In this document: positions 1-64,000 of the stretch, one piece after another
How positions within the stretch are numbered: the stretch's first letter is position 1
Layout: every line of letters starts with the position of its first letter
DNA from: Streptococcus infantis
GTDB taxonomy: Bacteria; Bacillota; Bacilli; Lactobacillales; Streptococcaceae
Length of the DNA: 64,000 nt
Direction: 5' to 3'
NCBI RefSeq assembly: GCF_021497965.1
Contig: NZ_CP046525.1
Coordinates: 1,178,001 to 1,242,000 of the forward strand
Notes under the pieces: model-generated
What the model saw: the letters and a program-made list of their open reading frames with translations, nothing else
Database searches by the model: none
Told to the model about the DNA's origin: nothing
Translations under genes and position numbers: made by a program

Positions 1-251
1 TTGGCAATCAACTCCAACAATTCATCTTGAGTAATGGTCTCCGGAACACGTACAACTTCACTATGGAAACCCGCTGCGATTGCTGAACGTTCCTTGTTAC
101 GAACGTAAACCTGGCTAGCAGGATTGCCCCCAACCAAAATAACCACCAAACCAGGAACCAAGCCTGTCTCTTCCTTTAGTTTGGCTGTTTTTTCAGCCAG
201 TTGTCCTTGTAGCTTGGCTGCTAAAGCCTTCCCATCAATAATCTGTGTCAT
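1..251 (-). CDS. folD: Bifunctional methylenetetrahydrofolate dehydrogenase/cyclohydrolase FolD, N-terminal part
   Basis: Only the first 83 codons lie in the window; the gene runs off the left edge. Read on the minus strand it begins [14 protein letters not shown] and contains [20 protein letters not shown], the typical N-terminal substrate-binding region of FolD with the catalytic-region tyrosine and a downstream KxxxxxxxG stretch. FolD interconverts 5,10-methylene- and 10-formyl-tetrahydrofolate in the cytosol, supplying one-carbon units for purines and, through MetF, for methionine. The ATG at 249-251 follows an A/G-rich ribosome site and an extended -10 promoter, with a MET-box further upstream (separate entries). 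Identification is by recognisable sequence; the rest of the protein cannot be checked here. Confidence 0.93.
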
Positions 252-281
252 GTATTTTCTCTTTTCTAACAAATATCCTCT

Positions 282-287
282 ATTATA
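282..287 (-). promoter_or_regulatory. folD -10 element (extended, TGTTATAAT)
   Basis: On the minus strand the sequence reads TGTTATAAT, a perfect -10 with the TGn extension. No good -35 is seen 17 bases upstream, which fits a promoter that depends on an activator bound at the MET-box. Confidence 0.7.
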
Positions 288-332
288 ACAAAAAATCGCT
301 CGACCTTCTAACACTTCTTACCTAAGATTCCC

Positions 333-349
333 TATAGTCTGAAACTATA
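333..349. promoter_or_regulatory. MET-box upstream of folD
   Basis: TATAGTCTGAAACTATA differs by one base from the perfect palindrome TATAGTTTGAAACTATA found upstream of metE in this window. This motif is the known binding site of the MetR/MtaR-type LysR regulators of methionine genes in streptococci. Its centre (341) is about 66 bases upstream of the expected folD start point, the usual distance for a LysR recognition site. Confidence 0.72.
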
Positions 350-351
350 AG

Positions 352-376
352 AAAAAGCCCCCTTGGAGCTTTTCTG
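352..376 (-). terminator. Terminator of the amino-acid ABC operon
   Basis: On the minus strand AGCTCC-AAG-GGGGCT is followed by TTTTTC. It lies just after the ATPase stop codon and before the folD MET-box. Confidence 0.7.
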
Positions 377-388
377 ATAAACAATGTT

Positions 389-1123
389 TTACAAAACCTT
401 ACTCAAGAAATCCTTGGTTCTTTGTTCTTGTGTTTGGTCAAAAACTTGCTCAGGTGTTCCATCCTCGACAACTACACCGTCAGCCATAAAAATAACACGG
501 TCTGCCACTTCACGCGCAAAACCCATCTCATGTGTTACGATGACCATGGTCATACCTGACTTGGCAAGTTCTTGCATAACTGCTAGTACTTCCCCTACCA
601 TTTCTGGGTCTAGGGCAGAAGTCGGTTCATCAAAAAGTAGGACATCTGGTTCCATGGCAAGACCACGCGCGATAGCAATACGCTGTTGCTGACCTCCAGA
701 CAAACTTTGTGGATAGGCATCAGCCTTATCTGGCAAACCAACCTTCTCCAAGAGCTCATGCGCTCTCTTTTCAGCCACTTCTTTATTTTCTCCCTTAGTC
801 TTAATTGGAGAAAGTGTAATGTTTCCCATAACTGTCATATTTGGGAAGAGATTGAATTGTTGGAAAACCATTCCCATCTTTTCACGCATAGCAAAGAGGT
901 CATTTTTCTTATCCGTAATGTCTACACCTTCAAAGATAACCTTTCCTTTTGTAGCCTCTTCGAGGAGATTCATGGAACGAAGGAGGGTTGACTTACCGCT
1001 TCCAGAAGGGCCGATAATGACCACTACTTCCCCTTTTTTGATTTCAAGATCAATCCCTTTTAAAACTTCATTCTTTCCAAAGCTTTTATGAAGGTTTTCA
1101 ATTTTAATTAGCGTTTCAGTCAT
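389..1123 (-). CDS. Polar amino-acid ABC transporter ATP-binding protein (GlnQ family)
   Basis: This 244-residue protein is the ATPase of a polar amino-acid importer and sits on the inner face of the membrane with the permease encoded just upstream. Visible motifs are Walker [10 protein letters not shown] (38-46), the Q-loop VFQQF (about 86-90), the signature LSGGQ (141-145) and Walker B VLLFDEP (161-167). Length and motifs match the GlnQ/HisP family. Its ATG overlaps the permease stop codon by one base (TAATG), so the two are co-translated. There is no substrate-binding protein gene in this operon, so the substrate cannot be read from context. Gene order with folD and clpE is as I remember it in pneumococcus. 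Confidence 0.93.
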
Positions 1124-1806
1124 TATTTCTTATCTCCTTGTCCCATACGATTTTCAAAAGCTTTCAAGGCTACTGTCAAGATAGATGTCATAATTAAGTA
1201 GTAAAAAGCTGCAAATAGAAGTGGAGTCAATGGTAGATATGTGGTTGTTGACACTGTAGTTGCTCCATTCCACAATTCCATAACCCCGATAGCTGACAAG
1301 AGCGAGCTATCCTTGATAATGGTAATAAACTCATTCCCCAAGGCTGGTAAAATATTCTTGATAGCCTGTGGCAAAATAACATAGCGCATAGCATTTTTAG
1401 GACGAATACCTAGTGAATAAGCTGCTTCTAGTTGTCCTTTTGGCACTGCATTAATTCCAGCACGAACAGTTTCTGATACATAGGCACCACTATTCATAGA
1501 GATAATGATAATCCCTGGAATCAAACGAGTGAGATCGACATCCAAAAATCCAATTTGAATCGTTGGAGCACTAATATGCATCAATGCATAGGCAATCATA
1601 ATCTGTACCATCATCGGAGTTCCTCGGAAAATCCAGATATAAAGATTAGCAAACCAAGCAAGTGGCTTAATCTTTGAACGTTGTGCAAAGGCCAACAGTA
1701 CCCCTAAAATGGTTCCCAAAAAGACAACTAAGATCGAGATAATAATCGTAACAACAGCACCATAGTTAAAATATGGCAAGTATTTCGGTAAAAAAGAAAA
1801 ATTCAT
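1123..1806 (-). CDS. Polar amino-acid ABC transporter permease (HisM/GlnP family)
   Basis: The membrane subunit of the importer, 227 residues from the chosen start [13 protein letters not shown]. It has several hydrophobic helices and the EAA-type loop near [19 protein letters not shown], which docks the ATPase. The open frame extends upstream to 1884, but a good promoter (-35 TTGCAT, 17 bases, -10 TATCCT) lies inside that extension at 1847-1875, so the ATG at 1804-1806 is preferred. It pairs with the downstream ATPase. No fused or separate solute-binding domain is visible, so binding proteins from elsewhere probably deliver the substrate. Confidence 0.9.
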
Positions 1807-1846
1807 GGACACTCTACTTTCTATATTTAAACTTAAAACTTGTATA

Positions 1847-1875
1847 AGGATAACATATTCTGCATAAAAATGCAA
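1847..1875 (-). promoter_or_regulatory. Promoter of the amino-acid ABC operon
   Basis: On the minus strand: -35 TTGCAT (1870-1875), a 17-base spacer, and -10 TATCCT (1847-1852) preceded by TGT. It lies about 40 bases before the preferred permease start. Confidence 0.55.
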
Positions 1876-2004
1876 CATTTTCATCTAAGATTTTCAATAA
1901 ATTTTCAAAGACGATAGAAATAGCGAGAAATCTTAGTTTTTTTCTAGTCAAGTGGAGTCTGTTTATGGTAAAATAGTAAAGATAAGAAATGGAGGAGAAT
2001 CAAA

Positions 2005-2235
2005 ATGGAATCACATTTGGTTAGAATCATCAATCGCTTAGAAGCAATGACAAAAGATGGTGGTAACTTAAAACGTAACTTTGAACGCGAAGGAGTTGTT
2101 GTCGCAGAGGTTGCTTTTAACCACGACGAAGAAAACGGACCACTTTTCACACTTCGTGACGTTGAAGCTCGTGAGACTTATACATTTGATAGCATCGACC
2201 TTATTGCGATGGAAATTTACGAACTTTTATACTAA
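2005..2235 (+). CDS. DUF1797 family protein
   Basis: A 76-residue cytosolic protein beginning MESHLVRIINRLEAM. I recognise it as a member of the small conserved Firmicute family DUF1797 (YkvS-like), which has no known function. An RBS (GGAGGAGAATCAAA) and an extended -10 (TGGTAAAAT, 1966-1974) precede it. It stands alone between the divergent ABC operon and clpE and is followed by a terminator-like hairpin. Nothing in the sequence suggests an activity; it is soluble and acidic near its end (EARETYTFDSIDLIAMEIYE). Confidence 0.85.
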   Translation: MESHLVRIINRLEAMTKDGGNLKRNFEREGVVVAEVAFNHDEENGPLFTLRDVEARETYTFDSIDLIAMEIYELLY

Positions 2236-2276
2236 TCGTTAAATAAAGGCAGAGAATACTTCTGCTTTGACCAAGA

Positions 2277-2312
2277 AAATCCTTTTTGTACGACAAATAG
2301 GATTTTTCTTTT
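2277..2312 (+). terminator. Terminator after the DUF1797 gene
   Basis: AAAATCCT and AGGATTTTT form the stem around a 13-base loop, followed by a T-rich run. Confidence 0.6.
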
Positions 2313-2374
2313 TACCCTTAAAGGTTTGACTATAATAGACTCGCAACATCAACTTTAATACTCAATCTTTTTAC

Positions 2375-2402
2375 TTGCTTTCCCCTTCAATCATGATATA
2401 AT
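2375..2402 (+). promoter_or_regulatory. clpE promoter
   Basis: -35 TTGCTT (2375-2380), a 16-base spacer, and -10 TATAAT (2397-2402) with the TGA extension. The CtsR operator lies immediately downstream. Confidence 0.75.
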
Positions 2403-2415
2403 GAGACTAAAGAAC

Positions 2416-2432
2416 TTTGACTATTTTTGACC
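2416..2432. promoter_or_regulatory. CtsR operator of clpE
   Basis: TTTGACTATTTTTGACC is, on the other strand, GGTCAAAAATAGTCAAA, a full match to the known CtsR heptad repeat. It covers the expected transcription start and so should repress clpE until heat or protein stress. A weaker half-site, TTTGACTATAATAGAC, lies at 2325-2340. Confidence 0.85.
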
Positions 2433-2474
2433 TTTCGGTTTTAGTCAAGGCCAAGAAAGAAACGAGGTAGAGGT

Positions 2475-4724
2475 ATGCTCTGTCAAAATTGTAAAATCAA
2501 TGACTCAACAATCCATCTTTACACTAATCTGAATGGGCAACAAAAGCAAATCGATCTTTGCCAAAATTGCTACAAAATTATCAAAACAGATCCTAACAAT
2601 AGCTTATTTAAAGGAATTACAGATTTAAACAATCGTGATTTCGATCCATTTGGAGATTTCTTTAACGACCTGAACAACTTTAGACCTTCTTCTAATAGCA
2701 ATACTCCTCCTACCCAGTCAGGTGGTGGATACGGCGGTAATGGTGGCTATGGTTCCCAAAATCGTGGACCGGCTCAAACTCCTCCTCCTAGTCAGGAAAA
2801 AGGACTCTTGGATGAATATGGTATCAATGTTACTGAGATTGCCCGTCGTGGAAATATCGACCCTGTGATTGGTCGTGACGAAGAAATCATCCGCGTTATT
2901 GAAATTCTCAACCGTAGAACCAAAAACAACCCTGTCCTTATCGGTGAGCCTGGTGTTGGTAAGACAGCCGTTGTCGAGGGCTTAGCTCAGAAAATTGTTG
3001 ATGGTGATGTTCCCCATAAACTTCAAGGGAAAGAAGTCATTCGCCTAGATGTTGTCAGCCTTGTCCAAGGTACAGGAATTCGTGGACAGTTCGAAGAACG
3101 CATGCAAAAACTCATGGAAGAAATTCGTAAGCGTAAAGATGTCATCCTCTTCATTGACGAAATTCACGAAATCGTCGGTGCTGGTTCTGCTGGAGAAGGA
3201 AATATGGATGCAGGAAATATCCTCAAACCAGCTCTTGCTCGCGGCGAACTCCAACTAGTTGGTGCTACTACCCTCAATGAATATCGCATCATCGAAAAAG
3301 ATGCAGCCCTTGAGCGCCGTATGCAACCTGTCAAAGTTGATGAACCAACTGTGGAAGAGACTATTATTATTCTTAAAGGTATTCAAAAGAAATACGAAGA
3401 TTACCACCACGTTCATTATACTGACGGAGCTATCGAAGCAGCTGCTACTCTCTCTAACCGCTATATCCAAGATCGTTTCTTGCCGGATAAGGCCATTGAC
3501 CTCCTAGATGAAGCTGGTTCTAAAATGAACTTAACCTTAAATTTTGTGGATCCAAAGGTCATCGACCAACGTTTAATCGAAGCAGAAAATCTCAAGGCAC
3601 AAGCAACCCGCGATGAAGACTTTGAAAAAGCAGCCTACTTCCGTGACCAGATTGCTAAATATAAGGAAATGCAAAAGACCAAGGTAACGGATCAGGATAC
3701 CCCAATCATCAGTGAAAAAACAATCGAACACATCATCGAACAAAAGACCAATATCCCAGTTGGTGATTTGAAAGAAAAAGAACAGTCTCAACTGATCAAC
3801 CTAGCAGATGACCTCAAGGCTCATGTTATTGGTCAAGATGATGCTGTCGATAAGATTGCTAAGGCTATCCGTCGTAACCGTGTTGGGCTTGGAACACCAA
3901 ACCGTCCAATTGGTAGCTTCCTCTTTGTTGGTCCTACAGGTGTCGGTAAAACAGAACTCTCTAAACAACTGGCCATCGAACTCTTTGGTTCTGCTGATAG
4001 CATGATTCGCTTTGATATGAGTGAATACATGGAAAAACACAGCGTTGCTAAACTCGTCGGTGCTCCTCCAGGATACGTCGGCTATGATGAGGCTGGACAA
4101 TTGACTGAAAAGGTTCGTCGTAACCCCTACTCACTGATCCTCTTGGATGAAGTTGAAAAAGCCCATCCAGATGTTATGCATATGTTCCTTCAAGTCTTGG
4201 ATGATGGTCGTTTAACAGATGGTCAAGGTCGGACTGTTAGCTTTAAGGATGCCATCATTATCATGACCTCAAATGCAGGTACAGGTAAGGCAGAAGCTAG
4301 CGTTGGTTTTGGTGCTGCTAGAGAAGGTCGTACCAACTCTGTTCTTGGAGAATTAGGCAACTTCTTTAGTCCAGAATTCATGAACCGTTTTGACGGCATT
4401 ATCGAATTCAAGGCTCTCAGCAAGGAAAATCTCCTTCAAATCGTTGACCTCATGCTAGATGATGTGAATAAGCGACTTTCCAGCAATAATATCCATCTCG
4501 ATGTCACAGAAAAGGTCAAAGAAAAACTTGTAGACCTTGGTTACGATCCAAAAATGGGAGCTCGTCCACTCCGTCGTACCATCCAAGACTATATCGAAGA
4601 TGCCATTACAGACTACTACCTTGAAAATCCTAGTGAAAAAGACCTCAAGGCAGTCATGACAAGTAAAGGTAAAATCGTGATTAAGTCCAAAAATAAAACG
4701 GAAACGGTCGAGTCAAACGACTAG
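2475..4724 (+). CDS. clpE: ATP-dependent Clp protease ATP-binding subunit ClpE
   Basis: A 749-residue HSP100 unfoldase that feeds damaged proteins to ClpP. It starts with the ClpE-specific zinc finger (C3, C6, C29, C32), then a Gly/Pro/Gln-rich linker (about 65-108), and a first AAA module with Walker A GEPGVGKT (157-164). A UVR-like coiled segment ([20 protein letters not shown]) follows, and then a second AAA module with Walker A GPTGVGKT (about 485-492) and the ClpB-D2 type tail. It lacks the ClpC N-terminal repeat domain, which separates it from ClpC. It is a single-gene unit under a CtsR operator. Length and domain order are normal for the family. Confidence 0.97.
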
Positions 4725-4737
4725 TTCCTCACATACA

Positions 4738-4773
4738 AAAGAATGTTCTTGCTTGACAGTGAGAACATTCTTT
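4738..4773 (+). terminator. Terminator after clpE
   Basis: AAAGAATGTTCT and AGAACATTCTTT pair perfectly over 12 bases; the T run is short. The loop and 3' arm also carry the promoter of the next gene. Confidence 0.6.
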
Positions 4774-4781
4774 ACTATTAT
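4753..4781 (+). promoter_or_regulatory. Promoter of the Nudix gene
   Basis: A consensus -35 TTGACA (4753-4758), exactly 17 bases, then TATTAT (4776-4781). It overlaps the clpE terminator hairpin. Confidence 0.7.
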
Positions 4782-4813
4782 AGAAAGAAAGCGCACTCAC
4801 GAAGGAGAAATTT

Positions 4814-5263
4814 ATGGCAAATCCAACATTTGGAGAAAAAAAAGAGGGAGTAACCTACAAAAATAGATATGGCGTTTATGCAGTCATACCTGATGCAAAC
4901 CACGAAAAGATTATCCTCGTCCAAGCTCCAAATGGTGCATGGTTCTTACCTGGTGGGGAGATTGAAGCAGGCGAAAACCATCTCGAAGCTCTCAAACGAG
5001 AACTAATTGAAGAGTTGGGTTTTACTGCTGAAATCGGCACCTATTATGGACAAGCGGATGAGTATTTCTATTCTAGTCATCGTGATACCTACTACTATAA
5101 CCCAGCCTATCTCTATGAAGCCACTTCTTATCAAGAAATTCAAAAACCTTTAGAAGATTTTAATCATCTAGCTTGGTTCCCAATTGATGAAGCTATTGCA
5201 AACTTGAAACGTGGCAGTCATAAATGGGCAATCGAAGCTTGGAAAAAACAGCATCAAATTTAA
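4814..5263 (+). CDS. Nudix hydrolase
   Basis: A 149-residue soluble pyrophosphatase of the MutT/Nudix family. The full signature GX5EX7REUXEEXGU is present, starting at the second glycine of PGGEIEAGE and ending in RELIEELGF. Such enzymes cleave nucleoside diphosphates linked to another group, but the actual substrate cannot be read from sequence. The RBS AAGGAGAAATTT precedes the ATG. It is transcribed from its own promoter between clpE and the DUF1827 gene. Confidence 0.9.
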   Translation: MANPTFGEKKEGVTYKNRYGVYAVIPDANHEKIILVQAPNGAWFLPGGEIEAGENHLEALKRELIEELGFTAEIGTYYGQADEYFYSSHRDTYYYNPAYLYEATSYQEIQKPLEDFNHLAWFPIDEAIANLKRGSHKWAIEAWKKQHQI

Positions 5264-5293
5264 GCTAACTTTTCCAATTTCCCTAAAAAGTGC

Positions 5294-5299
5294 TATAAT
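5294..5299 (+). promoter_or_regulatory. -10 element (TGCTATAAT) of the DUF1827 gene
   Basis: Extended -10 TGCTATAAT, 28 bases before the start codon and followed by a strong RBS (CAGGAGGAAACC). The -35 is weak. Confidence 0.65.
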
Positions 5300-5326
5300 A
5301 GACATAGAAACACAGGAGGAAACCTT

Positions 5327-5626
5327 ATGAAGCTCATCAATACTACAAACTCACACTCGCTTCTTGTTAAAAATCAGTTAGAAAGTACTGACGCAACGCT
5401 TGTAGAAGTTTATTCTGCAGGTAATACAGATGTTATTTTTACTCAGTCACCGCTTCATTACGAAATCCTCATTTCCAATAAACACCGTGCAATCCGTGAA
5501 AAAGAAATTGAGAAAATCCAAGAATTCTTCTTAAATCGTAAAATTGATAAACAAGTTATTGATGAAGCAAATATCAAAACCCTCTATTCTGATAAATTGA
5601 TTGAAATTTCAATTCCAACAAAATAG
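5327..5626 (+). CDS. DUF1827 family protein
   Basis: A 99-residue soluble protein (MKLINTTNSHSLLVKNQL...). I recognise it as the DUF1827 family, found in lactic acid bacteria near clpE; no function is known. It has no signal peptide or membrane helix. It carries its own promoter and a strong RBS and ends before a GC-rich terminator, so it is a single-gene unit. The middle (HRAIREKEIEKIQEFF) looks helical and charged. Confidence 0.85.
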   Translation: MKLINTTNSHSLLVKNQLESTDATLVEVYSAGNTDVIFTQSPLHYEILISNKHRAIREKEIEKIQEFFLNRKIDKQVIDEANIKTLYSDKLIEISIPTK

Positions 5627-5648
5627 ATTCTAACTAGACTTTAAATCT

Positions 5649-5680
5649 ACCCCGCAAGGTTAAACCGTGTGGGGTCTTTT
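5649..5680 (+). terminator. Terminator after the DUF1827 gene
   Basis: ACCCCGC and GTGGGGT pair around an AT-rich loop, followed by CTTTTC. Confidence 0.7.
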
Positions 5681-5778
5681 CATACCTACTTTTCTAATAG
5701 AAATTCTAGAAAAACTGCATTTTCTTATACTTTTTGTGAATATTTCACATTAAAATCGAAAAAAAGAAGAAATTTAGT

Positions 5779-5784
5779 TATAAT
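5779..5784 (+). promoter_or_regulatory. -10 element (TATAAT) of the GNAT gene
   Basis: A perfect TATAAT, 31 bases before the chosen ATG; no clear -35 is seen. Confidence 0.55.
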
Positions 5785-5814
5785 AGTTAGAGAGATTTTA
5801 TGAAGGAGTGTGAA

Positions 5815-6447
5815 ATGAAAGAAATAGTATATAGAGAAGCCAAGCTAGATGAATACCAAAAAATTGGAAAAGTATTGGCTGGAGCCTTTATGGACTATCC
5901 TTTTATGACTCTTATCAAAGATGATTTAAAGAAACCAGAATACTACCCATCCTTTCTAGAATTGTTGGATAGCCTTTTGACCAGACTCTACATCAAGGGA
6001 GAGACTTGTCTAGTCGCTGAACGAGACGGAGAAATCCTAGCAGTCGCCCTTTTACAACAGAAGGATTTTTCTATTCTATCTTATTTATTAAATGGTATTA
6101 TCAAGCTTTTCCGTTTTATTACACCACGGAACCTCTTGAAATATCTAGATTTGGTCGAACGTTCTGAACAGCATTTAAAAAGATCGGGCAATTTTGACTG
6201 GTATTTGATGATGCTAGGAGTCAATGCTTCTAGTCAACATCAAGGTATCGGTAGTGCTTTTCTACAAGAAGGTGTCGAGCCCTATCTTAAAGCTAAGGGC
6301 TGCAAACGCTTGGGCTTAATCACCAGCACTGAGAAAAATGTGTGCTTCTATGAAAAAAACAAGTATGAATTACTGGATTCGATGATGTTGGAATATGGAG
6401 CAAAATCTATTGGAAACTGGGCTTTTGTAAAAATACTGGATAAGTAA
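5815..6447 (+). CDS. GNAT family N-acetyltransferase
   Basis: A 210-residue protein of the Gcn5-related acetyltransferase superfamily, which moves an acetyl group from acetyl-CoA to an amine. The acetyl-CoA loop (motif A) is visible as SSQHQGIGSAFLQEGV near residue 150, and the end shows the typical LxTxxxNxxFYEKxGY-like pattern (STEKNVCFYEKNKYEL). The ATG at 5815 is chosen over the in-frame ATG at 5800 because AAGGAG sits six bases before it. Substrate unknown; it resembles stand-alone acetyltransferases of antibiotics or peptides only in general shape. Confidence 0.85.
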   Translation: MKEIVYREAKLDEYQKIGKVLAGAFMDYPFMTLIKDDLKKPEYYPSFLELLDSLLTRLYIKGETCLVAERDGEILAVALLQQKDFSILSYLLNGIIKLFRFITPRNLLKYLDLVERSEQHLKRSGNFDWYLMMLGVNASSQHQGIGSAFLQEGVEPYLKAKGCKRLGLITSTEKNVCFYEKNKYELLDSMMLEYGAKSIGNWAFVKILDK

Positions 6448-6458
6448 TTGTAAACTAA

Positions 6459-6487
6459 AAAAGATTGGTCATTACACCAATCTTTTT
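6459..6487. terminator. Bidirectional terminator between the GNAT gene and metK
   Basis: AAAAGATTGG and CCAATCTTTTTT form a stem with A and T runs on the two sides; it serves both convergent genes. Confidence 0.8.
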
Positions 6488-6492
6488 TGATT

Positions 6493-7683
6493 TTATTTAA
6501 CTGCTTCTTTCAAGGCTTCTACCTTGTCTAAACGTTCCCATGGAAGATCGATATCTGTACGTCCCATATGTCCATAAGCCGCTGTTTGACGGTAGATTGG
6601 ACGTTTGAGGTCAAGCATTTGGATGATTCCTGCTGGGCGAAGGTCAAAGATTTGACGCGCTGCTGCTTCTAATTTGCTTTCAGCAACTGTTCCTGTACCG
6701 AAAGTATCGATACGAACAGATACTGGATGAGCCACCCCAATCGCGTAAGCTAATTGCACTTCTGCTTTCTTAGCAAGCCCTGCTGCCACGATGTTTTTTG
6801 CAATATAGCGAGCTGCATAAGAAGCGGAACGGTCAACCTTAGTCGCATCCTTACCAGAGAAGGCACCACCACCGTGACGTGAGTAACCACCATAGGTATC
6901 TACGATAATCTTGCGACCAGTCAAACCAGAGTCACCTTGAGGTCCACCGATAACAAAACGACCGGTTGGATTGATGAAGAATTTTGTCTCATCATCTAGG
7001 TAAGATGCTGGAATCACTTCCTTGATGACCTTGTTAATCACATCTTCATGGATTTGTTCATTGCTGACTTCTGGATCATGTTGAGTTGAAATAACAACTG
7101 TATCCACGCGCACTGGTTGGTCATTTTCATCATACTCAACCGTGACTTGTGATTTGGCATCTGGACGAAGATAGCTAATTTCACCAGACTTACGAAGCTC
7201 TGCTAAACGACGAACCAACTTGTGGCTGAGTGAAATTGGCAAGGGCATGAGTTCTTCTGTCTCATCCACCGCAAAACCAAACATGAGACCTTGGTCTCCT
7301 GCTCCGATCAAATCAAGTGGATCTTGGTCTGCATTTCCACGAACTTCTAGGGCTTCATTAACCCCTTGAGCGATATCAGGAGATTGTTCCACCAATGATG
7401 GGTGTACCCCTACTGTCTCCGCAGAAAATCCATACTCTGTATTGGTATAACCAATTTCTGCAATCGTATCACGAACTACACGGTTAATATCGACATAAGC
7501 ATTTGTAGAAATCTCACCAAAGACATGGACTGAACCAGTATAAACAGCTGTTTCAGCAGCCACGTGTGCTTCTGGATCTTGCTCTAAAATAGCATCCAAG
7601 ATAGCATCTGAAATTTGGTCTGCAATCTTATCTGGATGCCCCTCAGATACAGATTCAGACGTGAATAATTTACGTTCTGACAT
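6493..7683 (-). CDS. metK: S-adenosylmethionine synthetase
   Basis: A 396-residue cytosolic enzyme that makes S-adenosylmethionine from methionine and ATP. Visible signatures are GHPDK (15-19), the hexapeptide region [10 protein letters not shown] (about 117-126) and the second signature GGGAFSGKD. Length is normal for MetK. It is a single-gene unit. The 5' leader is an SMK (SAM-III) riboswitch, so the enzyme's product should block its own translation. Upstream, the next gene on the same strand is the GntR regulator, separated by its own terminator. Confidence 0.98.
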
Positions 7684-7780
7684 AAAAATGTCCCCCCTTA
7701 AAAAATATTCGTTATAGAGTTACAAAGAACTGGTAGGAAGAGTGTTTACAATCAAACCTACCACCTTATCGGGACCATAT
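7684..7780 (-). ncRNA. SMK box (SAM-III) riboswitch in the metK leader
   Basis: On the minus strand the leader contains GGTCCCGATAAGG, a stem GGTAGG...CCTACC, the conserved TTTGTAAC, and a run GGGGGGAC just before the start codon. These are the conserved blocks of the SAM-III riboswitch known upstream of metK in Lactobacillales. There the Shine-Dalgarno Gs pair with the UCCC segment when SAM binds. Here TGGTCCC can pair with GGGGACA and hide the ribosome site. Confidence 0.88.
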
Positions 7781-7789
7781 AACCTATCT

Positions 7790-7795
7790 ATTATA
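7790..7795 (-). promoter_or_regulatory. metK -10 element (TGTTATAAT)
   Basis: On the minus strand a perfect extended -10 TGTTATAAT lies just upstream of the SMK box; the -35 is weak. Confidence 0.7.
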
Positions 7796-7876
7796 ACACG
7801 AATCTTGTAAAAATACTCGTATGATTACTATTTTTCTCAACGGGAAATTGTTTTCTACTTTAAAGCAAATAAAAAA

Positions 7877-7910
7877 CTCTTAAAGTAGATATGATTTCCT
7901 ACTTTAAGAG
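7877..7910 (-). terminator. Terminator of the GntR gene
   Basis: CTCTTAAAGTAG and CTACTTTAAGAG pair perfectly; on the minus strand the stem is followed by TTTTTTATTT. Confidence 0.85.
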
Positions 7911-7921
7911 AGATGTTACAC

Positions 7922-8620
7922 TTAATTATTTTCTAGATAAAACTCAAAACGTTCCCCAACATATTGGCTTTTCACATACTCAAAAGCTGTCCCGTCATCA
8001 AAGTAGGAAACTTGAGTCAGACCTAAAATGGCATGCCCTTTTTCTACTTCCAGATAATGAGCAATTTTTTCCTTGGCTAAGCGAGCATAAATGGTCTGGT
8101 GCGATTTCCCAATTCGATAACCATGTTTCTGTAAAGTTTGGAAAAAGTGCTTGGTTACTTCTTCTTTTTTGAAATTTTTGATAAATTTCTCAGGAATCGA
8201 TGCCACTTCATAGACAACAGGAACTTTATCTGCATAACGAACACGTTCCATACGAATAATATTGTCAGTTGGCAGTATACCTAGTTTAGCCACTTCTTGC
8301 TCATTTGGAATCGTACGACGGTAGGAAATCAGATGACTAGATGGCGTTTTCCCTTGAGCTTTAACAATTTCCGTAAAACTAGTTGTTCCACGCATTCTTT
8401 CCTGAACTCGTGTACTTGAAACGAAGGTCCCACTACCAACACGCCGTTCCAAAACCCCTTCTTCAACCAAAAGAGAGATTGCTTGACGCAGGGTCATGCG
8501 GCTAACGGCAAATTCCTCAGCTAGATCTCGCTCGCTAGGAAGTCTCTCTCCAATTTTCCAATTTCCCTCATCAATGTCTTTTTTGATTTGGTCATGGATT
8601 TTCATATAAGCTGGTAACAT
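7922..8620 (-). CDS. GntR family transcriptional regulator (HutC/UTRA type)
   Basis: A 232-residue DNA-binding regulator. Residues about 5-70 form the GntR winged helix (KIGERLPSERDLAEEFAVSR, then MTLRQAISLL), and about 90-225 form a UTRA ligand-binding domain (ending FEYVKSQYVGERFEF). Family members of this shape usually sense a sugar phosphate or amino-acid derivative and repress transport or catabolic genes; the ligand here is unknown. It is divergent from guaA across 140 bases, an arrangement I recall from pneumococcus. It is transcribed alone and has its own terminator. Its own operator could not be identified. Confidence 0.9.
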   Translation of the reverse strand: MLPAYMKIHDQIKKDIDEGNWKIGERLPSERDLAEEFAVSRMTLRQAISLLVEEGVLERRVGSGTFVSSTRVQERMRGTTSFTEIVKAQGKTPSSHLISYRRTIPNEQEVAKLGILPTDNIIRMERVRYADKVPVVYEVASIPEKFIKNFKKEEVTKHFFQTLQKHGYRIGKSHQTIYARLAKEKIAHYLEVEKGHAILGLTQVSYFDDGTAFEYVKSQYVGERFEFYLENN

Positions 8621-8695
8621 GCTTGCTCACTTCTTTTCTTTATTTTTTCCATTGTACCGTATCTCATATGTAAAAGTCAAACATCACTTGTTTAG

Positions 8696-8725
8696 TTGGT
8701 AATTACGATTCATTTATGATAGAAT
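8696..8725 (+). promoter_or_regulatory. guaA promoter
   Basis: -35 TTGGTA (8696-8701), an 18-base spacer, and -10 TAGAAT (8720-8725) with the TGA extension. The RBS AAGAAAGGG lies before the ATG at 8761. Confidence 0.55.
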
Positions 8726-8760
8726 ATTCAAGAAGATATTTCTTTTAAGAAAGGGAAAAG

Positions 8761-10323
8761 ATGACCAACATTTCAACTGATTTGCAAGATGTCGAAAAGA
8801 TCATCGTACTGGACTACGGAAGCCAGTATAACCAACTTATCTCCCGTCGAATTCGCGAGATTGGTGTCTTTTCAGAACTAAAAAGTCACAAGATTTCGGC
8901 TGACGAAGTCCGTGCTATCAATCCTATCGGGATTGTACTTTCAGGTGGTCCAAACTCTGTTTACGAAGAAGGATCGTTTGATATTGATCCAGAAATTTTC
9001 GAACTGGGAATTCCAATTTTAGGAATCTGCTATGGTATGCAGCTTTTGACTCACAAGCTTGGTGGTAAGGTTGTTCCTGCAAGCGATGCTGGTAACCGTG
9101 AATACGGTCAATCAACATTGACTCACACAGAATCTGCTCTTTTTGCTGGAACTCCAGAAGAACAACTTGTCTTGATGAGCCACGGAGATGCTGTTACAGA
9201 AATTCCTGCTGATTTCATTCGTACTGGTACATCAGCTGACTGTCCTTATGCATCAATCGAAAATCCAGACAAGAAAATCTATGGTATCCAATTCCATCCA
9301 GAGGTTCGTCATTCAGTTCACGGCTATGATATCCTTCGTAACTTTGCCTTGAATATCTGTGGTGCCAAAGGTGACTGGACTATGGATAACTTTATCGAGA
9401 TGCAAATCAAACAAATCCGTGAAAAGGTTGGAGACAAACGTGTTCTCCTTGGTCTTTCAGGTGGTGTTGACTCTTCTGTTGTTGGGGTTCTTCTCCAAAA
9501 AGCCATCGGCGATCAATTGATCTGTATCTTTGTAGACCACGGTCTTCTCCGTAAAGGGGAAGCTGACCAAGTTATGGATATGCTTGGTGGTAAGTTTGGT
9601 TTGAACATTGTCAAAGCAGACGCTGCCAAACGTTTCTTGGATAAATTGGCAGGTGTTTCTGATCCTGAACAAAAACGTAAGATTATCGGTAACGAGTTTG
9701 TCTATGTCTTTGATGATGAAGCAAGCAAACTGAAAGATGTGAAATTCCTTGCCCAAGGAACTCTTTATACAGACGTTATCGAGTCAGGTACTGATACTGC
9801 TCAAACCATCAAGTCTCACCACAACGTTGGTGGACTTCCAGAAGACATGCAGTTTGAACTCATCGAGCCACTTAACACTCTTTACAAAGATGAAGTTCGT
9901 GCCCTCGGTACTGAGCTTGGTATGCCAGATAATATCGTATGGCGCCAACCATTCCCAGGTCCAGGTCTTGCCATCCGTGTCATGGGTGAAATCACTGAAG
10001 AAAAACTTGAAACAGTTCGTGAATCAGATGCTATCCTTCGTGAAGAAATCGCTAAAGCAGGTCTTGACCGCGACATCTGGCAATACTTCACTGTTAACAC
10101 TGGCGTTCGTTCAGTAGGTGTTATGGGAGATGGTCGTACTTATGACTACACTATCGCTATCCGCGCTATCACTTCTATCGATGGAATGACAGCTGATTTT
10201 GCGAAGATTCCATGGGAAGTACTCCAAAAAATCTCAGTTCGTATCGTAAACGAAGTTGATCACGTCAACCGCATCGTCTACGATATCACAAGTAAACCAC
10301 CTGCAACTGTAGAGTGGGAATAG
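8761..10323 (+). CDS. guaA: GMP synthase (glutamine-hydrolysing)
   Basis: A 520-residue enzyme that converts XMP to GMP using ATP and glutamine, the last step of guanine nucleotide synthesis. The N-terminal class I amidotransferase has its nucleophile at C90 (GICYGMQ) and the His/Glu pair in FHPEVRHS. The PP-loop of the synthetase domain, SGGVDSS, is at about 232-238. The C-terminal dimerisation domain ends in KPPATVEWE, the normal end of GuaA. Single gene with its own promoter and terminator. Confidence 0.98.
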
Positions 10324-10340
10324 AATTAATGAACTTAAAA

Positions 10341-10374
10341 AAGCCTAGAAATATTGATTTCTAGGACTTTTTAT
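10341..10374 (+). terminator. guaA terminator
   Basis: AAGCCTAGAAAT and ATTTCTAGGACTT form a long stem followed by TTTTATTTT. Confidence 0.85.
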
Positions 10375-10423
10375 TTTATTTAGACAACAATTTAACTACA
10401 AAAGTCTTAAATACTTTATCAAA

Positions 10424-10453
10424 AAAACAGTAAAACCAACTGGTTCTACTGTT
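10424..10453 (-). terminator. Terminator of the DEAD-box helicase gene
   Basis: On the minus strand AACAGTAGAACC and GGTTTTACTGTT pair, followed by TTTTT. Confidence 0.8.
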
Positions 10454-10459
10454 CTAATT

Positions 10460-11803
10460 TTAAAAGGTTTGACGCTTGGCCTTACGTTCTGCACGCCCGC
10501 GAGCACGACTTTCTGCTCGCTTAGCTTTGCGACGTTTTTCATCTACTGCCCATTTAATTTTTTTCTTATAGCCTGGTTTAACTTTTTTCTTTTTCTTTTT
10601 AACCAAGCCAATCATTTCGATGTCCAGTTTTTCCTGTTTTTTCTCACGATTAGCACGGCGATCTCGATCATAGGTATCTTGGAATTCTCCATCTTTGACG
10701 ACTTTCGGAGTAAACTTGATCCCCAATTTCTCCAATTCGCGAATATCTGAGTCATCACTAGGCTGGTAGAGGGTAATGGCTGTACCTGGCAAACCATTAC
10801 GTCCAGTTCGTCCAACACGGTGGACAAAGAAAGACAAATCCTGTGGAATAGCATCATTGATAACGTGGCTGACACCTTCAATATCAATCCCACGCGCAGC
10901 TAGGTCAGTCGCAACGATGTACTCAAAATCAAGATTTTTCACCTGATTCATGATCCGTTTGCGTTCACGAGGAGCAATATCTCCATGAATCTTAGCTACT
11001 TTTAGACCTTGTGTAGTCAGGTAAGCATGCAATTCATCTGCACGTGTTTTTGTATTCACAAAAATCATGGCAAGATACGGTTGCATGACTTGAGTCAATT
11101 CATAAATCTGGGCATTCTTGTCACGTCCCTTAGTAGAAATCAACCAGTTATCAATGGTATCAGAGATGACTGTTTTGGTCTTGATTTTTTCCATGACAGG
11201 ATTTGACAAGTATTTTTTCAAGAACGGTTGCAGTTTTTGTGGAATAGTCGCTGAGAAGACCATAAATTGCAAGTCCTTGGGAAGACTTCCTGCAATCTTA
11301 TCAACTGTTTCCAAGAATCCCATATCCAAGGTCATATCTGCTTCATCGACTACAAAGGTCTTAGCCTTATGAATAGCCAAATCACCAGATTTTACCAAGT
11401 CATAAATACGCCCAGGAGTTCCAATAACGATATGTGGCTGATTGCTGGCAAGTTTTTCAATCTGACGCGCCTTGTCTGTACCACCAACATAGTTGGCAAC
11501 ACGAATTTCTACTTCAGAATGTTCCGCAATCTGGCGAGCTGCCTGGTAAATCTGAGTTGCCAACTCACGACTAGGAGCTGTGATAACGGCTTGTACACTA
11601 TCACTCTCTTCATCTAGCTGTTGGAAAATTGGTAACAAGAAGGTATGGGTCTTTCCTGAACCTGTTTTTGATTCACCGACCAAGTCACGACCTGCCAAAA
11701 CAATAGGAATCAACTTTTCTTGCACTTCGGTAGGCGTCGTAAACTTCAACTCTTCCAAAGCTTTTTCTATATACTTCTTAAATTTAAATTGTGTAAATGA
11801 CAT
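10460..11803 (-). CDS. DEAD-box ATP-dependent RNA helicase (CshB-like)
   Basis: A 447-residue RNA helicase that unwinds RNA duplexes, likely in ribosome assembly or RNA decay. It shows the Q motif (TTPTEVQEKLIP), motif I SKTGSGKT (45-52), DEAD (153-156), SAT (FSATIPQKL) and the C-terminal HRVGRTGR motif. The tail after residue 400 is very basic (KKKKKVKPGYKKKIKW and RKAKRAESRARGRAERKAKR), which fits an RNA-binding extension. Among Firmicute families it looks closest to CshB, but that is a judgement by length and tail. Single gene with its own terminator. Confidence 0.93.
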   Translation of the reverse strand: MSFTQFKFKKYIEKALEELKFTTPTEVQEKLIPIVLAGRDLVGESKTGSGKTHTFLLPIFQQLDEESDSVQAVITAPSRELATQIYQAARQIAEHSEVEIRVANYVGGTDKARQIEKLASNQPHIVIGTPGRIYDLVKSGDLAIHKAKTFVVDEADMTLDMGFLETVDKIAGSLPKDLQFMVFSATIPQKLQPFLKKYLSNPVMEKIKTKTVISDTIDNWLISTKGRDKNAQIYELTQVMQPYLAMIFVNTKTRADELHAYLTTQGLKVAKIHGDIAPRERKRIMNQVKNLDFEYIVATDLAARGIDIEGVSHVINDAIPQDLSFFVHRVGRTGRNGLPGTAITLYQPSDDSDIRELEKLGIKFTPKVVKDGEFQDTYDRDRRANREKKQEKLDIEMIGLVKKKKKKVKPGYKKKIKWAVDEKRRKAKRAESRARGRAERKAKRQTF

Positions 11804-11915
11804 AATTTCCTCGATTCTATCTATCTTCTCATTATACCATAATTTAGTTTATTACAGGGAGGTATTTCCGTCAAGGGTAATCGCTTGAAAATTCCAAGGA
11901 CAAGCATACAAGAGA

Positions 11916-11947
11916 AACACTCCTAGTTGCGATGAACAAGGAGTGTT
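11916..11947 (-). terminator. Terminator of the siderophore uptake operon
   Basis: AACACTCC and GGAGTGTT pair around a 16-base loop; on the minus strand TTTCTCTT follows. Confidence 0.6.
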
Positions 11948-11953
11948 ATAAGA

Positions 11954-12649
11954 TCACTTGAGAACCCACTGCTCTCTTAGCCAATCACAAAACTGATGAT
12001 AGCGTTCGTTAAGAGCTTCATGATGCCCATAAGCATCAAATGTAGAATATGTTGTGGGAACTGCTTCTGAAATCAGGTTATGTAGTTCCCTTGCAAACAT
12101 CGGAGCCTTAGACAGGCGATTGGAATGATTGGCACCTTCTATCTGACCATTTTGCAGATAAATAAGACTTTGACTCTGTATCAGGTCATGTTCCCTACAA
12201 AATTCTGTAAAGTCTGGATACCAGAAAGAACCACAGACAGAAAAGATACAGGTCACAGGAAGATAACTACTATAGAGACTATAGATAGCAGCAAGACCAC
12301 CAAGTGAATAACCACCATATGCAATCCTATTTTCATCAATCAAGTAGGCTTTTTTTAGAGTTGTTAGAATTCCTTGAAAGAGCTTCTCATGATAGGCTTC
12401 TACCTTCCCACCAAAATCCGAAGCCCCTTCTTTTAAAGCACTAGCTTTCCAAGGTGTAAAGTCATTCAGACGGCTTTCTGGAATCAAACCCACCAAAATC
12501 ACAGATTGAGATAGGTCTGACAAATAGTCCAGTTCCCCATCGTTTAGAAGTACAATTGGGTAGGCTTGTTTAGAGTCATAGTTTGAAGGAAGGCTGACCC
12601 TAACCTGAATTCTTTCCCAGTTAAACTCCTTATTTCTTGATAAAGTCAT
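11954..12649 (-). CDS. Alpha/beta-hydrolase esterase (IroE/BesA-like, putative siderophore esterase)
   Basis: A 231-residue esterase of the enterochelin-esterase-like family. The nucleophile elbow GGYSLGG has its serine at about residue 115, and the likely catalytic histidine is in AYGHHEALNER near the end. No signal peptide is seen, so it acts in the cytosol. It is the last gene of an operon for ferric-chelate uptake and would open the imported chelate to free the iron. The ATG at 12649 overlaps the end of the binding-protein gene by 20 bases; a TTG at 12670 is a possible earlier start, and neither has a clear RBS. Siderophore cleavage is inferred from family and context. Confidence 0.8.
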   Translation of the reverse strand: MTLSRNKEFNWERIQVRVSLPSNYDSKQAYPIVLLNDGELDYLSDLSQSVILVGLIPESRLNDFTPWKASALKEGASDFGGKVEAYHEKLFQGILTTLKKAYLIDENRIAYGGYSLGGLAAIYSLYSSYLPVTCIFSVCGSFWYPDFTEFCREHDLIQSQSLIYLQNGQIEGANHSNRLSKAPMFARELHNLISEAVPTTYSTFDAYGHHEALNERYHQFCDWLREQWVLK

Positions 12650-13640
12650 TGATTTTTTCAAGTGAATCAATCACTGCAGGACCGTAGTCCATCAACTCAT
12701 CGTAAGAGATGGTCATGATTTTTTGATTCTTGATTGCTGGGACATTTTCCAAAACAGTGTTTGCCTTCATCAAATCCACTGCTTTTTCATCCAATTTTTT
12801 GTTGCGATCGCTAGTTACATAGATAATCAACTCTGGATCCATTGATACTAGATTTTCCAAGGTCAAGCCAGATGTTCCTGTTGCAACATTGGTATAACCA
12901 AGTTGGTTAAGCAAGCTTTCTTGAAGGGCTGACTTGTAGGCACCAAAGGTTTCGTCATTGTAGGCAACCATAATTAAAGCTTTTTTCTTTTCACCCTGTG
13001 TTTCTGGGTTGGCTTTTTTAACCGCATCGATTTTAGCTTGCAATTGCTCTGCGTATTGATTCGCCTTGTCTTGAACATTGAAAATAGTACCAAGATTCTT
13101 TACATCTTCTACGATATTTCCCAAATCCTGTTGAATATTTGATAGTGAGGCTTTTTGCGTATAAACAGGGATTTTATTTTCATTCCAAGCACTAATCGTT
13201 CCCATTGACTTTTCAGAGAACATCATGTTGCGCCCCATCAAGGCATCAGGTTCATAAGAAAGAACCGTTTCTTGTGAGACTGATTTCTTATCCCCGATAT
13301 GAGGGATGGCTTCAATGGCATCCTTGTATTTACCAGTTACGGCATTATCAGGATTGAGCATGCCGGCAATTTTATCTTTCAAACCAAGTTCAAGTAGAAT
13401 TTCAGTTGTTGAAAGGTTGTTGGTGATAACCTTTTCAGGAGCCTTTTCAAAGACTTGCTCGACTTCGTTTCCTTTGGCATCGTATGTTTTGATGGTTACA
13501 GGATAGCTTGTTTCTGTAGTAGCTTTTTGACTAACTTCTGTTGTAGCTGGTGCAGTTGCTGTTTCTTTAGATGTGTTGCTACAAGCCGCCAAAGATAAGG
13601 TAGCTACTGTTACGAGCAAAATACTGAGTGATTTTTTCAT
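12630..13640 (-). CDS. Ferric-chelate/siderophore ABC transporter substrate-binding lipoprotein
   Basis: A 336-residue cell-surface lipoprotein of the FecB/periplasmic-binding type (class III, helical backbone). The signal peptide ends in the lipobox LSLAAC with the lipidated cysteine at C20, followed by a Thr/Ser/Ala-rich linker. The two-lobed domain starts near VTIKTYDAKGNEVEQVFEKA and includes the usual EKVITNNLSTTEILLELGL segment. It captures an iron complex or haem for the permease and ATPase encoded upstream. It is separated from the ATPase gene by only 18 bases. The exact ligand cannot be told from sequence. Confidence 0.92.
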   Translation of the reverse strand: MKKSLSILLVTVATLSLAACSNTSKETATAPATTEVSQKATTETSYPVTIKTYDAKGNEVEQVFEKAPEKVITNNLSTTEILLELGLKDKIAGMLNPDNAVTGKYKDAIEAIPHIGDKKSVSQETVLSYEPDALMGRNMMFSEKSMGTISAWNENKIPVYTQKASLSNIQQDLGNIVEDVKNLGTIFNVQDKANQYAEQLQAKIDAVKKANPETQGEKKKALIMVAYNDETFGAYKSALQESLLNQLGYTNVATGTSGLTLENLVSMDPELIIYVTSDRNKKLDEKAVDLMKANTVLENVPAIKNQKIMTISYDELMDYGPAVIDSLEKINDFIKK

Positions 13641-13658
13641 GTCAATTTCCTTTAAATC

Positions 13659-14414
13659 TTATAAATAGTGAATCATGGCTTGCTGGTCTTCCGTCCAAGT
13701 AACCTTACTTTGGACACCATAGACAACCTGCAAAGACTCAGGAGTGATGGTCTCTTTTGGAGTACCTTGGTAAACTATCTCTCCCTCTTTCATCAGATAG
13801 AGATAGTCTGAATAGCGACAAGCTAGCTGAATATCATGCAAGACGGCTAACACATTGATCTTGAGATTTTTAACAATGGTCAACAAGTCCAGCTGGTATT
13901 TGATATCTAGATGATTGGTCGGTTCGTCTAAGAGCAAGAGTGAAGGTTCTTGAGCTAAGGCACGTGCTAACAAAACTCGCTGTCTCTCTCCTCCTGATAG
14001 AGAAGAGTAAAGGCGATTTCTCTTTTCGAGCATATCTACCTTGGCTAGAGCATCCTCAACCAAGGCAAAGTCTTTTTCTTTTTCCTTTTGTAAGAAAGAG
14101 AGATGGGGTGTTCTGCCCAGCATAACGATTTCTTCAACCGTACAATCAAATTGGAGTTGATTGAACTGGGTGATGACTGCCATCTGTTTTGCCGTTTCCT
14201 TAACGCTCATTTGTTCCAAGGGTTTCCCATCAAGGGAAATCAGGCCCTGATCAGGCTTTTCCTGTCGATAGAGGAGTTTCAACAAACTAGTCTTCCCACT
14301 TCCATTGGGTCCCAAAATCGTATGAAATTGGTTGCCCTCCAGTTTGAGTGAGACTCCTTTGAGAATCTTTTTTTCTCCGATTCCAAAGTGAATATCCTGA
14401 CACATTAAGTCCAT
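13659..14414 (-). CDS. Ferric-chelate ABC transporter ATP-binding protein (FecE/FhuC family)
   Basis: A 251-residue ATPase. Walker A GPNGSGKTS lies near residues 34-42, the signature is LSGGERQRVLLARAL, and Walker B is LLLLDEPTNHLD, all typical of the FecE/FhuC/BtuD group. It energises import through the FecCD-type permease encoded two bases upstream of its start. It is the second gene of the operon permease-ATPase-binding protein-esterase. Confidence 0.93.
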   Translation of the reverse strand: MDLMCQDIHFGIGEKKILKGVSLKLEGNQFHTILGPNGSGKTSLLKLLYRQEKPDQGLISLDGKPLEQMSVKETAKQMAVITQFNQLQFDCTVEEIVMLGRTPHLSFLQKEKEKDFALVEDALAKVDMLEKRNRLYSSLSGGERQRVLLARALAQEPSLLLLDEPTNHLDIKYQLDLLTIVKNLKINVLAVLHDIQLACRYSDYLYLMKEGEIVYQGTPKETITPESLQVVYGVQSKVTWTEDQQAMIHYL

Positions 14415-14415
14415 A

Positions 14416-15462
14416 TCAGACCTTCACCTCCCTTCGTCTACTTGCAACCATGTAGATAAAGAAAGGTGCACCTACTAGGGCCGTGAAAATACCAATCGGC
14501 AGCTCAGCATTTTGGATTAAAACACGAGCAAGAACATCTGCCCAGATAACAAAGAGGGCGCCGAGCAAGGTTGCTATCGGAAAAAGCCTTCTGTAGTTTG
14601 TACCCACCAAACTTCTCGCCAAATGTGGGGTAATAAGACCAACGAAGCCGATAATTCCACAGGTTGATACCAAGATAGCTGTCAGCACAGCCACAATAGC
14701 CACATAGAGATACCAGTAAAAACGTAGAGGAATCCCCAAGGTCAAGGCTGCCTCATCTCCCATCATCATGGCATTAAAAACACGGTATTGGGTAGAGAAA
14801 AATAAAAAGGCTATTCCCACAACTACTGCTGGCAGGGTTAAGTGAGCCCATGAGATCCCTGCTAGAGAACCCATGGTCCAAAACTTGATGCTCATGACAC
14901 TGTCAGCATTAGCGCCAATTGAGATAATAAAGTTTGAAAAAGCCAAAAAGAGTGCATTGACCACAGTCCCTGATAAAATGAGGCTTGAAGTTGTCATCCT
15001 GCCTTGCATGGAAGCAATGACTAAGACTGCAACTGTTGCCACAAGCGCTCCAAGGAAAGAGCCGAGACCAATCATGACTTTAAACCCAAGAATGATGCTC
15101 AACGTAGCGCCAAAGGTTGCCCCAGCTGAAATCCCTAACACATAAGGTTCAGCAATGGGGTTATTGACTGTTGACTGCATCACGCTTCCACACATAGAAA
15201 GACCCGCGCCAACTATCAAACCTAGAAAGACCCGTGGCAATCTCATATTCCAAACAATAGCAAGTGTCGACTTCGAAATGTCTCCTATATCCAACGGAGC
15301 TCCCATCTTACTGAATATAATCCGATAGGTATCACTCAAACTAATTTGAACAGAACCCATAGAAACAGCAAAAAATAGAGAGACTCCCAATGCTACAAGC
15401 AAAAAAGCTAGCAGAAAAAAATATCGCAGGTTTTGATGGCTTCCAGAAAATTTGGAAAGCAT
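14416..15462 (-). CDS. Ferric-chelate ABC transporter permease (FecCD family)
   Basis: A 348-residue polytopic membrane protein with about ten hydrophobic helices and the FecCD-typical blocks NPIAEPYVLGISAGATFGA, RLPRVFLGLIVGAGLS, and GFVGLITPHLAR, the last being the ATPase-docking region. Only one permease gene is present, so the channel is probably a homodimer, unlike the two-permease pia and piu systems of pneumococcus. First gene of the operon; RBS GGGAGGG sits before the ATG and a good promoter lies upstream. Confidence 0.93.
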   Translation of the reverse strand: MLSKFSGSHQNLRYFFLLAFLLVALGVSLFFAVSMGSVQISLSDTYRIIFSKMGAPLDIGDISKSTLAIVWNMRLPRVFLGLIVGAGLSMCGSVMQSTVNNPIAEPYVLGISAGATFGATLSIILGFKVMIGLGSFLGALVATVAVLVIASMQGRMTTSSLILSGTVVNALFLAFSNFIISIGANADSVMSIKFWTMGSLAGISWAHLTLPAVVVGIAFLFFSTQYRVFNAMMMGDEAALTLGIPLRFYWYLYVAIVAVLTAILVSTCGIIGFVGLITPHLARSLVGTNYRRLFPIATLLGALFVIWADVLARVLIQNAELPIGIFTALVGAPFFIYMVASRRREVKV

Positions 15463-15511
15463 GAAACCCTCCCTTAATTAAAGATTAAAAATTTAGACAA
15501 TTTTCATAATT

Positions 15512-15540
15512 AGTATACCACATTTCCAAATCAGGAACAA
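15512..15540 (-). promoter_or_regulatory. Promoter of the siderophore uptake operon
   Basis: On the minus strand: -35 TTGTTC (15535-15540), 17 bases, and -10 TATACT (15512-15517) with TGG in front. The 49-base leader contains an AT-rich near-palindrome (TAATTATGAAAATTGT), but no regulator site could be assigned with confidence. Confidence 0.7.
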
Positions 15541-15555
15541 GACTAGAAAAATATA

Positions 15556-15583
15556 GAAAAAAGCCCTCTGAAGTCAGAGAGCT
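15556..15583 (-). terminator. Terminator 1 of the rpsO 3' block
   Basis: On the minus strand AGCTCTCTGA-CT-TCAGAGGGCT is followed by TTTTTT. It lies 11 bases after hairpin element copy A1. Confidence 0.8.
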
Positions 15584-15594
15584 AATTTGAGCTT

Positions 15595-15683
15595 GGGCTA
15601 AAATCCTAGTGAAAAAGATGAAACTCCTTGTGTTCATCGAACACTGTGTCCTTTCCCTATTTTCATACGGATTTTTATCGCCC
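15595..15683 (-). repeat. Structured hairpin element, copy A1
   Basis: An 89-base imperfect hairpin. Minus-strand stems, in order inwards, are GGGC/GCCC, AATCC/GGATT, TGAAAA/TTTTCA, GAAA/TTTC and GTGTTC/GAACAC. Single-stranded parts match the other two copies (GTA and CTA beside the TGAAAA stem, ATAGG, and AGGAG). Compared with the copies at 15925-16015 and 40708-40797, most stems keep pairing although the bases differ. Confidence 0.8.
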
Positions 15684-15693
15684 TTAGCATCAT

Positions 15694-15753
15694 AATTCTT
15701 GCTGGATAAAACGTTTATAGACTAGGTGGCAAGCCGAAGATCGAACAAGAATT
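15694..15753. repeat. Second-type hairpin, copy B2
   Basis: AATTCTTG and CAAGAATT pair perfectly over 8 bases around a 44-base interior that contains CTAGGTGGCAAGCCGAAGAT, similar to CTAGGAACCGTAACCGAAGAT in copy B1. Function unknown. Confidence 0.5.
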
Positions 15754-15768
15754 TTAGTGAAATAAAAA

Positions 15769-15786
15769 ATCTCCCCAAAGGGAGAT
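15769..15786 (-). terminator. Terminator 2 of the rpsO 3' block
   Basis: On the minus strand ATCTCCC-TTTG-GGGAGAT is followed by TTTTTATTT. Confidence 0.8.
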
Positions 15787-15801
15787 GATCTGGTTTATTT
15801 T

Positions 15802-15859
15802 ACCTTACAGTGCTAGGAACCGTAACCGAAGATAATACTTGAGTATATCGAGGTAAGGT
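15802..15859. repeat. Second-type hairpin, copy B1
   Basis: ACCTTAC and GTAAGGT close a 58-base unit that also holds an inner hairpin, ATACTTGAGTAT. On the + strand its interior has CTAGGAACCGTAACCGAAGAT, related to copy B2 and loosely reminiscent of pneumococcal BOX modules. Function unknown. Confidence 0.5.
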
Positions 15860-15875
15860 GACGAAAATAAAAAAA

Positions 15876-15894
15876 GCTACTCAACTAGAGTAGC
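15876..15894 (-). terminator. Terminator 3 (rpsO proximal)
   Basis: On the minus strand GCTACTC-TAGTT-GAGTAGC is followed by TTTTTTT. This is probably the main rpsO terminator. Confidence 0.85.
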
Positions 15895-15900
15895 CTTATG

Positions 15901-16028
15901 TTCAAGATATGCTCAATTGAACACGGCCTAAGCACTTGGCAAAAAAGATAAAATCTCCTAGAAACTGAAGTTTCTTCGTCAATTTTCCTATTTTTGCTTT
16001 GTGCTTTTGACGGCCTTTGTATCTTGAA
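15901..16028 (-). repeat. Structured hairpin element, copy A3, directly after the rpsO stop codon
   Basis: The core is 15925-16015; minus-strand stems are GGCC/GGCC, AGCAC/GTGCT, GCAAAA/TTTTGC, AAAAT/ATTTT and AGAAACT/AGTTTCT. A further outer stem TTCAAGATA/TATCTTGAA (15901-15909 with 16020-16028) starts at the base next to the rpsO stop. The stems pair as in copies A1 and pnp but with different bases. Confidence 0.8.
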
Positions 16029-16298
16029 TTAGCGACGAAGTCCTAGAGAGTTAATCAACTCACGGTAACGGTTAACGTCGTTTTTACGCAAGTATGCAAG
16101 CAAATTACGACGGCGACCGATTTTCTTCATCAAACCACGGTAAGTAGCGTGGTCTTTTTTGTGTTGTTTGATGTGTTCGTTAAGGTGGTTGATTTCCCAA
16201 GTAAGGACAGCAACTTGAACCTCTACTGAACCAGTGTCACCTTCGTGACGTGCATATTGTGCGATGATTTCATTTTTTTTCTCTTTTGAGATTGCCAT
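16029..16298 (-). CDS. rpsO: 30S ribosomal protein S15
   Basis: An 89-residue ribosomal protein that binds 16S rRNA early in 30S assembly and forms an intersubunit bridge. The full S15 pattern is present, including the basic core [20 protein letters not shown] and the ending INSLGLRR. Normal length. It has its own strong promoter and a 90-base leader. It is followed directly by a structured 3' element and three terminators in a row. In many bacteria rpsO and pnp form an operon; here they are about 22 kb apart. Confidence 0.98.
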
Positions 16299-16388
16299 GA
16301 TGTTTCTCCTTTTTATTTGGCTTCATCCGAGTGACAGGTTGGCATGCCTGTAACCAAGAAGAAGTTATTTGTCTTTACGACAGTTCTT
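16299..16388 (-). promoter_or_regulatory. rpsO leader, possible S15 autoregulatory RNA
   Basis: The minus-strand leader can fold a stem with ACAGG and CCTGT arms around CATGCCAA, then an RBS AAAGGAGAAAC before the ATG. S15 represses its own leader in many bacteria, but no exact known motif was recognised, so this is an inference. Confidence 0.4.
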
Positions 16389-16417
16389 ATTCTACCAAGA
16401 ACTAGCTTCTTTGTCAA
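16389..16417 (-). promoter_or_regulatory. rpsO promoter
   Basis: On the minus strand: consensus -35 TTGACA (16412-16417), 17 bases, -10 TAGAAT (16389-16394) with TGG in front. Confidence 0.85.
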
Positions 16418-16446
16418 CTGATTTACTATTCTTACCGCAAAAGTGC

Positions 16447-16452
16447 TATAAT
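16447..16452 (+). promoter_or_regulatory. -10 element (TGCTATAAT) of the small membrane protein gene
   Basis: A perfect extended -10, 50 bases before the chosen start; no clear -35. Confidence 0.6.
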
Positions 16453-16503
16453 AGTTATAGGAAGGATATCTAAGGTGATAGCTTGAAAAATGAGGTGATT
16501 ACC

Positions 16504-16875
16504 ATGCGTAAATTCTTCAAATATCTCCCCTACTATCTGGTTGTATTTTTCTTTTATTGTCCACTTTATGGATTTTTTATTCTACTATTACAGAATCCAA
16601 AACTAACGGAGCTCTATCTTTTAAATATATTTATCCTTACGCCCATCGTAGTTTTTATAGTTTCGCTTCTTTATAGCTATCGATTTGGTTTTTCACTGCA
16701 TTGGCTTTTAGGTAGTTGCTTACTCTATGGATTTACTATCATTCCTTTCAGAGAATTTATCATTGTTTATTTCCTAGCCTATGAAATCCTTATTCTACTA
16801 GGTACAGTTATTGGTGCCACTATCAAGTATCTGGTTCAAAAACTGAAAAACAAAAAACTTTCACAAAATCCTTGA
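16504..16875 (+). CDS. Small hypothetical membrane protein
   Basis: A 123-residue protein with four predicted membrane helices (about 8-30, 40-60, 66-88 and 90-112) and a basic tail ending KLKNKKLSQNP. The ATG at 16504 is chosen because GAGGTGAT lies six bases before it; a TTG at 16483 is in frame but has no RBS. I do not recognise a family. It is divergent from rpsO, and its stop codon overlaps the -35 of the thrS promoter, so the gene is tightly packed. Confidence 0.65.
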   Translation: MRKFFKYLPYYLVVFFFYCPLYGFFILLLQNPKLTELYLLNIFILTPIVVFIVSLLYSYRFGFSLHWLLGSCLLYGFTIIPFREFIIVYFLAYEILILLGTVIGATIKYLVQKLKNKKLSQNP

Positions 16876-16899
16876 AAAATCTCGCAATCATGCTATAAT
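16872..16899 (+). promoter_or_regulatory. thrS promoter
   Basis: -35 TTGAAA (16872-16877), 16 bases, -10 TATAAT (16894-16899) with TGC in front. It overlaps the end of the preceding gene. Confidence 0.8.
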
Positions 16900-16904
16900 A
16901 ATGC

Positions 16905-17115
16905 ATAGAGACAAGTCACTTAGAATCTTTCTTTTAGAGAGTGCGTGGTTGCTGAGAACGCATAGGAAGTCTAAACTGATACTACTCTACTAACTTTTAT
17001 GCAAACATAAAACGGTGGCCACGTTAGAGCCAATCAGAGGTGTCCCTCTTTTTTGAGGAACATAAATGAAGGTGGAACCACGTTGCGACGTCCTTTCGAG
17101 GAGGTCGCTTTTTGT
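16905..17115 (+). ncRNA. T-box leader of thrS
   Basis: A leader of about 210 bases. It contains the T-box sequence AAGGTGGAACCACG (17069-17082) that pairs with uncharged tRNA, followed by a terminator (GCGAC...GTCGC with inner CCT/AGG, 17085-17108, then TTTTTG). A second stem, GAGGTGTCCCTC with a T run, lies at about 17036-17056. Several ACT triplets occur in the specifier region near 16978-16991, as expected for threonine, but the exact specifier was not pinned down. Confidence 0.9.
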
Positions 17116-17197
17116 TTTTCTTGATTTAAGACTGCAAAATAGGGAAACACTTCTGCTATAGAAATAATTGATAACTAATAAATATAAGGAGAAAAAC

Positions 17198-19141
17198 ATG
17201 ATTAAGATTACTTTCCCTGATGGCGCTGTTCGTGAATTCGAATCTGGCGTTACTACTTTTGAAATTGCCCAATCTATCAGCAATTCCCTAGCTAAAAAGG
17301 CTCTTGCTGGTAAATTTAACGGCAAATTGATTGACACTACTCGTGCTATCACAGAAGACGGAAGCATTGAAATCGTGACACCTGATCACGAAGATGCCCT
17401 TCCAATCTTGCGTCACTCAGCAGCTCACTTATTCGCTCAAGCAGCTCGTCGCCTCTTCCCAGATATTCATTTGGGTGTTGGCCCAGCTATCGAAGATGGT
17501 TTCTACTACGATACAGATAACCAAGCTGGCCAAATCTCTAACGAAGACCTTCCTCGTATCGAAGAAGAAATGAAGAAAATCGTTAAGGAAAACTTCCCAT
17601 CTATTCGTGAAGAAGTGACCAAGGATGAAGCGCGTGAAATCTTCAAAAATGATCCATACAAATTGGAATTGATCGAAGAACACTCAGAAGACGAAGGTGG
17701 CTTGACCATCTACCGTCAAGGTGAGTACGTAGACCTCTGCCGTGGCCCACACGTCCCATCAACTGGTCGCATCCAAATCTTCCACCTTCTCAACGTGGCT
17801 GGTGCTTACTGGCGTGGTAATAGCGACAATGCCATGATGCAACGTATCTATGGTACTGCCTGGTTTGACAAGAAAGACTTGAAGAACTACCTTCAAATGC
17901 GTGAAGAAGCTAAAGAACGTGACCACCGTAAACTTGGTAAAGAGCTTGACCTCTTCATGATTTCTCAAGAGGTTGGTCAAGGGCTTCCATTCTGGTTGCC
18001 AAATGGTGCGACTATCCGTCGTGAATTGGAACGCTACATCGTCGACAAGGAAATCGCCGCTGGTTACCAACACGTCTACACTCCACCAATTGCCTCAGTA
18101 GAACTTTACAAGACTTCTGGTCACTGGGATCACTACCGTGAAGATATGTTCCCAACTATGGATATGGGTGATGGTGAAGAATTCGTTCTTCGTCCAATGA
18201 ACTGTCCTCACCATATCGAAGTCTTTAAACACCACGTTCACTCTTACCGTGAATTACCAATCCGTATTGCTGAAATCGGTATGATGCACCGCTATGAAAA
18301 ATCTGGTGCTCTCACAGGGCTTCAACGTGTACGTGAAATGTCACTTAATGATGGTCATACTTTCGTAACACCTGAACAAATCAAAGATGAGTTCCAACGT
18401 ACGCTTCAATTGATTATCGATGTTTACGAAGATTTCAACTTGACTGACTATCGTTTCCGTTTGTCATACCGCGACCCTAAAGATACTCACAAGTACTTCG
18501 ATAACGATGAAATGTGGGAAAATGCTCAACGTATGTTGAAATCAGCTATGGATGACATGGGACTTGACTACTTTGAAGCTGAAGGTGAAGCTGCCTTCTA
18601 CGGACCAAAATTGGATATCCAAGTCAAGACAGCTCTCGGTAAAGAAGAAACACTTTCTACGATTCAGCTTGACTTCTTGCTTCCAGAACGCTTCGACCTT
18701 AAATACATCGGAGCTGATGGTGAAGAGCATCGTCCAGTTATGATCCACCGTGGGGTTATCTCAACTATGGAACGCTTTACAGCTATCTTGATTGAAAACT
18801 ACAAGGGTGCCTTCCCAACATGGCTTGCACCACACCAAGTAACTCTCATCCCAGTATCTAACGAGAAACACGTTGACTACGCTTGGGAAGTAGCGAAGAA
18901 ACTCCGTGACCGTGGTGTCCGTGCAGACGTGGATGAACGTAATGAGAAAATGCAATTCAAGATCCGTGCTTCACAAACTAGCAAGATTCCTTACCAATTG
19001 ATCGTTGGTGACAAGGAAATGGAAGACGGTACTGTTAATGTCCGCCGCTACGGCCAAAAAGAAACACAAACTGTCTCAGTTGATGACTTTGTAGAAGCTA
19101 TCCTAGCTGATATTGCCAACAAATCACGTGTTGAGAAATAA
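17198..19141 (+). CDS. thrS: Threonyl-tRNA synthetase
   Basis: A 647-residue enzyme that charges tRNA-Thr. Domains in order are TGS (about 1-62), the second editing domain (about 65-225, with [16 protein letters not shown] and the [12 protein letters not shown] motif), the class II catalytic core (with zinc ligands in RPMNCPHH, motif 2 [15 protein letters not shown] and motif 3 near [11 protein letters not shown]) and the anticodon-binding domain ([11 protein letters not shown] to the end). The start at 17198 follows AAGGAG; the longer open frame from 17168 lacks an RBS. Regulated by the T-box leader. Confidence 0.98.
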
Positions 19142-19180
19142 AACGATCACTGTCTGAGAAACATTTTTCAGAGCCAGAAA

Positions 19181-19215
19181 AAGCAACAACTATTTCAGCT
19201 GTTGCTTTTTATATT
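19181..19215 (+). terminator. thrS terminator
   Basis: AAGCAACA and TGTTGCTT pair within a longer imperfect stem, followed by TTTTATATTTT. Confidence 0.8.
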
Positions 19216-19353
19216 TTATTTAATCTGAGCTAGTAGTGATTGGTCAACTCACTAAAAATGCTATCCTCATCAACAATCCTTTCTATCCACTAGATTTTGA
19301 ATATAAGATCTCTTCCCAAGATTTGCTCTCATGAATTAGACAAGTCAATATCC

Positions 19354-20415
19354 TCAATCCTTGTCTGCTTCATTGTCTGCTTCATTTTCTTTTGCGCGAT
19401 CGTTTTGTAAATTTTTTTCAGAGAGTTTTTGATCGATATACTTGTCAATGTTTTCGTAAAATTCCTTGATCGTCTCACTATCTGATTTTTCCGAATTATG
19501 GAATTGCTTGACTTTCAATTGAACAGATTCAATACCGTAAGAGGCTTGTTTTTGGCGAATGGTTTCTAATTCTTCTTCTGAAATCGGATCTCCAACAACA
19601 GTCAAGACCAATTCATTATTACTTGACTTGTAAACTTGATTAATGACCGTATAATTGGCGAACTCTTTTCCTACGAACTGTTTGATCTCTTGTTTTCGTT
19701 TTTCATTCATCGTCAGAGTGACTGCTGAATAGCTGGCTGGAAGGACCAATAATACAATCAAGGATATCAACCCAATTCTAATTTTAATGTTTAGCTCATT
19801 AAATGAACTTAAGGCAGATTTTTTCATCATAATTCTTGTTCCAACAATGTTGATTAGCATGATAAAGCCACAGTTGATCAAGAAAAGATAAAGGGCCCCA
19901 AATAAAAATCGAACATTTCCATTAGCTAAACCATATCCTGCAGTGCAGATAGGTGGCATCAGAGCTGTTGCGATGGCTACTCCTGGTACGATATTGTTTG
20001 CTTCTTTTTTCCTTGAACCAATGACACCTGCTATCCCACCAGCGATAGCAATGAGAACATCCCAAATGGTTGGAGAGGTTCGTGCAATCAACTGGCTACT
20101 TGCATAAGATAAGGGAGAAATCCAGAAATACAGAGCCGATACAAGCAAACTGACCAATACTTGAGTAAATAAAACCTTTAGAGATTGCTCAATTAAACGC
20201 GTATCAAAAATAGCTAAACCAAATCCCAGTCCAGCAATCGGTGTCATAAGAGGGGAAATCAGCATAGCTCCAATAACGACAGCTGTTGAATTCATATTTA
20301 GGCCTATAGAGGCAATAAAAATCGAACACATTAAAATCAATATATTACTTAATCGAACATGAAGGTCATCATATAGTTTCTCGCGGAATTCACGTGTTGA
20401 ATAGTTTCCGGACAT
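19354..20415 (-). CDS. DUF389 family membrane protein
   Basis: A 353-residue integral membrane protein matching DUF389 (TIGR00341-like). There are about six to seven hydrophobic helices between residues 25 and 230, with the family blocks STAVVIGAMLISPLMTPI and GVAIATALMPPICTAGYGLA. A soluble, charged tail follows (about 235-353) that is Glu/Lys/Asp-rich and probably helical at its end. Function unknown; the family is widespread. RBS AAGGAGTAACC precedes the ATG. Confidence 0.88.
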   Translation of the reverse strand: MSGNYSTREFREKLYDDLHVRLSNILILMCSIFIASIGLNMNSTAVVIGAMLISPLMTPIAGLGFGLAIFDTRLIEQSLKVLFTQVLVSLLVSALYFWISPLSYASSQLIARTSPTIWDVLIAIAGGIAGVIGSRKKEANNIVPGVAIATALMPPICTAGYGLANGNVRFLFGALYLFLINCGFIMLINIVGTRIMMKKSALSSFNELNIKIRIGLISLIVLLVLPASYSAVTLTMNEKRKQEIKQFVGKEFANYTVINQVYKSSNNELVLTVVGDPISEEELETIRQKQASYGIESVQLKVKQFHNSEKSDSETIKEFYENIDKYIDQKLSEKNLQNDRAKENEADNEADKD

Positions 20416-20724
20416 TGGTTACTCCTTTTATTTCATATAATCTTGTTTCTGCATGGATGATGGTAGAGAGACTTCTGTCCAAACTGACATGTTTTTAATT
20501 CTTACCTGTGATTCTTTTGAACATTATCATTTAAATATCCATCAGTCCATCCTACATATTATATCAAAAATTTTACAGTCTTTCTCTGAAGAACTCAATC
20601 AATTTAAAAGATAGCGAACGGAAAAATTCCAGTTACCTTTTTCTTTGTTCTATCCTATTTTCTCACTACATAGAAATCTAAAGAAGAGCTTGAAAGATTT
20701 CTTCCAAGCTCTTAGCATTTCTTT
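20416..20724. other. Intergenic region between the DUF389 gene and the sensor kinase
   Basis: No gene is visible. It holds an extended -10 for the DUF389 gene (minus-strand TGATATAAT, 20558-20563), giving a leader of roughly 140 bases, and the sensor-kinase terminator at 20685-20712. I see nothing else. Confidence 0.6.
20685..20712 (-). terminator. Terminator of the two-component operon
   Basis: AGAGCTTG and CAAGCTCT pair; on the minus strand the T-rich tail is poor (TCTTTAGATTT). Confidence 0.55.
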
Positions 20725-21699
20725 TTACTCAATAAGTAGGTTCACTTCCGCAAACTTAATTCGCACGGTTGTTCCTTGACCAAGTTCAGATTCGATACGG
20801 ATTTGATGACCTAATTCTTGGCTAATTTTCTGGGTTAAATAGAGACCAAGTCCAGATGACTGCTGGGTCATACGACCATTGTAACCTGAAAATCCGCGTT
20901 CAAAGACTCGAAGAACATCACTATTTTTAATGCCGATTCCTGTATCCTTGATACAAAGGTCCTGACCGTCCATATAGATTTCAATTCCACCTTCATTAGT
21001 GTACTTGAGGCTATTTGAGAGAATTTGTTCAATGACCACCAACAACCATTTTTTATCCGTCACAATGCTTCTATCCAAGTCATGCATATTAATACTTAGG
21101 CTTTTCTGGATAAAGAAAATAGCATATTTGCGAATGACTTCCTTGACCAGATTTTCTATATTTTCTTTTTTCAAAACCAAATCATCATGGAAACTTTCTA
21201 AGCGTAGATATTGGAGCACGAGATTGGTATAGGAATCAATTTTGAAAATTTCTTGTTCCAATTGTCGCTTAAGCTCTCGTTCAGAAACTTCTGCCACCAA
21301 TAGACGGGTTGCTGCTATGGGGGTCTTGATTTGATGCACCCACAAGGTATAGTAGTCTAGTAAATCTGTTAGCTTGCTTTCCGCTTCTGATTTCTTTTGA
21401 TAAAGCTCAGCTTCGCGTTCGTCCAATTTTTCTGCTAGAGCACATTCCAAAGGAGATTTTGGTTCTCTCTCAGAATAAAGCATTTCCTTACGATAAACTT
21501 CTGCTTCTACTAGGATATCCCAGATGAAAAATAAAAGGGTTAGAAAACTACAAAGCAGAAAGAAGTAAAGAAAGTAAGAACCTAGATTTGTAAATAAAAT
21601 GTGAAAGGCGAGGGCAAGGCAGCTAATCAAAAAAATGAAAACCAGAAGGCGAATCCGTGAGCGCAGATAAGCCAGAAAAAATTGTCTCCAATTAAGCAT
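20725..21699 (-). CDS. Intramembrane-sensing histidine kinase (BceS-like)
   Basis: A 324-residue sensor kinase with two membrane helices close together (about 13-35 and 41-60) and almost no external loop. That is typical of BceS-type kinases, which sense through an ABC transporter. The phosphoacceptor is H122 in WVHQIKTPIAA. The ATP-binding domain shows the N box (EQILSNSLKYT), D-box GIGI and the G-rich FSGYNGRMTQQSSGLGLYL. It overlaps the response-regulator gene by eight bases. By location beside thrS and by shape it matches pneumococcal TCS01, which responds to bacitracin-like peptides; no BceAB transporter is encoded here. Confidence 0.9.
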   Translation of the reverse strand: MLNWRQFFLAYLRSRIRLLVFIFLISCLALAFHILFTNLGSYFLYFFLLCSFLTLLFFIWDILVEAEVYRKEMLYSEREPKSPLECALAEKLDEREAELYQKKSEAESKLTDLLDYYTLWVHQIKTPIAATRLLVAEVSERELKRQLEQEIFKIDSYTNLVLQYLRLESFHDDLVLKKENIENLVKEVIRKYAIFFIQKSLSINMHDLDRSIVTDKKWLLVVIEQILSNSLKYTNEGGIEIYMDGQDLCIKDTGIGIKNSDVLRVFERGFSGYNGRMTQQSSGLGLYLTQKISQELGHQIRIESELGQGTTVRIKFAEVNLLIE

Positions 21700-22369
21700 G
21701 TTTCAACCCGTATCCGATACCTTTCTTGGTCTCAATAAATCCTACCAAACCTTGCTCTTCCAGTTTTTTACGCAATCGCGCAACATTGACAGAAAGAGTA
21801 TTATCGTCGATGAAAAAGTCACTATTCCAGAGTTCTCGCATCAGATCATCACGCGCCACGATATTTCCTGCGTGTTCAAAAAGAACACGTAAGATTTGAA
21901 ATTCATTCTTTGTCAGCGTGATTGCTTGTCCCTCAACATGCAAATCCATAGACTTGGTATTGAGGATCACTCCTGCATACTCCAAGAGACTTTCATCCCG
22001 CCCAAACTCATAAGAGCGACGCAATAATCCCTGTACCTTGGCTAAAAGGACCTGTTGATCAAAAGGTTTGGTCACAAAATCATCTGCTCCCATATTGATA
22101 GCCATCACGATATCCATAGCCTGGTCTCTGGAAGACAGAAACATAATAGGAACTTTTGAAATCTTGCGAATTTCCTGGCACCAATGATAGCCATTAAACA
22201 AGGGAAGACCAATATCCATAAGAACCAGATGTGGCTCAGACTGAACAAATAGCGTTAGAACTTCCATAAAGTCTTCTACCATGACTACTTCAAAACCCCA
22301 TTCGGAGAGCATTTTCCCAACTTGCTGACGGATTACTGGATCATCTTCTACTAGTAAAATCTTATGCAT
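21692..22369 (-). CDS. OmpR-family response regulator (BceR-like)
   Basis: A 225-residue transcription regulator. The receiver domain has acidic pocket D9/D10 and the phosphorylation site D52 (VLMDIGLP), and the C-terminal OmpR winged helix ends NVARLRKKLEEQGLVGFIETKKGIGYGL. It is the partner of the kinase encoded directly downstream, with overlapping stop and start codons. Its target promoters are not in view; BceR-type regulators usually control transporters that remove peptide antibiotics. Confidence 0.93.
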   Translation of the reverse strand: MHKILLVEDDPVIRQQVGKMLSEWGFEVVMVEDFMEVLTLFVQSEPHLVLMDIGLPLFNGYHWCQEIRKISKVPIMFLSSRDQAMDIVMAINMGADDFVTKPFDQQVLLAKVQGLLRRSYEFGRDESLLEYAGVILNTKSMDLHVEGQAITLTKNEFQILRVLFEHAGNIVARDDLMRELWNSDFFIDDNTLSVNVARLRKKLEEQGLVGFIETKKGIGYGLKHA

Positions 22370-22436
22370 CTGCTCCTCCTTTTTCTATATTATAGCAAAA
22401 TTTTTCTCACTACTAGCGAAATTGATGTAAATCTGA

Positions 22437-22442
22437 TATGAT
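22437..22442 (+). promoter_or_regulatory. -10 element (TGATATGAT) of the DUF2974 gene
   Basis: Extended -10 TGATATGAT, 23 bases before the chosen start codon. Confidence 0.5.
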
Positions 22443-22464
22443 AAAAGTTAAGAAAGGAATTCCC

Positions 22465-23541
22465 ATGGCCAATATTTTTGACTACCTAACTAATGTTCAA
22501 TACGATTCTTTTTATGATGTTCCCTTAAATGAACTAGATGTACTAGCTTTAACAGAGCTGACTTATCTTCCTTTTGATGACTTATTGGGCCAGCCTGTCA
22601 ATCGTTTAAGCGATGTCGCAACCCGTGTTCCTCGAGAGAGCACCATGTTGACCAATAAAGAACGTCTCCAGCTTCTAGATCAGCTTGCCCAACACAAACG
22701 TTTTAGAAATTGCAAGCTATCAAACTTTATTAACGAGATTGATGTGGAACTTCAAAAGCAATTTGCTGCTATGACCTATCGCCTGAATCTAGATACTTAT
22801 CTCATTGTATTTCGAGGTACAGACGATAGTATTATTGGCTGGAAAGAAGATTTCCATATGACCTACATGAAGGAAATCCCTGCCCAAAAGCATGCTCTTG
22901 AATACTTGGAAAATTTCTTTGCTCAACATCCAAAACAAAAAGTGATGGTAGCTGGACATTCTAAAGGTGGCAATCTAGCTGTCTACGCTGCTAGCCAAAT
23001 TCAACTTGAATTGCAAGAAAAAATATCCGCAGTTTATACCTATGATGCCCCTGGTCTCCAAGCTGAACTGACTAAAAGCACCGGCTATCAAGATGTCATT
23101 CCAAAAATTCATCGTTATGTCCCACAAGGTTCTGTCATCGGAATGATGCTGGAAGCTCCTGATACTCCTATTGTTGTCAAGTCTACCGCACTTGGAGGAA
23201 TCGCTCAACACAATACTTTCAGCTGGCTAACTGAAGGACACCACTTCGTCCAACTAGAGGCAATCAGTAGCGAAAGTTTACAAATCAAAGACACTCTTAA
23301 AGAATGGGTGGATAGTGTTCCCGATGAGGAATTAGAGCTCTACTTTGATCTCTTCTTTGGAACCATCCTAGAGTCTGGAATTAGCTCCATTAATGAACTA
23401 TCTTCAAAAAACGCGATCGAACATGTTCGACAACTAGTTTCCCAGGCACAAACTCTAGAGCCCAAGCAAGTTGAAACCTTAAAAAATCTAACACAACTCC
23501 TACTGGATGCCCGTTTCCAAGCATGGAAAAATCATTTTTAA
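22465..23541 (+). CDS. DUF2974 (Mbeg1-like) alpha/beta hydrolase
   Basis: A 358-residue cytosolic lipase-like protein. The serine nucleophile elbow AGHSKGGNLAVY is followed by the expected strand-helix pattern and by YDAPG. Histidines near the C-terminal half (AQHNTFSWLTEGHHF) are candidates for the triad. I recognise the DUF2974/Mbeg1-like family, of unknown substrate. The start MANIFDYL at 22465 is preferred because AAAGGA precedes it; an ATG at 22438 lies inside the -10 region. Confidence 0.85.
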   Translation: MANIFDYLTNVQYDSFYDVPLNELDVLALTELTYLPFDDLLGQPVNRLSDVATRVPRESTMLTNKERLQLLDQLAQHKRFRNCKLSNFINEIDVELQKQFAAMTYRLNLDTYLIVFRGTDDSIIGWKEDFHMTYMKEIPAQKHALEYLENFFAQHPKQKVMVAGHSKGGNLAVYAASQIQLELQEKISAVYTYDAPGLQAELTKSTGYQDVIPKIHRYVPQGSVIGMMLEAPDTPIVVKSTALGGIAQHNTFSWLTEGHHFVQLEAISSESLQIKDTLKEWVDSVPDEELELYFDLFFGTILESGISSINELSSKNAIEHVRQLVSQAQTLEPKQVETLKNLTQLLLDARFQAWKNHF

Positions 23542-23550
23542 TGTATTAAA

Positions 23551-23580
23551 AAGTCCCTTCTTTTATGGAGGGACTTTCTT
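23551..23580 (+). terminator. Terminator after the DUF2974 gene
   Basis: AAGTCCCTTC and GGAGGGACTT pair, followed by TCTTGTT. Confidence 0.65.
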
Positions 23581-23651
23581 GTTGATTGATTTCTTATTTT
23601 GTCCTTCTGTGTTATACTAGAAACTGTAAATTCTTTGAAAGAGGAAATCCT

Positions 23652-24281
23652 ATGAAAATCCATAAAACCGTAAATCCTGTTGCCTATGAAAACACTTATT
23701 ATCTCGAAGGAGACCAACACCTGATCGTGGTCGATCCTGGTAGCAACTGGGATGCTATTCGCAAGACTATCGAGAACATCAACAAACCAGTCTGTGCGAT
23801 TCTATTGACCCATACTCACTACGATCATATCTTGAGTCTTGACTTGGTCAGAGATACTTTTGGAAATCCTCCAGTCTATGTGGCTGAGAGTGAAGCTTCT
23901 TGGCTTTATACTCCTGTTGATAATCTTTCTGGGCTTCCTAGACACGATGATATGGCAGATGTCCTATGTAGACCAGCTGAACATACCTTCGTTTTTCATG
24001 AAGAATACCAAATCGAGGAGTTTCGTTTTACGGTACTTCCAACTCCAGGTCACTCTATCGGTGGCGTTTCACTCGTTTTCCCAGACGGACACTTGGTCTT
24101 AACGGGAGATGCCCTTTTCCGAGAAACCATTGGTCGAACAGACTTGCCAACTGGTAGTATGGAACAACTCCTTCATAGTATCCAAAGCCAGCTCTTCACC
24201 CTTCCTAACTACGATGTCTATCCTGGACATGGTCCTGCTACGACCATCGCTCACGAAAAAACCTTTAATCCATTTTTCTAA
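23652..24281 (+). CDS. Metallo-beta-lactamase-fold hydrolase (glyoxalase II-like)
   Basis: A 209-residue metal hydrolase. The zinc motif THTHYDHI is present, with further ligands in PTPGHSIGG, TGDALF and the final YPGHGPATT. This set and the length fit the YcbL/glyoxalase II-like branch that hydrolyses thioesters, but the substrate is not certain. The ATG at 23652 is preferred over the upstream frame because GAAAGAGGAAATCC precedes it. Confidence 0.88.
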   Translation: MKIHKTVNPVAYENTYYLEGDQHLIVVDPGSNWDAIRKTIENINKPVCAILLTHTHYDHILSLDLVRDTFGNPPVYVAESEASWLYTPVDNLSGLPRHDDMADVLCRPAEHTFVFHEEYQIEEFRFTVLPTPGHSIGGVSLVFPDGHLVLTGDALFRETIGRTDLPTGSMEQLLHSIQSQLFTLPNYDVYPGHGPATTIAHEKTFNPFF

Positions 24282-24288
24282 AACATAA

Positions 24289-24318
24289 AAACCAAGGACA
24301 ATCATCCTTGGTTTTTTG
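24289..24318. terminator. Bidirectional terminator between the MBL-fold gene and pepO
   Basis: AACCAAGGA and TCCTTGGTT form the stem, with A and T runs on the two sides. Confidence 0.85.
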
Positions 24319-24319
24319 A

Positions 24320-26212
24320 TTACCAAATAATCACACGGTCTTCTGGTGAGCGCCACATGCCGTCGCCTTCTTTGACATCATAGGTTGTAAAGAAGTCATC
24401 AAAGTTTGGCACTTGGACATTGACACGGAGTTTAGCTGGCGCGTGCACATCAACGCTGGCCATGAGTTTCATCAACTCTGGACGACCTTTCATTCGCCAG
24501 ATACGAGCAAAGTTGTTGAAGAACTCTTCAGCTGAGAAGTCTGGCTCTCTCTTAGCAGCTTCTAGCGCTGCGGCGATTCCTCCAAGGTCAGCAACGTTTT
24601 CGGATACGGTTAATTTACCATTGATTTTTGCACCGTAAGATTCTTGACCATCAAACTGGTCGATAACCTTCTGAGTTTTCTCTTTGAAGGCTGCATAGTC
24701 GCTTTCTGTCCACCAATCCTTAAGGCTACCATTTTCATCAAAGGAAGCTCCGTTGGTATCAAAAGCGTGAGAGATTTCATGGGCGATAACTGCTCCGATA
24801 CCACCATAGTTGGCAGAAGATGACTGGTGCAAGTCATAGAATGGAGCCTGCAAGATAGCCGCTGGGAAGACAATCAAGTTCTTTTGTGGATTGTAGTAAG
24901 CATTGACCATGTGAGCAGGCATTCCCCACTCCTTATAGTCAACTGGCTGGTTCCACTTGCTCCAGCTGTGCTTGATTTCCACACGCGCAAAGGCTAGAGC
25001 ATTCTCAAAGAGACTAGCGTTTTCGTCTACTACTTTATCCTTGTAGCGAGCTGGGAGCTCTTCTGGATAACCGATATAAGGCTTGATGACATTGAGTTTG
25101 ACGATAGCTTTTTCTCGCGTTTCAGGAGTTAACCAGTCATTCTTAGCCAAGCGTTCCTTATAAACATCAATCATAGTTGCCACTTTTTTCTCAACGTCTG
25201 CCTTAGCTTCCGGAGAGAATTTTTCATGTGCATACCAAAGACCGAGCGCTTGTTTGAATGGTCCTTGGGCCAAGTGGTAAGCAGCCTTGCGCTTATCTTG
25301 GGCTTCTGGAACACCTGAAAGAGCACGGCCATAGGCACCTGACAAAATGCGAATCTCATCTGTCAGATAGCTAGTTGAAAGATTGACCACACTCAAGATC
25401 AAGCTTGCCTTGAGCAAAGGCCAAGCTTCTTCACTATAGAATTGCTCTGCTGCTTGCCAGAAACGTTCCTCATCTACGATAACCTTATCTGGAGTTTGAC
25501 CAATCACAGTTTGGAAGAAGTCATCGAGAGGTAGAGCAGGTGCAAACTTCTTGAAATCTTCATAAGAGTATGGATGGTAGAGTTTGGCATATTCTGAACT
25601 CTCTTCGTTTGAAAGTACGACTGCTGCGATACGGCGATCCAACTCCAATCGTTTCTCTAAAAGATCTTCGATTTCTTCATCTGAGAAGTCATAGGCTTTG
25701 AGGAGATTCGCAGTACTTTCTTTCCAAAGGTTCAATAATTCCTCGCGCTGTGGATGGTCTTCCGCATAGTAGGTTGTGTCAGGCAAGATTGTTCCTGGAG
25801 CACTAGCCCAGAGAACATTGGTTCTAGCATCCATAAAGTCTGGTGATACTCCAAATGGAAGGAAGTTTGGTTTCCCTGCTAGCTCAAACTCTGCTAGCTT
25901 GCTTGTAAAGTCTGCGAAGCTCTCCAAATCTTGGTATTCCTTAAGCATAGGAAGGACTGGCTTGATGCCATCAGCTTCTCGCTTATCGAAATCTCTGACC
26001 ATACGATGGTATTTGACAAAGTTTGCTAAGATGGTATCTTCTGGAACATCTTCTCCAACCAACCATTTGTCAGTTGTCGTTAGCATGAGGTCTTCGATTT
26101 CTTCGTCAAGGTCGATAAAACCACCTGTTCGTGATTTGTCAGCTGGAATGACTGCAGTCTTTTCCCATTCACCATTTATAGCATCATAAAAATCATCTTG
26201 ATAACGTGTCAT
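24320..26212 (-). CDS. pepO: M13-family endopeptidase PepO (neprilysin-like)
   Basis: A 630-residue zinc endopeptidase. The zinc site HEISH is at 478-482 (AVIAHEISHAFDTNG), the third ligand follows in SENVADLGG, and the substrate-binding NAYYNPQKN lies before it. No signal peptide is visible, as in lactococcal PepO; pneumococcal PepO is nevertheless found outside cells in published work. It is divergent from the psa manganese operon, the order known in pneumococcus. Normal length for the family. Confidence 0.96.
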   Translation of the reverse strand: MTRYQDDFYDAINGEWEKTAVIPADKSRTGGFIDLDEEIEDLMLTTTDKWLVGEDVPEDTILANFVKYHRMVRDFDKREADGIKPVLPMLKEYQDLESFADFTSKLAEFELAGKPNFLPFGVSPDFMDARTNVLWASAPGTILPDTTYYAEDHPQREELLNLWKESTANLLKAYDFSDEEIEDLLEKRLELDRRIAAVVLSNEESSEYAKLYHPYSYEDFKKFAPALPLDDFFQTVIGQTPDKVIVDEERFWQAAEQFYSEEAWPLLKASLILSVVNLSTSYLTDEIRILSGAYGRALSGVPEAQDKRKAAYHLAQGPFKQALGLWYAHEKFSPEAKADVEKKVATMIDVYKERLAKNDWLTPETREKAIVKLNVIKPYIGYPEELPARYKDKVVDENASLFENALAFARVEIKHSWSKWNQPVDYKEWGMPAHMVNAYYNPQKNLIVFPAAILQAPFYDLHQSSSANYGGIGAVIAHEISHAFDTNGASFDENGSLKDWWTESDYAAFKEKTQKVIDQFDGQESYGAKINGKLTVSENVADLGGIAAALEAAKREPDFSAEEFFNNFARIWRMKGRPELMKLMASVDVHAPAKLRVNVQVPNFDDFFTTYDVKEGDGMWRSPEDRVIIW

Positions 26213-26330
26213 CTTGTTCTCACTTTCCTAATTTCACTTATTCCTAGCTTAGCAAAATTCCCTGGGGAATGCAATTAAAAATGCCTTCTCCTCCTATTTG
26301 ATTTCATTATTAATATTTTAATTTTTACCA

Positions 26331-26350
26331 AAATTAACTTGACTTAAAAA
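26331..26350. promoter_or_regulatory. Manganese operator (PsaR/ScaR-type site) of psaBCA
   Basis: AAATTAACTTGACTTAAAAA matches the known streptococcal ScaR/PsaR site (AAATTAACTTGACTTAA) and covers the -35 element, so manganese-loaded PsaR would block transcription. Confidence 0.8.
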
Positions 26351-26367
26351 TAAAATTAAGGTATATT
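26339..26367 (+). promoter_or_regulatory. psaBCA promoter
   Basis: -35 TTGACT (26339-26344), 17 bases, -10 TATATT (26362-26367). RBS AAGGAGG follows. Confidence 0.85.
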
Positions 26368-26390
26368 AAAATAAGGAGGAATACAACTGT

Positions 26391-27113
26391 ATGATACGTA
26401 TCGAAAACCTCAGTGTCTCCTACAAAGAAACTTTGGCACTAAAGGATATTTCACTAGTGCTCCAAGGACCAACGATTACCGGGATTATTGGTCCAAACGG
26501 CGCTGGAAAATCAACCTTATTAAAAAGTATGCTGGGCATTATCCCACATGAAGGACATGCTTTTATCGACGATAAAGAAATGAACAAATCTCTTAAGAAA
26601 ATTGCCTATGTCGAGCAAAAAATTCATATCGACTACAACTTTCCTATCAAGGTAAAAGAATGTGTCTCTCTGGGACTCTACCCATCCATCCCACTCTTTC
26701 ACACTTTAAAAGCAAACCACTGGAAAAAGGTAGCTGAAGCACTCGAAATCGTAGGTCTTTCTGACTATGCAGATCGTCAGATTAGTCAACTATCTGGAGG
26801 ACAATTCCAGCGTGTTTTAATTGCCCGCTGTCTAGTTCAAGAGGCTGACTATATTCTCTTAGACGAGCCCTTTGTTGGGATTGACTCAGTCAGTGAAGAA
26901 ATTATCATGAACACGCTGAGAGATCTTAAAAAGGCTGGTAAGACGGTTCTTATCGTCCACCACGATCTCGGTAAGGTTCCCCATTATTTTGACCAGGTAC
27001 TCCTTCTCAACAAGGAGCTAATAGCCCTAGGTCCTACCAAGGAAACATTTACCAAAGCCAATCTCAAACAAGCTTATGGTGACCGACTCTTTTTCAATGG
27101 AGGTGACCTATGA
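26391..27113 (+). CDS. psaB: Manganese ABC transporter ATP-binding protein
   Basis: A 240-residue ATPase of the Mn2+ importer. Walker [10 protein letters not shown], signature [15 protein letters not shown] and Walker [13 protein letters not shown] are all present. First gene of psaBCA, under PsaR control. Its stop overlaps the psaC start by four bases (ATGA). Length and order match the streptococcal psa/sca operon. Confidence 0.97.
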
Positions 27114-27958
27114 TTGGAGAATTTATAGATGGATTGCAGAATTTCCACTTTCTACAAAATGCCTTGATTACAGCAGTTGTCATCGGTGTTGTAGCCGGAG
27201 CTGTTGGCTGCTTTATCATTCTACGTGGGATGTCTCTCATGGGCGATGCCATCTCGCACGCTGTTTTACCTGGTGTAGCTCTTTCTTTTATTTTAGGAAT
27301 TGACTTCTTTATCGGGGCTATTATCTTTGGACTACTTGCTTCTGTCATCATCACCTACATCAAGGGGAATTCTATCATCAAGAGCGACACTGCCATAGGG
27401 ATTACATTTTCTTCCTTCTTGGCTCTGGGTATCATCCTGATTAGTGTGGCTAAAAGCTCGACTGACCTCTTCCATATCCTCTTTGGGAATATCTTAGCTG
27501 TGCAAGACTTAGACATGTATATTACCATCGGTGTGGGAGCTCTCATTCTATTGATTATCGGAATTTTCTTCAAACAACTCTTGATTACATCCTTTGATGA
27601 ACTCCTAGCCAAGGCTATGGGCATGCCAGTTAATTTCTACCACTATCTACTCATGGTACTCTTGACTCTGGTGTCAGTGACTGCTATGCAAAGTGTCGGG
27701 ACCATCCTTATCGTAGCCATGCTGATTACCCCAGCTTCGACAGCTTATCTTTACGCTAATAGTCTTAAGAGCATGATTTTTCTTTCATCAGGCTTGGGAG
27801 CTCTAGCTTCTGTCTTGGGACTTTTTATCGGTTATAGCTTTAACTTGGCTGCAGGTTCAAGTATCGTGCTGACATCTGCCAGTTTCTTTCTTATCAGTTT
27901 CTTTATCGCACCAAAACAACGCTATCTGAAGCTGAAAAATAAAAAAATCAAACAATAA
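27110..27958 (+). CDS. psaC: Manganese ABC transporter permease
   Basis: A 282-residue membrane permease of the ZnuB/MntB family with about eight or nine helices. Family blocks include [20 protein letters not shown] and [19 protein letters not shown], with the [11 protein letters not shown] segment facing the ATPase. It forms the channel for Mn2+ delivered by PsaA. Translationally coupled to psaB. Confidence 0.97.
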
Positions 27959-27985
27959 CGAGGGAATCCCCTCTGGAGGAATCTA

Positions 27986-28915
27986 ATGAAAAAATTAGGT
28001 GCATTGCTGGTTCTTTGCCTTTCTGTCATTGCTCTTGTAGCATGTTCTACTGGAAAGAAAGATGCAGCTTCTGGACAAAAATTAAAAGTCGTTGCTACAA
28101 ACTCAATTATCGCTGATATCACTAAAAATATCGCTGGAGATAAGATTGATCTTCATAGTATCGTGCCTGTTGGACAAGATCCACACGAGTACGAACCTCT
28201 TCCTGAAGACGTCAAGAAAACGTCTCAAGCCGACTTAATATTCTACAACGGCATCAACCTTGAAACAGGTGGAAATGCCTGGTTTACAAAATTAGTTGAG
28301 AATGCTAAGAAGACCGAAAACAAGGACTACTTTGCTGTCAGTGAAGGCGTTGATGTCATCTACCTAGAAGGCCAAAATGAAAAAGGGAAAGAAGACCCAC
28401 ATGCCTGGCTCAACCTTGAAAATGGGATTATTTATGCGCAAAACATTGCTAAGCAACTAATCGCTAAAGACCCTAACAACAAGGAATTCTACGAAAAGAA
28501 TCTCAAAGAATACACTGAAAAACTAGACAAGCTTGACAAGGAAGCCAAAGAGAAATTTAACGCTATTGATGCTGACAAGAAACTCATCGTAACCAGCGAA
28601 GGATGCTTCAAATACTTCTCTAAAGCTTACGGTGTCCCAAGTGCTTACATCTGGGAAATCAATACTGAAGAAGAAGGAACACCTGACCAAATCAAGACTT
28701 TGGTTGAAAAACTTCGCCAAATGAAAGTTCCATCACTCTTTGTTGAATCCAGTGTCGATGATCGTCCAATGAAGACTGTTTCTAAAGACACAAACATCCC
28801 AATCTATGCTCAAATCTTTACTGACTCAATCGCTGAAGAAGGTAAAGAAGGCGATAGCTACTACAACATGATGAAATATAACCTTGACAAGATTGCTGAA
28901 GGTTTGTCTAAATAA
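27986..28915 (+). CDS. psaA: Manganese-binding lipoprotein
   Basis: A 309-residue surface lipoprotein that captures Mn2+. The signal peptide ends in the lipobox LVAC, with the lipidated cysteine at C20. All four known metal ligands are at the published positions: H67 (DPHEYEP), H139 (EDPHAWL), E205 (TSEGCF) and D280 (IFTDS). RBS GGAGGAATCT precedes the ATG. A terminator follows, so the downstream tpxD is probably read partly from its own promoter or by read-through. Confidence 0.98.
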
Positions 28916-28922
28916 TTATTTT

Positions 28923-28956
28923 AAAAACGTCAGTCACCACGAATTGGCGTTTTTTA
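28923..28956 (+). terminator. Terminator after psaA
   Basis: AAAACG and CGTTTT close a hairpin followed by TTTATC; the stem is imperfect. Confidence 0.55.
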
Positions 28957-29035
28957 TCTATTTAAATTTCGGTCAAATTATTGGAAGAGTCTGAACATTT
29001 AATGTAAAATGAAAGAAAAAAGATTGGAGTAGCTT

Positions 29036-29530
29036 ATGACTACATTCCTTGGAAATCCTGTAACTTTTACAGGAAAACAACTACAAGTAGGAGACAAGGC
29101 TCTTGACTTCTCTCTAACAACAACTGACCTTTCTAAAAAATCACTGGCTGACTTTGATGGTAAGAAAAAGATTTTGAGTGTCATTCCTTCTATTGACACC
29201 GGCATCTGCTCACTTCAGACTCGTCGATTTAACCAAGAATTGGCCAGCTTAGAAAACACTGTTGTCCTCACTGTTTCTATGGATCTTCCATTCGCTCAAA
29301 AACGTTGGTGTGGGGCAGAAGGAATTGAAAATGCTATCATGCTTTCAGACTACTTCGACCACTCCTTTGGACGAGATTACGCCCTCTTAATCAATGAATG
29401 GCATCTGCTCGCACGCGCGGTTTTTGTTCTCGATACTGACAATATCATACGCTATGTAGAGTACGTGGATAATATCAACAGCGAACCAAACTTTGAAGCA
29501 GCCATCGAAGCAGCTAAGTCTCTTAACTAA
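29036..29530 (+). CDS. tpxD: Thiol peroxidase (TpxD/PsaD)
   Basis: A 164-residue atypical 2-Cys peroxiredoxin of the Tpx group that removes hydrogen peroxide. The peroxidatic cysteine is C58 (SIDTGICS) and the resolving cysteine is C92 (KRWCGAEG). It follows psaA as in pneumococcus, linking manganese uptake with peroxide defence. Normal length. Confidence 0.96.
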
Positions 29531-29544
29531 AGTAACAAGGCAAT

Positions 29545-29569
29545 AAGCTAGAGAAATCTAGCTTTTTTT
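29545..29569 (+). terminator. tpxD terminator
   Basis: AGCTAGA-GAAA-TCTAGCT followed by TTTTTT; the psaR promoter starts inside the T run. Confidence 0.8.
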
Positions 29570-29577
29570 GGTATACT
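29569..29577 (+). promoter_or_regulatory. psaR -10 element (TGGTATACT)
   Basis: Extended -10 at the 3' edge of the tpxD terminator, 30 bases before the psaR start. Confidence 0.6.
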
Positions 29578-29606
29578 AGATACAGATAATAGACAAGGAA
29601 ATGCGA

Positions 29607-30257
29607 ATGACACCAAATAAAGAAGACTATTTGAAATGTATTTATGAGATTGGCATGGAATTTCCGAAGGTTACCAATAAGGAAATTGCTGCTCGAATGC
29701 AGGTATCTCCTCCAGCTGTAACCGAGATGATCAAGCGCATGCAAGCTGAAAATCTCATTCTTAAAGACAAGAAAAAAGGCTATTTAGTCACTGATATTGG
29801 TTTAAAACTGGTCTCTGAGCTGTATCGTAAACATCGCTTGATTGAGGTTTTCCTGGTACATCATTTAGACTATACCAGTGATCAGATTCATGAGGAAGCT
29901 GAAGTATTAGAACATACCGTTTCAGACTTTTTTGTGGAAAGATTAGAAAGTATGCTAGGATTTCCAAAAACCTGTCCACATGGTGGAACCATACCAGCTA
30001 AGGGAGAGCTTTTAGTGGAAATCAATAACCTTCCTCTGGCGGAAACTAAAGAAGCTGGAACTTATCTTCTGACTCGGGTTCATGATAGCTTTGACCTCCT
30101 CAAATATCTGGAAAAACATGACATCAATATCGGAGACAAGCTTCAAGTTCAACAGTTTGATGACTTCTCTAACACCTTTACTTTGATTCATAAAAATGAA
30201 GAACTCTTGGTAAGTCTAGAAATCGCCAAACAGCTCTATGTTGAAAAACTGAACTAA
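29607..30257 (+). CDS. psaR: Manganese-dependent transcriptional repressor PsaR (DtxR/MntR family)
   Basis: A 216-residue metal-responsive repressor. The N-terminal winged helix (NKEIAARMQVSPPAVTEMIKRM) is followed by the metal-binding dimer domain (HRLIEVFLVHHL, HEEAEVLEH and CPHGG) and a C-terminal FeoA/SH3-like part. The start at 29607 (MTPNKEDYLK) is preferred because AAGGAA sits seven bases before it. It represses psaBCA through the operator at 26331. Confidence 0.95.
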   Translation: MTPNKEDYLKCIYEIGMEFPKVTNKEIAARMQVSPPAVTEMIKRMQAENLILKDKKKGYLVTDIGLKLVSELYRKHRLIEVFLVHHLDYTSDQIHEEAEVLEHTVSDFFVERLESMLGFPKTCPHGGTIPAKGELLVEINNLPLAETKEAGTYLLTRVHDSFDLLKYLEKHDINIGDKLQVQQFDDFSNTFTLIHKNEELLVSLEIAKQLYVEKLN

Positions 30258-30270
30258 ATACGTCACAAAA

Positions 30271-30297
30271 AAACCAAGCATACAAGCTTGGTTTTTT
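30271..30297. terminator. Bidirectional terminator between psaR and dtd
   Basis: AAACCAAGC-ATACAA-GCTTGGTTT with A and T runs. Confidence 0.85.
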
Positions 30298-30298
30298 C

Positions 30299-30742
30299 TT
30301 ATCTATTTTTAGTATCTAGGATAATGGTGACTGGGCCATCATTGACCAGTCCCACCTGCATATCTGCTCCAAAAACTCCCGTCTCAACAGGAACTTCCTT
30401 GGCTAGCTTTTGGTTAAATTCTTGATAGAAGGCCTCAGCCATATCCGGTTTGGCTGCACCTGTAAAGGCTGGACGATTTCCTTTTTTGGTATCCGCAAAC
30501 AGAGTAAACTGTGAGATGGAGAGAATTTCTCCTTGGATATCCTTGACAGATAGGTTCATCTTGCCTTCGGCATCTGAGAAAATCCGCATATTGACAAGTT
30601 TTTTAACTGCATAATCCAAATCTTCTTGCTGGTCTTCAGGTCCAACACCCACTAAGAGCAGGAGCCCCTGTTTGATCTGACCATGAATTCGCCCATCAAT
30701 AGAAACCTGAGCTTCCTTGACGCGCTGAACGATAATTCTCAT
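30299..30742 (-). CDS. dtd: D-aminoacyl-tRNA deacylase
   Basis: A 147-residue enzyme that removes D-amino acids wrongly attached to tRNA. The two active-site motifs SQFTLFAD and [10 protein letters not shown] are present (cis Gly-Pro in the second). Second gene of a rel-dtd operon with a 29-base gap, an order common in Firmicutes. Normal length. Confidence 0.96.
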
Positions 30743-30771
30743 AGAAATCCTTTCTGACTATCTCAACCAAT

Positions 30772-32988
30772 TTAGCCGTTGGTACGTTTGACTGAATAGA
30801 CTTCTGGTACACTCTTAATCTTATCAACCACAGTTGTCAACATTGAAAGGTTAGAAATCCCAAAGGATACATGGATATTAGCAAATTTCATATCCTTGGT
30901 TGGTTGGGCATTAACTGACGAGATATTCTTAGTTGTATTGGATAGGACTTGCAAGATATCATTCAAAAGACCAGAACGGTTGAGTCCATAGATATCGATA
31001 TGAGCCATATATTCCTTGCTTGAGAATTGGTCTTCCCATTCAACATCTAGCAAACGTTGCTCATAGTTTTCCTGTGAACGAAGGTTCATACAGTCCACAC
31101 GATGGATGGCAACACCACGACCTTTGGTAATATAACCAACGATATCATCACCTGGAACAGGGTTACAACATTTAGCAATCCGGACCAAGAGCCCAGAAGC
31201 ACCTTGGATGACAACTCCACCCTCATGCTTCACCTTAAGCGTATCCTTGTTCTCTACTTTTACTTCGCCACCCTTGACCAGTTCTTCTGCTTCTGCCTTA
31301 GCCTTGGCACGCTCTTCTTCACGACGTTCTTTTTCCGTCAAACGGTTAAAGACGGTAATGGCTCCGATTTCTCCAAAACCAATGGCTGCAAAAAGGGCTT
31401 CTTCTGTCTTGTAGCTGGTTTTTTGAAGGACTTCATCCATGTGGCGCTTGTCCATGAATTTATTAGCCACATAGCCATTTTCTTGGAGCTGACTAATCAG
31501 CATTTCACGGCCTTTATTGATGGACAATTCTTTATCTTGGTTTTTAAAGAACTGACGAATTTTGTTACGGGCCTTGCTGGTTTTAACCATGTTGAGCCAG
31601 TCACGGCTTGGTCCAAATGAATTTGGATTGGTGATGATTTCAACCTGGTCACCCGTTTTTAACTTAGTCGTCAACGGAACCATACGGCCATTAACCTTGG
31701 CACCAGTTGCTTTTTCCCCGATCTTTGTATGAATCTCATAAGCAAAGTCAATCGGTCCAGAATCCTTTGGAAGAGAACGAACCGCTCCATCTGGAGTAAA
31801 GACATAAATCTCCTCAGCCAGATAGTTTTCTTTGACAGTATCTACAAATTCCTTGGCATCATCCGCCTGGTCTTGGAGTTCCATCATCTCCTTGATCCAG
31901 TTCATCCCGATAGCAGATTCCTTGCTATTAACCTGACCTTTGATTCCTTTTTTGTAGGCCCAGTGAGCCGCAACCCCGTACTCAGCAACCTCGTGCATTT
32001 CCTTGGTACGAATCTGGAACTCAATCGGCCCTTTTGGTCCATAAACAGTCGTATGGATAGACTGGTAACCATTGGCCTTACGATTGGCAATATAATCCTT
32101 GAAACGGCCTGGCATTGGTTTCCATAGTTCATGAACGTAACCCAACATGGCGTAAACATCACTCTGAGTGTCTAAGATACAGCGAATGGCAATCAGGTCA
32201 TAGATTTCCTCAAATCGTTTTTTCTTGTCCTGCATCTTGCGATAGATAGAGTAGATATGCTTTGGACGGCCATAGATTTTTCCTGTAAGGTGGCGCTCAG
32301 ATGAATATTCCTCAAGCTTCGTCACAACTTCATCGACCAAGGCTTCACGTTCTTGACGTTTTTCCTTCATCATGTGACTAATCTTGTAAAATTCAGTTGG
32401 ATTGAGATAGCGGAAAGAGAGATCTTCCAGTTCCCACTTCACACTTGAAATCCCCAAACGATGAGCAAGTGGTGCATAGATTTCCATTGTTTCTCTAGAA
32501 ATACGCTCTTGCTTGTCCTTACGAAGATGCTTGAGAGTGCGCATATTGTGCAGGCGGTCAGAGAGTTTTACCAAGATAACACGGATATCCTCAGACATGG
32601 CCATGAGCATCTTGCGGTGATTCTCGGCCAATTGCTCCTCAAAAGATTTATACTCGACCTTACCAAGTTTGGTAACACCGTCTACAATCACTCGAACATC
32701 ATGTCCAAACTCACGCTCTAAGTCATCCAAAGTAGCATCTGTGTCTTCTACCACGTCATGCAAAAAACCACAGGCAACAGTGACAGCGTCCAGCTTGAGC
32801 TTGGCTAAAATACCTGCTACCTGAATAGGGTGGATAATGTAGGGCTCGCCCGATTTACGATACTGCCCACTATGACATTCTACAGCGTAAACCAAGGCCT
32901 TGTGTACAAAAGCCACATCTTCTTTCGATAAATATTGTTGCGTTAAAGCGACGACTTCATCGCCTGAATAAATTACTTCTTTTGGCAT
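30772..32988 (-). CDS. rel: Bifunctional (p)ppGpp synthetase/hydrolase (Rel)
   Basis: A 738-residue stringent-response enzyme. The N-terminal HD hydrolase has H53 and H77-D78 (FLHDVVEDTD), so it should degrade ppGpp; the synthetase domain follows (YQSIHTTVYGP, and EFQIRT). The regulatory half has a TGS domain (VFTPDGAVRSLPKDSGPIDFAY), a conserved-cysteine region (AKCCNPVPGDDIVGYIT) and a C-terminal ACT domain. Length fits long RSH proteins of Gram-positives. Confidence 0.97.
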   Translation of the reverse strand: MPKEVIYSGDEVVALTQQYLSKEDVAFVHKALVYAVECHSGQYRKSGEPYIIHPIQVAGILAKLKLDAVTVACGFLHDVVEDTDATLDDLEREFGHDVRVIVDGVTKLGKVEYKSFEEQLAENHRKMLMAMSEDIRVILVKLSDRLHNMRTLKHLRKDKQERISRETMEIYAPLAHRLGISSVKWELEDLSFRYLNPTEFYKISHMMKEKRQEREALVDEVVTKLEEYSSERHLTGKIYGRPKHIYSIYRKMQDKKKRFEEIYDLIAIRCILDTQSDVYAMLGYVHELWKPMPGRFKDYIANRKANGYQSIHTTVYGPKGPIEFQIRTKEMHEVAEYGVAAHWAYKKGIKGQVNSKESAIGMNWIKEMMELQDQADDAKEFVDTVKENYLAEEIYVFTPDGAVRSLPKDSGPIDFAYEIHTKIGEKATGAKVNGRMVPLTTKLKTGDQVEIITNPNSFGPSRDWLNMVKTSKARNKIRQFFKNQDKELSINKGREMLISQLQENGYVANKFMDKRHMDEVLQKTSYKTEEALFAAIGFGEIGAITVFNRLTEKERREEERAKAKAEAEELVKGGEVKVENKDTLKVKHEGGVVIQGASGLLVRIAKCCNPVPGDDIVGYITKGRGVAIHRVDCMNLRSQENYEQRLLDVEWEDQFSSKEYMAHIDIYGLNRSGLLNDILQVLSNTTKNISSVNAQPTKDMKFANIHVSFGISNLSMLTTVVDKIKSVPEVYSVKRTNG

Positions 32989-33069
32989 GCATACTCTCCA
33001 GTTCTTCCTACCATTTTAACACTTTTTGGTCAATATGAAAACTAGAAGAACCTAGAGCTTTATAAGAAA

Positions 33070-33098
33070 AACACTGCTAGAAAATTTCTAGCAGTGTT
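33070..33098 (-). terminator. msmK terminator
   Basis: AACACTGCTAGAAA and TTTCTAGCAGTGTT pair perfectly; on the minus strand TTTCTT follows. Confidence 0.85.
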
Positions 33099-33115
33099 TG
33101 ATCATTTCTTATATC

Positions 33116-34246
33116 TTAGTAAACTGTTTTTTCAGTTTCTACATCGAAGAAGTGTGCTTTGTTTAGGTCAAATCCAAGTTCAACTGTTGCACCTGCTTGC
33201 AAGTAGTCACGTGCATCAACTTTAGCAACGAATTCATCTTTACCAACTTGGCAGTATAGGTGAGATTCTGAACCAAGCAATTCTGATACAGAGATAGTTG
33301 CTTTCACAACTGATTCTGGGAATGTTTCAAGGAAAGCAGGTTCTGCGTTCACGTCTTCTGGACGGATACCGAAGATCAATTCTTTACCTTCGTAACCTTT
33401 TTCACGAAGAACTTTCAAAGCACCTTCTGGAACTTTCAAGTTAAAGGCGTCACCAACGATGTGGTCACCGATCAATTTTACGTTGATGAAGTTCATAGCT
33501 GGGCTTCCGATGAATCCTGCTACGAATTTGTTAACTGGGTTTTTGTAAACTTCTTGAGGAGTACCGATTTGTTCAACACGTCCGATAGTACCAGTACCAG
33601 CAGGGTTTTTAGTAGCTGACATGATAACGATACGGTCTGCAAGTGTCATCGCTTCAGTTTGGTCGTGAGTTACGTAGATAGTTGTAGCTCCAATACGACG
33701 GTGGATTTTAGCGATTTCAGCACGCATTGATACACGAAGTTTTGCGTCCAAGTTTGACAAAGGCTCGTCCATCAAGAACACTTTTGCATCACGGACGATG
33801 GCACGACCCATGGCAACACGTTGACGTTGACCACCTGAAAGGTCAGCTGGTTTACGATCCAAGAATTCTTTCAAACCAAGAATTTCTGCTGCTTCTTGTA
33901 CACGTTTGTCGATGTCTTCTTTGCTGTATTTACGCAATTTCAAACCGAAAGCCATGTTATCGTATACAGTCATGTGTGGGTAAAGAGCGTAGTTTTGGAA
34001 TACCATGGCAATGTCACGGTCTTTTGGAGCTACGTCGTTGACAACCACACCATCGATAGATGCAGTACCTTCTGTGATGTCTTCAAGACCGGCAATCATA
34101 CGAAGAGTAGTTGATTTACCACATCCTGAAGGTCCTACGAAAACGATAAATTCTTTGTCTTTGATGTCCAAGTTGAAGTCTTCAACTGAGTAGTGTTCGC
34201 TATTTGGATATTTTTTGTAAATGTTTTGAAGATTTAATTCTACCAT
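33116..34246 (-). CDS. msmK: Multiple-sugar ABC transporter ATPase MsmK
   Basis: A 376-residue ATPase that energises several carbohydrate importers. Walker A GPSGCGKST, signature LSGGQRQRVAMGRAI and Walker B VFLMDEPLSNLD are clear, and a C-terminal TOBE/regulatory domain starts near residue 240 (FIGSPAMNF, FGIRPEDV). No permease or binding protein lies next to it, as for the shared MsmK of pneumococcus that serves several transporters. A cre-like site overlaps its promoter. Confidence 0.95.
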   Translation of the reverse strand: MVELNLQNIYKKYPNSEHYSVEDFNLDIKDKEFIVFVGPSGCGKSTTLRMIAGLEDITEGTASIDGVVVNDVAPKDRDIAMVFQNYALYPHMTVYDNMAFGLKLRKYSKEDIDKRVQEAAEILGLKEFLDRKPADLSGGQRQRVAMGRAIVRDAKVFLMDEPLSNLDAKLRVSMRAEIAKIHRRIGATTIYVTHDQTEAMTLADRIVIMSATKNPAGTGTIGRVEQIGTPQEVYKNPVNKFVAGFIGSPAMNFINVKLIGDHIVGDAFNLKVPEGALKVLREKGYEGKELIFGIRPEDVNAEPAFLETFPESVVKATISVSELLGSESHLYCQVGKDEFVAKVDARDYLQAGATVELGFDLNKAHFFDVETEKTVY

Positions 34247-34278
34247 TTCGGTGAACTCCTTTTAATTTTGATAGTTTT

Positions 34279-34300
34279 ATTATAAATGAAAACGCTTTAC
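34279..34300 (-). promoter_or_regulatory. msmK -10 element and cre-like CcpA site
   Basis: On the minus strand a -10 TATAAT (34279-34284) is adjoined by TGAAAACGCTTTAC on the + strand (34287-34300). The core AAAACGCTTT is cre-like, although the outer bases deviate from the consensus. CcpA binding would repress msmK in glucose. Confidence 0.5.
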
Positions 34301-34332
34301 ATTTCTATGGCAAGGTGACCAAAAAAATAAAA

Positions 34333-34359
34333 AAGTTCTGTGCAACTTGCACAAAACTT
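34333..34359 (-). terminator. Terminator of the pnp-cysS-mrnC operon
   Basis: On the minus strand AAGTTTTGTGCAAGTTGCACAGAACTT pairs end to end, followed by TTTTATTTTTTT. It overlaps the stop codon of the HTH gene. Confidence 0.8.
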
Positions 34360-35228
34360 TAAATAATATCTGGTAAAATCAACTGATAACACAAGGTCAA
34401 ATCTGTCAATTCTTTCAACTGAAGCCCCGTCAATTCTTCCCATTTATCAATCTTGTATTGGAGAGAATTGCGGTGCAAATAGAGTTGCTGGGCTGTTTTA
34501 GTCAGGACTGCACTGTTTTCCCATAGTGAGAGAATGATTTCCTGAATCTGATCCTGATCCAAAATCATTTGGTGTAGATATTCTTTGATAAGACCTAAAT
34601 CCACCATTCTTTCACCGACACTCCAAAGGTAAAGTTGAGAAAACGTATGGAATCCTTGATGGCCTTGACGCCACCAGTTCTTAAACAAGTCACGTTCTGC
34701 TTTGATCAAGTCTGGCAGCGCCTGATGGCCAGTTTGTGACCATACCTGACCAAGCATGATGGACAAACGCACCCCAAAGTCGTATTCTACGGCTTCCAAG
34801 GTATCCATCAAGATTGAGCGAACTGAGGTATACTTGTCCTGTTGGAGAACAAAAAGGTAATCCTGAGCTCCAACCTGAAGCACTGTCTCGCAATTAGGAA
34901 AGAGGGTTTTCATCATATCCAACCAAGAAATCAAGTTCTCCTGTTGATAATAAGAAAGGTGACAATAAACAATCTGTAGCTTTTTAAAGCTCTGCGGGGC
35001 TTGTCCCTTGCCCTCAATCAAATAGCTATGCCAGGGATTTAAAGAGATAGTTTGTTCTTGCTGAGTTAAGAGAGCCACCAACTGTTTCTCACGTTCACTA
35101 AGTCCAGCTTCCTCTAGTAAAACCCACTGATTTGAGGATACTGGAAGCGTCAGATAGCCTTCCTTGTCGACTGGTTGGTCTACGATTTGAGCTTGTGGAA
35201 ACCAATCTAGTAATTCTTTTGCAATCAT
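34359..35228 (-). CDS. PucR/CdaR-type helix-turn-helix protein
   Basis: A 289-residue protein whose C-terminus (about 235-285: AVLTKTAQQLYLHRNSLQYK, then IDKWEELTGLQLKELTDLT) matches the PucR/CdaR helix-turn-helix. The rest shows no ligand domain that I can name; a GGDEF-like or V4R-like fold is possible in the middle. Its start lies three bases after the mrnC stop, so it is the last gene of the pnp-cysE-cysS-mrnC operon. It faces msmK and could regulate it, but that is only position. Confidence 0.75.
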   Translation of the reverse strand: MIAKELLDWFPQAQIVDQPVDKEGYLTLPVSSNQWVLLEEAGLSEREKQLVALLTQQEQTISLNPWHSYLIEGKGQAPQSFKKLQIVYCHLSYYQQENLISWLDMMKTLFPNCETVLQVGAQDYLFVLQQDKYTSVRSILMDTLEAVEYDFGVRLSIMLGQVWSQTGHQALPDLIKAERDLFKNWWRQGHQGFHTFSQLYLWSVGERMVDLGLIKEYLHQMILDQDQIQEIILSLWENSAVLTKTAQQLYLHRNSLQYKIDKWEELTGLQLKELTDLTLCYQLILPDII

Positions 35229-35231
35229 TTC

Positions 35232-35618
35232 CTAGCCCTCCACTTTTTGAATACACCAAGAAATCAAGGTTTCTAGGCGCTCCACATTTTCGGTCATATG
35301 AAGATAACCCATGACCGCTTCAAATCCCGTAGACATGCGATAGGTCACCACATCCGCATTTTTTGCCTTGGTATGACTATTGGTATTGCGACCCCGTTTG
35401 TAGATTTCTTCCTCTTTTTCCGTTAGGACTTCTTCTTCCAACATGAGGGAAATCAAGCGAGCCTGAGCCCTGGCCGACACATACTTGGTTGCCTCTTGGT
35501 GGAGTTTATTGGGTTTGGTCATGCCTTTGAGGATGAGATGGCGACGGATATACATAGAATAAACCGCATCACCTTCAAAGGCTAGAGCAATCCCGTTAAT
35601 GAGATTGACATCAATCAC
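35232..35618 (-). CDS. mrnC: Mini-ribonuclease III
   Basis: A 128-residue RNase III-like nuclease without a double-stranded RNA-binding domain. It trims the ends of 23S rRNA precursor in Firmicutes. The RNase III signature is ALAFEGDAVYSMYIRRHL, with acidic residues E15 and D17, and a second acidic stretch, EEEIYKRGRNTNS, follows. It overlaps cysS by eight bases, the usual arrangement. Confidence 0.95.
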   Translation of the reverse strand: MIDVNLINGIALAFEGDAVYSMYIRRHLILKGMTKPNKLHQEATKYVSARAQARLISLMLEEEVLTEKEEEIYKRGRNTNSHTKAKNADVVTYRMSTGFEAVMGYLHMTENVERLETLISWCIQKVEG

Positions 35619-36954
35619 GAGTCCACCTCACTCCATCCTTTGTATCAAGCAACTTAATCCCTTGTGCTGCTAGTTGGTCACGGATTTGGTCTGCTGTCGC
35701 AAAGTCACGATTGGCACGCGCTTCTTGGCGTTTTTGAATCAAAGCTTCAATCTCTTCATCCAAAACTTCCTCAACAAAGACAACTCCAAAGACTTCCAAC
35801 ATGGCTGCAAGAGTTTCCTTAACACTTGCATCATAGTTACCTGAGTTGATCCATTTGGCCATTTCAAAGACAACTGTGATTCCATTAGCTGTATTGAAAT
35901 CCTCATCCATTGCTGCTACAAACTTATCTTTAAAAGCTTGCAACTCCCCCGCATCTACAGTCCCAGTAAATGGTTGTTCATAGGTGTTTTTTAGATACTT
36001 GAGATTGGTCTCGGCATCACGCACTGCTTTTTCTGTAAAGTTGATAGGTTTGCGGTAGTGTTGAGTCGCAAAGAAGAAACGTAGTACTTGCCCATCGATC
36101 GTTTCGAGGGCATCGTGTACTGTAATGAAGTTCCCCAAAGACTTAGACATCTTGACATTGTCGATATTGACAAAACCATTGTGCATCCAGTAATTGGCGA
36201 AGGTCTTACCTGTCTTGGCTTCTGACTGGGCAATTTCGTTGGTGTGGTGTGGAAACTCAAGGTCAGCACCACCACCGTGAATATCGATGGTATCTCCTAA
36301 AATCTCAGTTGACATGACTGAACACTCGATGTGCCAGCCTGGGCGACCTGATCCCCATGGGCTATCCCAAGAAATCTCACCTGGTTTAGCAGCTTTCCAG
36401 AGGGCAAAGTCGACTGGATTTTCCTTGCGAGCCGTTTCTTCATCTGTGCGACCTGAAGCTCCTAACTCCAAGTCTTCCAAGGTTTTATTGGCCAACTTAG
36501 CATAGTTGTGGGATTTTTCTACACGGAAATAGACATCCCCTTGACTCTCATAGGCAAAGCCTTTTTCGATCAAATCTTCCACAAAGCGGATGATATCAGA
36601 CATAAACTCTACAACACGTGGATGGCGAGTTGCAGGCTTCACTCCAAGAGCCGTCACGTCTTCACGAAAAGCCGCGATATACTTGTCCGCTACTTCCTGA
36701 GGTGTGATGCCTTCTTCCTTAGCACGATTGATAATCTTATCATCCACATCCGTAAAGTTAGAAATATAGGCAACCTCATAGCCACGATACTCAAAGTAGC
36801 GACGAATGGTATCGAAGGCTACTGTCGAACGGGCATTCCCAACGTGGATATAATTGTATACAGTTGGCCCACAGACATACATCTTAACCTTGCCGTCCTC
36901 GATTGGGACAAATTCTCGCAAATCACGAGACATAGTGTCATAGATTTTAATCAC
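35611..36954 (-). CDS. cysS: Cysteinyl-tRNA synthetase
   Basis: A 447-residue class I synthetase that charges tRNA-Cys. The HIGH-type motif is HVGN (37-40) and the second motif is KMSKS (268-272). Zinc ligands C28, C211, H236 and E240 are visible. Part of the operon with cysE, which makes the cysteine precursor O-acetylserine, so cysteine supply and use are joined. Confidence 0.98.
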   Translation of the reverse strand: MIKIYDTMSRDLREFVPIEDGKVKMYVCGPTVYNYIHVGNARSTVAFDTIRRYFEYRGYEVAYISNFTDVDDKIINRAKEEGITPQEVADKYIAAFREDVTALGVKPATRHPRVVEFMSDIIRFVEDLIEKGFAYESQGDVYFRVEKSHNYAKLANKTLEDLELGASGRTDEETARKENPVDFALWKAAKPGEISWDSPWGSGRPGWHIECSVMSTEILGDTIDIHGGGADLEFPHHTNEIAQSEAKTGKTFANYWMHNGFVNIDNVKMSKSLGNFITVHDALETIDGQVLRFFFATQHYRKPINFTEKAVRDAETNLKYLKNTYEQPFTGTVDAGELQAFKDKFVAAMDEDFNTANGITVVFEMAKWINSGNYDASVKETLAAMLEVFGVVFVEEVLDEEIEALIQKRQEARANRDFATADQIRDQLAAQGIKLLDTKDGVRWTRD

Positions 36955-36997
36955 TCACTGACTCCTTTCTCTTTCTTGTTTATCGTAAAGAGTAGTT

Positions 36998-37759
36998 TCA
37001 ATCCAGCTCTCTGGCAATTACTAAGGCTATCTCAAAGAAAGTCATAGCATCTGCTTTTCTTTCTTCGCGTCTGGCATCCCACTCATGATTATGATGGTCG
37101 ACATAGTCAGCTGTATAGAAAAATTGATAGACCTTGGCTTGTCGATATTGGGCCCAGGCCATGATAGCCGAAGCTTCCATATCTACAACTCTAGCTCCTG
37201 CTTCAAGTCTTCGTTTGACCTTAGCAGCTGTCTCACGATAGAAGGCATCTGTGGTCCAAGACTTTGTTCGAATATGCTCAACACCAGCTTTATCCAAGGC
37301 GTTTTCCATAGTTAAGAGTAGAGATCGCTCATAGGCTATTTCATCACTTGCTGGAGCATAGTGATAACTAGTACCTTCATCACGTAAAGCCGAACTTGGT
37401 AGGATAATCTTATCTGCTTGAATAGACCGGTCTAGAACTCCGCAAGATCCCAAAACAATAAAGTTCTTAAATCCTCTTGCTTTTAGTTCTTCTAAGAGTC
37501 CAACAACCATTGGAGCTCCAATAGTAGCCATAGAAACTGCTACCTTACTCCCATCTTTTTCATAGATATACCATGGCAGTTTGCCATTTAGATTGGTAAG
37601 ATAGCCACCTTCGTAGACACCATCTATCTGCTTTACTCGTTCAAGGATTTCTCCATTAAAAGACAAGATAATGGTATCACAAACTTCTCCACCACTAAGG
37701 AGGCTTCGATCAGTTGGCTCGATAACAGCAGGTACATTTTCAAATTCTTCTAATAGCAT
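36998..37759 (-). CDS. Nucleoside phosphorylase (uridine phosphorylase family)
   Basis: A 253-residue enzyme of the PNP/UDP phosphorylase family that splits nucleosides with phosphate. Family blocks are IGAPMVVGLLEELKARG, GSCGVLD (phosphate/base region) and VVDMEASAIMAWAQ (the MEx(S/A) ribose-binding motif). Base preference cannot be read, although the family resembles uridine phosphorylase. It is inserted between cysE and cysS in the operon, which is not the order I remember in pneumococcus. Confidence 0.85.
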   Translation of the reverse strand: MLLEEFENVPAVIEPTDRSLLSGGEVCDTIILSFNGEILERVKQIDGVYEGGYLTNLNGKLPWYIYEKDGSKVAVSMATIGAPMVVGLLEELKARGFKNFIVLGSCGVLDRSIQADKIILPSSALRDEGTSYHYAPASDEIAYERSLLLTMENALDKAGVEHIRTKSWTTDAFYRETAAKVKRRLEAGARVVDMEASAIMAWAQYRQAKVYQFFYTADYVDHHNHEWDARREERKADAMTFFEIALVIARELD

Positions 37760-37793
37760 CGACCTAACCTCCTAATTAACGAATCACTTCTCC

Positions 37794-38411
37794 TTACAGC
37801 CCAGACGACCTGTGACTAGCATCTCTTGCCTGCTCAAGTTTATTGACGTAGTATTCACGTTTTTCTTCGACTTCATGAATGGTGGGTTCATCCTTTTGTC
37901 CATGTACTCGAACAATCTTGGCAGGAATACCGACAACCGTCACATCGCTAGGTACATCTGCCACAACGACCGCTGCAGCACCGACCTTGGCATTTTCACC
38001 GATTTCAACGGGTCCGATAACTTGGGCATGAGCCGATATGAGAGCTCCCTTTCGAACGGTCGGATGGCGTTTGCCACTATCCTTACCTGTCCCACCAAGG
38101 GTTACCCCATGATAAAGGAGAACACCTTTTTCAACGATAGATGTCTCCCCAATCACAAGTCCTGCTCCATGGTCAATAAAGACACCTGATTCGATCTGAG
38201 CTCCAGGGTGAATCTCTATCTGCGTCCAAAAACGCCAAAACTGGCTGTGCATACGAGCTAAAAGCTTAAAGCCATGTTTCCAGAGAAAATGAGAGAGACG
38301 GTGGGCAGCCAAGGCTTTCACACCAGGATAGGTCAAAAGAACCTCCAAAGTGGTGCGAGCCGCTGGATCATTTTCTTTTACGATATCAATGGTTTCACGC
38401 CACCATCCCAT
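37794..38411 (-). CDS. cysE: Serine O-acetyltransferase
   Basis: A 205-residue enzyme that acetylates serine, the first step of cysteine synthesis. The left-handed beta-helix hexapeptide repeats are clear (EIHPGAQIESGVFIDHG, GVTLGGTGKDSGKRHPTV, and GPVEIGENAKVGAAAVV). It lies 14 bases after pnp and belongs to the pnp operon. Confidence 0.95.
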   Translation of the reverse strand: MGWWRETIDIVKENDPAARTTLEVLLTYPGVKALAAHRLSHFLWKHGFKLLARMHSQFWRFWTQIEIHPGAQIESGVFIDHGAGLVIGETSIVEKGVLLYHGVTLGGTGKDSGKRHPTVRKGALISAHAQVIGPVEIGENAKVGAAAVVVADVPSDVTVVGIPAKIVRVHGQKDEPTIHEVEEKREYYVNKLEQARDASHRSSGL

Positions 38412-38425
38412 ACATTTCTCCTTTC

Positions 38426-40648
38426 TTATTCTGAGTCTTTTGGTGTTTCTGTAGTTTCTTTCTTAGGTTTGTGATCCTTGTGGTGGTGACGAGGACGATC
38501 GCCATGACGATGACCTTTATCCCCTTTTTCTTCTGAACGTTCAGGTTTTGGTGGACGTGGCAAGAGTGCCTTCATAGAAGCATCTACACGACCTTTTTCA
38601 TCGATCTTGATAATCTTAACATCCACAAAATCACCAATTTGAACTAAATCTTCTACATTATTGGTACGTGTCCAAGCCATTTCAGAGATGTGTACGAGGG
38701 CATCTGTCTTGTCAAAGAGGTTGACAAAGGCACCGAATTTCTCGATACGAACCACTTTGGCATGGTAAACTTCATCCACCTTCGCTTCACGAACCAAACC
38801 AGCAATGATTTCTTTGGTACGGTTAATAGCAGCTTGATCGCTAGAGTAGATAGATACGTTACCTTCTTCGTCGATATCAATCTTAACGCCTGTTTCAGCG
38901 ATGATCTTATCAATGGTTTCTCCACCCTTACCGATGACAATCTTAATCTTGTCCACATCAATCTTAATAGTATCAATTTTCGGTGCAGTTGGAGCCAATT
39001 CTGGACGAACTTCTGGAATCGTTGCTTCAATCACGTCAAGGATTTCAAAACGAGCTTTCTTGGCTTGAGCAAGAGCCTCAGTCAAGATTTCTGCAGTGAT
39101 TCCTTGGATCTTGATATCCATTTGAAGGGCTGTAATACCGTCACGCGTTCCTGCAACCTTAAAGTCCATATCTCCAAAGTGGTCTTCCAAACCTTGGATA
39201 TCGGTCAATACGGTGTAGTTGTTTCCATCTGAGATGAGACCCATTGCAATACCAGCCACTGGTGCCTTGATTGGCACACCACCAGCCATAAGGGCAAGTG
39301 TTCCCGCACAGATAGATGCTTGAGATGAAGAACCGTTTGATTCCAAGACTTCTGCTACCAAACGAATCGCATATGGGAATTCTTCCAAGCTTGGCAATAC
39401 TTGCGCAAGAGCACGCTCACCAAGGGCACCGTGACCAATTTCACGACGACCAGGCGCACCGTAACGTCCAGTTTCACCAACGGAATATTGTGGGAAGTTG
39501 TAGTGGTGCATAAAGCGTTTCTTGTACTCTGGATCCAAGCCATCGATGATTTGCGTTTCACCCATTGGCGCTAAAGTCAAGATAGAAAGAGCCTGAGTTT
39601 GTCCACGCGTAAAGAGACCTGAACCGTGTACGCGAGGAAGGAAGTCAACAACCGCATCCAAAGGACGGATTTCATCGACCTTACGACCGTCAGGACGAAC
39701 CTTGTCTTCTGTGATCAAACGGCGCACTTCTGCGTGTTCCATTTGTTCCAAGATTTCAGCCACATCACGCATGATACGGTCAAATTCTTCGTGGTCTGCA
39801 TATTTTTCTTCGTAAACTGCTGTAACTTGGTCTTTGACTGCTTGAGTTGCAGCTTCACGCGCCAATTTTTCTTCAACTTGAACAGCTTTTTGAAGGTCGC
39901 TGTTGTAGGCTGCGATAATTTCAGCTTGCAATTCAGCATCCACATGAAGCAATTCTACTTCTGCTTTTTCTTTACCAACTGCCACAACGATTTCTTCTTG
40001 GAAGGCAATCAATTCTTTAACGGCTTCGTGTCCTTTGAGAAGAGCTTCCAACATGATTTCTTCTGACAATTCTTTGGCACCAGACTCTACCATGTTGATA
40101 GCATGCTTAGTACCAGCTACTGTCAATTCAAGAAGCGATTGCTCTGCTTGTTCTTGCGTTGGGTTGATGATGATTTGGCCATCAACATAGCCTACTTGTA
40201 CCCCAGCGATTGGTCCGTCAAATGGAATATCTGAGATAGAAAGTGCCAATGATGAACCAAACATAGCTGCCATTGGTGCAGATGCATTTTCATCATAAGA
40301 AAGGACTGTATTGATGACCTGCACTTCGTTACGGAAACCTTCCGCAAACATAGGACGGATGGGACGGTCAATCAAACGTGCTGTCAAGGTCGCATCAGTT
40401 GAAGGACGTCCTTCACGTTTCATAAAGCCACCAGGAAATTTCCCAGCCGCATACATTTTTTCTTCGTAGTTGACTTGAAGTGGGAAGAAATCACCAGTTG
40501 CCATCTTCTTAGACATAACGGCAGCAGTCAAGACAGTTGACTCACCGTAACGAACGACAACAGCGCCATTTGCTTGCTTAGCAACCTGACCAGTCTCTAC
40601 GATTAACTCACGACCCGCAAAAGTCGTTTGAAACACTTGTTTTGTCAT
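38426..40648 (-). CDS. pnp: Polyribonucleotide nucleotidyltransferase
   Basis: A 740-residue 3'-5' exoribonuclease of the degradosome. Two RNase PH domains, a KH domain ([19 protein letters not shown]) and an S1 domain ([19 protein letters not shown]) are followed by a His/Lys/Arg-rich tail. The start [15 protein letters not shown] at 40648 follows AAAGGGG. The frame is open for 45 more codons upstream, but that part is the structured leader, not protein. First gene of the operon with cysE, the nucleoside phosphorylase, cysS and mrnC. Confidence 0.97.
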
Positions 40649-40693
40649 TTTAATCCCCTTTGGATTGATAAAATTATACGCCTTGCCTACAAA

Positions 40694-40830
40694 AATCAGG
40701 ATACAAAGGGCGTGAAGAATCCCGTATGAAAATAGGAGATTGACGCAGTGTGCCACGCACACCAGGAAATCTATCTTTTTCACTAGGGATTTAGCCCATG
40801 TTCAACTCCGAAATTATTTTAGATCTGATT
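40694..40830 (+). repeat. Structured hairpin element, pnp copy
   Basis: The core is 40708-40797 with stems GGGC/GCCC, AATCCC/GGGATT, TGAAAA/TTTTCA, AGATT/AATCT and GTGTGC/GCACAC, all Watson-Crick. An outer pair AATCAG/CTGATT lies at 40694-40699 and 40825-40830. The same architecture is found after rpsO. Judged by its loops this copy reads on the + strand, opposite to pnp. Confidence 0.8.
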
Positions 40831-40966
40831 CTTTAACTTACATCTCTTTGACATAAGATTAAGACTGCTTAAATATCGTTTATACCCTCATCTTTGTATC
40901 AAGTACGTACAGAGTCTATTTTATCATATTTTTCTTAAAAAGTGCGGGCTTTTCTACAAAAAAAGA

Positions 40967-40994
40967 ACCATTCTTCTCACCAGAAAAGAATGGT
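40967..40994 (-). terminator. metEF terminator
   Basis: On the minus strand ACCATTCTT and AAGAATGGT pair, followed by TCTTTTTTTG. Confidence 0.85.
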
Positions 40995-41003
40995 CTGCTT
41001 GTT

Positions 41004-41870
41004 TTATTTTACAGGCTGATGGTTGAACAAGGCATGAGTTGCTTGATGGATATACTGAGCCGTTTCTGCATTGTTCATAGTGTAGAGATGCACACCAGCT
41101 ACGTCTTGCGTTACCAAGTCCACGATTTGGTCTACGGCATAGGCAAGTCCTGCTGCTCTGAGTGACTCAGGGTCATTCTCATACTTGTCCAAGATAGCCT
41201 TAAACTTCCGCGGAAGATGGATATTCTCACAAGTCTTCAAAAGACGAAGCGCTTGGTTACGGTTAAGAATTGGCATGATCCCTGCATGAATAGGAACATC
41301 AATCCCAGCCAAGGTACATTTGTCTTGGAAATCGTAGAAACGCTCATTGTCAAAGAAAAGTTGCGTTACTAAACTAGAGCATCCTGCATCCACTTTTTTC
41401 TTGAGATTTTGGATATCTGAGATTTGGTTTGGCGAATCTGGGTGCCCTTCAGGATAACAAGCACCAATGATATCAAAGTGTGGTGCCTGCTCCTTGATGA
41501 ACTCAATCAAGTCTGTCGCATAACGGAAATCCTTCTGTGGCTCAACACCTGGAATGATATCTCCACGAAGAGCCAAAATCTTCTGTACTCCAACCTTATC
41601 CAAATCTGCAATGGTCTCAGCCACCTTATCCTTAGTCAAGTAGATAGCTGGCAAGTGAGCAATGGTCTTAATATTCAAGTCATTTTGAATATAGTCAGCC
41701 AAACGAACCGTCGTCTCTTTGATATTAAATTTATTATTACTTGCAGTCACACTGATAAAGTGTGGTGCTAAATCCTGCATATTTTGGAGTGCAGAAATAA
41801 TTTTATCATTGCCTACTTCTGGGTTTGGAGGGAAAACTTCAAATGAGAGGGACGGTGTTTGACGTGACAT
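41004..41870 (-). CDS. metF: 5,10-methylenetetrahydrofolate reductase
   Basis: A 288-residue flavoenzyme that makes 5-methyl-tetrahydrofolate for MetE. The beginning PSLSFEVFPP carries the conserved glutamate, and the blocks HLPAIYLTKD, ILALRGD and GACYPEGHPDSP are typical. Second gene of the metE-metF operon, 62 bases after metE. The MET-box upstream of metE controls both. Confidence 0.97.
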   Translation of the reverse strand: MSRQTPSLSFEVFPPNPEVGNDKIISALQNMQDLAPHFISVTASNNKFNIKETTVRLADYIQNDLNIKTIAHLPAIYLTKDKVAETIADLDKVGVQKILALRGDIIPGVEPQKDFRYATDLIEFIKEQAPHFDIIGACYPEGHPDSPNQISDIQNLKKKVDAGCSSLVTQLFFDNERFYDFQDKCTLAGIDVPIHAGIMPILNRNQALRLLKTCENIHLPRKFKAILDKYENDPESLRAAGLAYAVDQIVDLVTQDVAGVHLYTMNNAETAQYIHQATHALFNHQPVK

Positions 41871-41932
41871 ATGTATGAACCTTTTCTAGTTGATTTCTTA
41901 CTGATTAACCGTGTAGGGAGAATTGTCTTTTC

Positions 41933-44182
41933 TTACAATTTCTCACGCGCAGCTTTCGCAGCTTCTACAAGACGGATCAAGCTTTCTTTAGTTTCTGGGA
42001 TACCACGTGTTTTCAAACCACAGTCAGGGTTGATCCATACTTTCTTGCTTGGAACTTTTGCAAGGATGGCTTCGATTGTGTGGTCGATTTCGCCTTCATT
42101 AGGCACACGAGGAGAGTGGATATCGTAAACTCCAGGACCCACTTCTGTCTGGAAGTTTTGAGCTTTGAGTTCATCCAAGATTTCAAGGTTTGAACGGCTA
42201 GCTTCAAATGAGATAACATCCGCATCCATGTTGTCGATAGCTTTGATGATATCTGTAAATTCTGAGTAACACATGTGAGTGTGGATTTGAGTATCTGGCG
42301 CTACTGTTGAGTGTACCAAGCGGAAGGCTGGAATAGCCCAATCAAGGTAGTCTTCGTACCAGTCGCTACGACGGAGTGGCAATTTCTCACGAAGAGCAGC
42401 CTCGTCGATTTGGATGATTTTCACGCCTGCAGCTTCAAGGTCAAGAACTTCATCCTTGATTGCAAGAGCGATTTGAAGAGTCGAATCCTTGATAGAGAGG
42501 TCTTCACGTGGGAATGACCAGTTAAGGATTGTAACAGGTCCAGTCAACATACCTTTAACAGGTTTGTCTGTACGGCTTTGTGCGTAGCTAGACCATTTAA
42601 CAGTGATTGGGTTGAGACGAGTAACATCGCCCCAGATGATTGGTGGTTTCACCCCACGCATACCGTATGATTGTACCCAACCGTTCTTAGAGAAGAGGTA
42701 ACCTGACAAGTTTTGACCGAAGTACTCAACCATGTCATTACGCTCGAATTCACCGTGTACAAGCACGTCAAATCCAACTTCTTCTTGCCATTTAATCCAT
42801 TCGTCGATTTGCTCTGCCAAGAACTTGTCATAGTCTTCTGCTGACAACTCACCCTTACGGAAGGCCAAACGTTTAGCACGAACTTCCTTAGTTTGAGGGA
42901 ATGAACCGATAGTTGTTGTTGGAAGAGCTGGAAGTTTGAAAGCATCTTCTTGGATAGCTTCACGCTCAGCAAAGGCTGGTAAACGAGTGTAGTCTGCGTC
43001 TGTCAATCCAGCGATACGAGAACGAAGTTCAGCATTTTCACCAACTCGCTCAGTCGCAAAGAGTTCTTTGTTAGTTGCAAGAGCTTCTGCACCTTGACCG
43101 TTGCGGATAGCATCCAAGTCACGGATTTCATCCAATTTTTCTACTGCAAAAGCAAAGTGGTTCAAGATAGCTGGTTCAAAGTCTTCATTTGCTGTTGTAA
43201 AAGGCACGTGAAGAAGTGAACATGAGCTTGTCAAAACGATGTTTTCAGCTGGGATTTGCTCAAGAATAGCCAAGCTCTTTTCGTAGTTGTTGCGCCAGAT
43301 GTTCTTACCATTGACAATACCCGCATAAAGAGTCTTGTCAGCTGGGAATCCGCCTTTAACGAGTTCAAGAGTTTTCTTACCTTCAACGAAGTCAAGACCG
43401 ATCGCATCTACTGGCAATTTCACAAGGTCAGCGTAAACGTCACGAACGTCTCCAAAGTAAGTTTGAAGCAAGACTTCAAGACCTTTTTTATCAGTCAAGA
43501 GTTTGTTGTAGATGTTCAAGAATAGGGCTTTTTCTTCTTCTGTCAAGTCTTTGACAAGAGCAGCTTCGTCGAGTTGGATACGAGTTGCACCAAGTTCAGC
43601 CAATTTCGCAAAAACATCTTGGTAAGCAGCTACTAAGCTATCCACGAAATCTTCTGCTTTCACACCTTCTTCAAAGTCTGACAATTGAAGGAAAGTGAAT
43701 GGACCTACAAGGACAGGACGAGTGTTAAGACCCAATTCTTTAGCTTCTTGGAACTCATCGAAAATCTTGTGACCAGCCAATTTTACTTTAGTGTCTTTTT
43801 CAAATTTTGGAACGATGTAGTGGTAGTTTGTGTTGAACCATTTCTTCATCGGAAGGGCACGAACATCCCCTTTTTCTCCTTGGTAACCACGTCCCAAAGC
43901 AAAGTAGCGTTCAAGGTCAGACAAGTCCAAGTTTTGTACTGAAGCAGGAACTACGTTGAAAAGGAAGGCAGCATCAAGGAAGTTGTCGTAGTGAGAAAAG
44001 TCATTTGATGGGATTTCAGTGATGCCTTTTTCTTTGACGATATTCCAGTGTTTTGCACGCAATTCTTTAGCCGCAGCCAAGAGTTCTTCTTCTGAGATTT
44101 CTTTTCTAAAGTATTTTTCAGTTGTAAATTTTAATTCGCGGAATTCACCCAAACGTGGGAATCCGATAATAGTAGTTGACAT
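41933..44182 (-). CDS. metE: Cobalamin-independent methionine synthase
   Basis: A 749-residue enzyme that transfers a methyl group from 5-methyl-tetrahydrofolate (polyglutamate) to homocysteine. Two related barrel domains are present, and the catalytic half holds zinc-ligand regions HTHMCYSEF and NPDCGLKTR. The ATG at 44182 follows TTGGAGGAC; the 39-residue extension of the open frame contains the promoter and MET-box and is rejected. First gene of metE-metF. Confidence 0.97.
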
Positions 44183-44213
44183 GTTTTGTCCTCCAAAAAT
44201 TGTTGTTGAAACT

Positions 44214-44242
44214 ATCTTAACAGAAAAGAAACTGTCTGTATA
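44214..44242 (-). promoter_or_regulatory. metE promoter
   Basis: On the minus strand an extended -10 TGTTAAGAT (TAAGAT at 44214-44219), with TATACA at the -35 place (44237-44242). The weak -35 fits activator dependence. Confidence 0.5.
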
Positions 44243-44262
44243 ATTGTAAAAAATTAGGCTTT

Positions 44263-44283
44263 GATATAGTTTGAAACTATATC
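44263..44283. promoter_or_regulatory. MET-box upstream of metE
   Basis: TATAGTTTGAAACTATA extended by GA and TC gives a perfect 21-base palindrome around a central G. It is the known streptococcal MetR/MtaR motif and lies about 65 bases upstream of the predicted metE start point. Confidence 0.85.
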
Positions 44284-44304
44284 TCGATTCAAAAGACAAA
44301 AAAA

Positions 44305-44328
44305 GATTTGGAGAAGATTCCCCAAATC
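44305..44328 (-). terminator. Terminator after the HigA-type gene
   Basis: GATTTGG and CCAAATC pair; on the minus strand TTTTTTTG follows. Confidence 0.8.
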
Positions 44329-44441
44329 CTTTGATAGATAACGGTTCACTGACTTTTTAAATATCTACGTTCAGAACAAAATATCAACAAATCGAAAGCT
44401 ACCTATGGCTTGTTATTAGAAAAGACTATAGGCACTGATTC

Positions 44442-44735
44442 TCAACTATTTTCCTGTTCAAGCGGTACAACCTCTAGTGTCTTGCCTAAACTGGCTAAAA
44501 CTTTTAAGACGGTATCTAACTGTGGACTCGTCTTCCCTGTTTCCATCCTGGCTATGACAGGCTGACTCACTCCACTGAGTTCTTCTAGCTTTTTCTGACT
44601 AATTCCTTGCGCACGTCTAGCTTCAATCAGTTCACTCATGATAGCCACTCGCATATCACTTTCAAGGATTTCCTCCTTGGTGAAGAGTTGAGACCGGACA
44701 TCCTTCCAGTTACTTCCAATGGCTCTATTTTTCAT
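44442..44735 (-). CDS. XRE-family helix-turn-helix protein, HigA-type antitoxin (orphan)
   Basis: A 97-residue DNA-binding protein. Residues about 35-85 form a Cro/CI helix-turn-helix (GISQKKLEELSGVSQPVIAR, then METGKTSPQLDTVLKVLASL). The N-terminal part (NRAIGSNWKDVRSQLFTKEE) is typical of antitoxins in HigBA-like pairs. Its start overlaps the stop codon of a truncated upstream frame that looks like the end of a HigB toxin. A GTG directly before the ATG is another possible start. With the toxin gone it may act only as a repressor. Confidence 0.8.
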   Translation of the reverse strand: MKNRAIGSNWKDVRSQLFTKEEILESDMRVAIMSELIEARRAQGISQKKLEELSGVSQPVIARMETGKTSPQLDTVLKVLASLGKTLEVVPLEQENS

Positions 44736-44802
44736 CACTTAACCCTCTTTCTTTTAAGTCCTTCAGTTCACGCTTGGCTTTTTTAAAATTATAACTTAAA
44801 AG
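44725..44802 (-). pseudogene. C-terminal remnant of a HigB/Gp49-type toxin
   Basis: On the minus strand the frame reads LLSYNFKKAKRELKDLKERG then LSDEK and a stop. The KKAKRELKDLKERG end is typical of HigB (Gp49-like) toxins, and the stop overlaps the antitoxin start as in intact pairs. A stop codon lies directly before this frame and no further toxin sequence was found upstream, so the gene is truncated. Confidence 0.6.
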
Positions 44803-44836
44803 TTATTAAAAGTAAATCCAAATATTTATAAAAAGA

Positions 44837-44866
44837 AGACCTTAGAAAATTCTAAAGGTCTCATTT
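44837..44866 (-). terminator. Terminator after the glycosylase gene
   Basis: AGACCTTTAGAA and TTCTAAGGTCT pair on the minus strand, followed by TCTTTTT. Confidence 0.7.
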
Positions 44867-44919
44867 TTATTATTCGAAAAATTACGAAAAGAGTTATATA
44901 TTGGAGAACATCCTGACTC

Positions 44920-45285
44920 TTACTCCAGCTCTATCCCCTTGTCACGAAGATTAGCCAGACACTCCTCATAGTAGGCATGGTCATGCTCACTATAGATAGG
45001 ACTTTTCAGCTTTTCCTCTGCTAAGTCTTGATAAGGAGGGCAGGTCTTGCCACGGTAGTTCTTGTCCAGCCACTCCGGACTTATCTTGTAGCCACGGCTA
45101 GTCATCTCATCCATGATCAAGCAATGATAGGCATAGAGACGATAGGGCGAGTGGGTAAAGACATAGTCCACTGTCGCATGCTTTCTGCCCCAGCCATTGC
45201 CACGAAGGGCGCAACACTCCCGATGTTGCCCCAAAAGCTGAGGACGGGGAAGTTGTGAAATCAAAGTCTCATGCCAAAGTCTCAT
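44920..45285 (-). CDS. Pyrimidine-dimer DNA glycosylase family protein (T4 endonuclease V-like)
   Basis: A 121-residue protein of the Pyr_excise/TIGR02328 family. The start MRLWHETLISQLPRPQLLGQ and HRECCAL parallel the T4 endonuclease V N-terminus, and E23 falls at the catalytic glutamate position of that enzyme. The family removes UV-made pyrimidine dimers, though activity of bacterial members of this short type is mostly untested. It overlaps the DUF1722 gene by 17 bases. Confidence 0.75.
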   Translation of the reverse strand: MRLWHETLISQLPRPQLLGQHRECCALRGNGWGRKHATVDYVFTHSPYRLYAYHCLIMDEMTSRGYKISPEWLDKNYRGKTCPPYQDLAEEKLKSPIYSEHDHAYYEECLANLRDKGIELE

Positions 45286-45673
45286 GGGAGTCTCCTTTCA
45301 GCAAGCTAGAATGTTGCAGATAGCTATTTGGGTAACGCTCAAGCAAATCTCTCGTCTTAGCAATCAAGTCTTGCTTGGAAGCTTGACCAAAGCGGTAGCG
45401 ATCCAGCAAGAGCATATAGTCTTTGCGTTCGTCAAGGCTGGCTTGCTTTTTAAAATAGCCCCAAATATGCTGAAAGGCGTTGCAAACTTGACCCCTGTGT
45501 TCTGGAATCTTGCAGGCATGGTCAATCATCTCTTGAACCTGACTCACCTCCACCACTTCTTGCTTGAGATACTGGCGAATGTCCTTGTAAATATTACTAG
45601 AATGGCTCAAAACAAGGTATTTATTTTCCGCCCAGAGTTGCTGACAAAGGGCACGTTGGTTGTTAGTTTCCAT
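45269..45673 (-). CDS. DUF1722 (YbgA) family protein
   Basis: A 134-residue protein with the YbgA pattern: LWAENKYLVLSHSSNIYKDI near the start, the HIWGYFKK block in the middle, and RYRFGQASKQDLIAKTRDLL then YPNSYLQ at the end. The domain is often fused to or paired with DNA photolyase-like or DUF523 proteins and has no proven activity. It overlaps the glycosylase gene, so the pair may act together in UV damage repair. Confidence 0.78.
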   Translation of the reverse strand: METNNQRALCQQLWAENKYLVLSHSSNIYKDIRQYLKQEVVEVSQVQEMIDHACKIPEHRGQVCNAFQHIWGYFKKQASLDERKDYMLLLDRYRFGQASKQDLIAKTRDLLERYPNSYLQHSSLLKGDSHETLA

Positions 45674-45754
45674 ATTTCTCCTAACTTTCTACTAGTTCCC
45701 AGGAAATACGGAAACAAAGTTATATCTATAAAATGAGCGAATCAATTGGCTCCA

Positions 45755-47356
45755 TCACCCTTTAAAGTTTTTCAAAAACTCTTTGAGCTCGGCATCAGCT
45801 TCTGGTGTGGTTCCGTGGAGTTGACCGAGCATTTCAAGTAGAGAAGCTGTTTGGCTTTCGATCGCTTTATTAGTCTCATTAATCTTGCTGACGATTTCTG
45901 TCAGTGGCTCGACTTCTTCTTCCTCAAAGGTGTCTACATAACGAGGGATATTGAGATTGTAGTCATTTTCGACGATTTCTTCATAGCTTGCAAGATGAGC
46001 AAACTTATCCATCTCCTCACGAGACTTGTAGGCTTCCAGAATCTTCTCGATATGAGCATCCGTCATGATATTCTGGTTTTTACCCTTATCAAACTCCTTA
46101 GAAGCATCGATAAAGTAAACATCACGATTGGTACGGTTCTTCTTGAGAATGATGACCGTGGTCGGAATGCTGGTATTAAAGAAGATATTGGCAGGTAGAC
46201 CGATAACCGTATCAATGGCCCCTTCTTCTAATAAGGCCTTACGAATGGTTCCTTCCGCATTACCACGGAAGAGAACACCATGGGGAAGGACGATAGCCAT
46301 GACCCCATTATCCTGCTTGAGGTGGTAATATCCATGCAATAGAAAGGCAAAGTCAGCCTTGGACTGAGGCGCCAGTTTCCCAAAAGGAGAGAAACGAGGA
46401 TCATTCAGGAAGCCAGAGCTTGCTGACCACTTGGCAGAGTATGGAGGGTTCATGAGAACCCCATCAAAGTTGGTCGGTTCTTGTGTCGGCCAGTCTTCGT
46501 CTAGTGTATCAGCATTGTGGAGAAATTGATTCTCAACTGGAACACCGTGTAGAATCATGTTCATCCGAGCTAGGTTATAGGTCGAGGTATTGAGTTCCTG
46601 ACCAAAGTAGACCACCGTCTGCGGTTTGTGAGAGTATTTCTTGGCATTGAGCAAGAGAGAGCCAGAACCCATAGTCGCATCATAGAGGGTAAAACCTTGC
46701 TGATCTTCACGACCCAAAAAGGCAATCTGAGTCATGAGTTTGGCAACAGGCTGAGGTGTATAAAACTCACCAGCTTTCTTACCTGAGTCGGTCGCAAATT
46801 GACCGATCAGATACTCATAGGCATCCCCAAGCATATCACCAGCATGACCAGCCACATCTAGCACAGCCAACTCTTTCATGACCGCTGCTACCGTTTGGTT
46901 TTGCTTTTGCGGAGTAGCCCCTAGCTTTTTAGAGTAGAGGTCGATATCTTCAAAGAGATTTTCATAGAGGTCGTCACTCTGCTCGATATCACGAAAACCT
47001 TGAGCCAAGTCTTCCAACTGGAAAGTCCCTTCATTGACACGCGCTACCAGAGCCGTAAAGGTCAGGTCGGGCTTGATGATATAGTTGAGCTCATCATTCA
47101 TGACAGAGACTAGATCCTCATGGGTATCCGCATCCTCGTAGTAGTTGCGATAGACCTCAAGGGCATCCTCAAGACTATCTGTCCCCTCTTCCATGGTCTC
47201 CGCCACGAAAAAGAGCATCTTGTCTGACAGATACTTATAAAAGACCATGCCCAAAAGATAGGACTTGTAGTCGTTGGCATCCATCTTAGAGCGGAGAACA
47301 TCCGCTGAGTTCCACAGAGCTTGGTAGAGCGACTGGGAAGTTTGTGTTGTTTCCAT
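45755..47356 (-). CDS. hsdM: Type I restriction-modification DNA methyltransferase subunit HsdM
   Basis: A 533-residue N6-adenine methyltransferase. The N-terminal HsdM helical domain (LWNSADVLRSKMDANDYKSY) is followed by the SAM-binding motif YDATMGSGSLLLN and the catalytic motif MNPPYSAKW. The ATG at 47356 is chosen over the frame start at 47380 because the extension lacks an RBS. It lies downstream of hsdS and a HAD phosphatase gene rather than beside hsdR. Confidence 0.96.
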   Translation of the reverse strand: METTQTSQSLYQALWNSADVLRSKMDANDYKSYLLGMVFYKYLSDKMLFFVAETMEEGTDSLEDALEVYRNYYEDADTHEDLVSVMNDELNYIIKPDLTFTALVARVNEGTFQLEDLAQGFRDIEQSDDLYENLFEDIDLYSKKLGATPQKQNQTVAAVMKELAVLDVAGHAGDMLGDAYEYLIGQFATDSGKKAGEFYTPQPVAKLMTQIAFLGREDQQGFTLYDATMGSGSLLLNAKKYSHKPQTVVYFGQELNTSTYNLARMNMILHGVPVENQFLHNADTLDEDWPTQEPTNFDGVLMNPPYSAKWSASSGFLNDPRFSPFGKLAPQSKADFAFLLHGYYHLKQDNGVMAIVLPHGVLFRGNAEGTIRKALLEEGAIDTVIGLPANIFFNTSIPTTVIILKKNRTNRDVYFIDASKEFDKGKNQNIMTDAHIEKILEAYKSREEMDKFAHLASYEEIVENDYNLNIPRYVDTFEEEEVEPLTEIVSKINETNKAIESQTASLLEMLGQLHGTTPEADAELKEFLKNFKG

Positions 47357-47398
47357 AATGTTTCTTTCTAATTTTTGCAATTATTTTTAAACAAGCAA

Positions 47399-47491
47399 TC
47401 ATTTATAACCAATCACTTCTCTTTCTACCGTTTGAATCAAGTCCAAAGGAATATCAGAAATAGGAAGTTGATAAACGATGTTTTTCGAGGG
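47399..47491 (-). pseudogene. Possible gene remnant upstream of hsdM
   Basis: Within the 186-base gap the minus strand carries a stop-bounded frame of 30 codons (NIVYQLPISDIPLDLIQTVE, then REVIGYK). It looks like the end of a real protein but has no start or RBS. I do not recognise the family, and the frame may be chance. Confidence 0.35.
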
Positions 47492-47542
47492 TTATAAAAT
47501 CCAGATTTTCGATAGAAAGGAAATCAGAGCCTTTTGAAACAA

Positions 47543-48457
47543 TTACCTTAGTTTTGGATTTCTTTTTCGCTTTCTTGAGTGTGCTTCAAGTTTATTAGCA
47601 TTTTTCTTGTTTTCTAATAGTTCATTATAAGCTGTCTTTTTAATAATCGTTTTGATTAGATTATCAAGTTCTGTATTTTCTGAGTAGTCAGCTGGAACAA
47701 AATAATCAATACGATTATCCTGAGTCATTTTGTGAACTTTCTTTCTGTCATTGGTTTTTGGATTGAATACACCGATAGAGTAGCCACCTCTTGTTTTGAC
47801 TAGCTTCATACATGGAATATCTGTATCACTATCCCCTAAATAGACCATATTTCTAAAAGGAACTCGTAAATCACTTTCAGCAACAAAATCGTTCACTGCA
47901 TCGTCATTGACATCTAAAATACCTTTGGTAATTCTAAAAAGAAATTGAGTCTTGTTGGTGTAGTTAACAACTTGAGCAGGCCAGACCGCGACACCCTTTT
48001 CATCACAATAAAAGGAAGTCGCATAAATTTTCTTAAAAGCACCATTTTTAGCTATTGAAGTCCCCTCTATCATTTCTTTCAAACCAGATGAAATAATATA
48101 GTGCTCAACAATAACTCCGTTTTCTTCACCGTACTTTCGAATGCGTTCAAACCAGCTTTCGACTCCTGGAAAAAGTTCAACCACTGAACCAAACTTGGCT
48201 AACTCTGTTTTTGTAAATAGGACTTTCCCTTCAGATTCTGTTTTCATCGTAAACATATAGGCAAGGTTCTTGTCCATATTATTAGCCTTGGCAAAACCAT
48301 TGGATTTCTTCCAAAATTCACTGATTTCATACCCAAGCTTCTGTATAAATCCTTGGGCTTGCATATCATCAGGAGACAGGGTTTTATCAAAATCATAGCA
48401 AATTGCTACTACAGGTTTTTGTTCTTTCTTTAGCGTTTCTGATTTTACTTTTGACAT
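47543..48457 (-). CDS. HAD-superfamily phosphatase within the type I R-M locus
   Basis: A 304-residue protein with HAD motif I DFDKT (22-26, nucleophile D22, acid D24), an SSGLKEM region at the motif II position, and motif IV GDSDTDIPCM. The end is very basic (KKNANKLEAHSRKRKRNPKL). It starts 15 bases after hsdS with RBS AAAAGGAGTG, so it is translated within the same operon. HAD proteins of this type are known near type I systems, but their role is not established. Substrate unknown. Confidence 0.85.
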   Translation of the reverse strand: MSKVKSETLKKEQKPVVAICYDFDKTLSPDDMQAQGFIQKLGYEISEFWKKSNGFAKANNMDKNLAYMFTMKTESEGKVLFTKTELAKFGSVVELFPGVESWFERIRKYGEENGVIVEHYIISSGLKEMIEGTSIAKNGAFKKIYATSFYCDEKGVAVWPAQVVNYTNKTQFLFRITKGILDVNDDAVNDFVAESDLRVPFRNMVYLGDSDTDIPCMKLVKTRGGYSIGVFNPKTNDRKKVHKMTQDNRIDYFVPADYSENTELDNLIKTIIKKTAYNELLENKKNANKLEAHSRKRKRNPKLR

Positions 48458-48472
48458 TTTACTGCACTCCTT

Positions 48473-49726
48473 TTATATAAACATATCCTGCAATAGTTTC
48501 TTCTTCAGTGTTTCTAGCTGAGAAATTTTTTCTTGGTGAGAGTTGATGAGATTATCTAGGTTTGAAAAATAGGCTCCGATGGCTTGTTGTTCTTCTAAAC
48601 AAGGAGCAAAAAACCTAAAATCTTGCATATCTGCTTGGAATAGATGAGGGATACTACTACCCGATACCTTTAGATAAATTAATTTTTGAAATACAGAACT
48701 TGTCAAAACCTGATAGAAAAAATGAGAAGAGACTTTCTTAGACAACCGTACTAACATCATTGTTGAATTAATAGTCGCTTTCCCTTTCAAATTCGAAACC
48801 AAAGCAGGATTTCCAAGAGATCCATCTTTTGAAAAAATGATATCTCCGTTCTCTAACATAATATCTGGAGATTCATCATATCTCCACTGTGGTATATGGT
48901 CGACTTCTCCCCAATCAATTACTCCATTTTTTATATGTTTACCAGCAATCATACTTGGTCCAACTTCAGTATATTCTTCTTGTTTTAGACTTTTCCAACC
49001 TAATCTTCCTTTAATTATTGCACAGTCACCTAATCTTATATTCTCCCACTCACCTTCAAATCCATCCAAACGAATCTCAGGAACTGTCTGTCCTGCTTTG
49101 GGAAACATCTTGGAGAGCATAATCGCCTTAAGAGATTGATAGTTGGCTAGATTGTCTTTGTAGCTCGCCAGAAGGTCATCGAGAGTATGGAAAAGGGAAC
49201 CTATGGCGGATTGTTCATCATAGGATGTCATGCCAATCTTCCACTCTCCATATTCTTTCCCATTAACCCCAGGTTGACCTGACCGTTGAGAAGTGATTTC
49301 AATAAATCGCTTATACTTATCGGTAAGCGTCTGTTGAAAAACAAAATTCCCATCATATGAATCATGTAATCTTGCCCTAATTAAGAATCCAGCATAATAG
49401 ACTTCACCATCTGATTCTCTATAAAGATATGTTTTGCCAACACTTGCACCAGTACGTGCGAATAGGAGGTCATTCTTCTGCAATTTATAGTTTTCATAGT
49501 CCTCTTCAGTAAAATTGACATCTGGAGAACTAAGTTTATCAGTTAAAAATAATCTAGAAGAATCATCTATATCTGTAATCCTAAGATATAGATGAATACC
49601 ATCAAAATCCTTTGCAGAAGCATTTAAACCATATTCGATAGAATTTGATATTTCATCAAGTGTTTTATAGTTCCACTTGTCATTAAAATTCATAAATCTA
49701 ATTTTGGGAATTTTAAAATTATTCAT
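48473..49726 (-). CDS. hsdS: Type I restriction-modification specificity subunit HsdS
   Basis: A 417-residue DNA-recognition subunit. Two target-recognition domains (about 8-165 and 210-375) are each followed by a conserved helical spacer (EQSAIGSLFHTLDDLLASYK and EQQAIGAYFSNLDNLINSHQ). The first recognition domain is more AT-rich than the second, a sign of domain exchange. The ATG at 49726 overlaps the stop of the DUF4062 gene by eight bases, so HsdS is made by translational coupling to the cassette upstream. No second hsdS or inverted repeat for phase switching was seen. Confidence 0.93.
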   Translation of the reverse strand: MNNFKIPKIRFMNFNDKWNYKTLDEISNSIEYGLNASAKDFDGIHLYLRITDIDDSSRLFLTDKLSSPDVNFTEEDYENYKLQKNDLLFARTGASVGKTYLYRESDGEVYYAGFLIRARLHDSYDGNFVFQQTLTDKYKRFIEITSQRSGQPGVNGKEYGEWKIGMTSYDEQSAIGSLFHTLDDLLASYKDNLANYQSLKAIMLSKMFPKAGQTVPEIRLDGFEGEWENIRLGDCAIIKGRLGWKSLKQEEYTEVGPSMIAGKHIKNGVIDWGEVDHIPQWRYDESPDIMLENGDIIFSKDGSLGNPALVSNLKGKATINSTMMLVRLSKKVSSHFFYQVLTSSVFQKLIYLKVSGSSIPHLFQADMQDFRFFAPCLEEQQAIGAYFSNLDNLINSHQEKISQLETLKKKLLQDMFI

Positions 49727-52409
49727 TAGAATTTTCCATTCTATATTCATTTGCATACTTAATTACTAAATAGTGATTATCTAATCTTGCCTTCTCTATA
49801 ATATATTCTTTGTAATCACCATTTGAACTAATTTTATCTATATTTTTTACAATAACTAGCTTTATATCAGAGTTAGAATTATCCATCATATTCGATAGTT
49901 GATTTAATATAATCTGATTAACTATTTCATATTTAGTTAGTTTAATCAACAAATCTGTTGCATTCATCTTAATATTTCTAGAATAATGTTTGGTCATGTT
50001 TAAACAAAAATAAGTACAAAACATAATAAATTCACCATTTGGAGAGAATTTATCAAACTCGAAGATTGTTTGCAAAAATGATATTACTCTCTTAATTTCA
50101 AATATATTTTCAACAGATAGTTTGAGTATATCGTTAATAACAAGATTATAATTACCATCAAAAATACTTTTCATTACATTCAGTTGAATAGATAAAATAA
50201 TTGGATTTTCGTCAATTAAATCACTATGTACTAGTAATGTATTTTTACTTGATTGAAATACATCTGCTAGTTTTTCCCAATTATAGTGATGAGTCTGAGA
50301 AAAATAGATTTGAAATAAAAGGTTAAATGAAGAATATTTATCACTTAATATTTGATTATCTGAAATAATAGTCTGCTTACAAACGTCAATAAGTCTATTA
50401 AAAATTTCTTCAGATAATTTTACATTATCTATCTTAATAATATTAAATATTGTTTGGAAATTATTTACTGACGAAAACGTAAATATCCCATTTTCTCCTT
50501 GAGTTCTATTATAACTGATTATATCCTCAATATATTTATCAATATATTTTTCAGGAACAGTATTGTGTTCCAATTCAAGATTGATTTTCTGCATTAATAC
50601 AGAATTATTCTCTTCAATATATCTTAATAAATTGGTATTATCAATAGAAGAATTTCTTATATAATTTATCAAAGCATTACTATAACTTCCATATGCATCT
50701 AATTGATATTCATTATTTTGAAATATAAAATAATTTCCAACTTTTTTCTGAGTTTGGTTTGTTAGCCAACGATAGTCCATTCTACATAATAGAGAAAATG
50801 CGCTATCATAAAACCGAATTAGTTTTTTTTCAAAAATTATGTTTAAGATTACAATAGTATCTTCATAATTAAAACGTGTTATTACTTTTTTTAAAGCATC
50901 AAAAATTGGCTTTTCCAAATTCAACTCGCGATTATCTTGATTCAACCATTTTATGACCTCTCCTTTAAATTCCATAAGAAACGAAACAATTATAGAATCA
51001 TTTATATAATCTGAAAAATGATGTAACAAGTAACATTGAGAACGCAAACGATTATTAAAAAAATCAATATTACGAATCAATCCTATAGTATACTCAATCT
51101 CTTCTGAACTAATGGTTCCTATTATCTGTTTAGATTTAAGCAAGAAATTCGCTAGTTCTTTGTCCGAAGAAGTTACTGCTAAGACAAATAATTCTTTTTT
51201 AAATTCATAACCATCATACATTTCGGCAAGTGTTCTTAATAGCACTTTCATCAAATTTTTTGCATGTTGTATATGAGTAATAGAGGCATAACCTAATGAT
51301 AATACAAATGATTCCGATATCCATTGAAATAGTCCAATATTACATAGATTATAACTCTTTACAGATTCTGAATATAAATTATCTGCTTGAAATTTGTCTA
51401 TTTGCTCAAAAAACATTTTCTCTCTTCTATCTAACAATGGAAAGTAAAGAGGCTCTTTTGATTTATTTATATATTCCTGACCTGTATTTAAAATTGGCCA
51501 TCTATTTTCATAATTCCCTTTCTCATTTTGAACATTTCTTAAATCTATTGCTATATTGTTAACTATCCATTTTGGAATATTTACATCGTCAGTTGCTTTC
51601 ACTAAACTATCAGATAGAATGGATATTGCACCATTTAGATCACCCCTAAAATATAGTTTTAAAGCATTGAATCTTTGAGTTAGGATTTCTTTTAATTCCT
51701 CTTCAGTTTTTGAAACAAAATACTCCTCTAGAATATCAAAATTAATTTCTAAGAATTTATGTTTATTAAAAACAAATTGGAAAAACTTTATTATCTCCTG
51801 CTCAATGTTTGATATTTTATTTTCATCTTGTGATAAGTTCAACTGAAACACTTTGAAAAGATATTCACATAAAACTTTTGATTCTTTTGAAATATCAAGA
51901 ATTGTTGAAGAATACTTATCTGTATTGATGTCAGAAATTTTGTAATCAACAGTATCACTATTTTTATTACGATAATAAAAAATAATATCTCCAACAATTG
52001 ATTCAATTACTTTTTCAGGGATCTGATCAAACACGGGTATTTCTGAAAATTTTACTTTGGCATAAAGATCTTCCTGTAATTGAGTCTTTTCACTAGAATT
52101 TTCAGTACAAAAGAAATATAAACATTTTTTATTATGCTTCTTTGCAGTGTCAATTTCCTTCAAAACCGAAGGACTGATTCCATCTTCATTATCAATGATA
52201 ATCAAGCATACATCACAAGACTTTACATGATTTACATAAAATTCCTCCGATTTAACACTGCGACTTCCCTCTTCTTCATAACAAATTGAATTCATTAAAG
52301 GCGAATCATTAATGAGTTTAGAGAGTCTTTTACGCATCTTTCTATACTTCCCATCGCATTTAGAACTAATAAAAACTATAATCGGATCTTTTACCTTATT
52401 CGTACTCAT
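49719..52409 (-). CDS. DUF4062 (TIR-like) protein with long helical-repeat tail; putative anti-phage sensor
   Basis: An 896-residue soluble protein. Residues about 8-125 match DUF4062: a first strand with the PIIVFISSKCDG motif, then KSCDVCLIIIDNEDGISPSV and LKEIDTAKKHNKKCLYFF. E85 (SPSVLKEID) occupies the place of the catalytic glutamate of TIR domains. The remainder (about 160-896) is almost all helix, rich in Asn, Ile and Asp, like HEAT/ARM or TPR repeats, with no P-loop or nuclease motif. It starts 12 bases after the macro-domain gene with RBS AGGTGAG. The cassette is clearly more AT-rich than the flanking hsd genes, suggesting recent transfer. An anti-phage role is inferred from domain type and context. 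Confidence 0.75.
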   Translation of the reverse strand: MSTNKVKDPIIVFISSKCDGKYRKMRKRLSKLINDSPLMNSICYEEEGSRSVKSEEFYVNHVKSCDVCLIIIDNEDGISPSVLKEIDTAKKHNKKCLYFFCTENSSEKTQLQEDLYAKVKFSEIPVFDQIPEKVIESIVGDIIFYYRNKNSDTVDYKISDINTDKYSSTILDISKESKVLCEYLFKVFQLNLSQDENKISNIEQEIIKFFQFVFNKHKFLEINFDILEEYFVSKTEEELKEILTQRFNALKLYFRGDLNGAISILSDSLVKATDDVNIPKWIVNNIAIDLRNVQNEKGNYENRWPILNTGQEYINKSKEPLYFPLLDRREKMFFEQIDKFQADNLYSESVKSYNLCNIGLFQWISESFVLSLGYASITHIQHAKNLMKVLLRTLAEMYDGYEFKKELFVLAVTSSDKELANFLLKSKQIIGTISSEEIEYTIGLIRNIDFFNNRLRSQCYLLHHFSDYINDSIIVSFLMEFKGEVIKWLNQDNRELNLEKPIFDALKKVITRFNYEDTIVILNIIFEKKLIRFYDSAFSLLCRMDYRWLTNQTQKKVGNYFIFQNNEYQLDAYGSYSNALINYIRNSSIDNTNLLRYIEENNSVLMQKINLELEHNTVPEKYIDKYIEDIISYNRTQGENGIFTFSSVNNFQTIFNIIKIDNVKLSEEIFNRLIDVCKQTIISDNQILSDKYSSFNLLFQIYFSQTHHYNWEKLADVFQSSKNTLLVHSDLIDENPIILSIQLNVMKSIFDGNYNLVINDILKLSVENIFEIKRVISFLQTIFEFDKFSPNGEFIMFCTYFCLNMTKHYSRNIKMNATDLLIKLTKYEIVNQIILNQLSNMMDNSNSDIKLVIVKNIDKISSNGDYKEYIIEKARLDNHYLVIKYANEYRMENSNE

Positions 52410-52421
52410 CTCTCACCTAAA

Positions 52422-53273
52422 TTATAATATAGAAATTGTATCTCCATCTTCCTTTCGGATTACGATTTCGACATCAGATGTTAATTTTGTTTTACGTAGC
52501 ATGAAGTATTTAACCATAAATTCTAATTGTTGCTGATGATTATAATTTAGTTTTGACAAACCAGAACCAATCAAGGGTAGATATATTGGATTACCATTAG
52601 AATTCCTAAAACAATTATCAACTATTGCATTCAAAACTATAAGATAGTCTTGATCACTAGTTTTAGCATTCTTATTATTTTCTATAATAGATAATGCTAT
52701 AAAATGATATCTAACGTTACCAATATCCACAAAAGCAGTACTTCCGATAGGGTACCTTTTATAATTTCCTACTGATTTTCCACCTTGTTTTACATCATTA
52801 CTAATATTTACTGATGATATACTCTGTTCTTTCAAACTACGCTTAATCTTCTTATCGAGATCCAACTGTGATACTAAATTATTATCGTATAAAAAATTAA
52901 TAACTTGCCCATGAAGTGAATTGGCAGAAATAACTGAATCATCTATTTCGGTATCAAAACAACTATTTACAGGAACTATTAAATTAACTCTACTAGCGCC
53001 AATGTAATCTAGTATATTTCCATATGTTCCTGAAACTACAAACCTATTATATTTAAAATATATTACTCTCCTTTTGAAATAGCAATATAAAAATGCACAA
53101 ACGAAGCTTAAGGCATATAATATAATTAAAGTTTTTATAACTTTAATTATATGGCTTATTAGATTATTACTTTCATAAATATCACTGATATTTATAAAAG
53201 TCGCCAATAATGATAACAAGGATAAAAAACTAAAAAAATACTTGTACGATAATTTAAATGATTTTTTTATCAA
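52422..53273 (-). CDS. Two-helix membrane protein with macro-like domain (type II Thoeris ThsA-like)
   Basis: A 283-residue protein with membrane helices at about 12-29 and 44-66, then a cytosolic domain (about 74-283) with macro-domain hallmarks: VNLIVPVNSCFDTE with SANSLHGQV (first ligand loop) and IYLPLIGSGLSKL (second loop). The 2TM-macro layout is that of ThsA in type II Thoeris, where an ADP-ribose-type signal opens a membrane-damaging effector. The start is TTG at 53273; no ATG is available, and GGAGAAGGG lies upstream. The frame is the same as that of hsdR and begins eight codons after its stop. Very AT-rich. Confidence 0.78.
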   Translation of the reverse strand: MIKKSFKLSYKYFFSFLSLLSLLATFINISDIYESNNLISHIIKVIKTLIILYALSFVCAFLYCYFKRRVIYFKYNRFVVSGTYGNILDYIGASRVNLIVPVNSCFDTEIDDSVISANSLHGQVINFLYDNNLVSQLDLDKKIKRSLKEQSISSVNISNDVKQGGKSVGNYKRYPIGSTAFVDIGNVRYHFIALSIIENNKNAKTSDQDYLIVLNAIVDNCFRNSNGNPIYLPLIGSGLSKLNYNHQQQLEFMVKYFMLRKTKLTSDVEIVIRKEDGDTISIL

Positions 53274-53294
53274 ATGTATTTTACTTCCCTTCTC

Positions 53295-56291
53295 CTATCT
53301 CCCCACTCTGAGTGGCTCAATCACTTCTTCTATCAGTTGGGTATAGGCTTCTTTGATTTGTTTTTTATAGAGGAGTGGGTTGAGGGCATCTGTCACCTCA
53401 ACTTTATAGTCCTTGTAGCGCTGACTCTTGGTCAGTTGGCTTTCTCCTAGTTGTTTTTTAGCACCCTTGCGGTAGTGATTGACATAGTAGCGGAGTTCAT
53501 CTTCACCCACATACCAGGTCTTACTAAAGTCTTGGATATGTTGCTGGATGACTGCTTCAATCATCTGGTCAAGGATATTGGCGATGGATTGACCTCTGTA
53601 GCGGTCAGGATTTGCCTGTACTTCTTGCCAAAGTTCTGAGATGATCTGCGCAAGATTTGGATTGGTCTTCTCCAGACTCTGGATATAAGTATCCACTGCT
53701 TCTCTGTCTTGTGCGCTGAGACTCTTTTCCGGACTCTGCTCTTGCTCGATCAGGCTTTGAATCAAGGTCAGGATATAGGCGTAGTTAATCTCATCGACTT
53801 GGATAGACTCTAGTTCGTAGTGGATATCAAAAGGTCCATCATCGTCACCGCTAGTCCCTTCTCCATCACGAGCTTTGAGTTCAGCAAGGATGTTTTTGTA
53901 GAGACCTAGATAGGCTTCGAGCAATTCATCATTTAAACCTGTTTCTTGGTAAATCTCAGCTTCATCATACTCCTTGTATACTCGGATAGAAGCTAGGTAC
54001 TTATCAAACCCTTGATAGGCCTTGGCGATTTTCCTCAACTGAGGTGTAGAGATTTGTTCCAGTTGGAGTCCTTCGACGGGATCATCAGTAATGAGATTTT
54101 GGAAGTCACTACAACTTCTCAAAAAGTTTCTCTTTTCTTCCTCCCAGCTAGGTGCTAGGACATCATTTTCTCCACCATTTGAGTAGAGCTTGAGGGCATT
54201 ATCCACTGCTTCCTTAAAGGCTATAGGCTTTTGGAAAGTGATGATATGCCCATAGGTCTTACTAAAATCAAAGATGCGATTAGTTCGACTAAAAGCTTGG
54301 ATCAAGTCCTGCGGTTGCATTGGTTTACGATCGATAAAGAGGGTCGATAAACAAGGGGCATCAAATCCAGTTAAGAGACGATTGACCACGATAACCAAGT
54401 CCAACTGCTCATTGCGATAGAGATACTTGTCTTGCTTACGGGCAAGGCGGTTATTGACATCGGTATTAAAGCCACGAAGATCCGCCATAGTAAAGTGAGT
54501 ATCAAACTCTTGGTTATAGTCCGCTAAGACCTGTTTCATGTGGTCTTGGTTGGCTCTTGAGTCTTCTTCATTTTCAGTGACAGAGTAGGTGATGGTAAAT
54601 TTCGGAAAGTCTGGAAGGACCATCTTGACTCTCTCAGATACCTCGACACGTGTCTGACCAGCCTTGACTCTTTTAAGAAGGTCATAGTAGGCTTGGGCTT
54701 GAGGGATGGACTTGACGGTTAGAATTGCATTGTAGGTATTGCCCACACCTTTTTGGAAGCCAAGTTGTTGGCGCGATTTATTGATAATGGCATCCAAGAC
54801 TTCCAGCATGTGCTCCTCATTCTCGTAGACGGTATCTGGTATTTCATTTTCATTCTGATCTGTGATGAGAGTATTGCGATAATCCACCTTAAAGCCTAAA
54901 ACAGCTCCATCATGGATGGCCTCCTTGACCGTATACTCATGGAGACGGTCACCATACTGTTGTTGGGTGGTTTGGGCTAGGTCTCCGACTTGCTGGCGTT
55001 TATTTTCCTTAAAGATAGGTGTCCCTGTAAATCCATACCAGAGGGACTGTGGGAAAAAGGCCTTAATATCTTTTTGTGTTTGTGGAGTCACGGCACGGTG
55101 GCATTCATCCACGACAAAGGCCACTCGGAGTCCCTTGATTTTGTCCGCATCTCGTTGGTAAAGACCTTGGTCAAACTTGCGCATCATGGTGGTGATTTTC
55201 TGGATGGTTGTCACCACCACACGCTTATCGTTACTGCCTAAGCGCTTAACCAAATCATGTGTATTGTCCGTCTCATCGATATCAATGACATCATTGGTCG
55301 CATACGAGAGGAAGGATGATGTGGTCTGTTGGTCCAAGTCCCTACGGTCAACGACAAAAATCGTCTTTTGAATAGATGGAATCTGAAGGAGATTCCTCGC
55401 TACCTTATAAGAAGTCAAGGTTTTCCCTGAACCTGTTGTATGCCAGACATAGCCTGATGCTTGCTGGCGAGAGGCTTCTTGCACTGCTTCGATGGCATGG
55501 ATCTGATAGGGGCGCAAGAGGATGAGAGATTTCTTGCTATCATCAATGACCGAATACTGCATGACCATCTGATGCGCACGAGGGATAGAAAGGACTTCGT
55601 GGGCAAAGCTAGTCAGGTTTGTCACAGGATGATTGTCCTTATCCACCCACTTGGTTAGAAATTGCTTGTTGAGTTTATTTTCACGAGCTGCTGCGATATA
55701 GCGAGTATCGACCTTGTTGGTCACAACAAACATCTGCAAGCTAGAGTAGATTCCACGGAATTTCCCTTCACGGTCATATTTTTTTATCTGATGAAAGGCA
55801 TCGATAAATGCCGCTTGGGAGCTCTTGAGCTCGATTTGAATCATGGGTAAGCCATTGATGAGGAGGGTAACATCCAGTCTACGGTCTTGGTCCAGAGGAT
55901 TTACTTTTTCTCGTTGGACTTGATTGACAACTTCGTAGCTAGACTTTCCTGCTGCGATATTGTCACGCCAGATGACTGACAAACGGATGGTGCCTAGACT
56001 TGCATCTTCTCTTTGTACCTCGACTTTGGCAATGCCATTTTCTCCGACCAACCACTTGGCAGCGTCATAGTAGCTAACAAAGTTGAGTTGGTTCTGAATC
56101 TGGCGTTTTTCCTGCTCAGTTAAGGGATGGTCTGCTAGCAGAGCAACGTTGTTTTGGGCTAGTTTCTCAAAGAAATTGTCCCATAGTTGTTCTTCTGTTT
56201 TTAGGTCTTCTCTATAAGTCCATTGGCTTTCACCAGTTACCAGCTGGTTAATCAGTTGTTTTTCTATTTCCAGTTCTGGTTTTACGTGCAT
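53295..56291 (-). CDS. hsdR: Type I restriction enzyme R subunit HsdR
   Basis: A 998-residue restriction and translocation subunit. The N-terminal nuclease has the PD-(D/E)xK pattern ([20 protein letters not shown], with D, E and K in place). A SF2 motor follows with TTGSGKT, the DECH box (FVVDECHRA), TGTP and the motif VI region QAFSRTNRI. The C-terminal domain binds the methylase core. First gene of a run that continues into the macro/DUF4062 cassette and hsdS. Confidence 0.96.
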
Positions 56292-56327
56292 TTATATTTC
56301 TCCTTCAGGGACAAAATTCTCCCTATT

Positions 56328-56333
56328 ATTATA
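56328..56333 (-). promoter_or_regulatory. hsdR operon -10 element (TGATATAAT)
   Basis: On the minus strand an extended -10 TGATATAAT lies about 40 bases before the hsdR start, with RBS GAAGGAGAAA. This would drive hsdR, the Thoeris-like pair, hsdS and the HAD gene together. Confidence 0.65.
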
Positions 56334-56365
56334 TCATATTCCTAGAAGAAAACGCTCACTTCCTT

Positions 56366-59011
56366 CTATTTCAAAGCACTTTTAACTTTTTTCTTGGTGA
56401 TGATGCGGTCGTTTTTGTTGGCTAGGGATTTGAGTCTGGCTTCGAGTAGGATTTTTCGGCCTGCTTCGTTGCGGGTGTAGACGAGTTGGTAGTTGCCAAT
56501 GTGTGGTGCAACGGCATCTAGGAAGAGCTGGGCATCTTCCTTGCGTTTTTCAAAGAGGCTAGGCACAACGAAATACTTGGACTGACCTGCTGGAGCTTTT
56601 TGAGCGACTAAGAGGTAGCGTTGATTGTCCACTGGCGCAAAGAATTCTCCTAAGACCTTGGAAAAGAGTTCCTTGTCTCGCATACTTCCACCTTTTAAAT
56701 AGGCAAAGACGTTAAAGCTGTCCTTGTCCTCATCGACCTGCACGCGCGACTGGTCATCAGACAAATGCCCTGCAGTCACCATGACCTTACGAATAGCTTC
56801 TCCAATCTGGCGCAAGCGTTTATAGGGACTCTTGTAACTGTAATAGCGAAAGGCTGTGATAGCTAGGACGATAACACAAAGTGCTGTCAACCATGGCAAG
56901 GCAAAAAAGGTTAGTCTAAAGACATAGGCTAGGAAGCTAATGGCAGATACCATCAGAACATAACGAAGCCATTTTTCAGCATCCGCTAGGGCAAGCAGAG
57001 GAATTCGTTTACTATCGGTCGCTACTTCATTGACAATCTCAATCTTATCAGCAACGATGAGAGATTCCTGCCATTTTTTACGAAGGGAGGCACGATCCTT
57101 GGATAGTTCCATAATCTTCTCGTTATAGTCTTCGAGTTTCTTTTTCTTAAATGGGAACTCAGGAAAGTCCAAGCGATCCAGACCTGTTTCGATGGTATCT
57201 TCTTTATAGGACAAGCCAAGGAAATGGTCCATACGACGGGCAAGGGTTTGTAGGTCCTGATAAGGATTGAGGTCTTGTTCTTCTTGATTTCCATTTGAAA
57301 AGGCGGGGGTTTTATATGGTTTGATGGCTACTAGGTGCCAGATATTGCTGGTCTTATCTGGATGTCCTGGCCAGATACGGATAGCACGGCCTCGCATCTG
57401 ATTGCTGAGCATAAAGCTTCCGACAAAACTTCCTAGGATGAGAGAGTTGACACAAGGCGCATCCCATCCTTCTCCCAAGAGAGACTTGGTTCCGACCAGG
57501 ACCTGGATAGAACCACGTTGGAAGAGCTCGGTCACTGCTGCGACCATTCCCTTAAAGCTAGATGGAAATCCTACTTGTAGATAGGCGCCTTTGTCAAGTT
57601 TTCCGATGGCTGAGAAGGTCAAGTTGGTATTTGGGATGAGAGCTTCGAGTTCTGCCTTGACACTAGCCGGTATGATCACGACACTACCTGAAAGGACTGC
57701 TATAGGGACAGAAAAACCTTGTTTTTGCGCACTGCGACGAATGGTTTCAAAATATGGGAGGACACCTAATTGGGTGATTGGTGCTTGGTCATCTCCCAGA
57801 TAACTGGCAAAATCCTTGCGGATATAGTCCGCCAAGACTAACTGTCTCAAGTCCTGACCTAGACTGGCATACTCGGTTTCAAAGATTGAAGCAATACCAG
57901 CCAGTTTTCCTAGAGATTGGTTGAGGATTTGGTCATTAGCCTTGGATTTGACCAAGAAGACCTGACGTTTTTCAATCAATCCTCTTGATTTCAGTTCTGC
58001 TTCTATCTTTTTCTTTGTTTCCTGTGGATCCTCATACCAATCAGGTGTCTGATAGAGAAGGCCTTGCAAGAGAACTTCCAGCCAGTAGTAATTAAGTGCA
58101 GGCAAGCCTTCGGCACCTAATAAATCTCGTAAGTGCTTAGGAATTTCTAGCTTTTGAGCCTGTAGATAAATGAGTAGCGCTGAGAGATACTTGGGATCTT
58201 CAAGGAGCATATCCGCAGATATTTCCCCTTTGAGGACCTTGGAACTCTTAATCAACTCTTGAAAATCAGGATCAACCACTAGTTGGCTGACATACTGCCA
58301 CTTGGTGTCTTCAAACTCTTCCAAGTGCTTGTCCTCTTCCTTAGTCGGAAAACAGATATAGACAAAGTCCTGATGAGGGCAAAGGGTGTCTTCCTTGACC
58401 AGTTCTGGCACCGTGATTTCTTGGTCGATTTCGCCACACATCTGGAGATAGCGATCCCAGAGTTCTGGTTCACTGTCATAAGGCGGTGTTGCTGTTAGAG
58501 AGATGACTTGCAGTTGTTGGTAGTTTTTACGGAAGTCTTCTAAGCTTTTCCACCATTCATTTCTCAAGTGATGGCATTCGTCCAGACAGAGGGTTTCGAC
58601 ACCCCTTTCCTTGAGTCTGGCAAGCAGGTCAAAGCCTACAAAGTCCTCAACCTCGCCGTTATCTTCTTGAGATTGCACCTGTTGCATAGCACTGTGAAAG
58701 GCTTGGTAGGTGGCGATGGTGATTTGCTTCATGTCCTTGAGATTTTGAGACACGAGACTTGTGACCTGGTTCTCATCCTCTAAAAAGGCCTGGCGAATTC
58801 TATCCACCCATTGTTCCCGGATGGTCACTGTCGGTACCAAAACGAGAGCAGGCTTATCAAAGCGGGCAATCAACTCGATTCCTATGGTTGTTTTCCCTGA
58901 ACCTGGCGCTGCCACCAAGTGGACATGACCATCTGCTTGGTATTCTTGGAAATTGTCCAAGACCTGTTTTTGGTAGTTGCGCCAAGTGCCATTAAACTTC
59001 AATCCTAACAT
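56366..59011 (-). CDS. SF2 DEAD/DEAH-type helicase with two internal membrane helices
   Basis: An 881-residue protein. The N-terminal half is an SF2 helicase: Walker A AAPGSGKTT, DECHHL box, SLTATPP, and a motif VI region with SNQMRGRAIRIW. At about 690-740 lie two strong hydrophobic helices (LMVSAISFLAYVFRLTFFAL and ALCVIVLAITAF), followed by a soluble C-terminal domain of unknown fold. The ATG at 59011 follows GAGGAAAATC; an in-frame ATG at 59023 is weaker. A membrane-anchored helicase is unusual. It borders the R-M locus on the same strand, but it may be a core gene. Confidence 0.82.
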   Translation of the reverse strand: MLGLKFNGTWRNYQKQVLDNFQEYQADGHVHLVAAPGSGKTTIGIELIARFDKPALVLVPTVTIREQWVDRIRQAFLEDENQVTSLVSQNLKDMKQITIATYQAFHSAMQQVQSQEDNGEVEDFVGFDLLARLKERGVETLCLDECHHLRNEWWKSLEDFRKNYQQLQVISLTATPPYDSEPELWDRYLQMCGEIDQEITVPELVKEDTLCPHQDFVYICFPTKEEDKHLEEFEDTKWQYVSQLVVDPDFQELIKSSKVLKGEISADMLLEDPKYLSALLIYLQAQKLEIPKHLRDLLGAEGLPALNYYWLEVLLQGLLYQTPDWYEDPQETKKKIEAELKSRGLIEKRQVFLVKSKANDQILNQSLGKLAGIASIFETEYASLGQDLRQLVLADYIRKDFASYLGDDQAPITQLGVLPYFETIRRSAQKQGFSVPIAVLSGSVVIIPASVKAELEALIPNTNLTFSAIGKLDKGAYLQVGFPSSFKGMVAAVTELFQRGSIQVLVGTKSLLGEGWDAPCVNSLILGSFVGSFMLSNQMRGRAIRIWPGHPDKTSNIWHLVAIKPYKTPAFSNGNQEEQDLNPYQDLQTLARRMDHFLGLSYKEDTIETGLDRLDFPEFPFKKKKLEDYNEKIMELSKDRASLRKKWQESLIVADKIEIVNEVATDSKRIPLLALADAEKWLRYVLMVSAISFLAYVFRLTFFALPWLTALCVIVLAITAFRYYSYKSPYKRLRQIGEAIRKVMVTAGHLSDDQSRVQVDEDKDSFNVFAYLKGGSMRDKELFSKVLGEFFAPVDNQRYLLVAQKAPAGQSKYFVVPSLFEKRKEDAQLFLDAVAPHIGNYQLVYTRNEAGRKILLEARLKSLANKNDRIITKKKVKSALK

Positions 59012-59147
59012 GATTTTCCTCATTCTAAGCTGTCATTTTCTTATTCCCATTTTACCATACTTGAGGCAAAGTCACACAAAGTATCCCATGTAGTCTTTCT
59101 CCCTAAAATATGGTATAGTAGAATCATACTACACAAGAGGAGTTTAC

Positions 59148-59768
59148 ATGTCACACGAGAAAGAAATGAAAGCTGTTTCTCCCCTTCTACAGCAAGCAAT
59201 CAATATTTCTTCCATCATCGGTGGAGTTGGTACTTTGATTTTCTGTATCTGGGCCTATCAGGCTGGAGTCTTGCACTCCAAGGAAACCCTATCTGCCTTT
59301 ATCCAACAGGCCGGTGTCTGGGGGCCACCACTCTTTATCTTTTTACAGATTTTACAGACGGTTGTTCCTATCATTCCAGGTGCCCTGACATCCGTTGCAG
59401 GTATCTTTATCTACGGTCACATCATTGGGACGATTTACAACTATATCGGCATTGTCATTGGTTGTGCGATTATCTTTTACCTAGTACGTCTTTACGGAGC
59501 ACCCTTTGTCCAGTCCATGGTCAGCAAGCGTACCTATGACAAGTATATCGGTTGGCTGGATGAAGGCAATCGCTTTGATCGTTTCTTTATCTTTATGATG
59601 ATTTGGCCAGTTAGTCCAGCTGATTTTCTCTGTATGTTGGCTGCCCTGACCAAGATGAGCTTCAAACGTTACATGACCATTATCATCTTAACCAAGCCCT
59701 TTACCCTGGTTGTTTACACTTATGGATTGACCTATATCATTGATTTCTTTTGGCAAATGGTTGGCTAA
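59148..59768 (+). CDS. TVP38/TMEM64 (DedA-like) family membrane protein
   Basis: A 206-residue membrane protein with about five or six helices and the SNARE-associated/VTT-domain features: FIFLQILQTVVPIIPGALTS, followed by GIFIYGHIIG, and the later FMMIWPVSPADFLCMLA. Such proteins may move lipid carriers or phospholipids across the membrane. RBS AAGAGGAGTTTAC precedes the ATG. Single gene. Confidence 0.88.
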   Translation: MSHEKEMKAVSPLLQQAINISSIIGGVGTLIFCIWAYQAGVLHSKETLSAFIQQAGVWGPPLFIFLQILQTVVPIIPGALTSVAGIFIYGHIIGTIYNYIGIVIGCAIIFYLVRLYGAPFVQSMVSKRTYDKYIGWLDEGNRFDRFFIFMMIWPVSPADFLCMLAALTKMSFKRYMTIIILTKPFTLVVYTYGLTYIIDFFWQMVG

Positions 59769-59773
59769 TACAC

Positions 59774-59808
59774 AAAAAAAAACTCAAGGATTCATCCTTG
59801 AGTTTTTC
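59774..59808. terminator. Bidirectional terminator between the TVP38 and MFS genes
   Basis: ACTCAAGGA and TCCTTGAGT form the stem, with A and T runs on the two sides. Confidence 0.85.
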
Positions 59809-59812
59809 TTTG

Positions 59813-60982
59813 TTAGGCTTCTTTTTTCAATAAAAAGGAAACAAGCACAGATGTAGCAATCATCCATGTCCCTAGTATGATAAAGGTCATTCGACCATCC
59901 GTAGTTATGAAGCCAATCCCTGATAGCACAAATGGTGTTAAAGATGCACCAGAAGAGCATCCCAAAACCGCATAGGAAGTCGCTTTGTTGAGGAGTTTTG
60001 CTGGGATTCTCTCAGATATCAACTGAAAGACTGTCGTTAGAGCAATACTGTAGGCAAAGCCTCCAAGAATCGAACCTGCAACAACCACCCAGAGTGATGG
60101 TGCTAAGGCAATGATAATTTGCCCAATCCCAAAGGTAACACCTGCGACCAATAGAAGTTTTTCCTTAAAGGCAGAGATGAGGTAAGAAAAGCTGATTCCT
60201 GCTAAAATACCGATTAACTGCATGGCACTAAGGACCAGACTAGACAACTGAGCATCCCCAAAATCTGCCTCAATCATGAGACTAGGAATACGGAAGGTAA
60301 TAGCCGTATTGGTACACACGATGACAGCAGCACCAATGGCAAGGAAGAAAATCAACTGTAGCATGGAGCGAGTTAGTTTGGCTGCTTCTTCTGTCTTTTG
60401 CTTGGACTCATGAGCTTCTCCTTTTCCATAAGGGACAAAGAGAAGGAAGAGTACGAGAACCACTAGACCTGCTGCATAGGCTAGAAAGGTTGCTGTCCAA
60501 CCAAATGCTAAAAGCTGACCGACTGCCAATGTCAAGATAGAGGCTCCTACTACCTCAGCTGAGCCACGAAAACCAAGCATCTGGATACGAGTTTTTCCGT
60601 GGTAACGTTCACTGATGATCGAAATAGCCTTGGCATTGAGCATCCCAACTCCGAGTCCAAATAGCAAGCGGGTCGCAAAGACAAAGTAATAGCCCTGATA
60701 CCAGAAAGGTGCAGTTCCGCTGATTGACAAGATTAAAAGTCCCAAGGTCAACTGGAGGCGTTCAGGGAACATACGCTCAAGAACACCATTTAACAAAAGC
60801 ATGGCCATAATCCCAAAGGATGGGAGGCTGACCAAGAGTTCGACCTGGCCTTTTGAGTAGCCCTGATAATAGTCAAACATGGCTGGCAGGGCACTCGAAA
60901 TTGAAAACGATGTGATCAATACTAACGATAGGGAGAGTATACTCACTTTTTCCAAAAATTGTTTCATCTTTTCCTCATTCAT
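59813..60982 (-). CDS. Major facilitator superfamily transporter
   Basis: A 389-residue protein with about twelve helices and the MFS motif region LFGLGVGMLNAKAISIISERYHGKTR between helices 4 and 5. A charged central loop (GKGEAHESKQKTEEAAKL) joins the halves. It resembles CynX/YfmO-like efflux or uptake carriers, but the substrate cannot be inferred. Single gene. Confidence 0.88.
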   Translation of the reverse strand: MNEEKMKQFLEKVSILSLSLVLITSFSISSALPAMFDYYQGYSKGQVELLVSLPSFGIMAMLLLNGVLERMFPERLQLTLGLLILSISGTAPFWYQGYYFVFATRLLFGLGVGMLNAKAISIISERYHGKTRIQMLGFRGSAEVVGASILTLAVGQLLAFGWTATFLAYAAGLVVLVLFLLFVPYGKGEAHESKQKTEEAAKLTRSMLQLIFFLAIGAAVIVCTNTAITFRIPSLMIEADFGDAQLSSLVLSAMQLIGILAGISFSYLISAFKEKLLLVAGVTFGIGQIIIALAPSLWVVVAGSILGGFAYSIALTTVFQLISERIPAKLLNKATSYAVLGCSSGASLTPFVLSGIGFITTDGRMTFIILGTWMIATSVLVSFLLKKEA

Positions 60983-61065
60983 TATTCATATTAGTAAAAA
61001 AGGTCCTTTCCTATCATACACTCTTTACCCAAAATTGGCAAGCGACTGAGCCCCAAGACCAAAAG

Positions 61066-61110
61066 AAAAAGCGGGGCATCAAGCTCTGTGAAGTCTTGAT
61101 GACATCCCAC
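61066..61110 (-). terminator. Terminator of prfB-ftsEX
   Basis: On the minus strand GTGGGATGTCATCAAG and CTTGATGCCCCGC pair, followed by TTTTTC. Confidence 0.8.
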
Positions 61111-61140
61111 TTTTTTATGTGTTTTATCAAGTTATTTAAC

Positions 61141-62067
61141 TTAGATTTTCAAGAATCGACGCATTGAGATTCCTGAACCAAGTGAACCGATACAGATTCC
61201 GATGAGGAACAAGAGACCAATCATCATTGGAATAAAGGTATTCGGTGTAATCAAGGATAGATTTTGACCAACCAAGGATGGGTTGACAGATTGGAAGACT
61301 TTATTATAGATAAAGTAAACCAAAGCTGATGGAAGGGCTGCTCCCAACAATCCGATAAAGGCACCTTCTAGCAAGAATGGACCACGGATGTAGCTATTCT
61401 TAGCACCAACCAAACGCATGATTTGGATTTCACGACTACGTGAAATGATAGTAATACGGATGGTATTTGAAATCAAGAAGACTGCGATGAAAATCAAGAG
61501 TCCTGCGATGACCAATCCCCATACACGGATGAAGGAAGCCAACTTGAAGAGACGTTCGGTATTGGCACCACCGTCTTGAACTTCAGAGACACCTTCGATT
61601 TTCTTAGCTTCTTCAGCTACTGGTTTTACATCACTTGGTGAATTGGTATCTACGATGTAGGCATCATGAAGAGGGTTTGCGTCTCCTTCAAACACCTTCC
61701 ACTCGTCACCCATAGTTTCAGTCAGCTTTTGGTACTGTTCTTCTTTACTTGAGAAGGTTACATTTTTAACAGCTGGCAGGGCTTTTAGGGCATTGTAGAC
61801 CTTGTGGTAGTCATTGTTCGTGACTGTTTGGCCTTCTTTTACAATGGTTTCACTGTTGTCTTCAACGTCTTTACGAACATAAACCATGACGCGGACGTTG
61901 TTTTCGATATCAGTTGCTAATTTCGCAGTGTTAAAAATAACTGAAGCAAAGATAGCAACCAAGGTCAAGGTAATCATTACTGAACTGATGGCAGCAATGG
62001 TCATCCATCCATTACGCTTTAAACTTTTTAAAGCTTCGAATAGATGGCGGAAAAATCTACTAATCAT
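61141..62067 (-). CDS. ftsX: Cell division protein FtsX
   Basis: A 308-residue membrane protein with one N-terminal helix (about 22-45), an extracellular domain (about 50-170) and three C-terminal helices. In pneumococcus FtsEX activates the peptidoglycan hydrolase PcsB at the septum. The start MISRFFRHLFEAL at 62067 overlaps the ftsE stop by eight bases; upstream in-frame starts fall inside ftsE. Confidence 0.96.
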   Translation of the reverse strand: MISRFFRHLFEALKSLKRNGWMTIAAISSVMITLTLVAIFASVIFNTAKLATDIENNVRVMVYVRKDVEDNSETIVKEGQTVTNNDYHKVYNALKALPAVKNVTFSSKEEQYQKLTETMGDEWKVFEGDANPLHDAYIVDTNSPSDVKPVAEEAKKIEGVSEVQDGGANTERLFKLASFIRVWGLVIAGLLIFIAVFLISNTIRITIISRSREIQIMRLVGAKNSYIRGPFLLEGAFIGLLGAALPSALVYFIYNKVFQSVNPSLVGQNLSLITPNTFIPMMIGLLFLIGICIGSLGSGISMRRFLKI

Positions 62068-62752
62068 CGTATCCGTACTCTCCTTTCGCTTCATCACGTA
62101 CCACGCGACCATTTTCGATGGCAATAACGCGGTGGCGCAAGGTATTTACGATTTGGCTGTTGTGGGTCGCCATCAAAACAGTTGTCCCTTGGAGATTGAT
62201 ACGTTCCAAGAGGTTCATGATTTCCCATGAGTTATCTGGGTCCAAGTTACCTGTTGGTTCGTCGGCAATCAAAACCTTAGGATTGTTTACAATAGCACGC
62301 GCGATGGCGATACGTTGTTGCTCACCACCCGAAAGCTCATTTGGGAATGAACGAACCTTGTGCTTCAAACCGACAAGGTCCAAGACTTCCATAACACGTT
62401 TTTTGATGTTACGACGACTTTCACCAACAACCTCCATTGCGTATGCAATGTTCTCATAAACGGTTTTCTTTGGCAAAAGTTTGTAATCCTGAAAGACTAC
62501 TCCGACATTTCTACGCAAGAACGGAATATCTTTCTTTTTGATCTTAACCAGGTTATAACCTGCAACTTGCAAGCTTCCTTTATCGATTTTGACCTCACGA
62601 TACAAGGCACGGATAAAGGTTGATTTACCAGCACCTGAAGGTCCTACGATGTAGGCGAATTCTCCTGCATCGATATTTACAGTGATGCCACGTAGGGCTG
62701 TTGTCCCGTTGTCGTATTTTTTGACAACATCTCTCATTTCAATGATTGACAT
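62060..62752 (-). CDS. ftsE: Cell division ATP-binding protein FtsE
   Basis: A 230-residue ABC ATPase partner of FtsX. Walker A GPSGAGKST, signature [15 protein letters not shown] and Walker B VLIADEPTGNLD are present, with the FtsE-typical Q-loop VFQDYKLLPKKTV. It lies 15 bases after prfB. Confidence 0.97.
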   Translation of the reverse strand: MSIIEMRDVVKKYDNGTTALRGITVNIDAGEFAYIVGPSGAGKSTFIRALYREVKIDKGSLQVAGYNLVKIKKKDIPFLRRNVGVVFQDYKLLPKKTVYENIAYAMEVVGESRRNIKKRVMEVLDLVGLKHKVRSFPNELSGGEQQRIAIARAIVNNPKVLIADEPTGNLDPDNSWEIMNLLERINLQGTTVLMATHNSQIVNTLRHRVIAIENGRVVRDEAKGEYGYDD

Positions 62753-62767
62753 GTGACTTCCTTTCTT

Positions 62768-63863
62768 TTAACTAATACGCCATTTCAGATAAGCATCGAT
62801 GAAACCATCTAGGTCTCCATCCATAACCTTATCTACTTGCGCTACTTCAAAGTTTGTACGATGGTCTTTTACCATTGTATAAGGCGTAAATACATAGGAG
62901 CGGATTTGGCTTCCCCATGTAATTTCCTTTTTCTCACCCTTGAGCGAGTCTACCTCAGCAGCTTTCTTTTCCTGCTCCATCTGGTAGAGTTTTGCCTGAA
63001 GCATCTTCATAGCACGGTCACGGTTCCCATACTGAGTACGGTCAACAGTTGATGCTACGACGATACCTGTTGGAATGTGAGTCAAGCGGACACCTGTTGA
63101 AACCTTGTTGACGTTTTGTCCACCTGCTCCACCTGAACGGAAGGTATCCATCTTGATATCATCCTCACGGATTTCAACTTCGATGGTATCATCCAACTCT
63201 GGCATAACTTCTACAGAAGTAAATGAGGTGTGGCGACGTTTAGCAGAGTCAAATGGTGAGATTCGGACCAAACGGTGAACTCCCATCTCTGACTTGAGAA
63301 GACCATAAGCATTTGGTCCTTCAAAAGACAAGGTTACTGACTTGATTCCTGCCTCATCACCTGCTTGGTAGTCCAAGACCTCAACCTTGAAGCCTTTGGC
63401 ATTTCCATAGCGAGTATACATACGAAGGAGCATATCGCCCCAGTCTTGAGCCTCTGTTCCCCCTGAACCCGGATGGATTTCTAGGATAGCATTGTTGTGA
63501 TCATAGGGTTCTGACAAGAGAAGGGTCATTTCGTAGCTAGTCATCATCTGATCTAACTCATCGAGTTTTTCAACCAACTCATCCTTAACGGATTCATCCT
63601 CTGCCAAAAAGTCTAGTAAAATCTCAACTTCATCCTGCAACTCATCCATCTTGTGGAAGGTATTATAGGTATTTTTAAGTTCGTTTAATTCTTGCGACGT
63701 TTTTTGGGCCGCAATATTATCGTTCCAAAAATCAGGTTCCGTCATTTTGTTTTCCAAAATGGCAATTTCTTCCTCTAAACCTTCGAGGTCAAAGAGACCC
63801 CCTGAAAGAAGCTAATTTTTCACGATTTGCGTCAATTTTTTGACGAATTTCTGAAATGTCCAT
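62768..63863 (-). CDS. prfB: Peptide chain release factor 2, with programmed +1 frameshift
   Basis: RF2 reads UAA and UGA stop codons. The first 24 codons (63863-63792, [20 protein letters not shown], then RGSL) end at an in-frame TGA (63789-63791). Skipping its T continues as [15 protein letters not shown] and gives 364 residues in all. The site AGGGGGTCTCTTTGAC has the known Shine-Dalgarno-like stimulator and the CTTTGAC slippery stop. The anticodon-like SPF tripeptide ([15 protein letters not shown]) and catalytic GGQ ([10 protein letters not shown]) are present. First gene of prfB-ftsE-ftsX; RBS AGGAG is five bases before the start. Confidence 0.96.
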
Positions 63864-63889
63864 ACATACTCCTTTAATTGTATCTTTTT

Positions 63890-63895
63890 ATTATA
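63890..63895 (-). promoter_or_regulatory. prfB -10 element (TGGTATAAT)
   Basis: On the minus strand a perfect extended -10 lies 26 bases before the start codon. Confidence 0.7.
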
Positions 63896-63907
63896 CCATA
63901 ATTTTTT

Positions 63908-64000
63908 TTATTTATCTAATCGGTGTTTCTCCAATTTATTATCAATATATTTCTGTAAGAGGTCTACTCGCCTGATTTCTAGCAAAACTTTAAAAATCTC
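63908..64000 (-). CDS. C-terminal end of an unidentified protein
   Basis: The last 30 codons of a gene entering from the right edge: EIFKVLLEIRRVDLLQKYID, then NKLEKHRLDK and TAA. It ends just before the prfB promoter. In pneumococcus the gene upstream of prfB is an AcuB-like CBS-domain protein, so this may be its end, but the fragment is too short to recognise. Confidence 0.5.
   Translation of the reverse strand, partial: EIFKVLLEIRRVDLLQKYIDNKLEKHRLDK

Follow-up and report, generated by a model that had tools for sequence, protein, structure and literature searches.

A ThsA-like macro gene and a DUF4062 gene form a conserved pair in Streptococcus and may work like type II Thoeris

We analyzed a 64,000-nucleotide stretch of the Streptococcus infantis genome (contig NZ_CP046525.1), which we will call the window. 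Within a type I restriction-modification (R-M) operon, two genes lie between hsdR and hsdS, and all of these genes are on the reverse strand (Table 1). The first gene of the pair encodes a macro-domain protein that resembles ThsA, and the second encodes a large protein with a DUF4062 domain. The gap between hsdR and the macro gene is 21 bases, and the gap between the macro gene and the DUF4062 gene is 12 bases. If we take the ATG at 49726 as the start of hsdS, then hsdS overlaps the stop of the DUF4062 gene by 8 bases. (A longer open reading frame for hsdS, from 49756, also exists.) The GC content of the macro gene is 0.263 and that of the DUF4062 gene is 0.257, versus 0.446 for hsdR, 0.457 for hsdM, and 0.405 for the window. 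Because the pair is at 26% GC and hsdR and hsdM are at about 45%, the composition is compatible with recent acquisition. An earlier, sequence-only reading of this DNA had described a 2TM-macro gene with an 896-residue DUF4062 gene 12 bases downstream, the pair being AT-rich, located between hsdR and hsdS, and coupled to hsdS. The open reading frames, the GC contents, the Pfam matches of the flanking genes, and the overlap with the chosen start of hsdS bear this out.

Table 1. Genes and features of the pair and its surroundings, with positions in the window.
Feature	Position	Strand	Description	Evidence
hsdR	53295..56291	-	Type I restriction subunit; flanks the pair upstream	Pfam HSDR_N, SWI2_SNF2, EcoR124_C
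thsA-like gene	52422..53273	-	283 amino acids, TTG start; two N-terminal hydrophobic stretches, then a macro domain of the ThsA type at residues 84-273; membrane effector (proposed)	PF20016, PADLOC ThsA, ThsA chains in the PDB, hydropathy
DUF4062 gene	49719..52409	-	896 amino acids, ATG start; N-terminal DUF4062 (TIR-like) domain and a tail of ~750 residues; proposed sensor and signal-making NADase that replaces ThsB	PF13271
DUF4062 domain match	52179..52376 (genome 1230179-1230376)	-	Within the 896-residue protein	PF13271 profile search of the genome
Glu85 codon	52155..52157	-	Candidate catalytic glutamate	Alignment; E97 of KpSwz as the model for a catalytic role
hsdS	48473..49726 (end set by the chosen start)	-	Specificity subunit	Pfam Methylase_S; start read in the sequence
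hsdM	45755..47380	-		Pfam N6_Mtase, HsdM_N

The macro protein matches PF20016 (ThsA_Macro) with 129.7 bits (the cut-off is 25), and no other Pfam family is above its cut-off. It also matches the ThsA model from PADLOC (E = 1.2e-44) and several solved ThsA chains, including 9uuz (E = 2.5e-19), 8r66 (3.1e-19), 8v6q, and 8v6s, with E values ranging up to 7.7e-12. In its N-terminus, two hydrophobic stretches precede the macro domain: one that is weak (residues ~12-32) and one that is clear (residues 37-67). These matches support placing the first gene in the type II ThsA family, and the 2TM-macro description from the sequence-only reading holds, with the first of the two stretches being weak.

We also compared the predicted binding pocket to that of EcThsA, for which nine ligand-contact residues for binding ADPR are listed (PMC11204291). 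Four of the nine are identical in the window's protein (L113, S175, S217, and G218 of EcThsA are L120, S195, S237, and G238). T220 is replaced by Ser240, D83 by Asn86, and N114 by His121, and neither H259 nor K262 is retained. (Chain 9uuz does not retain these last two either.) The structural residues N96 and D100 of EcThsA are kept, as N103 and D107. The first rows of the alignment suggested that histidine at the N114 position might be a mark of pairing with DUF4062, but it also occurs in L042 and L043, where the partner is ThsB_TIR, and in the second macro protein of L088, where the partner is TIR_2. Similarly, L046, L047, and L065 have Asn86 along with a ThsB-like or TIR partner. Since both residues occur with other partners, neither marks the pairing, and co-divergence of the pocket with the DUF4062 partner is ruled out.

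The second protein's match to DUF4062 (PF13271) barely exceeds the curated cut-off of 24.7 bits: the score is 25.2 bits for the whole protein and 27.0 bits for residues 1-150. It is the only match to PF13271 in the window's genome at E ≤ 0.001. No Pfam family is above its cut-off in the tail (residues 151-896), which the sequence-only reading took to be a helical repeat. Published work presents DUF4062 as a TIR-like NADase domain that has a conserved glutamate, and in KpSwz, this residue (E97) is required for both activity and defense (PMC13174449). In the window's protein, Glu85 is aligned with a glutamate of four other DUF4062-like proteins, and it is invariant in 16 of 16 aligned family members (counting the window's protein and leaving out L019). 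The sequence-only reading had put E85 at the catalytic position, which agrees with this conservation; a catalytic role for it is predicted by analogy with E97 of KpSwz. The NADase activity of KpSwz is triggered by a phage portal protein and makes ADP-ribose (PMC13174449). By analogy, the tail of the window's protein might sense a phage protein directly.

Profile searches of the PDB, whether with the full-length protein or with its DUF4062 domain, gave weak, chance-like matches only, and KpSwz was not among them (this is a sequence test that could miss a distant fold). When we compared profiles with hhalign, the window's DUF4062 domain showed no relationship to ThsB (probability 0.3%). The window's DUF4062 protein has no match to any model in PADLOC-DB 2.0.0 at E 0.1. 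Four of its relatives have no match at E 0.01, and a fifth (L006) has a weak match to Cas8f (0.009).

Is the pair a unit? Among 284 Streptococcus genomes, DUF4062 homologs are found in three: the window's genome, G172, and G207. Each of the three has the macro gene immediately upstream, 10-12 bases away. (At L004, the gap is 10 bases if an internal ATG is taken; the longest open reading frame overlaps the macro gene.) The DUF4062 protein of G172 (apparently the same record as L005, from S. pseudopneumoniae) is 97% identical to the window's. The DUF4062 protein of G207 (apparently the same as L006, from Streptococcus sp. X13SY08) is 34% identical to the window's, and its macro protein is 31% identical. 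The pair in G207 (L004) is at a different locus, and no R-M gene is present among the open reading frames that we read in the 5.7 kb around it. Because this pair is at another site and is at 31-35% identity, it appears that the macro and DUF4062 genes have stayed together through a long divergence and at different sites. This supports the pair being a conserved two-gene unit in Streptococcus.

These genomes also bear on whether the locus has decayed or has some role outside of defense. That idea would fit with the low GC content of the pair and with its presence in only 3 of 284 Streptococcus genomes, but both reading frames are intact in all three. Also, relative to S. pseudopneumoniae, dN/dS is 0.54 for thsA and 0.31 for the DUF4062 gene (on few changes). 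A decayed or non-defense locus therefore seems highly improbable.

We then examined the partners of ThsA-like genes. In the 284 Streptococcus genomes, ThsA_Macro has 11 matches in 10 genomes. Three of these are the ones with DUF4062, and six (L021-L026) have a 166-residue gene that we read as ThsB. (In L021, this gene matches ThsB_TIR with 82.6 bits; in L023 and L025, it was recognized by a ThsB profile; and the others were assigned by likeness.) Another match (L031), on a short contig, is a second copy that is truncated and has no visible ThsB, and one (L030/L064) is beside a reverse transcriptase. Across 388 Bacilli genomes, 12 have ThsA_Macro (above the curated cut-off in 11 of them) and three have the DUF4062 family. 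Each of these three also belongs to the 12 and has both genes clustered together, with thsB lying between them in G921. As two of the three genomes are closely related, they amount to two independent cases. Of the other nine genomes with ThsA_Macro, two have a ThsB-like neighbor (L033 and L034) and seven have neither ThsB nor DUF4062 among the neighbors listed. (Several of the ThsA_Macro proteins from these seven genomes are very divergent.)

The location of the pair turned out to be ordinary. We found matches to hsdR in 8 of the 13 genomes searched, and from these we read the interval between hsdR and hsdS in three relatives. In L085, the interval carries genes for a reverse transcriptase and a DUF6261 protein, and in L086 and L087, it carries AbiH. 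Furthermore, the six thsA-thsB pairs from Streptococcus are bordered by hsdS-like and hsdR-like genes (as judged by eye). Because other defense genes and thsA-thsB pairs occupy such sites, we consider the interval to be a cargo slot, and nesting in it is not a sign of functional coupling to the R-M system. The sequence-only reading had emphasized that the pair is nested in an R-M operon; the position is correct, but it is nothing special.

Such a swap site could also have brought together two unrelated defense genes by chance, and the contents of the slot in the three relatives count in favor of this idea. But the pair at L004 is away from any R-M gene that we read, and the association of thsA with DUF4062 recurs in L062 and on cyanobacterial plasmids (described below). 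The second locus already largely refutes the idea of chance neighbors, and we give it little credence.

Beyond Streptococcus, a scan of GTDB contigs for the DUF4062 family found 8 loci, two of which are the Streptococcus ones. In genomes from the same order, the family is found in 10 of 345, including the window's genome, G172, a weak match (L019), and a fragment with stops (L020). We built a tree from 16 loci, leaving out L019 and L020. Four of these loci are linked to thsA, and the other 12 (L007-L018) have no macro gene in the examined flank (profile search, E 0.1). (The 12 should not be counted as independent of each other, since L007-L009 and L017-L018 include close copies, L013 is at a contig end, and L012 is short, at 753 amino acids.) In the tree, the four linked proteins are set apart by a branch with weak support (62/51). 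The split between 11 stand-alone proteins and a set made up of the four linked proteins plus L012 is strong (100/99). With a macro gene absent from the examined flank at 12 of the 16 loci, DUF4062 proteins without thsA are the common form; the domain can probably function on its own, and obligate pairing is ruled out for the wider family. The sequence-only reading had turned on whether the two genes recur together in other genomes: they do in all three of the 284 Streptococcus genomes that have the DUF4062 gene, but at most loci of the wider family, no macro gene is in the examined flank. Searches for the window's DUF4062 protein in plasmids and phages gave no match, nor did searches for the L015 and L062 proteins in plasmids. 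Searches of viral contigs with DUF4062 or with the macro profile gave no result.

Given these stand-alone relatives, the window's DUF4062 protein might be a self-sufficient NADase of the Swarozyc type, which would kill by depleting NAD+. KpSwz acts alone in this way (PMC13174449). The macro gene would then be a dispensable accessory that reads, buffers, or amplifies ADP-ribose. But two-helix macro proteins of the ThsA type are described as effectors, not as buffers (PMC11204291), and the pair has been retained at two loci despite their divergence. Also, neither a ThsB nor a TIR_2 match that could use this ThsA was found in the genome. A ThsB profile has no match in the window's genome (one contig, completeness 93%) at E 1, and TIR_2 has no match there either. 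(As a control, the same ThsB alignment, used as a local profile, finds the ThsB of L023, which is absent from the alignment, and TIR_2 has matches in 10 of 14 control genomes.) We consider a self-sufficient NADase with an accessory macro gene to be a serious alternative, but an unlikely one.

If the window's ThsA works by a nucleotide signal, then we found just one candidate for making it, the DUF4062 protein, because neither ThsB nor TIR_2, the families searched for, has a match in the genome. We lean towards the view that the pair is an abortive-infection relay similar to type II Thoeris, with a TIR-like DUF4062 NADase in place of ThsB. In the relay that we infer, the trigger would be a phage component that is detected by the tail of the DUF4062 protein. 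Detection would lead to oligomerization of the TIR-like domain, which would cleave NAD+ via Glu85 and release an ADP-ribose-type molecule. This molecule would bind the macro domain of ThsA, and ThsA would oligomerize. The two membrane helices of ThsA would then cluster and damage the membrane, and the infected cell would die before phage are released. At the level of sequence, support for such a relay comes from the families of both genes, their pairing in Streptococcus, the lack of ThsB or TIR_2 matches in the genome, and the invariant glutamate. Recurrence of the association in other Bacilli, on a viral contig, and on cyanobacterial plasmids (described below) also counts in its favor. Weighing on the other side are the DUF4062 loci with no macro gene in the examined flank, the pocket residues that differ from EcThsA (only four of nine are identical), the seven Bacilli genomes in which neither ThsB nor DUF4062 is among the listed neighbors of ThsA_Macro, and the missing profile relationship between this DUF4062 domain and ThsB. 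The sequence-only reading had proposed a pair similar to type II Thoeris with a TIR-like partner. The ThsA family, the conservation of the pair, and the description of DUF4062 as a TIR-like NADase (PMC13174449) all agree with this, but no ThsB with a TIR domain was found.

The signal might not be the same as that of type II Thoeris. An invariant residue in beta-1 is phenylalanine (Phe13) in the DUF4062 family versus tyrosine (Tyr8) in nine type II ThsB proteins, although the equivalence of these positions was judged by eye. NADase-active TIR proteins usually have phenylalanine or alanine at the position of this tyrosine (PMC11204291). This hints that the DUF4062 protein may produce plain ADP-ribose, or some other derivative, in place of His-ADPR.

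Compared to type II Thoeris, the pair has the same ThsA family and architecture and the same arrangement of two adjacent genes, and like the window's pair, thsA-thsB pairs in Streptococcus are also found between hsdS-like and hsdR-like genes (by eye). The differences are that the partner is not a TIR ThsB but an 896-residue DUF4062 protein (which matches PF13271 only), that the macro protein is divergent, with histidine at the N114 position, and that the DUF4062 family has Phe13 instead of the tyrosine of ThsB (by eye). Because we looked for a TIR ThsB and did not find one, we do not classify the pair as Thoeris, even though it seems somewhat probable that it works like type II Thoeris.

Like KpSwz (Swarozyc; PMC13174449), the window's DUF4062 protein has an N-terminal DUF4062 domain, a conserved glutamate that is a candidate catalytic residue, and a C-terminal extension that may sense phage. 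But the PDB chain of KpSwz (10wc) has 326 residues, with a winged-helix auxiliary domain that binds the portal, and KpSwz acts alone. In contrast, the window's protein has a tail of ~750 residues, and it is not a single-gene system, with thsA directly upstream as at all three Streptococcus loci. Neither PDB profile searches nor Pfam searches found an auxiliary domain of the KpSwz type in the window's protein (again, a distant fold could be missed by these sequence tests).

PMC13174449, which mentions both Thoeris and DUF4062, is the one paper that we found on bacterial defense by DUF4062 proteins, and it describes direct depletion of NAD+. According to its discussion, some DUF4062 genes share operons with genes for various enzymes; a more complex mode of action is considered possible for these, and their role is left open. 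We searched the literature for DUF4062 together with a macro domain and found no mention (most subscription papers were outside the reach of this search). The pair is a small and concrete system for asking whether a DUF4062 enzyme signals to an effector instead of only burning NAD+.

DUF4062 proteins have also become associated with thsA elsewhere. First, in the Bacilli genome G921 (L062), thsA, thsB (ThsB_TIR, 58.4 bits), and a gene for a 925-residue DUF4062 protein are in a row on one strand, as if the DUF4062 protein were one more ThsB. The thsA of G921 has the canonical pocket residues. Its 925-residue protein matches our family profile (E = 1.1e-141), but with the Pfam model of DUF4062, it stays under the cut-off both over its full length (20.6 bits) and for the domain (23.9 bits).

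Second, a viral contig (L049/L088) carries genes for a 332-residue DUF4062 protein (63.6 bits), ThsA, a ThsB-like protein, and a TIR_2 protein. Farther along the same contig is another thsA, and a second TIR_2 gene comes after it.

Third, on three cyanobacterial plasmids, a DUF4062-like protein of 481-485 residues adjoins a ThsA_Macro gene. (Of 162 records with any match to this query, these are the three in which a single place covers at least 80% of it.) The plasmids are from Nostoc sp. TCL26-01, Calothrix NIES-4105, and Nostoc edaphicum; the macro proteins score 191.6, 195.7, and 186.0 bits, respectively, and the DUF4062-like proteins score 22.1, 25.3, and 20.3 bits, with one above the cut-off. 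In two of the three plasmids, the two genes converge, so they do not form an operon. No TIR family was seen among the part of the neighbors that we scanned with Pfam.

The tails of the thsA-associated DUF4062 proteins vary from ~750 residues (Streptococcus and G921) to ~380 residues (the cyanobacterial plasmids) to ~250 residues (the viral contig). Tentatively, we propose that DUF4062 is a second family of signal-makers for ThsA-type 2TM-macro effectors, parallel to the TIR ThsB proteins. It would have been recruited to thsA recurrently, on three or more occasions and with tails that differ in length, either beside ThsB or replacing it, and it may make a different derivative of ADP-ribose. For this broader proposal, our confidence is close to even. 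If a DUF4062 enzyme can indeed signal to an effector, then the effector of type II Thoeris is modular and can be served by more than one kind of signal-maker. Searches requiring a TIR ThsB would then miss loci like this one, where the DUF4062 protein matches no model in PADLOC-DB 2.0.0.

The arrangements in L062 and L088, which add a DUF4062 gene to thsA-thsB, resemble Thoeris loci with multiple ThsB proteins. Those multiple ThsB proteins most likely recognize different phage markers (discussion of PMC11204291), and the DUF4062 protein in L062 and L088 could be a similar extra sensor. In the window, by contrast, the DUF4062 protein is the sole sensor that was found.

Finally, we read some of the other records that matched these proteins. 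For the L049 DUF4062 protein, there are 9 matching records; two were read, and neither has a macro gene within 4 kb. For the window's macro protein, there are 11 matching plasmid records; of the four that we read, three are annotated with TIR neighbors and one lacks annotation. For the second macro protein of L088, there are 79 matching records, and of the four read, two have DUF4062, one has ThsB_TIR, and in one, neither was seen. The single phage record with a macro match has a ThsB-like neighbor, as judged by eye.

The operon that carries the thsA-like/DUF4062 pair has a second cargo gene, which encodes a HAD phosphatase (see table). In three related type I R-M operons (L085, L086, and L087), the hsdR-hsdS and hsdS-hsdM intervals hold differing cargo: a reverse transcriptase, DUF6261, AbiH, and a DUF4435/AAA protein.

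A ThsA-type macro may also act as effector in a reverse-transcriptase defence system. At a Streptococcus locus (L064), a UG5-nitrilase-type reverse-transcriptase gene (PADLOC, 3e-76) is separated by only 9 bases from the downstream gene for a small ThsA-like macro protein (236 amino acids; PF20016, 45.6 bits), and this arrangement is the reason for our proposal.

In an Oscillospiraceae MAG (L012), a PBECR4-type nuclease gene ends 55 bases ahead of the DUF4062 gene; the nuclease is perhaps another partner. In a Nostoc edaphicum plasmid (L097), the ThsA_Macro gene (186 bits) is flanked by two DUF4062-like genes, which score 21.4 and 20.3 bits (both below the cut-off). A Deinococcus protein from NZ_CP026517.1, annotated as TIR-containing, shares 22% identity with residues 220-480, the C-terminal half, of a Nostoc DUF4062-like protein. 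This similarity suggests that one and the same tail is found on both TIR and DUF4062 heads.

Cargo genes and neighbours of ThsA-type macro and DUF4062 genes
Feature	Location	Setting	Support
HAD phosphatase gene	window 47543-48457	between hsdS and hsdM	PADLOC candidate PDC-S34, 2.6e-159
Pyrimidine-dimer glycosylase gene (PF03013) overlapping DUF1722 gene (PF08349)	window 44920-45673	just after hsdM	Pfam
UG5-nitrilase type reverse transcriptase and small ThsA-like macro gene	L064:951-4364	Streptococcus (G185)	PADLOC, Pfam
PBECR4-type nuclease gene	L012:5259-5927	Oscillospiraceae MAG	90.9 bits
Two DUF4062-like genes, one each side of a single ThsA_Macro gene	L097:47-5446	Nostoc edaphicum plasmid pNe_3	
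Small DUF2188 gene	L043:4554-4778	viral contig, near ThsA-type macro gene	98.1 bits
Small DUF2188 gene	L088:4013-4264	viral contig, near ThsA-type macro gene	58.7 bits

What the first reader, a model, noticed from the sequence alone, without database searches (positions are those of the whole stretch)
49719..53273. Thoeris type II-like pair with an oversized TIR-like partner, nested inside a type I R-M operon
The sequence shows a 2TM-macro protein and, 12 bases downstream, an 896-residue DUF4062 protein with a helical-repeat tail. In known type II Thoeris the 2TM-macro ThsA is paired with a short TIR protein (ThsB) that makes an ADP-ribose-type signal. Here the partner would join a TIR-like domain (E85 at the catalytic position) to a large repeat region that could sense phage protein directly. 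The pair is AT-rich, sits between hsdR and hsdS, and is coupled to hsdS. I know of no described system with exactly this pair.
Basis: partly seen in the sequence, partly recalled or inferred. Interest (0 to 1): 0.88.

Follow-up and report, generated by a model that had tools for sequence, protein, structure and literature searches.

The report
Probable two-gene phage alarm in Streptococcus
A membrane-protein gene of the kind that kills phage-infected bacteria sits next to an unusually large partner that probably senses the phage and makes the chemical alarm, and this pairing, seen in three diverged bacterial lineages, does not match any described defence system we could find.

Summary
On the minus strand, between hsdR and hsdS of a type I restriction-modification operon, lie a TM-macro ThsA (52422-53273) and, 12 nt downstream, an 896-aa protein (49719-52409) with an N-terminal DUF4062 domain and a long helical tail. 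The genome gives no ThsB_TIR or TIR_2 match.

Each of the four genomes in which I found this ~900-aa DUF4062 family has it beside ThsA: two close Streptococcus, a diverged Streptococcus (34% identity) and a genome of another family of the class (23-24%). In the last, a canonical ThsB lies between them. In the diverged Streptococcus only the two genes are inserted between two housekeeping genes, so the pair is a unit.

The N-terminal domain models, with modest confidence, as a TIR/deoxyribosyltransferase-type fold with an invariant E85. A 2026 preprint shows DUF4062 proteins are TIR-like NADases (Swarozyc), and TM-macro ThsA is known to bind ADP-ribose. I infer that the DUF4062 protein senses phage and makes an ADP-ribose-type signal for ThsA.

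It lacks ThsB (not canonical type II Thoeris) and differs from Swarozyc (tail, partner). Verdict: a new variant joining two known kinds; function inferred, not shown.

The parts
52422..53273 (-). ThsA-like effector: two hydrophobic segments (residues 12-30, 45-63) plus ThsA macro domain (residues 84-273)
   Evidence: PF20016 E=1.3e-37; PADLOC ThsA E=1.2e-44; PDB ThsA macro domains, profile E=3.9e-29; hydropathy
49719..52409 (-). 896-aa sensor/enzyme candidate: TIR-like DUF4062 domain (about residues 8-150) plus all-helical region (about 160-896)
   Evidence: PF13271 25.2 bits, cut-off 24.7; profile match to canonical DUF4062, Prob 90.5, E=1.4e-6; models (residues 140-400 have pLDDT under 50); conserved full length in three lineages
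52155..52157 (-). E85 codon, proposed catalytic glutamate
   Evidence: 45 of 45 proteins P0001-P0045; invariant in A4; opposite the conserved Glu of canonical DUF4062 in the extended profile alignment
53295..56291 (-). hsdR, host operon upstream of the pair
   Evidence: PF18766, PF04313 and others; PADLOC REase_I
48473..49756 (-). hsdS, host operon downstream of the pair (likelier start 49726, overlapping the DUF4062 stop by 8 nt)
   Evidence: PF01420, PADLOC Specificity_I, sequence
47543..48457 (-). PDC-S34 HAD-like candidate defence gene, a second embedded gene; not thought to be part of the pair
   Evidence: PADLOC PDC-S34 E=2.6e-159; PF12710
45755..47380 (-). hsdM, host operon
   Evidence: PF02384 E=9.1e-107

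Best explanation
A self-contained two-gene abortive-infection system embedded in a type I RM operon. The DUF4062 protein is sensor and enzyme in one: its helical tail recognises a phage product, clustering then activates the TIR-like NADase domain (E85), and this turns NAD+ into ADP-ribose or an ADP-ribose conjugate. That nucleotide binds the macro domain of the TM-macro ThsA, which oligomerises and disrupts the membrane, killing the infected cell. Shown here: gene content, linkage in three lineages, the two genes as a unit in one insertion, no ThsB_TIR or TIR_2 match in two of the host genomes, macro identity. Supported by models only: the TIR-like fold. Inferred: sensing by the tail, NAD+ cleavage, signal transfer, membrane damage, defence.
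For: ThsA identity. Full-length DUF4062 relatives at 34% and 23-24% identity in G263 and G595, each beside ThsA; 4 of 4 genomes found with this family are paired. In G595 the order is ThsA-ThsB-DUF4062 (ThsB: PF08937 E=1e-15), so DUF4062 joins a complete Thoeris there and stands alone with ThsA in Streptococcus. G000 and G263 have no ThsB_TIR or TIR_2 match; G244, G196 and G595 ring for ThsB_TIR, G244 and G148 for TIR_2. In G263 only these two genes lie between a methyltransferase gene and ylbM, which are 9 nt apart in 4 of the 8 other genomes read. ThsA proteins paired with DUF4062 alone group apart from ThsB-paired ones, support 89/82. In other Streptococcus species the slot after hsdR holds defence genes. 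[quoted passage not shown] TM-macro ThsA binds ADP-ribose and oligomerises, and a ThsB of such a system makes ADP-ribose (PMC11204291, abstract, passages and sections 7, 11, 12 read).
Confidence: 0.62

Rival explanations
1. Swarozyc-like executioner: the DUF4062 protein itself kills by draining NAD+, and ThsA is a second, auxiliary effector that reads the ADP-ribose by-product or is regulatory.
For: KpSwz works as a single gene by NAD+ depletion (PMC13174449); 55 of the 58 DUF4062 matches in the class sample are not beside ThsA.
Against: All four genomes found with this ~900-aa family have ThsA adjacent, and the inserted unit in G263 contains both genes. If NAD+ depletion were enough, some lineages should have lost ThsA.
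Confidence: 0.2
2. Direct gating: the TIR-like domain is not catalytic; the DUF4062 protein senses phage and opens or clusters ThsA by physical contact.
For: The DUF4062 score is marginal, and three macro-site positions differ from E. coli ThsA (alignment).
Against: E85 is invariant in 45 of 45 close homologues and in both diverged relatives; most macro-site positions checked are kept (D107, L120, S195, S237, G238, and S240 for T220).
Confidence: 0.08
3. Two independent defence genes that share a defence hotspot.
For: The slot after hsdR collects many unrelated genes, several of them defence genes.
Against: The two genes are also neighbours outside the RM slot, in G263 and G595, with tight spacing here (12 nt) and in G263 (10 nt); ThsA groups by partner.
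Confidence: 0.06
4. Accessory regulator of the host RM system (for example of hsdS expression), not a defence system of its own.
For: Overlap of the DUF4062 stop with the likely hsdS start.
Against: In G263 and G595 no ORF read beside the pair looks like an RM gene (by ORF starts), and other Streptococcus have unrelated genes in the same slot.
Confidence: 0.02

Closest known systems
Type II Thoeris (TM-macro ThsA + ThsB)
   Same: Same effector family (PF20016, two hydrophobic segments, most macro-site residues kept); TIR-type partner next to ThsA. Canonical ThsA-ThsB pairs also lie beside ORFs that look like hsd genes in other Streptococcus (L029-L034, by ORF starts, not family-tested).
   Different: No ThsB_TIR or TIR_2 match in the genome; the partner is a ~900-aa DUF4062 plus helical-tail protein; ThsA falls in a separate group with His at the N114 position. 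By eye, the ThsB read here start with a Y-x-A strand motif where this family has F-x-S (F13, S15); equivalence of these positions is inferred from VIA alignment ranges, not from a residue alignment.
Swarozyc (DUF4062 TIR-like NADase, PMC13174449)
   Same: N-terminal DUF4062 domain with the conserved Glu; large C-terminal region that could act as a sensor; found among defence genes.
   Different: KpSwz acts as a single gene with a winged-helix auxiliary domain that binds portal; here the tail is ~700 aa of helices and the gene is beside ThsA in all four genomes seen. The preprint's discussion says some DUF4062 genes occur in operons with diverse enzymes (its Figure S1, which I could not see).
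Systems embedded in type I RM operons (TgvAB in V. cholerae, PMC11411939, passages seen)
   Same: Two-gene defence unit inside an hsd operon.
   Different: TgvAB is a modification-dependent restriction system; the proteins here are unrelated in kind.
SpbK (portal-activated TIR NADase, PMC12847820, passages seen)
   Same: Single-chain sensor plus TIR NADase activated by clustering on a phage structural protein.
   Different: No linked TM-macro effector; canonical TIR rather than DUF4062.

Membership tests
Type II Thoeris | TM-macro ThsA effector | tested here: met
   PF20016 E=1.3e-37, PADLOC ThsA, profile match to solved ThsA macro domains, two hydrophobic segments
Type II Thoeris | ThsB TIR protein encoded with ThsA | tested here: not met
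   No PF08937 or PF13676 match in G000 (93% complete), with positive controls ringing; the partner is PF13271
Type II Thoeris | His-ADPR or related nucleotide signal that activates ThsA | not testable with these tools
   Needs biochemistry
Type II Thoeris | Macro-site residues (E. coli D100, L113, N114, S175, S217, G218, T220, H259, K262) | tested here: inconclusive
   Alignment: D107, L120, S195, S237, G238 kept; T220 is S240; N114 is H121, H259 is R273, K262 is D276; D83 lies outside the alignment
Swarozyc / DUF4062 | N-terminal DUF4062 domain | tested here: met
   25.2 bits over a 24.7 cut-off; hhalign to 25 canonical DUF4062 domains Prob 90.5, E=1.4e-6 over residues 6-72. Marginal: relatives in G263 and G595 are below cut-off as whole proteins
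Swarozyc / DUF4062 | Conserved catalytic Glu | tested here: inconclusive
   E85 is invariant and falls opposite the DUF4062 Glu only when the profile alignment is forced to extend; a MAFFT alignment with two canonical proteins did not line it up
Swarozyc / DUF4062 | TIR-like fold | tested here: inconclusive
Swarozyc / DUF4062 | Winged-helix auxiliary domain that binds phage portal, single-gene system | tested here: not met
   Tail of ~700 aa models as helices, well modelled only from about 400 to 840; gene adjacent to ThsA in all four genomes seen. Portal binding not tested
Swarozyc / DUF4062 | NADase activity | not testable with these tools
   Needs biochemistry

The most novel reading that the evidence does not exclude
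A distinct class of TM-macro immune signalling in which a DUF4062 enzyme, not a ThsB, makes the alarm nucleotide, and in which enzyme and receptor have changed together: the enzyme carries the F-type strand motif of NAD-cleaving TIRs where canonical type II ThsB have Tyr, and its ThsA has His, Arg and Asp at three positions that line the ligand in E. coli ThsA (the His also occurs in ThsB-paired L099, so joint change is not established). The signal would then be a nucleotide other than His-ADPR, and DUF4062 proteins would be signal makers as well as NAD+-draining executioners.
Probability: 0.4. Interest if true: 0.85.

Novelty: new variant of a known kind. Interest (0 to 1): 0.7.

Why it matters
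DUF4062 was reported as an NAD+-depleting immune domain only in a 2026 preprint, which also finds it in the human vault protein TEP1. If it makes a signal for a TM-macro effector here, DUF4062 joins TIR domains in having two modes, executioner and messenger maker, and a new signal molecule becomes directly testable. The G595 locus (ThsA-ThsB-DUF4062) and the Streptococcus pair suggest how a sensor can be added to, or exchanged in, an immune pathway while the effector is kept. The slot after hsdR is a ready place to look for more such units.

Tried and rejected
Searches that found nothing: the 896-aa protein in plasmids and phages; the G595 and G263 relatives in plasmids; A4 in IMG/VR (78 pattern matches, 0 relatives); a solved structure by sequence for the DUF4062 protein (none, one chance-level match at E=0.91). 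A4 in 198 genomes of the order of G595 found G595 alone. The third protein search returned the same 46 proteins as the first, so distant members may exist that these word-based searches miss.

Rejected: that the pairing is a coincidence of one genome (three diverged lineages); that the pair depends on the RM system (G263 insertion); that a ThsB elsewhere supplies the signal in this genome (no match; G148 does have two TIR_2 genes on other contigs). Alignment A6 did not line E85 up with the canonical Glu of two DUF4062 proteins and was not used for the model. Foldseek with the full-length model gave only weak HEAT/ARM-type matches, none at E<=0.001.

Limits. The neighbours of the database proteins P0002-P0046 were not seen, apart from P0083 and the equal longest-contig length of P0040 and P0087, on which the label of P0087 in the tree rests. 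A 1488-aa DUF4062 ORF in G386 was not compared. The canonical DUF4062 profile uses 25 of 38 loci, those where a motif search found the start; the six short Streptococcus DUF4062 loci (of seven other short Streptococcus matches, one left out of the list) dropped out there. Of the 13 Actinobacterial ThsA loci I read only ORF starts. Of 71 hsdR matches I read the 30 fetched; of the 20 with another gene in the slot, 11 were tested by family, the others placed by similar starts. Papers: PMC13174449 outline, parts 1-2 of 6, figure legends and passages; PMC11204291 outline, abstract, sections 7, 11, 12 and passages; PMC12847820, PMC11411939 and PMC11312562 passages only; the rest search listings. That the pair is not in print rests in one library; supplements were not available, and Figure S1 of PMC13174449 may show it. 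A search for the name Swarozyc found 0 papers although the preprint is held, perhaps because of an accented letter. The NDT and SARM1 strand residues behind the F13/S15 remark are recalled or taken from entry titles.

Full report
What is there. The window lies in a one-contig, 1.7-Mb genome (G000:C1:1178001-1242000) placed by the tool in the same genus as G148, which is Streptococcus pseudopneumoniae by the contig it shares with L014. On the minus strand the order is an 885-aa helicase, hsdR, ThsA, the DUF4062 protein, hsdS, a PDC-S34 HAD gene, hsdM. The pair is 25.9% GC against 40.5% for the window. The genes are packed like an operon: 21 nt from the hsdR stop to ThsA, 12 nt between the pair, and an 8-nt overlap of the DUF4062 stop with the likely hsdS start.

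The effector. ThsA is a clear TM-macro ThsA: PF20016 E=1.3e-37, PADLOC ThsA E=1.2e-44, profile match to solved ThsA macro domains E=3.9e-29. Of the ligand-site residues reported for E. coli ThsA (PMC11204291 section 7), the alignment shows D100/D107, L113/L120, S175/S195, S217/S237 and G218/G238 kept, T220 as S240, and N114 as H121, H259 as R273, K262 as D276; D83 is outside it. His at the N114 position is also in G263, P0085, P0087, P0088, P0090 and P0094, and in the ThsB-paired L099; P0096 has Gln, and G244 and G595 have Asn. So it is not unique to DUF4062-paired ThsA.

Is the pair real? PF20016 is found in 10 of 284 Streptococcus genomes and 12 of 398 genomes of the class, 11 over the cut-off; PF13271 in 9 of 284, 8 over the cut-off, and 50 of 398, 48 over it. 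I read the neighbourhood of 20 ThsA loci plus the window. With the ~900-aa DUF4062 protein: 4 of 21 (window, G148, G263, G595). With ThsB and no DUF4062: 8 of 21 (L029-L034, L089, L090; four tested by Pfam, the others by near-identical starts). With a reverse transcriptase: 1 (L037). With a large SMC/ABC-type ATPase: 3 (L091 tested, L093 and L094 by similar ORFs). No clear partner, truncated or weak: 5 (L035, L092, L095, L096, L097). Conversely, the four ~900-aa DUF4062 proteins are all beside ThsA, while of the 58 DUF4062 matches in the class sample the other 55 are in genomes without a PF20016 match or away from it; one of these ORFs, 1488 aa in G386, was not compared. The G263 and G595 proteins are related to the window's over their whole length (34% and 23%, BLASTP).

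Two loci tell most. In G595 (another family of the class) the order is ThsA, ThsB (PF08937 E=1e-15), DUF4062 925 aa. In G263 the pair alone stands between a methyltransferase gene and ylbM. Of eight other Streptococcus genomes read there, four (L132, L135, L138, L139) have these two genes 9 nt apart, and four (L133, L134, L136, L137) have one other ORF of 83-399 aa between them. So the two-gene unit is what was inserted. In Tenacibaculum pelagium (L027) a canonical 325-aa DUF4062 protein (65 bits) follows ThsA-ThsB. A database protein, P0083, runs from ThsA in frame into the C-terminal part of the DUF4062 protein, as a deletion between neighbours would give.

No other source of signal. G000 and G263 have no match to ThsB_TIR or TIR_2; G244, G196 and G595 ring for ThsB_TIR, G244 and G148 for TIR_2. 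The two TIR_2 genes of G148 are on other contigs than the pair. G000 is 93% and G263 94% complete by the tool's figures, so absence is strong but not absolute.

Phylogeny. In a tree of 18 ThsA proteins the five labelled DUF4062-only fall together (89/82, below the tool's star level), apart from the seven-row ThsB group that holds G595; L099, ThsB-paired, is their weakly placed neighbour, and the Tenacibaculum ThsA lies elsewhere. Two of the five labels are indirect: P0083 is the fusion, and P0087 shares its longest-contig length with P0040.

The slot. hsdR matches were found in 65 of 177 Streptococcus genomes, 71 in all, and the 30 best (80-100% identity) were fetched. Immediately after hsdR: ThsA-DUF4062 in 2, no cassette in 8, another gene in 20. 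Eleven of the 20 were tested. Families matched: AbiH, PDC-S06 (AAA_13), SIR2, DRT2, AbiP2, DUF4297, a SocA/Panacea protein, a GmrSD_C/HEC-06-like protein and an AAA ATPase; L102 and L108 had no match; of ten tested against PADLOC, seven matched. The pair thus occupies a place where defence genes are exchanged. Defence genes embedded in type I RM operons are known (TgvAB, PMC11411939, passages).

Mechanism. Published work gives the two ends. DUF4062 proteins are TIR-like NADases; KpSwz yields ADP-ribose and nicotinamide when triggered by phage portal, dependent on a Glu (PMC13174449). TM-macro ThsA binds ADP-ribose and imidazole adenine dinucleotide, oligomerises on binding and is thought to damage the membrane; one ThsB of such a system makes ADP-ribose (PMC11204291); His-ADPR is the signal in another (as told in PMC11204291, and PMC12847820). 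The simplest reading is that the DUF4062 protein stands in for ThsB. Whether the product is ADP-ribose, His-ADPR or something else is open. ThsB subfamilies with an active-site Tyr are found only with TM-macro ThsA (PMC11204291 section 11); by position F13 of this family seems to take its place, as in NAD-cleaving TIRs, but this is inferred from alignment ranges only. Together with the changed ThsA site it may mean a different signal.

Membership. It is not filed as type II Thoeris, since the ThsB feature was tested and not met, nor as Swarozyc, since the single-gene, winged-helix architecture is not met. It probably works like a type II Thoeris with a Swarozyc-type enzyme. Novelty: new variant of a known kind.

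Noticed in passing
window 53274-53294 slot; L100-L129: The position right after hsdR in Streptococcus type I RM operons is a hotspot: of 30 fetched loci 20 carry other genes there, 8 none, 2 this pair; seven of ten slot proteins tested match PADLOC defence families.
   Followed up: partly
window 47543-48457: A PDC-S34 HAD-like candidate defence gene sits between hsdS and hsdM, a second embedded gene.
   Followed up: no
L037 6950-10363: A 236-aa protein with a PF20016 macro match directly follows an 897-aa reverse transcriptase gene, so macro effectors may serve RT-based defence too.
   Followed up: no
L091 3022-9005 (also L093, L094): A ThsA_Macro gene beside an 1119-aa SMC/ABC-type ATPase and a ~590-aa protein; a weak MComp1 match (below cut-off) hints at an ABC three-component system.
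   Followed up: no
L027 9836-12288 (Tenacibaculum pelagium): ThsA, ThsB and a canonical DUF4062 gene in a row, about 90 nt between the last two.
   Followed up: partly
P0083: Database protein that runs from ThsA in frame into the C-terminal part of the DUF4062 protein, apparently a deletion between the neighbouring genes.
   Followed up: no
P0054, P0060 (S. gordonii): An 87%-identical ThsA on a 2,222,706-base contig, while none of the 46 DUF4062 hits lists a contig of that length; partner unknown.
   Followed up: no
L102:1-1446, L108:251-1465: Two hsdR-slot genes without a Pfam or PADLOC match, candidates for undescribed defence genes.
   Followed up: no
L137 281-1480: The methyltransferase-ylbM junction used by the G263 insertion holds a 399-aa ORF in G196 and small ORFs in three others, so it may be a second exchange site.
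   Followed up: no
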